This document shows positions 1-33,752 of a stretch of DNA of 33,752 nt, one piece after another. A model generated the notes under the pieces. That model worked only from the letters and a program-made list of their open reading frames with translations, was not told the DNA's origin and made no database searches. The first letter of the stretch is position 1, and every line of letters starts with the position of its first letter. A program made the position numbers and the translations under genes. This DNA is from a bacterium (lineage in GTDB: Bacteria; Patescibacteriota; Minisyncoccia; Phycocordibacterales; UBA9973), in NCBI GenBank assembly GCA_021831595.1, contig JAKBMK010000008.1, positions 1 through 33,752 on the forward strand, in the 5' to 3' direction.

Positions 1-979
1 GTGTTACTCCGTTGATTGTTTTAATATTTGTTCCTGACACAAGAGTAGACTGAACAGCAATATCTCCACTACCAAGTAGAGAGGTGGAATTTATTGTTTT
101 GATGTTTGTTCCAGAAACTAAAGTTGCTTGTTTACCATTGAAAGTATTCCAATCACTACTTGTTAGATATCCATCTGTGGATGTAGAAGCTGCTCCTAAT
201 TTTGTTTTGATTGATGATGTTGTTTCGTCGCCGGTGTTGGTGCCGGAAGTATTTCCTATTACTGTAAGTTGTGCATTTGTAACATAGTTTTGATTTGCTG
301 TTAATGCTGGAGCAAAATCTGTTGTAGCACTATTGGCAGCTGTACCAAATGTTCTATATGCTACAAAATCTCCTGTATTATTTAACGCAGCAGTTCCAAG
401 TCCCAAAGATGCTCTACCTGTAGCAGCCACTAATCCTGTACTTCCTCCATCCCATTGTCTTGTTTGAGAATAGGCGATGTTCCAGTTTGAAGAATTATTT
501 GCGATAGATGTACCCCAGCCTGTACCAGTAGATATTGCAATACCAGCAGATGGATAGACCATGCTACCTGAACCACCCTGTTGATCAATTTGATAACGAG
601 GACCACCGTTGGATAATGTCAAATACAAATGTGATCCATCAAATTCAACTGCTCCGGCCTCTGTTGTATCAAGAAGTGTACCACTTGTGAATTTGACCGG
701 AGCAGAACCCGCAGTGTTTGAACCTACTCTTAAGTTGATAGTTTTTGTAAATGAATTTATTGTATCTAAGCGAGCAATATTTATAGTGTCGGACAAATCT
801 GTTGAGGCACTTTGAACAATACAACCTGCTGTTCCGGGAGCACAATTTGGATCAAGAGTAGCCCCAGGTGAAAAGATAGCAAAAATATTTACATACGCAG
901 AAAAAAGAATAACAAAAAAGATTGCAGAAAGAATTTTAGGCCAGTGTTGTTTCAAAAATTTTAAGGTTAAATATTTCAT
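1..979 (-). CDS. Secreted tail-fibre-like repeat protein, 3' part cut off by the window edge
   Basis: Reading the minus strand from the ATG at 979 gives an open frame with no stop down to base 1 (326 complete codons), so the gene runs off the left edge. The N-terminus is a basic, hydrophobic signal-like segment (about residues 1-35, starting MKYLTLKFLKQHWPK). The rest is rich in Ser, Thr, Asn and Gly. Near residues 286-297 and 310-321 the unit TLVSGTNIKTIN recurs, with TSLLGSGDIAVQ between the copies, a pattern typical of phage tail fibres and large bacterial surface repeat proteins. The exact role is unknown; a secreted adhesin or appendage is an inference. A 9-bp inverted repeat lies in its leader at 992-1020. 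Confidence 0.75.
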   Translation of the reverse strand, partial: MKYLTLKFLKQHWPKILSAIFFVILFSAYVNIFAIFSPGATLDPNCAPGTAGCIVQSASTDLSDTINIARLDTINSFTKTINLRVGSNTAGSAPVKFTSGTLLDTTEAGAVEFDGSHLYLTLSNGGPRYQIDQQGGSGSMVYPSAGIAISTGTGWGTSIANNSSNWNIAYSQTRQWDGGSTGLVAATGRASLGLGTAALNNTGDFVAYRTFGTAANSATTDFAPALTANQNYVTNAQLTVIGNTSGTNTGDETTSSIKTKLGAASTSTDGYLTSSDWNTFNGKQATLVSGTNIKTINSTSLLGSGDIAVQSTLVSGTNIKTINGVT

Positions 980-991
980 TAAAAAGTTTTT

Positions 992-1020
992 GTAATTTGT
1001 CGAAAAAACGTACAAATTAC
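992..1020. repeat. Inverted repeat in the leader of the truncated secreted gene
   Basis: GTAATTTGT (992-1000) pairs with ACAAATTAC (1012-1020), with two further CG pairs inside the loop. It lies 13 nt upstream of the ATG at 979, with a TATACT box just beyond it at 1022-1027. It could be an operator or an mRNA hairpin; the sequence does not decide between them. Confidence 0.45.
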
Positions 1021-1036
1021 TAGTATATTTTATCAT

Positions 1037-1073
1037 AAAAAAAGCTAAAATAAAAATTATTTTAGCTTTTTTT
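1037..1073 (-). terminator. Intrinsic terminator after the beta-CASP RNase gene
   Basis: A run of A, then GCTAAAATA, an AAAA loop, and the complementary TTATTTTAGC followed by a T run. The symmetric A and T tracts allow it to work in either direction. It lies 20 nt past the stop of the gene ending at 1094. Confidence 0.8.
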
Positions 1074-1093
1074 ATGCATAACTTTTTAATTAT

Positions 1094-2464
1094 TTAACAA
1101 TCTATTATCACACTCTCCCCATTCGTTGGGACATGAGTATTAATACCCAGATTATCACTCAATTTTTGAGCTAAAAACATCGAAGATTTAGGCTCCCCCA
1201 TCAACAAAAACACTCTTTTAACCGTCTTAGCTGTATTTTCGACGAATTCTACCAAATGATCTGAATCTTTGTGACCAGAATAACCACTTATCATCTCCAC
1301 ATGGGCTTTGATATGAACATCTTCACCCATTATGTGTAATTTCTTTATACCATTTTCAATAGAACGGCCAAGTGTCCCAACAGACTGATACCCTATCAAC
1401 AAAATTGTGTTGTTCTCATATGGTAAATAATTCTTTTCATGATGAAGAATCCTACCCCCATTACTCATACCACTACCTGCCATGATTATTTTTGGAGGAG
1501 GAACATTTAATATCGCTTTTGATTCTTCTGTATCCTCGGTCATCCTGAGTCCTATGAAATTGAAAATATCGTCTCCCCCATTTATTATTTTCAAGGCTGT
1601 AGGATTGAAATATTTCTCATACTTTTTGTAAATAGCAGTGAGTTTTATCGCAAGTGGTGAATCTAAAAAGATTGGCATGCGAGGAATATCATTCGCCTCA
1701 ACTAGGGTGTCTATCTCATAAAGAAGTTCCTGAGTTCTTTCTAGGGAAAATGTAGGAATTATGAGAGTACCATTTCTATCAAAATTCTGTCGAATAACCT
1801 CTCTCAATTTATTTTTTCTATCATCTCTATCTTCATGATTTCTGTCTCCATAGACTGATTCCATAAATAAATAATCTGCGTCAGTTATCTTTTCTGTATC
1901 ACGAAGAAGTGGTGAAGGAGAATTCCCCAGGTCGCCTGTGAAAATAATTTTTTTGTGGTTATAAATTATTTCAAGTATCCCAGAGCCTAATATGTGCCCT
2001 GAATCTTTGTATGAAAATTGAAAACCATGATCAACGTTGAGCTTCTGTCCATACTCAATAGTCTCCCATAAATCTATAGCTTTTTTAATATTCGATTCAG
2101 AATAAATATCAGCAAGATGATGTTCTTCGTCTCTAGAAAGTATGTGTGCAGTATCTGCCAACATTACTTCTGTAATCTCTTTAGTAGGAATTGTGGAAAT
2201 TATTCTGCCCTTAAAACCATCATTAATTAGCTTTGGAATTCTACCTATATGGTCTATATGTCCATGTGTAACAAACAAAATGTCTATCTCGGATGCGTCA
2301 TAAGGAAATGGCTCCCAGTTTAAATCTTCGGCAATCTTTTCTCCTTGTATCAAACCACAATCTACAAGGAATTTCTTGTCGTTCCCTTCAATCAAAAAGT
2401 TGGCACCTGTAACAGTACCAGCTCCGGAGCAAAATGTAATTTTTAGCTTTGTATCATTTGCCAT
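1094..2464 (-). CDS. MBL-fold beta-CASP ribonuclease (RNA-processing metallo-beta-lactamase)
   Basis: 456 aa. The metal-binding signature HGHIDH is at residues 67-72, with further MBL motifs (SGHILGSG, FTGDLG), a central beta-CASP region and a C-terminal RMMBL-type stretch with GYSGHKD. The length and order fit bacterial and archaeal beta-CASP nucleases related to TTHA0252 and CPSF73, which cut RNA endonucleolytically in the cytoplasm. The family is clear; the substrate is not. The ATG at 2464 is favoured because a TATAAT box lies only 10 nt upstream (2475-2480), predicting a leaderless or nearly leaderless mRNA. The gene is transcribed alone, between a long inverted repeat and the terminator at 1037-1073. 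Confidence 0.9.
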   Translation of the reverse strand: MANDTKLKITFCSGAGTVTGANFLIEGNDKKFLVDCGLIQGEKIAEDLNWEPFPYDASEIDILFVTHGHIDHIGRIPKLINDGFKGRIISTIPTKEITEVMLADTAHILSRDEEHHLADIYSESNIKKAIDLWETIEYGQKLNVDHGFQFSYKDSGHILGSGILEIIYNHKKIIFTGDLGNSPSPLLRDTEKITDADYLFMESVYGDRNHEDRDDRKNKLREVIRQNFDRNGTLIIPTFSLERTQELLYEIDTLVEANDIPRMPIFLDSPLAIKLTAIYKKYEKYFNPTALKIINGGDDIFNFIGLRMTEDTEESKAILNVPPPKIIMAGSGMSNGGRILHHEKNYLPYENNTILLIGYQSVGTLGRSIENGIKKLHIMGEDVHIKAHVEMISGYSGHKDSDHLVEFVENTAKTVKRVFLLMGEPKSSMFLAQKLSDNLGINTHVPTNGESVIIDC

Positions 2465-2474
2465 ATATAGTTAT

Positions 2475-2480
2475 ATTATA
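2475..2480 (-). promoter_or_regulatory. -10 box of the beta-CASP RNase gene, leaderless geometry
   Basis: TATAAT ends 10 nt before the ATG at 2464, so transcription should start within about 3-5 nt of the start codon. No good -35 is visible; its expected position coincides with the end of the inverted repeat that begins at 2497. Confidence 0.5.
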
Positions 2481-2496
2481 CACGATATACGCAAAA

Positions 2497-2601
2497 AAAG
2501 AAGTAGAATATTTAAAAAATTACTCGCTTATCCCTCTCCGCTCGTTCCTCTCTCCGGCGCGCCCACACCTACTCGTAATTTTTTAAATATTCTACTTCTT
2601 T
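2497..2601. repeat. 27-bp perfect inverted repeat with a 51-nt GC-rich loop
   Basis: Bases 2497-2523 pair without mismatch with 2575-2601. The arms are almost all A/T, while the loop (2524-2574) is GC-rich and strongly pyrimidine-biased on the plus strand, and includes the palindrome GGCGCGCC. On the minus strand the stem is followed by seven T, so it may act as an oversized terminator behind the small RNA, directly before the RNase promoter. Nothing in it looks coding. A comparable element lies at 6297-6404. Confidence 0.8.
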
Positions 2602-2610
2602 CTTGTAAAC

Positions 2611-2642
2611 AAAACAAAAAATCCTTTCACAAAATGAAAGAA
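2611..2642 (-). terminator. Intrinsic terminator of the 6S-like RNA
   Basis: On the minus strand CTTTCA and TGAAAG form a hairpin (2624-2640) with a short loop, followed by TTTTTTGTTTT (2621-2611). It ends the transcript that starts near 2800. Confidence 0.75.
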
Positions 2643-2800
2643 TTTCTTATTAGGACTATCCGAAAAGTATTACCGTAGCTTAAAGCTAAGTGGGACTAAG
2701 GATGAAGCAGATTTGTTAACATAATTTGTATACAGCACTGTTCCAAAACTATTTAATCCCCTAAAAAATTGTTCTAGGTAACAAAATTCAAATAACCCTA
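2612..2800 (-). ncRNA. ssrS: Rod-shaped small RNA, probable 6S RNA
   Basis: No ORF fits here, yet the segment has a promoter (2806-2833), a terminator (2611-2642) and a length of about 190 nt. By eye the transcript folds as a rod. 2787-2800 pairs continuously with 2651-2664 (14 pairs, some G-U). After a short internal loop GTTACC pairs with GGTAAT; further in GGGATTAA pairs with TTAGTCCC, and GAACAG pairs with CTGCTTC with one bulge. A small TAGCTT/AAGCTA hairpin lies on the 3' side of the bubble. A closing stem, a central bubble and a terminal stem at this length are the hallmarks of 6S RNA, which binds RNA polymerase. The fold was done by hand, and no conserved primary sequence was matched. 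Confidence 0.5.
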
Positions 2801-2805
2801 CTTAA

Positions 2806-2833
2806 AGTATACTCAACGAAAGTCTCATTGCAA
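2806..2833 (-). promoter_or_regulatory. Promoter of the 6S-like RNA
   Basis: TTGCAA (2828-2833), a 16-nt spacer and TATACT (2806-2811). The predicted start lies close to the first base of the closing stem of the RNA. Confidence 0.6.
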
Positions 2834-2903
2834 GCATTTTTTCAATTAAACACACTTTTGACACTGTTTCAACAAAGATTCTTAATTTAAATTATATTTG
2901 TTA

Positions 2904-2937
2904 ATTAAAAATTCTCTCAGATGAGAGAATTTTTAAT
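2904..2937 (-). terminator. Intrinsic terminator after ndk
   Basis: A 15-bp stem (2904-2918 with 2923-2937) has an AGAT loop and A/T-rich flanks. It lies 7 nt past the ndk stop. Confidence 0.8.
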
Positions 2938-2944
2938 ATAATTA

Positions 2945-3457
2945 TTACTTCTTTGCTTGAGTAAACTTTTCGTGAACTGTCTGATAGTCAAATAATTCAG
3001 TTTCAGAGAACCAGTGGGCTATCTCAAGTTCTGCTTCTGCAGGATCACCTGATGCATGAATAATATTTGGAACTCCAATCTCATTTTTATCAGCATGACC
3101 AAAACTCATATGAGCATAATCCCCTCTGATTGTTCCTGGTACTGCTGACTTTGGTTCTGTAGCACCTACCATTTTTCGGATAAGAGAAACTGCTTCAATT
3201 CCTTCAAGTACAAAAGCTATAACTGGGCCTTCATTCATCATCGCAAGAGTCACGTCAAAAGTCTTTTGCCCACGACGAGAAACCATCTTGCCTATATTTT
3301 CATAATGATGAAAATAGTGGTCATAACTAGGGCGCAACATTTTCACACCAACAATTTTCAATCCTACTTTTTCAAAACGAGCAAGTATTTCTCCGACTAC
3401 TCCTCTCTGTACGGCATCTGGTTTAAACACGATAAGCGAACGTTCTATTGTATTCAT
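2945..3457 (-). CDS. ndk: Nucleoside diphosphate kinase
   Basis: 170 aa. It transfers the terminal phosphate from ATP to nucleoside diphosphates through a phospho-histidine. The start ERSLIVFKPDAVQRG and the active-site block NIIHASGD (catalytic His134) are both present. It is about 30 residues longer than the common bacterial enzyme: there is an insertion around residues 48-70 (HYFHHYENIGKMVSRRG) and a longer tail. It has its own promoter (3488-3516), an A/T-only leader and a terminator at 2904-2937, so it is probably transcribed alone although it follows the ATPase gene. Confidence 0.95.
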   Translation of the reverse strand: MNTIERSLIVFKPDAVQRGVVGEILARFEKVGLKIVGVKMLRPSYDHYFHHYENIGKMVSRRGQKTFDVTLAMMNEGPVIAFVLEGIEAVSLIRKMVGATEPKSAVPGTIRGDYAHMSFGHADKNEIGVPNIIHASGDPAEAELEIAHWFSETELFDYQTVHEKFTQAKK

Positions 3458-3487
3458 ATAAATAAAAATTAATAAATAATTATGACC

Positions 3488-3516
3488 ATAATAACAGATT
3501 AAACCTTATAAAACAA
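3488..3516 (-). promoter_or_regulatory. Probable ndk promoter
   Basis: TTGTTT (3511-3516), a 17-nt spacer and TATTAT (3488-3493), about 30 nt upstream of the ndk ATG, in the short gap after the ATPase gene. Confidence 0.5.
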
Positions 3517-3527
3517 GTATAAAATTA

Positions 3528-6263
3528 CTAATTACTTTGATACTTCTGCATTATTTCTTCTTCTATTTCTTCTCGGTCACGTCCATATTTGAGATATGAT
3601 AATTCTTTAATTTTTTCGACGATATCAGGATTACCCTTCTCTGTGAGGCTCCAATGTGAAACCATATTGAAAGGCTTCACTGGCATACCTCCTACCAACA
3701 TTCTGACATAAGAGTTAAAGTTATCGAGCTTCATAATGTCCGCCGCGGTAAATGTCGGCTTGAATTTTGGTTCTACAAAGTTAGCATCTTCTGAACTTAT
3801 ACGATACACAGCCATTGATCCCACGTTGCCGAAAACCGCATCTTTAATCTTCTCCTCTAACTGTGAAATATATTGATGGGCAATTGTAAGAGAGAGTCTA
3901 TATTTGCGAGCCTCTGAAAGAATAGAAGCGATGGAGTCAGTCGTCACATTTTGGAATTCATCGATATAAAGATAAAAGTCATTCATCTGTTTGCCATACA
4001 TATCGACACGAGAGAGAGCTGCCATCTGAATCTTCCCTACTAAGAGAAGACCAATCAAGTTAGCATTTATATCACCGAGTCTTCCTTTTGAAAGATTCAC
4101 CAATAATATTTTTTTATTATCCATTATTTCACGGAAATTAAATACTGATTTTTCTTGGAGAACAACAGGACGCATAATATCGTTTGAAATAAAGTTATCG
4201 AACTTTGACGAAATATATGGAACGAAGTTTGCAAGAGATTGATCGCCTGTTGTCTTCTCGGCATTAATCCAAAATTCTTTTATAATTGGATTCTTACAAC
4301 GAGAAAGTTTCAAGTCACGGAAAGCTTTGTCTCCAAGAACACGTGTAATCTCAAGCAGAGTACATCCAGATTCTGGATCCTCCATAACCAAGAATGCACT
4401 ATTACGGAAATACTGTTCAAACATCGCTCCTCCACCAGTTTTCATATCAAATAACTTGTTGAAAATACTCATGAGTTCGTTCACAACAAAAGTTTTCTGC
4501 TCTGGATATTTTGGATCATATTCAAGCATGTTTAGACCCATAGGACGAGCCGTATATGCTGGATCAAAATATATAACATCATCAATTCTTTCCTTTGGAA
4601 CATAACTTAAAATATCTTGAATATCTGTACCGTGCGGATCAATAAAACAACAACCATCCCCGTTTCTAATATCTTGAGCAATCATATTCTTTAAAATGGT
4701 TGTTTTACCAGTACCAGTCTGACCGATGACGTACATATGACGCATTCGATCTTCACGACTCATGTGAATTTCTGTGTCTTTTCCTCTATAACTATTTATA
4801 CCGAGAAGAATTCCTTCATTCCCCATCTCAAGAGGAGCTGGAGCCATCCCTGCTTTTGCTAACTTTAATTGTGAAGAAACAACACCATAAGGGAAATGGA
4901 AAATAGTAGCCAACTCTTTCAAATTAAGAGGCATACTATACTCATCTGAAAATGTCCTATATGTAAAATCGTGTATTAGATTCGACAACTCTGTGCCTTT
5001 GGGATGATTAAAATTAAAACCATTGCGATCTGCTTCTGTGAATTGATTAAAGGATGATTCAATTTCTGAAAGAATTTGCTTCGATCTTGTTTCTGTTTCT
5101 GCTGAAGTAATAATACGAATATTTGTCGCCATGATAGTACTCTTCAACTTTTCACCGATATATTCTACGGCTTTATCGTTCACCTTTTTCTCTTCTTTCT
5201 TTTTTGAAGGTCCAAAGAATAATTCACTGGCAAAATTTTTGACCTCTTTCCCTATCTGGCGAGTCATACTAGAAGCTGTACGTACAGACATACCATCTTT
5301 CACATCAGCGTGAATGATATGAAACTTACGAATTATTTCGTCATCTTCTGGACAAACAGAGAATTGAATTGCTGCTCCTTCACTATCCTTCTTTAATTTT
5401 GTAAAAACATTAAGAATAATATTTAAAGGATCATGGTCAATATTGTCATATAACTTTATAGGATAAACTTCATGACTATTGAGAGTCGCATAAGAAGCTG
5501 AAATAGAAGAATTTTCTGAAAAAATATTATAATCATCCGGAGCTTCAACAATCTTGGCGTCTAAATGCACTCCAAGTAATTGCTTTTCAAACAACTCAGC
5601 TTTGTCTGAAGGAATAGCTGAATAAAAAACAAAATTATTGGTTCCTTCTGCTAACGCAATCTCTAAAGTAAAGTGATTCCGATTATAATTCTCTCTTCCT
5701 TCACCGACAGAATGCATACCAGCATAAAACTGCTCCATTGCTCCGAGTAATTCTTTTAAACTTTTCTTGTTTTTTTCTTCATCTTCGGCGTCTGGTAATG
5801 TCACTTCAAAAAGTGTCATATCAAGGGATTTGAAAAGAGGGGTACCTTCCTTCAGTCCAGGAACTTTGTGAGTAGTATATAGGTATTGAACTAAAAAGCG
5901 ATGAAAATCGTCATCGAGATGGGGATTATTCATCTTTGCCACAACAGATAAAGCGTTAGAAATACCCTTATCTAACAAGATAGCGAGAAGTTCTTCCATT
6001 TTTGAATCATGCGGCTCAGGCTTTAATCGTAGGACTAAATGCTCTGATTCTTTTTTACCAATAACAGCAGATTTATGCATAACATCTGCTGGCTCATATT
6101 TCCTGTATGAATTAATGACTTCATGTGCAAGATTTTCTTTGTTCACCTCTTTGCCTTGTCCGTTCAAGGCTTTTTCTTTTTCTGCAATATGCGCACGCAA
6201 GAACTCTAGCTCCTCCTGTGGAGTTTTAAATTTAGGAGCGTTATTTAAATTAAATCCTTCCAT
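3528..6263 (-). CDS. TraG/VirB4-like conjugation-type ATPase
   Basis: 911 aa from the ATG at 6263. The C-terminal half is a P-loop motor with Walker A GQTGTGKT at residues 514-521, FIDPHGTD shortly after, and Walker B LYIDEFQN near residue 766. This is the layout of type IV secretion and conjugation coupling proteins (TraD/TrwB/VirB4 relatives). The N-terminal 500 residues are not recognised; they begin with a charged coiled-coil-like stretch and contain no obvious membrane segment. No other secretion genes are nearby, so the substrate is unknown. The frame stays open upstream to 6353, but a TATAAT box at 6271-6276 lies 7 nt before the ATG at 6263, which fixes this start and predicts a leaderless mRNA. 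Confidence 0.8.
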   Translation of the reverse strand: MEGFNLNNAPKFKTPQEELEFLRAHIAEKEKALNGQGKEVNKENLAHEVINSYRKYEPADVMHKSAVIGKKESEHLVLRLKPEPHDSKMEELLAILLDKGISNALSVVAKMNNPHLDDDFHRFLVQYLYTTHKVPGLKEGTPLFKSLDMTLFEVTLPDAEDEEKNKKSLKELLGAMEQFYAGMHSVGEGRENYNRNHFTLEIALAEGTNNFVFYSAIPSDKAELFEKQLLGVHLDAKIVEAPDDYNIFSENSSISASYATLNSHEVYPIKLYDNIDHDPLNIILNVFTKLKKDSEGAAIQFSVCPEDDEIIRKFHIIHADVKDGMSVRTASSMTRQIGKEVKNFASELFFGPSKKKEEKKVNDKAVEYIGEKLKSTIMATNIRIITSAETETRSKQILSEIESSFNQFTEADRNGFNFNHPKGTELSNLIHDFTYRTFSDEYSMPLNLKELATIFHFPYGVVSSQLKLAKAGMAPAPLEMGNEGILLGINSYRGKDTEIHMSREDRMRHMYVIGQTGTGKTTILKNMIAQDIRNGDGCCFIDPHGTDIQDILSYVPKERIDDVIYFDPAYTARPMGLNMLEYDPKYPEQKTFVVNELMSIFNKLFDMKTGGGAMFEQYFRNSAFLVMEDPESGCTLLEITRVLGDKAFRDLKLSRCKNPIIKEFWINAEKTTGDQSLANFVPYISSKFDNFISNDIMRPVVLQEKSVFNFREIMDNKKILLVNLSKGRLGDINANLIGLLLVGKIQMAALSRVDMYGKQMNDFYLYIDEFQNVTTDSIASILSEARKYRLSLTIAHQYISQLEEKIKDAVFGNVGSMAVYRISSEDANFVEPKFKPTFTAADIMKLDNFNSYVRMLVGGMPVKPFNMVSHWSLTEKGNPDIVEKIKELSYLKYGRDREEIEEEIMQKYQSN

Positions 6264-6270
6264 ACGAAAT

Positions 6271-6276
6271 ATTATA
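6271..6276 (-). promoter_or_regulatory. -10 box of the ATPase gene, leaderless geometry
   Basis: TATAAT ends 7 nt before the ATG at 6263, so the start codon should be at or next to +1. CTTACA (6293-6298, 16-nt spacer) is a weak -35 candidate that overlaps the end of the inverted repeat at 6297. Confidence 0.55.
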
Positions 6277-6296
6277 TCATATAGAATAAAAATGTA

Positions 6297-6404
6297 AGAG
6301 AAAATAGTCTCTGAAAAAAGCCTCACGCAGGCCGACGGGCCGAGTGCGAGCAAAAAACTCAGCAGAGTTTTATTGTGTGGTTTTTGAAGAGAGCTATTTT
6401 CTCT
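6297..6404. repeat. Imperfect long inverted repeat enclosing GC-rich hairpins
   Basis: An 11-bp perfect outer stem (6297-6307 with 6394-6404) continues imperfectly through TCTCT/AGAGA and A5/T5. The enclosed loop is much richer in GC than its surroundings and itself contains small hairpins such as GCCT-CACGC-AGGC, GGCC-GACG-GGCC and ACTC-AGCA-GAGT. It begins 8 nt after the map stop and ends next to the ATPase promoter, the same relative position as the element at 2497-2601. Confidence 0.65.
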
Positions 6405-6411
6405 GAAATTT

Positions 6412-7176
6412 TTATTTCGTCAAAATTTCAGCATCACCTTCTGTGATGAGAATCGTATGTTCAAAGTGTGCTGATTTTGCCCCATCAGCTGTTTTAATAG
6501 TCCAATTATCATTCGCAACTGTAATATTATCTTTGCCAATATTTAGCATCGGCTCTATGGCAATAATCATTCCTGGAATAAGTTTTTGTCCCTTGCCAGC
6601 CTTTCCATAATTTGGAACGTATGGATCTTCATGAATTTTGACTCCAACTCCATGCCCGGCAAGTTCACGAACTATGCCGTACTTTCTATTCACAAATGAT
6701 TCTATCGCATGACCTATATCTCCAACAGTCGCCCCACCTTTTGCTGCCCATATACCTATCTCAAGAGCTTTTTTAGTCTTATCAAGTAACTCTTGATCTT
6801 TCTTTGAGATCTTCCCTACAGCCACAGTCACAGCATGATCAGTAAAAAGTCCTTTGTATTTGAGGCCCAAATCCAAAGAAATAATATCCCCTTCTTTTAA
6901 AATTCTACTTTTAGATGGAATACCGTGAACAATTTCATTATTGACTGATGTACAAAGCGAAGCTGGAAAAGCACTCGTTGCCCCCTCTGGTCTGTAATTC
7001 AAAAATGCTGGAATTCCACCTTTCTCTTTAATCAAATCATGAGCATATTTATCAAGCTCATACGTCGAAATACCAGGAGCAACTTTTTTTGCAACTTTAT
7101 TTAAAACTTCTGCTAGGATTTTCCCCCCTTCTCTGATTTTTTCTATCTGTTCTTTTGTTTTTATTATAACTGTCAT
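6412..7176 (-). CDS. map: Methionine aminopeptidase, type I
   Basis: 254 aa. It removes the initiator methionine from nascent proteins in the cytoplasm. The five metal ligands of the family can be placed at Asp102, Asp113, His175, Glu208 and Glu239, in the contexts SLDLG, FTDHAVT, GHGVG, IEPM and FEHT, with the substrate-side His84 in VHGIP. The length is usual for the short type I form without an extra zinc finger. It lies 7 nt after the UMP kinase gene, in a unit adk-like, UMP kinase, map, next to secY as in the classical spc operon of many bacteria. Confidence 0.95.
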   Translation of the reverse strand: MTVIIKTKEQIEKIREGGKILAEVLNKVAKKVAPGISTYELDKYAHDLIKEKGGIPAFLNYRPEGATSAFPASLCTSVNNEIVHGIPSKSRILKEGDIISLDLGLKYKGLFTDHAVTVAVGKISKKDQELLDKTKKALEIGIWAAKGGATVGDIGHAIESFVNRKYGIVRELAGHGVGVKIHEDPYVPNYGKAGKGQKLIPGMIIAIEPMLNIGKDNITVANDNWTIKTADGAKSAHFEHTILITEGDAEILTK

Positions 7177-7183
7177 ATATAAA

Positions 7184-7870
7184 TTATTTTATCGTTGTAC
7201 CTACAAACTCCTTGCCGTCTAAGAAGTTCTTTAGATTTTCTATATTTTTACCGTTTAAGACCACCACTTCAAAACCTAGCCTCTCCGCTTCTCTAGCCGC
7301 AACTGGATCAAAAGGTGAGTTTATACCTGGGCCCCATTCTTTTGGAATTATCTTTCTAAATTCTTCCCAAGAAATATCTTTGATGGCTTTTGCTGCTATA
7401 TTTTTTTTAGGATCAATATCATAGACATAATCAATATTTGAAAGATTTACAATCTTTTTTGCTTTTAAACTTTTTGCAGAATGTATAGCCGCTAGATCAC
7501 TACTATTCCCGGGCTTCCAGCCTCCACCAACAATAATAGGACTATTTGTTTCTGGCATAAAATCTGGGTCTAAAACTACTTTGTCATAAGCTAAACTTCC
7601 AAAACAAAGTCTTACAAGTTCTGCGTTTAATCTCGTAGCAGAAATACCAAGCCAATCTAAATCTTCATCTGATGGAGTTGTAATTTCTTTCAAGAAGTCA
7701 TTATATCTTCTACATATTTTTCCACCACCTGTTATTATCCAAAAACTAAACCCTTTGGCTACATAATCCTTAATTGTGGAAGTAAATGATTTTAAAAAAT
7801 CAATATCCACCTCATTGGGGACAATCAATGATCCTCCTAGAGAAATAACGATTGTTTGTTTTTCATTCAT
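7184..7870 (-). CDS. pyrH: UMP kinase, archaeal-type amino acid kinase family
   Basis: 228 aa. It begins with the amino-acid-kinase glycine loop VISLGGSLI (about residues 8-16). It also has IITGGGK, IVGGGWKPGNSSD for nucleotide binding, and a C-terminal DPVAAREAERLG helix. This matches the short archaeal UMP kinases better than the usual bacterial PyrH hexamer type, as far as motifs can show. It would make UDP for RNA and wall precursors. It is immediately downstream of the adenylate-kinase-like gene (no gap) and upstream of map. Confidence 0.75.
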   Translation of the reverse strand: MNEKQTIVISLGGSLIVPNEVDIDFLKSFTSTIKDYVAKGFSFWIITGGGKICRRYNDFLKEITTPSDEDLDWLGISATRLNAELVRLCFGSLAYDKVVLDPDFMPETNSPIIVGGGWKPGNSSDLAAIHSAKSLKAKKIVNLSNIDYVYDIDPKKNIAAKAIKDISWEEFRKIIPKEWGPGINSPFDPVAAREAERLGFEVVVLNGKNIENLKNFLDGKEFVGTTIK

Positions 7871-8470
7871 TTAATTTAAATATGGTTTAATTTTACTAAT
7901 TATTTCTTCATAAATCTTTTCAATGCCTCCTTCCCCATCTATTTCTATATATCTATATCCTGGTTGTGATTTCAAGTAATCTATCGCAGGGACAACATCG
8001 TTATCGTACCAGTTGAGTCTAGTTTCAGTATTCTCTTCAGTATCATCTTCTCTGCCTCTACCTAGCATTCTACTCTTTGATGTCTCGCGAGACACAATAA
8101 GATCTAAGATTATAACATTGTCTCTCTTGAAAAATTTCATCGCTCCATCTATTGCCATCGCTTCTTCTAAACGACGAGGAGAACCATCAATAAAAAGATG
8201 ATCATCTTGTTCTAGATTGTTCAAGAAAGAATTTGCCCAAAGTGAGATAGTGAGGAAAAGTGGTTGAAGCATTCCCTTTTCTGTGATTGCTTTAGCTAAA
8301 CTACTGGCATAACTATTCTTTTTGAAAAAATCTCGGAAGGCATCACCAGTTGCAAAGTATACTTGCTTCCTGCTTTGATCTACTTTATCAAAATAATCTT
8401 TTATGAGTTTAATCTGAGTTCCCTTTCCGCAGCCAGATCTTCCAAATACTATAAATGTTTGTGGTTTCAT
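7871..8470 (-). CDS. adk: Adenylate kinase-like nucleoside monophosphate kinase
   Basis: 199 aa. The P-loop GRSGCGKGTQ is at residues 10-19. The NMP-binding region has FATGDAFR, and the motif DGSPRR takes the place of the usual DGFPR. A short lid with RGREDDTEENTETRL lacks zinc-binding cysteines. The spc-operon position next to secY supports adenylate kinase, but the sequence is divergent and another nucleotide preference is possible. It follows the secY terminator, and a TATAAT box 9 nt upstream of its ATG suggests a leaderless transcript of its own covering adk, UMP kinase and map. Confidence 0.8.
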   Translation of the reverse strand: MKPQTFIVFGRSGCGKGTQIKLIKDYFDKVDQSRKQVYFATGDAFRDFFKKNSYASSLAKAITEKGMLQPLFLTISLWANSFLNNLEQDDHLFIDGSPRRLEEAMAIDGAMKFFKRDNVIILDLIVSRETSKSRMLGRGREDDTEENTETRLNWYDNDVVPAIDYLKSQPGYRYIEIDGEGGIEKIYEEIISKIKPYLN

Positions 8471-8479
8471 ATATTCTCT

Positions 8480-8485
8480 ATTATA
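8480..8485 (-). promoter_or_regulatory. -10 box for adk-UMP kinase-map, leaderless geometry
   Basis: TATAAT ends 9 nt before the adk ATG and lies just beyond the secY terminator. A clear -35 is missing. Confidence 0.5.
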
Positions 8486-8505
8486 TACTAAAAATAATAA
8501 ACATT

Positions 8506-8534
8506 AAAAAAGACCTATATGATAGGTCTTTTTT
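8506..8534 (-). terminator. Intrinsic terminator ending the S14-secY block
   Basis: AAAAAAGACCTAT (8506-8518) pairs perfectly with 8522-8534 around a 3-nt loop, and the stem ends in T6 on the minus strand. It overlaps the secY stop codon. The symmetry would allow it to act in both directions. Confidence 0.9.
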
Positions 8535-9801
8535 AATACTCTCGCATCGACAGTTGGGCTTCTACTTTCTTTATTAAATCAAGAACAACTGAGACAACGA
8601 TGAGAAGTGCAGTACCTCCGATAGCAAAAGCTGTGATGTTTGTAAGCGCCTTCATAATAAGCGGTATAACAGCAATGAGACCTAAGAAGATAGCTCCGAT
8701 CATTGTGATGCGAGTTAGAACCTTCTCTACATAATCACGAGTAGCTGGTCCTGGACGAATACCTGGAACGAAAGCTCCATTCTTCTGTAAATTTTCTGCA
8801 AGCTGTTTTGGATCGAAAGTAACAGCTGTATAGAAATATGTAAATAGGAAAACAAAAACGAAATAGAAAAATGCATACAACCAAGTATTGGCAACAAACC
8901 ATAGCAAGCCATTGGAAATACTTTTCAATATACCTGTCATTCCAGATAAAGCATTACCTATAAGCTGAGGAAACATCAAGATAGAAAGAGCAAATATGAT
9001 AGGAATAACTCCGGCTTGATTTACACGAAGAGGTAGATAAGTCTGAGTACCACCAGCGACATGATCTCCACGGACTTGCTTTGCATAAGTCACAGGGATA
9101 GGTCTCTCTGCTTCAGTCATGACAACAACTCCAGCGATGATTAATGCTCCTACAGCCAAGAACAATAAGTACACAGGCAAATCAGCTATACTGAATTGTT
9201 GTGTAAATTGATAAATTTCTTTAGGAATTCTTGAAACAATACCAGCAAAAATTATAAGAGAAACTCCATTACCAATACCAAATTCAGAAATGAGTTCACC
9301 TATCCACATAATAAGCATTGAACCAGCAACAATAACTGATAGGTTTGTTATGATATTCAAAGTAGAAAAATCAGCCAAAATGCCTTGCTTTTTCAACAAA
9401 AAGATAAGCCCAAAACCTTGTATTATAGCTAATGGTACAGTGAGCATTCTAGAGAGTTGAGTAAATTTCTTTCGTCCTACTTCTCCGTCTTCTTGATACA
9501 TGGCCTTCAAACGAGGCGACATAATGGTGAGAAGCTGCATGATGATAGAAGAAGTAATATAAGGACCAACTCCAAGCATCATAATAGAAAGAGTCGAAAG
9601 TCCTCCACCTGAGAACATATTGAGTACACCAATGAATTGGTTGTTGTTTATAAACATCTGAAGCTTTACAGAATCAATACCTGGTACTGGAATTGAAGAC
9701 AAAAATCTAAACAGAACAAGTGCACCTAAAACAAACAAGATGCGATTGCGCAATGTTTTGTCTGTAAAAATCATTTTGATTTTGTTAAAAACTGTTTCCA
9801 T
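8533..9801 (-). CDS. secY: Protein translocase subunit SecY
   Basis: 422 aa. This is the pore of the Sec translocon in the inner membrane. There are ten hydrophobic segments, the plug region after TM1 (SSIPVPGID), the TERPIPVTYAKQVRG-like cytoplasmic loop (here EAERPIPVTYAKQV), and the typical FDPKQLAENLQKNGAFVPGIRPG stretch in short form. It is the last gene of the S14 block: its ATG lies 4 nt after the L15 stop and the intrinsic terminator overlaps its 3' end. Confidence 0.97.
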   Translation of the reverse strand: METVFNKIKMIFTDKTLRNRILFVLGALVLFRFLSSIPVPGIDSVKLQMFINNNQFIGVLNMFSGGGLSTLSIMMLGVGPYITSSIIMQLLTIMSPRLKAMYQEDGEVGRKKFTQLSRMLTVPLAIIQGFGLIFLLKKQGILADFSTLNIITNLSVIVAGSMLIMWIGELISEFGIGNGVSLIIFAGIVSRIPKEIYQFTQQFSIADLPVYLLFLAVGALIIAGVVVMTEAERPIPVTYAKQVRGDHVAGGTQTYLPLRVNQAGVIPIIFALSILMFPQLIGNALSGMTGILKSISNGLLWFVANTWLYAFFYFVFVFLFTYFYTAVTFDPKQLAENLQKNGAFVPGIRPGPATRDYVEKVLTRITMIGAIFLGLIAVIPLIMKALTNITAFAIGGTALLIVVSVVLDLIKKVEAQLSMREY

Positions 9802-9805
9802 TTTT

Positions 9806-10234
9806 TTATTTTATAGTTCCACCTGCTTTCTCTATCTTAGCTTGTGCTGTTTTAGAAAATACACAACCTGTAACCTCTAACTTTACTGTGACCTCTCCTG
9901 TCCCCAAAATCTTAACTGATGGCAATTTACCGCCAACATTACGGATTATGTTCTTTTCAAACAAAGCTTTTGGAGTGATTACAGATCCTGCTGTAAAGAC
10001 ATTGAGTGCTCCTACATTTACAGGAGTAAACTTTGTTGTACGTGAATGAAAACGGTAACCACGAAGCTTTGGGATCTTCTTTATGATATCGCGCATTTCT
10101 GGACGACGCTTGTTACCAGCACGAGCTGTCTGACCCTTGCCTCCACGGCCTGAAGTCTTACCACGTGTTCCTCCACGACCTACTAATCGTGCTTTCTTAT
10201 TTGGATGTTCTCTTTTTAATGTGTGTAGTTCCAT
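9806..10234 (-). CDS. rplO: Ribosomal protein L15 (uL15)
   Basis: 142 aa. The Gly/Arg-rich N-terminal tail (RLVGRGGTRGKTSGRGGKG, about residues 16-34) threads into 23S rRNA, followed by the globular domain ending in KIEKAGGTI. It follows S5 with an 8-nt gap: rpmD (L30), which normally sits here, is absent. Confidence 0.97.
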   Translation of the reverse strand: MELHTLKREHPNKKARLVGRGGTRGKTSGRGGKGQTARAGNKRRPEMRDIIKKIPKLRGYRFHSRTTKFTPVNVGALNVFTAGSVITPKALFEKNIIRNVGGKLPSVKILGTGEVTVKLEVTGCVFSKTAQAKIEKAGGTIK

Positions 10235-10242
10235 ATAATTTA

Positions 10243-10911
10243 TTATTTAACTTCTTCAATAATTACTTTTCCTCCCGCTTCTGCTTTAACTTCTTCTTCT
10301 GATTCCGCTATAAATGGTGCAACTTTTGGAAGTGAAGATAATGCTTTCAATTGATACAAAGTCTTGTAGGCTACGCGTGCATTGTTAAGCTTGTTCTTAC
10401 TACCTGAATGAAGCTTAGCTGTAACATTCTTCAATCCTCCTAGTATAAGAATATCACGAACTGTACTTCCTGCCACTAGTCCTTTACCTTTGTTTGGCAT
10501 CATTGTAAGTTTTGAACTTGAGAATTTAGCAGAAACAAGGTGAGGGATAGACATGTCTTTGGTTGTCTTGATCTTGAACATATTCTTCTTTGCTTGGCGA
10601 AGAGCTTTGGCAATAGCAAGTGAAGTATCTCCTCCCTTTCCTGTTCCAAGTCCGATAGAACCTTTCTTGTCTCCGATAGCAAGTGCAACTGCGAAAGTCA
10701 TACGACGTCCTCCAGCTACAACACGAGTAACGCGTCTGATAGAAACCATTTTCTGATCAAATTCTGGTTTTGGTTTTTCAAAAAATGCTCTTGGCTTGCG
10801 TTCTCCCCCTTCGCGTTTATTGTTTGGGTTACCACGAAATCCTCCTTTTGCCTCAGGACGAACATTTGCTCCTCCACTTGGTGTATTTTGTTTTGGTGTT
10901 GTTGTATCCAT
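10243..10911 (-). CDS. rpsE: Ribosomal protein S5 (uS5) with N- and C-terminal extensions
   Basis: 222 aa, longer than the usual roughly 165. The core starts near residue 52 with FDQKMVSIRRVTRVVAGGRRM and continues through the conserved GLGTGKGG and AGSTVRDILILGG blocks. The first 50 residues are a basic low-complexity tail (PSGG, RGNPNNKREGGERK), and the last 20 are acidic. Both tails look disordered. It lies between L18 and L15. Confidence 0.96.
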   Translation of the reverse strand: MDTTTPKQNTPSGGANVRPEAKGGFRGNPNNKREGGERKPRAFFEKPKPEFDQKMVSIRRVTRVVAGGRRMTFAVALAIGDKKGSIGLGTGKGGDTSLAIAKALRQAKKNMFKIKTTKDMSIPHLVSAKFSSSKLTMMPNKGKGLVAGSTVRDILILGGLKNVTAKLHSGSKNKLNNARVAYKTLYQLKALSSLPKVAPFIAESEEEVKAEAGGKVIIEEVK

Positions 10912-10919
10912 ATATTTTA

Positions 10920-11261
10920 TTAGAATTTTAGACCTGCCTTACGTGCACTATCTGCAAGTGCTTTAATGCGACCTGTATATTTAAATCCATTGCGATCAAA
11001 GACGCAAGCCTTTATACCTTTTGCCATTCCTGCTTTTGCTACGGTCTCTCCTACTGTTATTGCGCGTTCTGTTTTTGTACCAGTTTTTACTTCCATGTCA
11101 GAAGAAGAAGCAACTGTTACTCCTTTTGTATCATCGATCATTTGAGCATAGATATAATTGTTTGAGCGGAAAACAGAAAGACGAGGTGTGACAGATGTAC
11201 CAAAAATCTTTGCGCGAATCTTTTTCTTTAATCTTATTTTTTTCTCTAATTTCTTGTTCAT
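10920..11261 (-). CDS. rplR: Ribosomal protein L18 (uL18)
   Basis: 113 aa. It binds 5S rRNA. It has the basic start [14 protein letters not shown], then [15 protein letters not shown] and the C-terminal [23 protein letters not shown], all typical of the family. There are 5 nt between the L6 stop and its ATG, all of them A/T. Confidence 0.97.
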
Positions 11262-11266
11262 ATATT

Positions 11267-11803
11267 TTATGCGGCTTTCTTACCTTGCTTACGACGAATA
11301 ACTTCATCATTATAATGGAAACCTTTACCTTTGTAAGGTTCTGGCTTTTTCATTGCACGGACAGAAGCAGTGAATGAACCGACAAGTTCTTTGTCGATAC
11401 CAGTAACTGTAATGTTGTTCTTCTCTGCTGTAACTGTAAGCCCTTCTGGAATTTTAACTTTCACAGGATGTGAAAAACCAAGTGCTAAGTTTAAATCCTT
11501 TCCTGCAACTTCAGACTTGAATCCAACTCCTTCTAGAACTAATTTCTTTGAATAACCTTCATTTACTCCCAAAACCATGTTCTTCACATGAGAAGCGTAT
11601 GTACCCCATAGAGCGTTAACTGTTCTATCTCCTTCTTTGTTTGGAGTAAAAGTAATTTCTTTGCCTTCGATGTGAATTGTAACTAAACCTGGGAAATTGC
11701 GAACCAAAGTTCCTTTTGGACCCTTAACGGTAAGAGTAGTACCAGAAAGTGTAGCTTCTGTACCTGCGGGAATTATAACTGTTTGTTTTCCTATACGTGA
11801 CAT
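11267..11803 (-). CDS. rplF: Ribosomal protein L6 (uL6)
   Basis: 178 aa, the normal length. Two repeated domains are visible, with SRIGKQ at the start and the signature [24 protein letters not shown] at the end. It is part of the S14-secY block between S8 and L18. Confidence 0.97.
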
Positions 11804-11815
11804 ATAATTATATTA

Positions 11816-12202
11816 TTACCAAATTCTAAATAGTACTTCTCCTCCGACCATTGCTTTACGTGCTTCTTTGTCTGTCATAATTCCTTTTGGTGTTGAAAAC
11901 ACTGTCAAACCACCACCATTTCTTACTGATTTAATTTCTTTCACTCCTTTATATACTCGGCATGAAGATTTTGAAATTCTTTCTGCACCTCCTACTTTTG
12001 GTGAACCATCTACATACAAAATACCTATTTCTAAAACAGGAACTCCCTTCTTTGTCTTTTTTGACACAGAAGCGATATAACCTTCTTTCACCAAACAATC
12101 AGCTATTGATTGCTTTATTTTTGAATATGAAACAACGACAGATTCGTGCTCTGCACGGCCTGCGTTCTTTATCATATTTATCATGTTTGCTATTTGATCC
12201 AT
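11816..12202 (-). CDS. rpsH: Ribosomal protein S8 (uS8)
   Basis: 128 aa. The start is DQIANMINMIKNAGRAEHESV, and the C-terminal 16S-binding motif is STPKGIMTDKEARKAMVGGE. In E. coli S8 represses the spc operon at the L5 start. Here L5 lies in another transcription unit, so that feedback point cannot be the same; the S14 leader is a candidate replacement (inference). Confidence 0.97.
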   Translation of the reverse strand: MDQIANMINMIKNAGRAEHESVVVSYSKIKQSIADCLVKEGYIASVSKKTKKGVPVLEIGILYVDGSPKVGGAERISKSSCRVYKGVKEIKSVRNGGGLTVFSTPKGIMTDKEARKAMVGGEVLFRIW

Positions 12203-12242
12203 TTGATTTTTAGTTGCTAATTACCGATTACTAATTTGAAAA

Positions 12243-12428
12243 TTACCAAGAAGACTTACGAACTCCAGGAAGCATACCTTCATTTGCTAGCTCACGGAAG
12301 CAAATACGACAAAGACCGAAGTCTCTCATATAAGCATGTCCACGTGAACAGCGAAAACAACGATTTGTTTCTCGTGTACTAAATTTTGACTTCTTTAAAT
12401 GTCTTGCTGTTACTGATGTTTTTGCCAT
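12243..12428 (-). CDS. rpsZ: Ribosomal protein S14, zinc type (uS14)
   Basis: 61 aa, the short zinc-binding form. Cys24-x2-Cys27 and Cys40-x2-Cys43 form the knuckle (RCFRCSRGH and [10 protein letters not shown]). It is the first gene of the third ribosomal block and has its own promoter at 12573-12601 and a leader of about 138 nt. It is separated from L5, its normal neighbour, by 1.9 kb of unrelated units. Confidence 0.97.
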
Positions 12429-12566
12429 AAATTATTATATTCTATTAAAATTAGTCGAGTTTCATCATAAGAAGAAACCCTCCTTGGTGAGGTGATATCT
12501 CGTTTATTTTCTTAAATACTCTTATACCAAAGGTACTTAAGGAGACAAACGGATCCAAACTCACGT
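12429..12566 (-). promoter_or_regulatory. Structured leader of the S14-secY operon with an SD and a five-codon ORF
   Basis: The transcript leader contains the only strong Shine-Dalgarno I found (AAGGAGGG, RNA at 12485-12478), 9 nt before ATG ATG AAA CTC GAC TAA (12468-12451). That SD can pair either with CTCCTT (12544-12539) or with CCTC (12492-12489), so two exclusive folds exist. TACC-TTT-GGTA and flanking CTTAA/TTAAG form a further hairpin between them, and GAGTTT near the 5' end can pair with AAACTC inside the mini-ORF. This looks like a ribosomal autoregulation leader; the ligand is unknown. Confidence 0.5.
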
Positions 12567-12572
12567 AGCCCC

Positions 12573-12601
12573 ATACTATCAGATGAACTAAAATATGTCA
12601 A
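12573..12601 (-). promoter_or_regulatory. Promoter of the S14-secY ribosomal block
   Basis: TTGACA (12596-12601), a 17-nt spacer and TAGTAT (12573-12578). The -35, the spacer length and the unusual -10 are identical to those of the S19 block promoter at 17719-17747. Confidence 0.75.
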
Positions 12602-12610
12602 CAAACTATA

Positions 12611-12649
12611 AAATTTAAGGGCCTGCATCTCAAGAAGAGACACAGGCCC
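12611..12649 (-). terminator. Terminator of the second small RNA
   Basis: On the minus strand GGGCCTG (12649-12643) pairs with CAGGCCC (12625-12619). The stem extends through TGTCTC/GAGATG to about 13 pairs with a TTCTT loop and is followed by TTAAATTT. The T tract is interrupted. Confidence 0.55.
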
Positions 12650-12773
12650 ATGTTCATAACTCCAAACTGTGTGATCGCGCTCCTTTTACAGCTCGTGTAA
12701 GTGTCTAGTCAGACTAAGATGCATGCATAAAATAGACTCTCGGGACAACGCATACACACCATTGACGTCATTC
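12611..12773 (-). ncRNA. Candidate small RNA upstream of the S14 promoter
   Basis: About 160 nt lie between a good promoter (12780-12808) and a strong hairpin (12619-12649), with no convincing ORF. By eye it contains TAGTC-T-GACTA and TTACA-CGAGC-TGTAA hairpins, a GACGTC palindrome and ATGCATGCAT. I do not recognise it: it lacks the landmarks of tRNA, tmRNA, SRP RNA or RNase P RNA. A 19-codon ORF starting at an ATG near its 3' end runs through the terminator stem and is not believed. Confidence 0.4.
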
Positions 12774-12779
12774 GTGTTG

Positions 12780-12808
12780 ATATTACAGTTTATTAATATT
12801 TAAGTCAA
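12780..12808 (-). promoter_or_regulatory. Promoter of the second small RNA
   Basis: TTGACT (12803-12808), a 17-nt spacer and TAATAT (12780-12785). Confidence 0.6.
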
Positions 12809-12823
12809 TAAATACAACCTTTT

Positions 12824-12850
12824 CCAGATAGCGGCAAGGCCACTATCTGG
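12824..12850. repeat. Hairpin-forming inverted repeat without a T tract
   Basis: CCAGATAG (12824-12831) pairs with CTATCTGG (12843-12850), with GGC/GCC inside. It lies between the terminator at 12855-12888 and the small-RNA promoter. The function is unknown. Confidence 0.45.
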
Positions 12851-12854
12851 AATT

Positions 12855-12888
12855 AAAAAAGCCAGAGGTTTAGATCCCCTGGCTTTTT
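12855..12888 (-). terminator. Intrinsic terminator of the 81-aa membrane protein gene
   Basis: AAAAAGCCAG (12856-12865) pairs with 12879-12888, with AGG/CCT further in, and ends in T5 on the minus strand, 19 nt past the stop at 12907. Confidence 0.85.
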
Positions 12889-12906
12889 GCTAACACCGTT
12901 TAGGTT

Positions 12907-13152
12907 TTATGTTTCCAGGGCATTTTCAGCCTGGTTAAGTTGGTCTACCAACTTGTTACTTACCAAGAAACCAACAACCCCGATAAAGAACAGAACAGCC
13001 AGCATGACCATTGTGTCTTTAGAAAGATTACCACCCACTTCGGCTTTTTGAAGATTTTGAAAACCATCATAGGCAATTTTGCCCAAGAAACCACCCAATC
13101 CAATGAACTGGAGAGCAAAAAAGATGTGAAAGAAGAACTTTTTTGTTTTCAT
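12907..13152 (-). CDS. Small two-helix membrane protein, unknown function
   Basis: 81 aa from the ATG at 13152. There are two hydrophobic segments (about residues 6-24, FFFHIFFALQFIGLGGFLG, and about 48-64, MVMLAVLFFIGVVGFLV) separated by a soluble stretch. The tail DQLNQAENALET is acidic. I recognise no family. An upstream start at 13218 is excluded because it would lie inside the -10 box of its promoter (13210-13238). It is a free-standing unit with its own terminator, inserted between the L5 and S14 blocks. Confidence 0.7.
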   Translation of the reverse strand: MKTKKFFFHIFFALQFIGLGGFLGKIAYDGFQNLQKAEVGGNLSKDTMVMLAVLFFIGVVGFLVSNKLVDQLNQAENALET

Positions 13153-13209
13153 CTGTTTGTATTTTTTGTTAAACAAAAATAAAAATATATAAATGAGCCT
13201 TATGAGCAA

Positions 13210-13238
13210 GGTATACACCCGCTCAAAAATTTTGTCAA
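13210..13238 (-). promoter_or_regulatory. Promoter of the 81-aa membrane protein gene
   Basis: TTGACA (13233-13238), a 17-nt spacer and TATACC (13210-13215), giving a leader of about 50 nt. Confidence 0.7.
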
Positions 13239-13253
13239 TTCAGCCTAAAAACA

Positions 13254-13287
13254 AAAAAGAGCACACCACTAGCGATATACTCTTTTT
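13254..13287 (-). terminator. Intrinsic terminator of the 39-aa ORF
   Basis: AAAAAGAG (13254-13261) pairs with CTCTTTTT (13280-13287) around an 18-nt loop and ends in a T run on the minus strand, 20 nt past the stop at 13307. Confidence 0.65.
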
Positions 13288-13306
13288 ATACTTCCTGATC
13301 ATAATA

Positions 13307-13426
13307 TCAAGGTTGGTTTTGTTCATTCGACAGATATGTCGGATATTCGCGAATCTCTGTCTCACTTAAAATAGTTTTTTGTTGTTCATCAGAAAGTACT
13401 TCTTCTGGCTGAGATGAATTATCCAT
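13307..13426 (-). CDS. 39-aa acidic small protein, unknown function
   Basis: The ATG at 13426 opens a 39-codon frame ending in TGA. The peptide is acidic and Gln/Glu-rich (MDNSSQPEEVLSDEQQ at the start, YLSNEQNQP at the end), with no signal or membrane segment. It is supported by a promoter at 13451-13479 (about 25 nt leader) and a terminator at 13254-13287 that fit the frame exactly. I recognise no family. It could be a small regulatory or stability protein, but nothing in the sequence shows which. Confidence 0.5.
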   Translation of the reverse strand: MDNSSQPEEVLSDEQQKTILSETEIREYPTYLSNEQNQP

Positions 13427-13450
13427 AACTTTCTATATTAGTTCAACTTA

Positions 13451-13479
13451 GGTATACCATATGTGATATATCCATGCAA
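13451..13479 (-). promoter_or_regulatory. Promoter of the 39-aa ORF
   Basis: TTGCAT (13474-13479), a 17-nt spacer and TATACC (13451-13456). It abuts the terminator of the hydrolase gene. Confidence 0.55.
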
Positions 13480-13509
13480 GCAAAAACACCCCTTACGGGG
13501 TATTTTTGC
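13480..13509 (-). terminator. Intrinsic terminator of the alpha/beta hydrolase gene
   Basis: GCAAAAACACCCC pairs with GGGGTATTTTTGC (one mismatch) around TTAC, directly after the stop codon at 13510. Confidence 0.85.
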
Positions 13510-14283
13510 TTAAGAATTTTCTTCCATACAAGCAATCATCCTATGAATATGCTCTTTGGGGATATGTGATTCAAAATAATTTTTTGAAAGATCTTTTGGA
13601 AAATGATCGATAGGGTCAGAAATGATATGTAATTCATGTAAATTTTCGGCAAAGACTTTTAATACTAAACTAAAATCAATAATATTATCTGTAAAATTAC
13701 CGATCAAGAAATATGGCAAATTGTGAAATGTAGGATACTTTTTATAATTCATCAACATTTCAATAACCGTGAAGAAAGTTCCTGGGTCTATGTGCTCGAT
13801 AATTAAATCCATACTATCCTTTGAACAACCAGCTTCTTCTTGCAAAAATTTACTAAACCAACTGGCTTTCCAAATATTCCTCTCTAATTTAAGAGTATGC
13901 AATAATTGTAAAATCAATGAAATAATTATATATTTCTTTTGGGTCCAGAAAGATATATTGAGGCATTGCGAGTTTATAAATGGCTCTATCGCTAGAATCG
14001 CTTTACATCTCTTGTCTAACTTTGCATTGTTTACAACAAGAAAGCCAAACGATATACCGCCGATAACATACTCCCCTATATTCAATCCTTGTATTTTTTC
14101 ATCTAAGTAATCAGAAAATTTTTTTATTGTAATATCACCCTCTAACGCAGGAACATCTTTGTGAAATCCTGGTAAATCTACAAAATGCACCGTAAAATAA
14201 TCTTCCAAAAATTCTCCCAATCCATGAAGTAAAATACTGTTCGTAGGGAAAGAGTGTACTAATACTAGATTTGGTTTTTCCAT
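13510..14283 (-). CDS. Alpha/beta-hydrolase fold protein
   Basis: 257 aa from the ATG at 14283. The start LVLVHSFPTNS fits the first core strand and oxyanion region. The nucleophile elbow GGISFG places the catalytic Ser at residue 78, and a late SDPIDHFPKD supplies plausible Asp and His. The substrate cannot be told. The gene is AT-rich and lies between ribosomal blocks, with a strong promoter (14290-14318) and a terminator at its stop. The -10 lies 6 nt before this ATG, so the mRNA should be leaderless; the longer frame from 14298 overlaps the -10 and is rejected. Confidence 0.75.
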   Translation of the reverse strand: MEKPNLVLVHSFPTNSILLHGLGEFLEDYFTVHFVDLPGFHKDVPALEGDITIKKFSDYLDEKIQGLNIGEYVIGGISFGFLVVNNAKLDKRCKAILAIEPFINSQCLNISFWTQKKYIIISLILQLLHTLKLERNIWKASWFSKFLQEEAGCSKDSMDLIIEHIDPGTFFTVIEMLMNYKKYPTFHNLPYFLIGNFTDNIIDFSLVLKVFAENLHELHIISDPIDHFPKDLSKNYFESHIPKEHIHRMIACMEENS

Positions 14284-14289
14284 AACTTC

Positions 14290-14318
14290 ATTATACAAAT
14301 AATTATTATATTTTTCAA
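14290..14318 (-). promoter_or_regulatory. Strong promoter of the hydrolase gene, leaderless geometry
   Basis: TTGAAA (14313-14318), a 17-nt spacer and TATAAT (14290-14295), then 6 nt to the ATG. It is the clearest leaderless case in the window because both promoter boxes are good. The -35 lies next to the L5 terminator. Confidence 0.75.
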
Positions 14319-14322
14319 AATC

Positions 14323-14348
14323 AAAATACCCCCTTTAGGGGGTATTTT
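14323..14348 (-). terminator. Intrinsic terminator ending the S19-L5 block
   Basis: AAAATACCCCC and GGGGGTATTTT form a perfect 11-bp stem with a 4-nt loop, 7 nt past the L5 stop. Confidence 0.9.
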
Positions 14349-14355
14349 AAATAGT

Positions 14356-14895
14356 TTATTTCTTAAATGGTATGCCTAAGAGTTCAAAGAATTCTGTGGC
14401 TTCGGCTTTGGTCTTGGCTGTTGTTACGATTGTAACTGCAAGTCCGAACACGTCTTTCAATTCTTCGTCACCCGTCTCAGGGAAGATTGTGTGTTCCTTG
14501 ATACTCATTGTGAGATTACCGATGTTGTCTACAATCTTCTTGTCTAACCCACGAAAGTCTTTTGTACGAGGAATAGCAACATTTATAAGCTTGTCTAGGA
14601 ATCCATACATGCGAGCACCTCTCAAAGTTACCATGACTCCTACTGGATCTCCAAGACGAATCTTGAATGATGCAATGGATTTCTTGGCACTCTTTGTAGC
14701 TGGCTTTTGACCTGTGATCTTTGAAAGTCTGTCGATAACTAGCTTGTTGTGATCTTTGTTGCGCTTTAATCCTGATCCAGTACCAGAAGAAACCACTACC
14801 TTCACGAGGTGAGGTGCAGCCATAACATTCTTGTAACCATGCTTGGTCTTAAGTGTACTAAATGCTTTTTTCTCTTTTTGTTTTACTGTTTCCAT
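14356..14895 (-). CDS. rplE: Ribosomal protein L5 (uL5)
   Basis: 179 aa, the normal length. It binds 5S rRNA. It has KIRLGDPVGVMVTLRGARMYGFLDKL (about residues 73-98) and the C-terminal FGLAVTIVTTAKTKAEATEFFELLGIPF. It is the last gene of the second ribosomal block: a perfect terminator follows instead of S14. Confidence 0.97.
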   Translation of the reverse strand: METVKQKEKKAFSTLKTKHGYKNVMAAPHLVKVVVSSGTGSGLKRNKDHNKLVIDRLSKITGQKPATKSAKKSIASFKIRLGDPVGVMVTLRGARMYGFLDKLINVAIPRTKDFRGLDKKIVDNIGNLTMSIKEHTIFPETGDEELKDVFGLAVTIVTTAKTKAEATEFFELLGIPFKK

Positions 14896-14903
14896 AATAT
14901 TTA

Positions 14904-15122
14904 TTAGTCTCTCTTAGCAACATTTGATACATGTATAGGTGTTGCAATTTCTAAAATCTGACTGATGTCACCTTGCTTTCTTGCTTTATGAGCTTTCTTT
15001 CTCATGTTTACTCCTTCAACAACAACTTTGTTTAAAGACGGCATCGCTTTTAGAACCTTACCTTTCTTTCCTTTGTTGGCACCGGCGATCACTATTACAT
15101 TGTCTCCTTTTTTGATTTTCAT
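14904..15122 (-). CDS. rplX: Ribosomal protein L24 (uL24), short form
   Basis: 72 aa from the ATG at 15122, shorter than the usual roughly 100. The KOW motif at the start ([22 protein letters not shown]) and [13 protein letters not shown] are present; the usual C-terminal arm is reduced. An upstream TTG at 15134 would overlap the L14 stop region and is not needed. It sits 4 nt after L14. Confidence 0.95.
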
Positions 15123-15126
15123 ATAA

Positions 15127-15498
15127 TTAAACAACTTCTTGTGCTAATGAAATAATTTTCTGGTATCCTTTTTCTGCAAGTTCACGAGGAATAGGACCGA
15201 ATACACGACCTCCTTTTGGATCAAGTTTATCTTTTTCCAAAATTACAACTGCATTATCATCGAAACGAATGTATGATCCATCCTTTCTTCTGTAAGCTTT
15301 GACTGTACGAACGACAACTGCTTGGTGGACATCCTTCTTCTTTACAGCTTTACGAGGATCAGCAATTTTTACTGAGATAATAACTTTCTCGCCGATACTT
15401 GCATAGCGCTTCTTTGAAGAACCAAGTACTTTGAAAACCTTTCCGACTTTACCGCCGGCGTTGTCTGTTATAACTACTACTGTTCCGTCTTGAATCAT
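15127..15498 (-). CDS. rplN: Ribosomal protein L14 (uL14)
   Basis: 123 aa, the normal length. It has the family blocks [32 protein letters not shown] and the C-terminal [20 protein letters not shown]. It lies between S17 and L24 with very short A/T spacers. Confidence 0.97.
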
Positions 15499-15505
15499 AA
15501 ATTTA

Positions 15506-15751
15506 TTAAATAATTACTTTAAAATGCTTATCTTTTGACATTGGCTTTGTCTCTTCGATTTCGACTTTATCTCCAACCTTCTTATTATTGTTCTCATCGT
15601 GGGCTTTATAGTTCTTTGTGATCTTGATTCTCTTGCCGTACTTTTTGTGTTCAACAAAGCGTGTGACTTCGACAACAACTGTTTTATCCATTTTGTCTGA
15701 GACTACAACTCCTTTTAGAATCTTATTTGTTTTTTTAGTTTGTTTTTCCAT
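15506..15751 (-). CDS. rpsQ: Ribosomal protein S17 (uS17)
   Basis: 81 aa. It has the OB-fold pattern [20 protein letters not shown] and a later [26 protein letters not shown] stretch typical of S17. The gap to L16 is only 10 nt, so rpmC (L29), which normally stands between them, is missing from this position. Confidence 0.97.
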
Positions 15752-15761
15752 AATATATAAA

Positions 15762-16178
15762 TTAACGTGCTACTACACGAGTAGATAGAGGTAACTTTGT
15801 TCCAGCTTTGCGAAGAGCTTCCTTGGCAACAGCTTCTGTTACTCCATCAACTTCAAATAATATTCGGCCTGGTCGAATGTCCAAACAATAACCTTGTGGA
15901 TCACCCTTTCCCTTTCCCATTCCTACTTCTGCTGGCTTTGCTGTAAAAGGTCTATCAGGAAATACTCTTATCCACATACGTCCAGTCTTGCCTAGTGCTC
16001 TGTGGCCTGCCTTACGAGCAGACTCAAGTTGGTTCGAACGAACACGTCCACCTGATGTAGATTTAAGTCCGAATGATCCAAAGGAAACAGTTGTACCGCG
16101 TGTATCTGGAGTGACTTTCGTCATATCGGTTCTACTTGTTTGCCATTTTCTAAATTTTACTTTTTTTGGTGTTAACAT
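15762..16178 (-). CDS. rplP: Ribosomal protein L16 (uL16)
   Basis: 138 aa. It has [14 protein letters not shown] at the start, [10 protein letters not shown], the RIRVFPD-like [21 protein letters not shown] and the tail KLPLSTRVV. The normal length and order in the operon (after S3) confirm it. Confidence 0.97.
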
Positions 16179-16184
16179 AAAATT

Positions 16185-16877
16185 TTATTGTTTATTATTT
16201 CTTCGTGCAGATGCAGCTGGTGCAGCTGTAGAAAAAATTTCTCCTCTATAAATCCAGACCTTTATACCGATATCTCCATAACTCATGTGAGCTTTCTCGC
16301 GAGCAAAATCAACGTCTGCACGGAAAGTCTGTAGAGGAATAGAGCCACGCTTGATTTGTTCACTACGAGCAATTTCTGCACCTCCTAAACGGCCTCCAAG
16401 ATAAATTCTTGCTCCTTTAACTCCACGAGCAGCCATAACCTTCTCGATTGTTTGCTTCATAACACGGCGGAAAGGAAGACGCTTCTCGAGTCCCTCAGCA
16501 ATCATACATGCAACAATTGCAGCATCTGCATCTGGATTACCAACTTCTATAATATCTAGCTTGAAATCTTCAGGAATTATAACTCCACGCTTTTTCATAG
16601 CAACGGTTAAATCAGATTTAAGCTTTGTAGCACCTTCACCTGAACGGCCGATTATCATACCAGGACGTGAAGTAAAAATCATAACCTTTGTAGCTTTAGC
16701 ACTTCTATCAATTTCAACTCTTGAAACATAGAAACCACGTAGTTTTTTTAGAAGAAATTCACGAACAACTACATCACTCTGAAGTATTTCTTTGTACTTC
16801 TTATCAGCAAACCAGCGAGATTTCCAGTCTCTTAGGGTTACTAGTCTATGTGCGTATGGATGGACAACTTTTGACAT
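16185..16877 (-). CDS. rpsC: Ribosomal protein S3 (uS3)
   Basis: 230 aa. It has the KH domain with PGMIIGRSGEGATKLKSDL (about residues 71-90) and the C-terminal GARIYLGGRLGGAEIARSE block. The start KVVHPYAHRLVTLRDWKSRW is a variant of the usual VHPIGFRLG. It follows L22 with a 4-nt A/T spacer. Confidence 0.96.
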   Translation of the reverse strand: MSKVVHPYAHRLVTLRDWKSRWFADKKYKEILQSDVVVREFLLKKLRGFYVSRVEIDRSAKATKVMIFTSRPGMIIGRSGEGATKLKSDLTVAMKKRGVIIPEDFKLDIIEVGNPDADAAIVACMIAEGLEKRLPFRRVMKQTIEKVMAARGVKGARIYLGGRLGGAEIARSEQIKRGSIPLQTFRADVDFAREKAHMSYGDIGIKVWIYRGEIFSTAAPAASARRNNKQ

Positions 16878-16881
16878 AAAA

Positions 16882-17322
16882 TTATTCTTTAACTTCTGCT
16901 TTTTTTGCTACTTTCGACTTCTTTTCAACTACTTTCTTCTCTGCTTTAACTTTTGGTGTTTTTTCTTTCTTTTCTGCTTTTTTTGGTTTAACTTCTGCCC
17001 CTTTGTCTATAAGAGTAAGCATTATATGACTTGTTCTCTTGCTAATACGAGAAGCACTTCCACGTGCGCGAGGCATTGAACGCTTCATAACTAGACCTTC
17101 GTTGACAGTAACATTTTGAACATATAAATCCTCGGTATTTACACCTCCGTTCTTTGCATTAGCAACAGCTGAAGCTAAAAGCTTCTCCATTGGCAAAGAT
17201 GCTCTCTTTGGAAGATTCTTTAATTGAGTAAAAGCCTCGGAAACCCTTTTTCCTTTAATTAAGTCTGCTACAAGGCGAACCTTGCGTGGAGACTGTCTAT
17301 AATTTTTTAAAAATGCTTTCAT
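16882..17322 (-). CDS. rplV: Ribosomal protein L22 (uL22) with a Lys-rich tail
   Basis: 146 aa. The core (to about residue 112) has YRQSPRKVRLVADLIKGK and the tunnel hairpin MKRSMPRARGSASRISKRTSHI. The last 35 residues are a low-complexity Lys/Glu/Ala/Val tail (KAEKKEKTPKVKAEKK), probably disordered. It lies between S19 and S3. Confidence 0.96.
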   Translation of the reverse strand: MKAFLKNYRQSPRKVRLVADLIKGKRVSEAFTQLKNLPKRASLPMEKLLASAVANAKNGGVNTEDLYVQNVTVNEGLVMKRSMPRARGSASRISKRTSHIMLTLIDKGAEVKPKKAEKKEKTPKVKAEKKVVEKKSKVAKKAEVKE

Positions 17323-17334
17323 AAGTTAAGTTAA

Positions 17335-17682
17335 TTATTTCTTTTTAGTATCGGCTGTTGCGGCCTTGGCTGATTTTGCTGCTTCTATTTCGGCCTCTTT
17401 CTTCTTCGCTTCTAGTTCTTTCTGCATCTTACCTCCGTGTCGGATGAACTTTCTTGTCTGTGAGAATTCTCCAAGTCTGTGCCCCACCATATCTTCACTT
17501 ACTAGTACTTCTATGTGAGTCTTGCCGTTGTGAACCCCGAACACGAATCCTACCATTTCTGGTGATATCACGCATGCGCGTGACCATGTCTTAATAACGC
17601 CTGTTTCTAAAGGCTTTTTTCCGGCAATCTTTTTCAAGAGCCTTTCATCTACATATGGTCCTTTTTTAAGTGATCTTGTCAT
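17335..17682 (-). CDS. rpsS: Ribosomal protein S19 (uS19) with a charged tail
   Basis: 115 aa. The core is typical ([54 protein letters not shown]). About 25 extra residues rich in Lys, Glu and Ala form the tail. It is the first gene of the second ribosomal block, with its own promoter at 17719-17747 and a roughly 30-nt leader that opens with a GCTC/GAGC hairpin (17697-17708). Confidence 0.97.
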
Positions 17683-17718
17683 ATAAAATATAAATAGCTC
17701 TAATGAGCCTGTTTGCCT

Positions 17719-17747
17719 ATACTAGCAAATGAAGTGTGGGATGTCAA
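17719..17747 (-). promoter_or_regulatory. Promoter of the S19-L5 ribosomal block
   Basis: TTGACA (17742-17747), a 17-nt spacer and TAGTAT (17719-17724), matching the S14 block promoter in all elements. Confidence 0.75.
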
Positions 17748-17752
17748 ATTTA

Positions 17753-18145
17753 TTAAGCCACTAAACTTAATACCTTTGGTAAGAAGATTATAAGCCCTAC
17801 AATCCCAGCCACAATGACAGCAATAGCGACAGCCCCGGCAGCCACATCCTTGGTATCTCGAGCATATGGATGATATGTGGGACTAGTAAGATCTATATCT
17901 ATCTCAAAGGCTGTATTTAATGCTTCAGTAACAATTACAAGGCCAATAGAGAAAACAATCATAACCCATTCAATAGATGATATATGAAAAATAAAGCCCA
18001 AATATATAGCTAAAATTCCAAAGAAGATATGAAGCCAAGAATTGTGAGTGGTTCTTATAAATATTCCTAAGCCTCTCCATGCATGATTAGTGCTCTTGAG
18101 CCTCGTCACAATCGAAAACCTTTTCTTCTCATTAATTTTTTCCAT
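17753..18145 (-). CDS. DgkA-family lipid kinase (undecaprenol or diacylglycerol kinase)
   Basis: 130 aa integral membrane protein with three hydrophobic segments (about residues 40-54, 58-76 and 104-126). The family motif EALNTAFEIDID (about residues 74-85) and the following ARDTKDVAAGAV supply the catalytic Glu and the ATP-binding residues. In the Gram-positive and CPR-like branch such enzymes phosphorylate undecaprenol for wall synthesis; diacylglycerol is the alternative. It is inserted between the L2 and S19 blocks. A TATAAT box 6 nt before its ATG suggests a leaderless, separate transcript. No terminator is visible at its end, so read-through into S19 is possible. Confidence 0.85.
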   Translation of the reverse strand: MEKINEKKRFSIVTRLKSTNHAWRGLGIFIRTTHNSWLHIFFGILAIYLGFIFHISSIEWVMIVFSIGLVIVTEALNTAFEIDIDLTSPTYHPYARDTKDVAAGAVAIAVIVAGIVGLIIFLPKVLSLVA

Positions 18146-18151
18146 AAATTA

Positions 18152-18157
18152 ATTATA
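18152..18157 (-). promoter_or_regulatory. -10 box of the DgkA-family gene, leaderless geometry
   Basis: TATAAT ends 6 nt before the ATG at 18145, just after the L2 terminator. No good -35 is visible. Confidence 0.55.
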
Positions 18158-18160
18158 CAA

Positions 18161-18188
18161 CAAAAAATACCCTTGCGGGTATTTTTTG
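18161..18188 (-). terminator. Intrinsic terminator ending the tuf-L2 block
   Basis: CAAAAAATACCC and GGGTATTTTTTG form a perfect 12-bp stem around TTGC, 17 nt past the L2 stop. Confidence 0.9.
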
Positions 18189-18205
18189 TGATAGAGAATT
18201 TGTTT

Positions 18206-19060
18206 TTATAGTTTTGAATTCTTTGCCTTTCCGACTTTTCTTCGAGAAACAATCCACATATTGGAGTATTTCTTTGGAGTACGAGTCTTTTGACCTTTTC
18301 CTGTAGGTTTACCCCACATACTCTTCGCGCGACGAAGACCTCTTCCTTGGCGTCCTTCACCTCCACCGTGTGGGTGATCTACTGGGTTCATGACTGATCC
18401 ACGAACTGTAGGGCGAATACCTTTCCAGCGATTTCGTCCAGCTTTACCAATATTTTGCAATTGATATTCACTGTTTGAAACTTCACCAATAGATGCCCAT
18501 GCATTTTCAGAAACCTTACGGACTTCTGTTGATGGCATTTTGATATTTGTATATCCAAGGTCGTTCGCAACTACTTGTCCGAACACTCCTGCACTTCGTG
18601 CAAGTTTTCCTCCGTTTCCTGCTTTGATTTCAACGCAGTAAACGAAAGTACCAACTGGAATGAATTTAAGTGGTAAACGATTTCCGACAGTTAATGGTGC
18701 CTTTTCAGATACGATGAACTTGTCGCCAACCTTTACTGACTTTGGAACGATGACATAGCGCTTCTCTCCATCTGCGTAAACCGCAAGACCGATAAATGCG
18801 TTTCTGTTTGGATCGTATTCAATAGAAGTTATCTTGGCAGGAATATCATGCTTGTTGTACATGAAGTCTACTTCACGATAAAGTCTCTTGTGTCCTCCAC
18901 CTTTGTGGCGAACAGTAATGCGTCCTTGGTTGTTGCGTCCTACAGATCTCTTGAAACCATGAGTAAGAGATTTCTCTGGCTTACTCTTAGTAATAACATT
19001 TCTGTAAGTAACTGTTGTTTGGTGCCTTTTTGAAGGCGTTGTTGGTCTGTATGTTTTCAT
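18206..19060 (-). CDS. rplB: Ribosomal protein L2 (uL2)
   Basis: 284 aa from the ATG at 19060. It has the RNA-binding core RHKGGGHKRLYR, the late MNPVDHPHGGGEGRQG block containing the peptidyl-transferase-associated His, and the basic end. A TTG four codons upstream overlaps the L23 stop and is less likely. It is the last gene of the first ribosomal block and is followed by a perfect terminator. Confidence 0.97.
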   Translation of the reverse strand: MKTYRPTTPSKRHQTTVTYRNVITKSKPEKSLTHGFKRSVGRNNQGRITVRHKGGGHKRLYREVDFMYNKHDIPAKITSIEYDPNRNAFIGLAVYADGEKRYVIVPKSVKVGDKFIVSEKAPLTVGNRLPLKFIPVGTFVYCVEIKAGNGGKLARSAGVFGQVVANDLGYTNIKMPSTEVRKVSENAWASIGEVSNSEYQLQNIGKAGRNRWKGIRPTVRGSVMNPVDHPHGGGEGRQGRGLRRAKSMWGKPTGKGQKTRTPKKYSNMWIVSRRKVGKAKNSKL

Positions 19061-19061
19061 A

Positions 19062-19397
19062 TTATGCAATAGTTATCTTATCACCTTTCTTCAAATATAC
19101 GACCGCTTTCTTGCCTCCTTTCTTTGTACCAATTTTTCCACGACGAACCACTTTCTTTTCTTTAATCAAAGTTATAGCAACACGCTCTGGAGTAACTCCA
19201 TATATGTGCTTGATAGCTTTTTTGATTTCGTTTTTGTTTGCATTGTCTTCTACATTGAAAGTATATGCTCCCTTCTCGGCTGCAATTGCTGCCTTCTCAG
19301 TCACACGTACTCCTTTTATCAAAGGATGAGTTTTCGCTTTCTTTGCATCATCAACAACTGCAACGTCTTTGTTCTTTTTTGTTTTTGTTGTAGCCAT
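19062..19397 (-). CDS. rplW: Ribosomal protein L23 (uL23)
   Basis: 111 aa. There is a basic 24-residue N-terminal extension, then KGVRVTEKAAIAAEKGAYTFNV, the IKKAIKHIYGV helix and VRRGKIGTKKGGKKAVVYLK. It docks at the exit of the ribosomal tunnel. It ends 1 nt before the L2 start. Confidence 0.95.
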   Translation of the reverse strand: MATTKTKKNKDVAVVDDAKKAKTHPLIKGVRVTEKAAIAAEKGAYTFNVEDNANKNEIKKAIKHIYGVTPERVAITLIKEKKVVRRGKIGTKKGGKKAVVYLKKGDKITIA

Positions 19398-19403
19398 AAA
19401 ATA

Positions 19404-20069
19404 TTACTTTTCTATCTTGCCACCTAGGAAAGCAATACTTTCTGTTGGTTGCGCAATAATAATATAACGATAAGCAAGCAAATCCACAGGATTCATATTG
19501 CGAACTTCATCGACTTCGACTGTTTGTATATTTGCAAAACTCTTCTTCACTGTATCTCCTTTTGCAGGTAAAGTGATATAAGTATTTGGCTTTTTGCCTC
19601 CTACCATTTTCTCAAAACCTTTTACAGCACTCAAATCTTTCAGAACACTGAGAGCGTCTTTCGTTTTGATATTCTTAAGATTTAATTCTTCAAGGAAAAT
19701 AACTTGCCCTTTTCTAAACTTTTCAGAAAGGACTGTAAAGAGAGCTTTTGCCTTCATCTTCTTGTTTATTTTCTGTTCGTAACTCTTTTCGTTTCTAGGA
19801 CCATGAGCAACGCCACCGCCTACCCAGATTGGAGAACGAGTTGAACCATGTCGAGCTCTACCTGTTCCTTTTTGTCTCCAAGGCTTTTTACCACCACCGC
19901 GAACTTCTCCGCGAGTTTTAGTATGAGCAACTGGTGTACGAGCATTGGCTTGCATTGCTGTCACTACTTGGTGTACGAGGTCACCATTCCAAGGAAGTCC
20001 AAAAATGGATTCTGGAAGAGAGAGTTTACCAACTGCTTTACCTTTTTGATTATATATTTGTGTTTCCAT
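19404..20069 (-). CDS. rplD: Ribosomal protein L4 (uL4)
   Basis: 221 aa. The tunnel loop TKTRGEVRGGGKKPWRQKGTGRARHGSTRSP (about residues 51-81) is unmistakable, and the globular domain follows. Its normal place is between L3 and L23. No other autoregulatory element is visible around it. Confidence 0.97.
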   Translation of the reverse strand: METQIYNQKGKAVGKLSLPESIFGLPWNGDLVHQVVTAMQANARTPVAHTKTRGEVRGGGKKPWRQKGTGRARHGSTRSPIWVGGGVAHGPRNEKSYEQKINKKMKAKALFTVLSEKFRKGQVIFLEELNLKNIKTKDALSVLKDLSAVKGFEKMVGGKKPNTYITLPAKGDTVKKSFANIQTVEVDEVRNMNPVDLLAYRYIIIAQPTESIAFLGGKIEK

Positions 20070-20073
20070 AAAA

Positions 20074-20694
20074 TTATCCGATTATTTCCACAAGCGTTCC
20101 GCGCTTTCCTGGAATCGCACCTTTAATAAGCAATTGGTTGTTCTCGACATCAACACCAACGATTTCCAAATTCTTGACTGTAATTCTATCACTTCCCATA
20201 CGGCCTCCCATGCGCATTCCTTTTGGAACTTTGTTTCGGAGTCCTCCACCGATAGATCCGTGTTCACGTTCAGAGTGTTTCTGACCGTGTGAACGAGGTC
20301 CACCGTGGAAGCCATGACGCTTCACAACACCTTGGAAACCTTTTCCTTTTGAAATACCAGTAACAGTTACGATATCGCCCTTTTTAAAAGCAGATACTGT
20401 AATTCTGTCTCCGGCAGACATTTCTTCTATATCTTTGAATTCTCGGAGATGCTTATAAGCTCCTGCTTTTTCAGTCCCAGGTAACTTTTTCACATGTCCA
20501 AGATGCGCCTTTGTTGCGCGGCTTTCTTTCTGTTCTTCGTACGCAACCTGCACGGCTACGTAGCCATCGACATCAGGGCTTTTAATCTGAGTAACTACGA
20601 GTGGTCCTGCTTCTACAACTGTAGTAGGCACGACACTCCCATCATCGGCAAAGCACTGCATCATATGTTGTTTTTTTCCTAAAATAAATTTCAT
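20074..20694 (-). CDS. rplC: Ribosomal protein L3 (uL3)
   Basis: 206 aa. The start KFILGKKQHMMQCFADDG is the usual L3 opening. The extended loop GKGFQGVVKRHGFHGGPRSHGQKHSEREHGSIG and the RMGGRMGSDRITVKNLEIV block are both present. It lies 4 nt after S10. Confidence 0.97.
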   Translation of the reverse strand: MKFILGKKQHMMQCFADDGSVVPTTVVEAGPLVVTQIKSPDVDGYVAVQVAYEEQKESRATKAHLGHVKKLPGTEKAGAYKHLREFKDIEEMSAGDRITVSAFKKGDIVTVTGISKGKGFQGVVKRHGFHGGPRSHGQKHSEREHGSIGGGLRNKVPKGMRMGGRMGSDRITVKNLEIVGVDVENNQLLIKGAIPGKRGTLVEIIG

Positions 20695-20698
20695 ATAA

Positions 20699-21067
20699 TT
20701 ACATCATTTTCACGTCGATATCAACTCCTGAAGGAAGTGACAAGGAAGTGAGTGCTTCAATAGTTTTCGGATTTGGATTCAAAATATCGATAACACGTTT
20801 ATGGATTCTAATTTCAAACTGTTCACGAGCATTCTTGAAAACGAATGAAGCTCTGTTCACAGTGTATTTTTTAACTTCGGTAGGAAGAGGGATTGGTCCA
20901 ACTATCTTCGCATCATAACGAAGTGCTGTATCGATGATCTGCTTCACAGAAGCATCCAAGATCTTATTTTCATAAGCTCTCACACGGATACGTAGTTGTA
21001 CAACAGCATCTTCCTTCCCCTTTTTCGCTTTCGGAGTACCTACTGGCGTATTAATCTTTGTAGTCAT
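20699..21067 (-). CDS. rpsJ: Ribosomal protein S10 (uS10)
   Basis: 122 aa from the ATG at 21067. The core starts near residue 22 (VQLRIRVRAYENKILDASVKQI) and runs through GPIPLPTEVKKYTVNRASFVFKN and the LTSLSLPSGVDIDVKMM tail. The first 20 residues are an extra basic tail. A GTG at 21091 lies inside a hairpin arm and is not chosen. It is the first S10-operon gene, 73 nt after tuf. Confidence 0.96.
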   Translation of the reverse strand: MTTKINTPVGTPKAKKGKEDAVVQLRIRVRAYENKILDASVKQIIDTALRYDAKIVGPIPLPTEVKKYTVNRASFVFKNAREQFEIRIHKRVIDILNPNPKTIEALTSLSLPSGVDIDVKMM

Positions 21068-21089
21068 AAGGGTGGTATTAGCTTCTAAC

Positions 21090-21122
21090 ACATAGCTTTC
21101 GTCTTAAGAACAAAAGCTATGT
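21090..21122 (-). promoter_or_regulatory. Hairpin between tuf and rpsJ
   Basis: ACATAGCTTT (21090-21099) pairs perfectly with AAAGCTATGT (21113-21122). There is no T tract, so it is not a standard terminator. It could be an RNA-processing or stability element separating tuf mRNA from the S10 genes. No separate promoter for rpsJ is visible. Confidence 0.5.
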
Positions 21123-21140
21123 AAATTAGTTACTAAGCTA

Positions 21141-22340
21141 TTATTTATTGATTTTTGTTACAACCCCTGCGCCGACAGTCTTACCTCCTTCACGGATAGC
21201 AAAGTGCATAGATTCTTCAAGAGCAACTGGAGTAACGAGTTTAACTGAAAGCTTTACTGTATCTCCTGGCATAACCATTTCTACTCCGGCTGGTAATGTA
21301 GATTCACCTGTCACATCTGTTGTACGGATGTAGAACTGAGGCTTGTATCCTGAGAAGAATGGTGTGTGACGACCTCCTTCTTCTTTCTTTAGAACGTAAA
21401 CTTCACATTCAAATTCTGAGTGAGGAGTAACTGTTCCTGGCTTAGCAAGAACTTGTCCACGAGTAACATCTTCTTTCTTGATACCACGGATAAGAATTCC
21501 GGCGTTGTCTCCGGCCATACCTTCTTTGAGGTTCTTGTTGAACATTTCAATACCTGTAACTGTTGTCTTTGCTGTATCTTTAATACCAACAATTTCAACG
21601 TCTTCACCGACTTTAACGATTCCACGTTCAATCTTACCTGTGACAACTGTTCCACGTCCTTCGATTGAGAATATATCTTCGATAGGCATTAGGAATGACT
21701 TTGTAGTATCGCGTTCTGGAACTGGGATGTAAGTATCGAGAGCGTTTGCAAGATCAAGAATCTTCTTTGCCCATTCGTCATCGTTACTTCCTGCTTCAAG
21801 CGCCTTAAGAGCTGAACCACGGATAACTGGTGCGTTTGCGCCATCAAAGCCTTGTTTTGTAAGGAGTTCACGAACTTCTTCCTCAACGAGGTCAAGCATT
21901 TCAGGGTCATCAACCATGTCACACTTGTTTAGGAATACGATAATTTTTGGAACGTTAACTTGTTTAGCAAGAAGGATGTGCTCACGTGTTTGTGGCATAA
22001 CTCCGTCTGTAGCAGCAACTACGATAACAGCGCCGTCCATTTGAGCAGCACCTGTAATCATGTTCTTGATATAGTCAGCGTGTCCTGGCGCATCGATGTG
22101 TGCGTAGTGACGTGTTGGTGTCCAATACTCGTTGTGAGAAAGGGCGATCGTGATACCACGAGCTTTTTCTTCAGGAGCTGAGTCGATTTGGTCAACACCT
22201 TTAATCTTAGCACCATATTCACCTCCTTGACGTGCTAGAACTGATAAAATAGCCGCGGTCAATGTAGTTTTCCCGTGGTCAACGTGACCAATAGTACCTA
22301 CGTTTACGTGAGGCTTATCTCTTTTAAACTCTTCTGCCAT
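21141..22340 (-). CDS. tuf: Elongation factor Tu
   Basis: 399 aa. The GTPase delivers aminoacyl-tRNA to the ribosome. G1 is GHVDHGKT (18-25), followed by switch I ending in RGITI, G3 DAPGH (83-87, with Ala in place of the common Cys) and G4 NKCD (near 138). Domains 2 and 3 are complete up to GVVTKI. It opens the first ribosomal block, with a good promoter (22431-22458) and a leader of about 85 nt without an SD. Confidence 0.98.
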
Positions 22341-22370
22341 ATATATTATTGGTTAATAAACACCATAAAA

Positions 22371-22386
22371 TAAAGAAAAATCTTTA
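22371..22386. repeat. Small A/T hairpin in the tuf leader
   Basis: TAAAGA and TCTTTA flank AAAA, about 30 nt upstream of the tuf ATG. It is weak, and its role is unknown. Confidence 0.3.
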
Positions 22387-22430
22387 TAAAATAATACTTA
22401 CTAACATAATTATTTAATAATGTAAGCATC

Positions 22431-22458
22431 ATCATATCAGATATATAAATAAAGTCAA
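22431..22458 (-). promoter_or_regulatory. Promoter of tuf and the first ribosomal block
   Basis: TTGACT (22453-22458), a 16-nt spacer and TATGAT (22431-22436). Confidence 0.7.
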
Positions 22459-22572
22459 ATTATTGACAAAAATCACAATAGTAGTAGCTTAAAGATAAGA
22501 AACGCAACTAAATATAGTATAAATCTGAGCCAAAACTATATATTATTAGTTTGGTTCTTTAATAAATTAAGT

Positions 22573-22998
22573 ATGAAAATAGAAGAAATCAGAAAATTCC
22601 CTGCCCTAATGGGGGATAAATTGGTAACACAGGAAATAAGAACATTTGAGTTCATGTCGGAAAATTTAAAAACTGTTGAAACAAACTTGAACTCTTTTGT
22701 TCGAGCAGTTCAAAAAGATTGCCAACATGAATGGGAAGAAGAAAGAAGAGAAGACAGAAATATTGCTTCTTGCTTCAAAAGCGGTGGACATATTGGTTAT
22801 GGAATGAGCGTCCTTGATTCAAAAACCTGCAAGTTATGTGGGCTACACGAAAAAAGGCCTGCTGGAGCTCCGACCCAAGTCTGCCACAGCTGTTGGTCTC
22901 CGATGGAATACCATTCAACGATTCCAGGTCAAGGAGAAGGTACAATGGTTTACGAATGTAAAAATCCAAAGTGTAGCCATGGTAGCTGGCATACCTGA
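22573..22998 (+). CDS. Hypothetical zinc-ribbon protein
   Basis: 141 aa. I know no family for it. The N-terminal 48 residues look like a charged helix. Cys50/His52 are followed by three probable metal-binding pairs: Cys86-x2-Cys89 (CKLCG), Cys104-x2-Cys107 (CHSC) and Cys129-x4-Cys134 with His136 and His140. The last two pairs could build one zinc ribbon. No signal peptide is present, so it is presumably cytoplasmic. The leader holds a hairpin (CCAAAACTA/TAGTTTGG, about 22532-22555) and possible -10 boxes near 22513-22523. It ends in TGA, which shows the standard genetic code, and it has a terminator at 23019-23048. Confidence 0.8.
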   Translation: MKIEEIRKFPALMGDKLVTQEIRTFEFMSENLKTVETNLNSFVRAVQKDCQHEWEEERREDRNIASCFKSGGHIGYGMSVLDSKTCKLCGLHEKRPAGAPTQVCHSCWSPMEYHSTIPGQGEGTMVYECKNPKCSHGSWHT

Positions 22999-23018
22999 TT
23001 TTAATACAAACTAATTAT

Positions 23019-23048
23019 AAAAAGCGAGGCTTAGATGCCCCGCTTTTT
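23019..23048. terminator. Bidirectional terminator between convergent genes
   Basis: AAAAAGCG pairs with CGCTTTTT, and GGC/GCC lies further in. It serves both the zinc-ribbon gene (+) and the Cys-rich secreted gene (-). Confidence 0.85.
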
Positions 23049-23060
23049 ATTTTTCTCTAA

Positions 23061-25160
23061 TTAAAATTCCTCGTATGTAGGCTTAATTGCCCCTACATTT
23101 ATCAATATATCTATTGGAGCAGAGTCTGAATAGTCACCAGAACCTTTACAAACAAGAGTATATTTAGTTGTCTTGTTTGGTTTAACTGTAGTACTACCAC
23201 TTGAGGCAAAATTCTTTGTAGCCATAGTTGGATCAGAACTTGAAGTAATATTGCAGTAATCAGTATTTACTGAAGTCCAAGTTAATTTGATAGCTTCTCC
23301 AAATTCTATCTTTTTATTACCGCCAAAAACACTAAAAGTGGAAGGAGATAGGAGAAGTTCTTTTGTGATAAACGAGCCTTGAGTAGAATATCCAATACCA
23401 GAAATACTATTTATAGCATAGCCACGATAGTAATAAGTTGTTGTTGGACTCAAAATTTTTCCTAAACTTATAGTAAATGTACCTGTTGTTATGTTGCTAC
23501 CGTCTTTTGTACAAATAGCTCCGTTACTCGATGATGGATTTTGCATTGTTCCATAACAGACACCTCTTTCTGTGATAGAAGCTGGTGTTCCCAAAGAAAC
23601 AACTGTTGCTCCTAGTATTGCACTTTTATCTTTTACATTACTATCTGTAGGAGAAGAAACGATAGGAAGCTCTGGGTACACGCAGTTATCTCCAACGTAT
23701 GTAGAATTTGAGGTTGTTACTGGTGTACCAAAAATACACGATGGATAGCTCTCTTTTGTCTGACTTCTCGTTACAAGCCCTGAAATAGCAGAATAACCAG
23801 AAGCATTTGGGTCACAAGCTACTGTTACATTTTGAGTTAGAGGGTCTGCACACACGCGAGCACTAAAAGATGCAACAACAGTACAGCTAGAAGTAATAGG
23901 ATTTGTAGTATAAGTATTTCCCGACAGTGTTCCTCCACAAGTACCCCCTACAGAAGCATCATAATTTACACTTGGAATAACAGTGAATGAAAGAGTAGCA
24001 CCTTTAGCAACATTAGATTGTGCTACGTTTGGAGAAATTGTTCCGTTTGATCCAGCTGATGGGGTGACGGTATAAGTAGGATAAACGCAAGTATCCCCAA
24101 CATAAGTGGAATTAGATGTTGTTACAGGTAGTGCAGGGAAAGAACAACCTGGATAAGCTCCTTTATCTTGGCTTCGAGTTACCGTACCAGAAGATGCAGG
24201 ATATCCATATGGATTTGGGTCACAAGCAACTGTTACATTTTGAGTTAGAGGCGCAGAACAAAGGCAGGCCTCTGTATTACAACTTTGAGAATTTGAACCC
24301 ACACAGTCCGACCCACCACCTGATGGGGATGGATTCGTACAAGTACGAGTTTGAGTTCCTCCTCCACAAGTTGCACTACAAGCACTCCAAGCACTCCAGC
24401 CACCATTTACTACAGCTGGATATACACAATTGTCGCCAACATAAGTAGAGTTAGATGTTGTTACTGGTAATGGTGGAAATGAACACGACGGGTATGCAGA
24501 TTTTGTTTGGCTTCTCGTTACCAGTCCTGAAGTTGCTGCATAACCATATGCATTTAAGTCACAAGCTACTGTTACATTTTGAGTTAGAGGAGCAGAACAT
24601 AGACATGCTTGAGTGTTACAACTTGTACTTCCCCATTGAGTTGCGCCATTTGTATAAGGACAAGCTGTTCCTCCTCCCGAAGCGTTTCTTGTAATAGTAT
24701 ATGTTTGTTGTTCTACTCCACCTCCACAGCTTTTGCTACAAGTTCCATTGTCAGACCACGAACCAATACAAGATACTCCACAAGATTGAGTTGCGCCATT
24801 TGTGTAAGGACAAGCTGTTCCTCCTCCCGAAGCAGCAGTTGTTATTGAATATGTTTGAGATCCATTACTACAAGTTCCCCAAGAACCTACACAGTTTGTT
24901 CCACAAGATTGAGTTGCGCCATTTGTGTAAGGACAAGCTGTTCCTCCTCCCGAAGCAGCAGTTGTTATTGAATATGTTTGAGATCCATTACTACAAGTTC
25001 CCCAAGACCCTACACAATTAACTGCAGGCTCTGTAACAGTTACTGTAACGCTAGAAGAAGCTGAACTTGCCGATGCAAAACTAGCTCCAACAAGAAAAAT
25101 AGATACAATAAAAACTAATATAAAAACTTTCAGAAAACTTTTAAAAAATAAATTTTTCAT
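23061..25160 (-). CDS. Large secreted Cys-rich repeat protein with TSP1-like, InlB-like and FN3-like modules
   Basis: 699 aa. A signal peptide (about residues 1-31, ending ASFASA) is followed by [12 protein letters not shown]. Two near-identical 41-residue units with [20 protein letters not shown] lie at 48-88 and 89-129, then TSP type 1-like units ([15 protein letters not shown] near 134; [20 protein letters not shown] near 254). [16 protein letters not shown] module occurs three times (about 188, 301 and 437). An InlB B-repeat-like module (about 361-434), an FN3-like module with [10 protein letters not shown] (about 498-600) and an Ig-like end follow. There is no sorting signal. It is probably a cell-surface or host-contact protein (inference). 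Its promoter has an extended -10 at 25191-25220. Confidence 0.85.
24778..25023 (-). repeat. Two 123-bp tandem repeats inside the Cys-rich gene
   Basis: Copy 1 begins at 24778 and copy 2 at 24901. Apart from a few bases near their ends the two copies look identical, and each codes for one 41-residue unit. A related block occurs at about 24640-24690, and another in the second secreted gene at about 29660-29708. Confidence 0.85.
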
Positions 25161-25190
25161 TTTGTGTAGTTTTTAATGATATACGCTTTT

Positions 25191-25220
25191 ATTATATCAC
25201 AAAGAACAAAAAGCTATCAA
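25191..25220 (-). promoter_or_regulatory. Extended -10 promoter of the 699-aa secreted protein gene
   Basis: TTGATA (25215-25220), an 18-nt spacer ending in TGA, and TATAAT (25191-25196). The 16-nt string TTGTGATATAATAAAA also occurs before the Hint-domain gene. Confidence 0.65.
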
Positions 25221-25263
25221 TAAAATTTAGCAAATTGTTGTTTCTATTTATCTAATATCAGTG

Positions 25264-25269
25264 TATAAT
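25264..25269 (+). promoter_or_regulatory. Possible -10 box of the coiled-coil protein gene
   Basis: TATAAT lies 29 nt before the ATG at 25299. Upstream TTGTTT is 20 nt away, too far for a standard pair, so the call is tentative. Confidence 0.35.
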
Positions 25270-25298
25270 TAAGTATTATAACTAATACAACATTTTCT

Positions 25299-25934
25299 AT
25301 GATAAAAAACAAAATTATTTTAATATTAGGTGTTGGGTTAATGCTTTCCCCTGTCACATCTTGGGCAGCAGCAAAAAGTGTAACTCCAACAAAAATGGAC
25401 CCAAAGAATCTTGAGGTTCTAATGAAAAAAGATCCAGAAGCTTTGAAATTAAAAATACAGAAAGACATAAACGACAGACTTAAAAAAAGAATAGAGGAAA
25501 GATCCCTTCAAATAGCAGAAAAGGTAAGCAAAGATATTTCTTCGGTAAAAATAAAACCAGGTGCAGTAGCTCAAAAAAATCTAAAGACTACTATAGAAAA
25601 AATTTATGATGAAGTTGAAAATAAGTTTTCTAAATTATCTATAATTGATTCTAGATTATCTTTAAAAATAAATGCTTTTGAACAAGAAGGAAAGAATGTT
25701 GCTGAAATAAGAGATCAATACGATACAGCCAAAACAGCTCTTGGAAATGCCAGAATAGAAATTGACTCCACAAAAAATGTTGCTTTCACTCAAATCGGTA
25801 TTCAAACATCAAAAGAAGAATTAAGAAGCCTTGTTAAGATGGCGGAAGAAAAAATAAAACTAGCTGGGGAAGAATACAGAAAATTACTTCCAATGTTTGC
25901 AAAACTAGAAGGAGATAACAGTATTAAAAATTAA
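25299..25934 (+). CDS. Secreted or periplasmic coiled-coil protein, unknown function
   Basis: 211 aa. There is an N-terminal signal peptide (about residues 1-24, ending SWAAAKS), then a largely helical, Lys/Glu-rich body with heptad-like stretches (KIQKDINDRLKKRIEERSLQ; MAEEKIKLAGEEYRKLL). No catalytic motif is seen. It is followed after 18 nt by the single-span membrane protein gene, and the two share a terminator, so they probably act together at the cell envelope (inference). The pair lies in the gap between oppositely oriented secreted-protein genes. Confidence 0.75.
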   Translation: MIKNKIILILGVGLMLSPVTSWAAAKSVTPTKMDPKNLEVLMKKDPEALKLKIQKDINDRLKKRIEERSLQIAEKVSKDISSVKIKPGAVAQKNLKTTIEKIYDEVENKFSKLSIIDSRLSLKINAFEQEGKNVAEIRDQYDTAKTALGNARIEIDSTKNVAFTQIGIQTSKEELRSLVKMAEEKIKLAGEEYRKLLPMFAKLEGDNSIKN

Positions 25935-25952
25935 TATTTAATTCAATATTTT

Positions 25953-26234
25953 ATGGAACCAACAACACAACCAAATGTAGCAGAAACAACTCCTGTAACA
26001 CCTGTAACTCCACCAGTAGAAAAGAAGAATAAAAAAGTTTATATAATTATTCTTGCAGTTATAATAGTAATAGTTGTCACTATGATATTATTAAAGTCTA
26101 AAGTTCTAGCTCCTGTCGCAACAGAAATCCCTGTTGTTTTGTCTGCAGAGGATCAGAAAATAGACAACGAAATAGTTGAGACAATGAATCCTGTTAATGA
26201 AAATGATTTAAAGCAAATAGATAAAGAATTCTAA
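25953..26234 (+). CDS. Small single-span membrane protein, unknown function
   Basis: 93 aa. A Pro/Thr-rich N-terminal stretch (TTPVTPVTPPVEKKNKK) is followed by one long hydrophobic helix (about residues 29-47) and an acidic C-terminal part (SAEDQKIDNEIVETM). The positive residues just before the helix place the N-terminus in the cytoplasm and the acidic part outside. It is co-transcribed with the coiled-coil gene, and no family is recognised. Confidence 0.7.
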   Translation: MEPTTQPNVAETTPVTPVTPPVEKKNKKVYIIILAVIIVIVVTMILLKSKVLAPVATEIPVVLSAEDQKIDNEIVETMNPVNENDLKQIDKEF

Positions 26235-26244
26235 ATCTATAAAT

Positions 26245-26276
26245 AAAAATCCACCAATGACTATTGGTGGATTTTT
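26245..26276. terminator. Bidirectional terminator between convergent genes
   Basis: AAAAATCCACCAAT and ATTGGTGGATTTTT form a perfect 14-bp stem around GACT. Confidence 0.9.
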
Positions 26277-26287
26277 ATTATGTTGGA

Positions 26288-27409
26288 CTAATTAACAGGA
26301 GCCCCAGAACATGGTTGGTTCTCCACGCAATAAGTCTGATTATTAACACAGCTTGCTGAATAACCAGAAGGACAATATCCAGGACAAGGAGTACAAACTG
26401 GAGAAGCAGAAACCCAGTGACACCCATGGGTAAGCCAACCTTGGTCACAACTTGCTTGATCACTAAAATAACTACAAGACAAATTTTCATAAGGACCGGG
26501 TGTTTCTCCTCCAGGGCCAACACTTCCTGCAACTATACTATCAGGACTAACACCACAATGACCAGAACCAGCGAGACAAACTTGCCCACTTCCACAAGTG
26601 TACCCATCACCACACGCAGTCTTGTTGTGGACTAGATATCCATCTGCGTAATAAGTATGATCACCATCTAGTTTAAAGTTGTATAACTGTGTATCCTTCT
26701 TGCCTTCTTTGCTTTTTATACTCTTTAGTAATACATATCCATCTTCAGTAATTAGAGTATCTCCAACCTTGAGTGTTGTAATTTTAATTCCAAGGTTTTC
26801 TTTTTCTGTTTTCTTTGGATTTATAGCTTTCCAACCATTTGTCGTTTTAAATGGATGCTCTTCTGTGACAAAGTAACGTCCTCCGTTAAATGAGTAAAGT
26901 TTACCGTCTAATTCTGGCTGATGAAAACCAAGAACCTTATTATCTGTCTTTTCTCCTTTTAATACATCTCCTATTTTGACATCCTGTATTTTCTTACTAG
27001 TCCCATCAGACATCAGAATCATTGTGTCTGCTGTAAAACAAGAGATTAAGGCAGAGTAGTATGCATTACAAACAACAGGAGGATCAGCTTTGGTACAAGT
27101 AACAGTGAAAGTATGAGAACCTACCGACAGAGAACCTGTTCCGTATGAATCATTTGGTGCAAATCCACCAACTGTACCAATCAAACCATTGGGACCATAA
27201 AGGGTGCATGAGTCGGCATTAGAATTCCAAGAGATACTAGTTCCTGAATTTGGATAAGAAAGAGTAGGGTTGCCAGCTGAAATAGAAACATCAACTGAGA
27301 TAACAGCTTCAACCTTACCTTTTGGTTCACCTAACAACATTAAAACTACTCCCAAAATAGATATAAATAAAAATCCTACTAAAAATTCCTTACTAAATAT
27401 TTTTTTCAT
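26288..27409 (-). CDS. Secreted or anchored Cys-rich protein with an internal Hint (intein-like) domain
   Basis: 373 aa. A signal or anchor segment (about residues 8-27) is followed by an Ig-like part (SISWNSNADSCTLYG). A Hint domain runs from Cys124 to Asn262: block A CFTADTMILMSDGTSKKIQDVKIGDVL-like start (124-150), block B TEEH (182-185), and the end DGDHTYYADGYLVHN (248-262). The residue after Asn is Lys, not Cys, Ser or Thr, so full splicing would lack the usual +1 nucleophile; self-cleavage is more likely. After it come Cys-rich repeats (CGSGQVCLAGSGHCG, CTPCPGYCPSG). It probably releases or couples its N-terminal part outside the cell (inference). Confidence 0.85.
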   Translation of the reverse strand: MKKIFSKEFLVGFLFISILGVVLMLLGEPKGKVEAVISVDVSISAGNPTLSYPNSGTSISWNSNADSCTLYGPNGLIGTVGGFAPNDSYGTGSLSVGSHTFTVTCTKADPPVVCNAYYSALISCFTADTMILMSDGTSKKIQDVKIGDVLKGEKTDNKVLGFHQPELDGKLYSFNGGRYFVTEEHPFKTTNGWKAINPKKTEKENLGIKITTLKVGDTLITEDGYVLLKSIKSKEGKKDTQLYNFKLDGDHTYYADGYLVHNKTACGDGYTCGSGQVCLAGSGHCGVSPDSIVAGSVGPGGETPGPYENLSCSYFSDQASCDQGWLTHGCHWVSASPVCTPCPGYCPSGYSASCVNNQTYCVENQPCSGAPVN

Positions 27410-27448
27410 TTGATGATTCTTTAGAATTAAATTTATATTAATGTTTTT

Positions 27449-27457
27449 ATTATATCA
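27449..27457 (-). promoter_or_regulatory. Extended -10 promoter of the Hint-domain gene
   Basis: TGATATAAT within TTGTGATATAATAAAA, the same string as before the 699-aa secreted protein gene. The -35 region is unclear. The leader is about 35 nt. Confidence 0.55.
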
Positions 27458-27465
27458 CAACTATC

Positions 27466-27504
27466 AAAAAAGCCACCCCCTTTTGCAAGAAGAGTGGACT
27501 TTTT
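27466..27504. terminator. Terminator of the FN3 lipoprotein gene
   Basis: On the minus strand AAAAAG(T)CCAC pairs with GTGGCTTTTTT with one bulged base, 13 nt past the stop at 27517. Confidence 0.7.
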
Positions 27505-27516
27505 CAAATATTTAAA

Positions 27517-28554
27517 TTACTTATAAGACCTCGTTGGTTCAAAAAGGTATTGAGCCTCATAATCATTCTCGGGAATGCGTTTTCCATTAAAATCAATGTA
27601 CTCAATCAATTCCCTTAGAATTAGGCTCTGAGGATCAAGATGAATTATCTTCATTCTATGCCCCATAGAACCATCTGGTTTCGTTCCAAAGATGAGAGAA
27701 TCACCCTTTAGGGTACACAGGTGTTCATAAACAATACCTCCTTTATCTGGCCAGCTGGTCTTGATTTTAAAATCATTCCCCGATTGATAAAATTCATATT
27801 TATTAATTAGAATTCCATCCGAAGGATAAATGTCAGTCCAACCAGTAGTATTCACATATCGATCCTGCTCTTTGACCGTATACCAAGGGTGCTGACTCAA
27901 AATCCATTTGGGGTCTGGTTTGAAAGTGACATAAACATCGGGTAAATTTTTAGACACCATTATAGTGTAAGAAATTGCTCCATCTAAAAGGAAGCTTTTT
28001 CCGTCCACTCGTATTGAGTCTGTCATATAGCCGACATTTGGGGTTGCTTTGACGTCAATAGACATCCCACTAGCAACTTCTTTAGGCGCAGTAGCAGTAC
28101 CATTTGGCCCTGCAGTAACTGTTATGCTGTACATAATAGGAGCAGTGATAAAAGAAACGTCATTCCCATAAAATGTGCCTAAACTGGTTACAGCATAAGC
28201 CCTTGCATGGTAAGAAGTTCCAGGAATCAGTCCGGATAATGTGCTGGAAAAGATTCCAGTACCAGACCCGTTAGCTAATTTATTATCACTTATTGAAGGA
28301 TTATTGGTTAACCCCCAGCATATACCCCTATCGGTAACCTTAGCACCTCCATCGCTGGAGATATTTCCTCCGGTTACAACAGTTGTCATGGTGACAGCTG
28401 TAGCTTCCGTCGTAGAAATTACAGGGGAAGTCACCACCGGTTCCGGCAGTATATCCTTCCCACAAGATGTAAGCACTATCATGATCACAACCAAAATAAT
28501 GCCCATCATTCCAACACCAGCAAACTTTGCTGAAGACGAATAAGAATTTTTCAT
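27517..28554 (-). CDS. FN3-domain lipoprotein with Bacteroidetes-like features
   Basis: 345 aa from the ATG at 28554. The N-terminus is a lipoprotein signal (hydrophobic to IVLTSC, lipobox Cys near residue 31). Next comes an FN3-like module (TEATAVTMTTVVTGGNISSDGG, DRGICWG, GLIPGTSYHARAYAVTSLGT) and an InlB-like GPNGTATAPKEVASG module. The C-terminal half looks like the lipocalin-like domains of Bacteroidetes lipoproteins. The upstream ATG at 28599 abuts the -10 box (28600-28605) and cannot be used. The architecture is much commoner in Bacteroidetes, which suggests transfer (inference). Own promoter and terminator. Confidence 0.75.
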   Translation of the reverse strand: MKNSYSSSAKFAGVGMMGIILVVIMIVLTSCGKDILPEPVVTSPVISTTEATAVTMTTVVTGGNISSDGGAKVTDRGICWGLTNNPSISDNKLANGSGTGIFSSTLSGLIPGTSYHARAYAVTSLGTFYGNDVSFITAPIMYSITVTAGPNGTATAPKEVASGMSIDVKATPNVGYMTDSIRVDGKSFLLDGAISYTIMVSKNLPDVYVTFKPDPKWILSQHPWYTVKEQDRYVNTTGWTDIYPSDGILINKYEFYQSGNDFKIKTSWPDKGGIVYEHLCTLKGDSLIFGTKPDGSMGHRMKIIHLDPQSLILRELIEYIDFNGKRIPENDYEAQYLFEPTRSYK

Positions 28555-28599
28555 GGCTCTATAATTTTTTAGGATCAATTTTTTATTTAGTTTACCCAT

Positions 28600-28628
28600 A
28601 TTATCTAACTTTTTATCTATTTTGTCAA
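28600..28628 (-). promoter_or_regulatory. Promoter of the FN3 lipoprotein gene
   Basis: TTGACA (28623-28628), a 17-nt spacer and GATAAT (28600-28605). It has the sigma70 form, not the Bacteroidetes TTTG/TAnnTTTG form. Confidence 0.65.
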
Positions 28629-28646
28629 TACCCTGGCAAAATCAAT

Positions 28647-28679
28647 GAATCCCCCGCCAACTTGGTTGGCGGGGGATTC
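28647..28679 (-). terminator. Strong hairpin terminator after the 516-aa secreted protein gene
   Basis: A perfect 15-bp stem, GC-rich in the middle (28647-28661 with 28665-28679), with a 3-nt loop. The following T tract is interrupted (ATTGATTTTG). Confidence 0.7.
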
Positions 28680-28687
28680 TATTTTGA

Positions 28688-30238
28688 TTATTGCTCAATG
28701 ACATTAGTATTTATTGGATCAACTAACACATTTTTGACTCCTGAAATAGATATGCCATATCCTCCATTACATACTATAGTATATTTAGTATCTTTCTTTA
28801 GAGATGGGGTCTGATATATATAGCTTGTTCCGTTCCCACAGCTTCCAGGATTAGCACCTGTCTTTATATCATAATAAGAACAGGAACAATCAGATGCCTT
28901 TGTGGCGGTCCAACCTACTTTAACTCTTCCGTTATAAGGAATTCTTACTGTGACAGGAAGCCCGTCTCTTGTGACTGAAACATCAACGATTGGACAATCA
29001 GCCGGATCTACAGTTCTTGTTTGTATAGGATTTGAAAGTCCAGCAGGATCATCTACACCACCATTTGTAGCTTTTGTATAAGTTTTCGTCTGTGTAACAG
29101 GAGCCCCGGGACAAACAGATAATGAGGGACTCCAGTCTGACCAGAAACCTGCTGTTGGAGAAAATGTGTCACATGTTGGTGGATTTGTTGCTCCGTTTAC
29201 ACATACGGTTCCACCACCAGTTGTTGTACAAACAGGAGGGTTGGTGGCACCATTTAAACATATAGTTCCACCACCTGTTGTTGTACATACAGGATAGTTG
29301 TCTGCTCCATTAGAACAAGAAGGTGGAGGAGTTGAGGTAACACACTTTGCCCCATCCCAAGTTGTTCCTGAAACACAAGATGCGGTAGCAGAATCAGAAC
29401 CAAGAAGAACTCCGTTGTTGTACAAGAAGAAACTTCTTGAGCCGTAACTTACAGTATATGAAGCAGAACTATTATTACCAGAACCAACAGTTATGTTAGT
29501 AGGTGTCGTAACCGCTGATGTTGATACAGGATTTGTGGTAGACCAAGAAATAGATGAGCTACAAGAACTTCCACCTGAAGCGATAGTACAGTTGTTTGCT
29601 GTTATGGTTCCAGACATAACATCACAGGCAGCGGTACTACAACTTGTAGTACCCCATCTAGTTGCTCCATTTGCATAAGGACAAGCTGTTCCTCCTCCTG
29701 AAGCGGCAGTTTTAATAGTATATATTTGCTGTTTTACTCCGGTTGAGCCACAAGCTGTGACACTACAAGTATTGGTGTCGCTCCAAGAGCTGACACAATC
29801 TACTACAGGAATGGCCTTAGCTTCTGTACAAGCAGTTGCAGAAGTACTGGTTCCACCGTTTGAACCATTACAACCCCAAGTCCAACCAGAAGCATTTTCA
29901 ACATTACTTACTGAAGTACCAGATGTACATATATAGTGAGAGGTAGAACAAGCTCCGTTTATTGGTTTAGCTTCAGTACAAGAAGTTGCAGAAGTACTGG
30001 TTCCACCGTTTGAACCGTTACATCCCCATGTCCAAGCTGTTGCACCGTCTACATTGCTTACAGAAGTACCAGATGTACATATATAGTGAGAGGTAGAACA
30101 AGCTCCGTTTACAGGAGGTGCTGTGACTGTAACCGTCACGCTGTCAGAAGCACTGCCAGCATATGCTTGATTCGAGATAAACCCAAAAGATAAAATTAGT
30201 AGAGTAGTAAACAAAAATATTTTTGTAAATTTAATCAT
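28688..30238 (-). CDS. Secreted Cys-rich repeat protein, paralogue of the 699-aa protein
   Basis: 516 aa. A signal peptide (about residues 1-28, ending QAYAGS) leads into SDSVTVTVTAPPVN, nearly the same junction as in the 699-aa protein. Two copies of a NGACSTSHYICTSGTSVSNV unit (about 48 and 94) are followed by a WSDTNTCSVTACGSTGVKQQ TSP1-like unit with the GGGTACPY segment shared with the other protein. After this come an Ig-like part, three short NGATNPPVCTTTGGGT-type repeats, WSDWSPSLSVCPG and a final Ig-like domain. It is probably exported and disulphide-rich. Its promoter has an extended -10 at 30298-30306. Confidence 0.85.
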   Translation of the reverse strand: MIKFTKIFLFTTLLILSFGFISNQAYAGSASDSVTVTVTAPPVNGACSTSHYICTSGTSVSNVDGATAWTWGCNGSNGGTSTSATSCTEAKPINGACSTSHYICTSGTSVSNVENASGWTWGCNGSNGGTSTSATACTEAKAIPVVDCVSSWSDTNTCSVTACGSTGVKQQIYTIKTAASGGGTACPYANGATRWGTTSCSTAACDVMSGTITANNCTIASGGSSCSSSISWSTTNPVSTSAVTTPTNITVGSGNNSSASYTVSYGSRSFFLYNNGVLLGSDSATASCVSGTTWDGAKCVTSTPPPSCSNGADNYPVCTTTGGGTICLNGATNPPVCTTTGGGTVCVNGATNPPTCDTFSPTAGFWSDWSPSLSVCPGAPVTQTKTYTKATNGGVDDPAGLSNPIQTRTVDPADCPIVDVSVTRDGLPVTVRIPYNGRVKVGWTATKASDCSCSYYDIKTGANPGSCGNGTSYIYQTPSLKKDTKYTIVCNGGYGISISGVKNVLVDPINTNVIEQ

Positions 30239-30297
30239 ATTGATAAAATTAATTAGTAAAAAAACAAATAAGAAACTTTTTATTTTAAGTAATATAA

Positions 30298-30306
30298 ATT
30301 ATACCA
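30298..30306 (-). promoter_or_regulatory. Extended -10 promoter of the 516-aa secreted protein gene
   Basis: TGGTATAAT, i.e. TATAAT with the TGn extension, about 60 nt before the ATG. Confidence 0.5.
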
Positions 30307-30372
30307 CTAAATTTTTAAAAATGAAATGAAATCTATGAAATTAGCACTGAAATAAAACATCTGGCTCAATTA

Positions 30373-30401
30373 TTGACTAATCAAAAGTATTGGGGTAACA
30401 T
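30373..30401 (+). promoter_or_regulatory. Promoter of nusA
   Basis: TTGACT (30373-30378), a 17-nt spacer and TAACAT (30396-30401), predicting a leader of roughly 118 nt. Confidence 0.5.
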
Positions 30402-30411
30402 TATGTTTAGT

Positions 30412-30497
30412 AAGTCCGTCCTCGAACCGGGCTTTTATTTTACTAAAAATACGTAATAATTACATGTTTTTAGTAAAAATCTGCTTTATCAGCAGAT
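30412..30497 (+). promoter_or_regulatory. Three consecutive hairpins in the nusA leader
   Basis: First, AAGTCCG (30412-30418) pairs with CGGGCTT (30428-30434) and is followed by TTATTTT, a terminator-like form. Second, a near-palindrome lies at 30441-30475, with TACTAAAAA/TTTTTAGTA outside and GTAAT/ATTAC inside. Third, ATCTGCT (30479-30485) pairs with AGCAGAT (30491-30497). They may form a leader control region for the termination factor NusA. From 30242 to 30372 I see nothing but the divergent promoter. Confidence 0.45.
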
Positions 30498-30525
30498 AAA
30501 TTACAATTAAATAACAATTAAATAT

Positions 30526-31707
30526 ATGTTAGACCTCAAAGGTATGAAGTCTGCATTAGAGCAGCTTGAACAAGAGCGCAAGATCCCTAAAGACAAGATC
30601 ATTGATGCTATCGAGCAAGCCCTAGCCGCAGCTTACAAAAAAGATTATGGCAAAAAAGGCCAAATCATACGTGCAAAGATAGATATAGAAACTGGGAAAA
30701 TGGAATTTCAACAAATCAAAATTGTTGTCGACGACACACTCGTCCGCATGACAAAAGAAGATGAGGAGGAAGAGGAAGAAATTGCCGAAGATGATGAGAG
30801 AGTTCGCTTTAACGAAGAGCATCACATTCTACTAGAAGATGCCAAGAAAATAAAAAGAAACGTAGAACTTAAAGAAGAACTTGTTTTCCCACTTGAAAAT
30901 CAAAACGATTACGGACGCATAGCAGCTCAAACTGCCAAGCAAGTAATCATCCAAAAAATTCGTGAAGCAGAAAGAAGTGTCATAGTTGATGAATACGGAA
31001 GCAAAGAAGGTGAAATTATCAATGGAGTAGTCCAGAAAGTTGAACGCGGTGTCGTCTATATAGACTTCAATCGTGCCACAGGAATAATCCTTCCAGATGA
31101 ACAAATTCCAGGAGAATACTACAGACAAGGTGAGAGAATTAAAGCTTACCTTTACTCAGTAGAAGAGACTCCAAGAGGAGTAAACCTAAAACTTTCCCGC
31201 ACTCATCCACAACTAATAGAAGGGCTCTTTAAAATGGAAGCACCAGAAATCGCCGGAGGAATAGTCGAAATAAAGTCTATTGCTCGCGAAGCAGGTGCCA
31301 GATCAAAGATTGCAGTTTACTCAAATGATGAACACGTTGATCCTGTCGGATCTTGTGTTGGACAGAAAGGAGTTCGTGTCACAACAGTTATGAGTGAACT
31401 AAATGGTGAGAAGATAGATATTATTCCTTGGTCACCTGACCCTGCAACATACATATCAAGTGCAATTTCCCCTGCTACAGTGTTGAACATTCAAGTAAAT
31501 GAACAAGAACATAAAGCTATGATAGAAGTTGCTGTTGATCAACTTTCTCTCGCTATTGGAAAAGGTGGGCAAAATGTCCGCCTTGCTGCCAAACTTACAG
31601 GATGGAGAATCGATATCAAAGGTATGGAAGCTCTAAATGTAAAAAGTGAAGGTTTAAGTGACGATGTGCTCGATGATGGTATCGTCGATGATGGTACTGA
31701 AGAATAA
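30526..31707 (+). CDS. nusA: Transcription termination/antitermination factor NusA
   Basis: 393 aa. The N-terminal RNA-polymerase-binding domain (about 1-130) has the usual AIEQALAAAYKKDYG and contains an acidic insert (KEDEEEEEEIAEDDE, about 77-91). An S1 domain (about 145-215; GEIINGVVQKVERGVVYIDF) and two KH domains follow (DPVGSCVGQKGVRV; LSLAIGKGGQNVRLAAKLTGW). It ends in a short acidic tail. Its neighbour is the pyrophosphatase, not the common rimP or infB. There are 28 nt of A/T-only sequence to the next gene, so the two may form one transcript. Confidence 0.96.
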   Translation: MLDLKGMKSALEQLEQERKIPKDKIIDAIEQALAAAYKKDYGKKGQIIRAKIDIETGKMEFQQIKIVVDDTLVRMTKEDEEEEEEIAEDDERVRFNEEHHILLEDAKKIKRNVELKEELVFPLENQNDYGRIAAQTAKQVIIQKIREAERSVIVDEYGSKEGEIINGVVQKVERGVVYIDFNRATGIILPDEQIPGEYYRQGERIKAYLYSVEETPRGVNLKLSRTHPQLIEGLFKMEAPEIAGGIVEIKSIAREAGARSKIAVYSNDEHVDPVGSCVGQKGVRVTTVMSELNGEKIDIIPWSPDPATYISSAISPATVLNIQVNEQEHKAMIEVAVDQLSLAIGKGGQNVRLAAKLTGWRIDIKGMEALNVKSEGLSDDVLDDGIVDDGTEE

Positions 31708-31735
31708 GATTATTAATTAATAATAAAATAAATTT

Positions 31736-33748
31736 ATGAATCCATTTATTATTTTTGCTCTTATAAGTTCTATAATTGCAATATTATACGGTTTATTTTT
31801 AATCCGTGTTGTTTTGAAGAAGGGTACAGGTGATGCAAAAATGCAAGCAATCGCCAAAGCTATCCAAGAAGGTGCAAGTGCATACTTAAACCGCCAATAC
31901 AAAACTATCGGCATTATCGCTGTTGTCCTCTTCCTTGTGATTGGTCTCGTACCAATGCTTGGATGGATGATGGCTATTAGTTTCATTTTCGGAGCAATCC
32001 TTTCTGCTGTTGCAGGATACATCGGTATGAACGTTTCCGTTCGTGCTAATGTCCGCACAACAGAAGAAGCAAAGAAGGGCCTCAAAGAAGCACTTTCTCT
32101 TGCTTTCAAAGGAGGAACAGTTACAGGACTTCTCGTCGTAGGACTTGCCCTTCTTGGAGTAACAGTTTTTTACATGATTACAGGTGATGTGAAGTCTCTC
32201 GTCGGACTTTCATTTGGTGCAAGTTTGATCTCAGTCTTCGCTCGTCTTGGTGGAGGTATCTTTACTAAAGCCGCAGACGTCGGTGCTGACCTCGTCGGTA
32301 AAGTTGAAGCAGGAATTCCAGAAGATGATCCTCGCAACCCTGCTGTTATCGCAGACAACGTTGGAGATAACGTCGGAGACTGTGCAGGTATGGCCGCAGA
32401 CTTGTTCGAAACATATGCAGTGACTTCTGTCGCAACAATGCTTCTTGGATCACTTATGTTTGTAGGATTTACAAATGCAGTCATCTATCCTCTCGCTATC
32501 GGTGGAGTAGCAATACTTTCATCTATCATTGGTACATGGTTTGTAAAACTAGGAAAGAAAAATAATATCATGGGAGCTTTGTATAAAGGTTTGATTGCTG
32601 CAGGAGCTATCTCAGCGGTCGCTTTCTACCCTATCACCAAGTGGCTCATGGCAGGTCAGTCAGTCTACTCTGTCGGTGCACTATATATAAGTGCACTCGT
32701 CGGTATCGCAGTTACTGCTCTTATCATCGTTATCACAGAGTACTACACTTCTACAGCTTACTCTCCTGTGAGGTCTATCGCGCAGGCTTCAGTCTCAGGA
32801 CACGGCACAAACGTTATCCAAGGTCTTGCAGTTTCTATGAAGTCTACTGCTTTCCCTCTACTTACAATCGTAGCTGGAATTTTGATTTCTTATAACGCAG
32901 CTGGACTTTACGGAGTAGCTATCGCAGCTATGTCTATGCTTTCACTTACAGGAATAATAGTTGCGATCGATTCATTCGGTCCTATTACTGATAATGCTGG
33001 AGGTATCGCCGAAATGTCAGAACTTCCAGACTCTGTTCGTGCAGTTACAGATCCACTCGATGCAGTTGGAAATACAACAAAAGCTGTGACAAAAGGTTAT
33101 GCTATCGGTTCAGCAGGACTCGCAGCCCTCGTCCTCTTTGCTTCTTACACACAAGAATTCACAAATGCTGGACACTCACTTACTTTCGATCTAAGTAATC
33201 CAAAAGTTATTGCTGGTCTCCTTATCGGTGGACTTCTACCTTACTACTTCTCTGCTCTATGTATGGAAGCAGTTGGAAAAGCAGCAGGAAAAGTTGTCGA
33301 AGAAGTTCGTAGACAATTTAGAGAAATAAAAGGCATCATGACAGGAGAAGGAAAACCTGATTATGCAAAATGCGTAGACATCGTGACAACTGGAGCATTG
33401 AAACAAATGGTTCTCCCAGCAGTTATCGCAGTTGTTTCTCCAATATTAGTTGGATTCATTCTTGGAGCAGAAGCACTTGGTGGACTCCTTGTTGGATCTA
33501 TCGTTACAGGAATCTTCCTTGCTATCTCAATGACTTCCGGTGGAGGCGCATGGGACAACGCAAAGAAATACATTGAGCTTGGAAACTTCGGTGGTAAAGG
33601 TAGTGATGCTCACAAAGCAGCAGTTACTGGCGACACAGTCGGTGATCCTTACAAAGATACAGCAGGACCTGCAATCAACCCAATGATTAAAATCTTAAAC
33701 ATCATTGCCCTCATCTTGGTTCCTATCTTGGTAGCTTTCTGGTTTTAA
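31736..33748 (+). CDS. hppA: Membrane-bound proton-pumping pyrophosphatase, K+-independent type
   Basis: 670 aa, many transmembrane helices, complete just before the window end. It couples pyrophosphate hydrolysis to ion export. The substrate-binding block [19 protein letters not shown] lies near residues 207-225, and the late [12 protein letters not shown] and [15 protein letters not shown] blocks are present. Lys449 and Thr452 in [10 protein letters not shown] correspond to the Lys/Thr pair of K+-independent enzymes, which are proton pumps in all characterised cases; K+-dependent enzymes have Ala and usually Gly there. In a minimal cell it would recover energy from biosynthetic pyrophosphate. 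It is downstream of nusA, with no terminator visible before the window end. Confidence 0.96.
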
Positions 33749-33752
33749 TAAA

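Follow-up and report, generated by a model that had tools for sequence, protein, structure and literature searches.

A candidate exported type A BIL domain with lysine after its terminal asparagine, and the recurrence of this lysine among its relatives

What might a Hint domain accomplish in an exported bacterial protein when it carries the expected residues up to and including the terminal asparagine and is then followed by lysine? The question is raised by a 373-residue protein encoded on the minus strand of the 33,752-nucleotide stretch of DNA analysed here (the window). The landmarks named in the initial annotation, i.e. Cys124, TEEH and His-Asn followed by Lys263, are all present in the open reading frame, and its description as secreted and Cys-rich likewise holds, since export is predicted from a hydrophobic helix at residues 8-24 of the predicted structure and the protein contains 17 cysteines.

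An exported protein in a variable interval

The features of the gene and its product are as follows.

26288..27409, minus strand: coding sequence of the 373-residue predicted exported Hint protein (open reading frame; homologues in three congeneric genomes)
27305..27409, minus strand: predicted N-terminal export signal or membrane anchor, residues 1-35 (sequence; predicted helix 8-24)
27041..27304, minus strand: N-terminal flank, residues 36-123 (beta-rich in a model of moderate confidence; 27-49% identity between congeners)
26624..27040, minus strand: Hint domain, very probably of BIL type A, Cys124-Asn262 (profiles, PDB sequence search and predicted structure)
27038..27040, minus strand: Cys124, block A nucleophile (invariant in alignments A1 and A4)
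26855..26866, minus strand: block B, T182-E-E-H185 (in A1 and A4 the histidine is invariant and the threonine nearly so)
26624..26629, minus strand: His261-Asn262, block G (invariant in A1 and A4)
26621..26623, minus strand: Lys263, the +1 residue and putative acyl acceptor (+1 statistics among relatives)
26291..26620, minus strand: C-terminal Cys-rich tail, residues 264-373 (matches no described family; modelled with low confidence; present once in the genome)

The tail matches no known Pfam family, toxin families included, and is of low confidence in the full-length model, from which no fold was assigned to it. Pfam likewise revealed no conserved host domain flanking the Hint, and the host genome (807 kb in 33 contigs) contains no second Hint domain, and the tail has no second, Hint-free copy there. 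In the family-level orthologues (L002-L007; region 26619-26621 in the window) the tail starts HNK-x-x-Cys, with cysteine at +4 in nearly all, and judging from the sequences this residue may form a disulfide or serve as a second thiol acceptor.

The gene is located between tuf and nusA, in an interval (22341-30525) whose content differs among the readable congeners: the proteins encoded there are exported and often Cys-rich or lipoprotein-like, and in some congeners the interval also contains transposase-like frames. A Hint gene is found near nusA in the host genome, in the congeners G001, G008 and G023, and furthermore in G029 and G047, both from a different genus of this family. The proposed adjacency to repeat-rich surface proteins is borne out, since the neighbours are exported and repeat-rich, with one TSP1-type match above the Pfam cut-off, one weaker TSP1 match and one InlB B-repeat match. 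The interval is thus a variable island of surface proteins, which by itself does not link the Hint to its neighbours, and the maturation or anchoring of these by the Hint, put forward in the initial annotation, is at most a possibility. A role as sortase partner or anti-sortase was rejected, no sortase family being found in the host genome, and a defence-system protein was likewise rejected, no PADLOC family being matched. Elsewhere in the window, a frame at 17753-18145, between rpsS and rplB in the ribosomal protein operon, presumably encodes a diacylglycerol-kinase-like membrane protein.

Assignment of the Hint domain

When searched as a single sequence, the protein matches the Pfam models Hom_end_hint (1.1e-5), PT-HINT (1.2e-4), Vint (1.6e-4) and Hint (0.007), all under the curated cut-offs, and the NCBIfam models TIGR01445 and TIGR01443 match below threshold as well; the profile search suggested in the initial annotation hence returns several Hint and intein models, every one of them sub-threshold. 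In a sequence search of the PDB, residues 124-262 were matched by 6tmm/6y75 at 1.4e-5, and 2lwy followed at 1.5e-4. The absence of a Hint fold from structure prediction had been named as the outcome that would speak against the assignment, and a confident Hint fold was obtained: the AlphaFold2 model of residues 104-282, built from an alignment of 102 sequences (the query and fetched relatives), has a mean pLDDT of 86, with a core above 90, and a pTM of 0.80. With this model Foldseek places the Tetrahymena BIL2 structure 6y75 at the top (1.8e-11), followed by the C. thermocellum BIL (6.9e-9) and the gp41-1 intein (7e-9), with Hedgehog 1at0 lower down (4.6e-5), and the Z scores from VIA-align fall in the same order, being 19.8 for 6y75, 16.8 for both 2lwy and 6riz, and 14.5 for 1at0.

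Matches to the domain are present in five other genomes of the genus, one of them partial. In three congeneric genomes the Hint is 76% identical, against 27-49% for the N-terminal flank and 45-54% for the tail, with a dN of about 0.15 and a dS near or at saturation. The Hint is accordingly the constrained part of the protein, under purifying selection, while the flanks vary, and this combination fits BIL domains, for which variable host regions are typical according to a review (PMC7765530). Taken together with the predicted fold, the 76% identity and low dN exclude a chance profile match. The cysteine, the block B histidine and the His-Asn pair are furthermore invariant across the close relatives, and in a wider set the first cysteine is kept in 167 of 172 sequences and His-Asn in 169 of 172.

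The domain displays the features of a type A BIL: a Hint fold, an N-terminal cysteine, threonine and histidine in block B (T182 and H185), a His-Asn end, no Cys, Ser or Thr at +1, and a variable host protein. We are therefore confident that Cys124-Asn262 is a type A BIL domain, and by analogy with its relatives it is likely to be active in autoprocessing. A class 1 intein is rejected on account of Lys263, and a type B BIL because that type is defined as being without an intein-like block G, which is present here. The initial annotation had left the choice between a BIL-type and a Hedgehog-type module; the former stands, lacking as it does the intein +1 nucleophile, whereas the latter is disfavoured by the retained His-Asn block and by the Z scores (19.8 against 14.5).

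Of the known systems, BIL2 of Tetrahymena thermophila (BUBL1 locus, 6tmm/6y75) is the best match both by sequence (1.4e-5) and by fold (26% identity at the Z of 19.8) and shares the first cysteine, the block B histidine and His-Asn, but it is eukaryotic, lies between ubiquitin-like domains and is under zinc control, whereas the present domain sits in an exported bacterial protein. It is reported to carry out an ATP-free joining of protein to a lysine amine (PMC8616854); the acceptor lysine is described as lying within the ubiquitin-like domain downstream, while here the lysine is exactly at +1. The C. thermocellum type A BIL (2lwy) resembles our domain in fold (Z 16.8), in its His-Asn end and in the absence of Cys, Ser and Thr from +1, where its native residue is alanine; to our knowledge no conserved lysine has been described for it. 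Class 1 mini-inteins (gp41-1, 6qaz, 6riz) share the fold (Z 16.8), the first cysteine, the histidine and His-Asn, but they have Cys, Ser or Thr at +1 and conserved host sites. The C-terminal domain of Hedgehog (1at0) has the fold (Z 14.5) and the residue for the N-S acyl shift, but lacks the block G reaction and ends in a sterol-recognition part, where the present protein has a Cys-rich tail of unassigned family.

The Pfam AXH model (the ataxin-1 module) also matches Hint domains, strongly at L069:4954-6465:+ (E 1.9e-20) and in other Bacteroidota loci and weakly in 71 of 102 relatives, which may reflect a common subdomain or a contaminated model.

Lysine after the terminal asparagine

Relatives were collected from genomes and viral contigs, their His-Asn ends located and the set dereplicated at 60% identity, which left 169 Asn-ending domains from more than 15 phyla and from phages, 13 of them in macroglobulin-like proteins and 156 in others. 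The +1 residue is lysine in 87 of the 169, all 87 being among the 156, where arginine accounts for 10 and Cys, Ser or Thr for 19, so that about 44% of these non-macroglobulin relatives have a residue other than lysine; at +3 to +6 of the same relatives lysine reaches only 2-7%. In the macroglobulin-like members +1 is Asp or Glu, with lysine at +2 in 11 of 13. The earlier reading of Lys263 as a missing intein nucleophile is thus only partly upheld, since Cys, Ser and Thr are indeed lacking at this position but lysine, being the commonest +1 residue in the wider family, does not represent mere absence.

Neither composition nor search design explains this excess. In loci above 50% G+C lysine still dominates, occupying +1 in 10 of 16 at a background of 2.9% and leading arginine by 10 to 1, which argues against A+T-rich codon bias; overall the lysine to arginine ratio at +1 is 87:10, against an ORF background of about 1.8:1 where G+C is low and of less than 1 where it is high. 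Query bias is rejected likewise, since the excess recurs in an independent scan whose query ended at the asparagine and whose search patterns lay in the N-terminal half (lysine in 25 of 37, arginine in 6 of 37, and Cys, Ser or Thr in none). Nor is the lysine the heritage of one clade, given its occurrence in more than 15 phyla and at least 33 state changes on a tree of 165 domains. The syntenic Hint of the congener G023 has valine at +1.

To which part does the lysine belong, the Hint or its host? Among proteins that stop at +1 the final residue is lysine in 10 of 11, and none stops at the asparagine itself. Among phage tail proteins, those homologues from cultured phages that have no Hint (L363-L366) carry Trp, Tyr or Pro before a conserved DPLAQ motif, whereas the Hint-bearing homologues have His-Asn and then Lys or Arg at the same site; inheritance of the lysine from the host protein is in this case rejected, the Hint-free homologues being without it there. 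Finally, 39 of 86 Hint-Hint junctions consist of a single K (19) or of KG (20), and L338 and L341 each join four Hints by single-lysine linkers. From these three observations the sequences suggest that the +1 lysine is part of the Hint module. Searches of the open-access literature on Hint domains and inteins in the Candidate Phyla Radiation and on intein-like isopeptide bonds found no earlier report of a Lys+1 family, and the recurrent lysine is described, without a claim to priority, as a variant feature relative to known type A BILs.

Some arrangements of the relatives deserve mention in their own right. In structural proteins of phage tails as many as four Hints stand in tandem, with single lysines between them, just before the conserved DPLAQTF (L338, aa 1000-1636; L341, aa 1000-1627; also L327, L343 and L121), and the Hint-free homologues of these tandem-Hint proteins occur in cultured marine phages. 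Cellular tandem Hints joined by KG are found in L080, L084, L085, L099, L103 and L108, which derive from Elusimicrobia, Omnitrophota-like, Deltaproteobacteria and Lentisphaerae bins. In patescibacterial alpha-2-macroglobulin-like proteins (L190-L201 and L217-L238, e.g. L226:1-3387:+ and L192:1-3387:-) a Hint occupies the slot of the bait region, between A2M_BRD, ending at about aa 458-462, and A2M, starting at about aa 642, with the Asp/Glu at +1 and Lys at +2 noted above. We know of no self-cleaving bait region.

Possible reactions and their meaning

Type A BILs have been reviewed as forming an N-terminal thioester, with C-terminal cleavage by cyclisation of the asparagine and ligation through the freed amine (PMC4031507), and for Tetrahymena BIL2 splicing is reported to proceed by way of an isopeptide bond formed on the side chain of a lysine (PMC8616854). 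By analogy with these relatives, Cys124 would undergo an N-S acyl shift, with Thr182 and His185 assisting, that turns the link to the N-terminal part into a thioester, and Asn262 would cyclise with the aid of His261 and thereby cut the chain before Lys263. The thioester might then be taken by an amine or by water, preferably by an amine of Lys263, which by virtue of its position would offer two: the alpha-amine, giving an ordinary peptide bond as in the published type A route, and the side chain, giving an isopeptide bond. The N-terminal part would accordingly either be freed or end up linked, via Lys263, to the Cys-rich tail. For this proposal as a whole, an exported type A BIL with a Cys124 thioester, Asn262 cyclisation and Lys263 as preferred acceptor, we consider the balance to be slightly favourable. 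The preference for Lys263, suggested by the two published routes, is when taken separately a tentative idea, and use of its side chain is rather unlikely. Speaking against Lys263 as acceptor are the relatives with arginine, which cannot take up an acyl group as lysine does, the valine of G023, and the fact that in about 44% of the non-macroglobulin relatives +1 is not lysine.

These same observations are better accounted for by the main rival, namely a plain type A BIL that cuts at one or both ends and frees the N-terminal part or the tail, with Lys263 not an acceptor but a residue whose charge or shape aids Asn cyclisation or which keeps the junction flexible and exposed. This reading is favoured by arginine, which ranks after lysine among the basic residues at +1 (10 of 156, with 6 of 37 in the independent scan), and by the macroglobulin-type members, in which an acidic +1 residue precedes the lysine; published BILs, moreover, yield mainly cleavage products (PMC4031507, PMC7664689). 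The predominance of lysine over arginine (87 against 10), far above background also in G+C-rich loci, is however in poor agreement with a plain BIL, which we regard as doubtful, albeit worth serious consideration.

The other readings are far less probable. A pre-toxin Hint, freeing the tail of a polymorphic toxin by self-cleavage, is hinted at by the weak PT-HINT match (22.8 against a cut-off of 27.7 bits), a model that 90 of 102 relatives match at 0.01, but the Cys-rich tail matches no toxin family, although an undescribed toxin is conceivable, the adjacent gene past the tail is transcribed convergently, with no immunity-like partner in the same orientation, and 40 dereplicated non-macroglobulin relatives end at most six residues past the asparagine and thus have no toxin; we deem it very improbable. 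The same applies to a decayed intein or dead Hint retained as a structural domain, a notion that stems from the lack of both a +1 Cys, Ser or Thr and a homing endonuclease and is opposed by the invariant catalytic residues and by the Hint being the best-conserved stretch of the protein, kept so by purifying selection. Most improbable of all is a Hedgehog-like reaction, in which an N-terminal thioester alone would place a small nucleophile such as a sterol, sugar or cell-wall amine on the N-terminal part. Several relatives do end a few residues past the Hint, as such a layout would have it, yet even these keep His-Asn and the residue that follows, none ending at the asparagine, and an N-terminal-only reaction would need neither; the fold match to 1at0 is also the weaker one.

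Returning to lysine as acceptor, BIL domains are usually viewed as inteins that have lost the +1 nucleophile. The strong, module-linked preference for Lys+1, which extends over bacteria, archaea and phages, points rather to many BILs having an acceptor of their own. That the lysine side chain replaces the Cys, Ser or Thr of inteins, and that Hint domains splicing via an isopeptide bond form a class widespread in prokaryotes and phages, is a still less likely extension; if true, the K- and KG-linked Hint arrays would give rise, on surface and tail proteins, to short chains branched at lysine. Should the lysine take the acyl group, this would amount to ATP-free and sortase-free joining of proteins in bacteria and phages, comparable to what has been reported for Tetrahymena BIL2.
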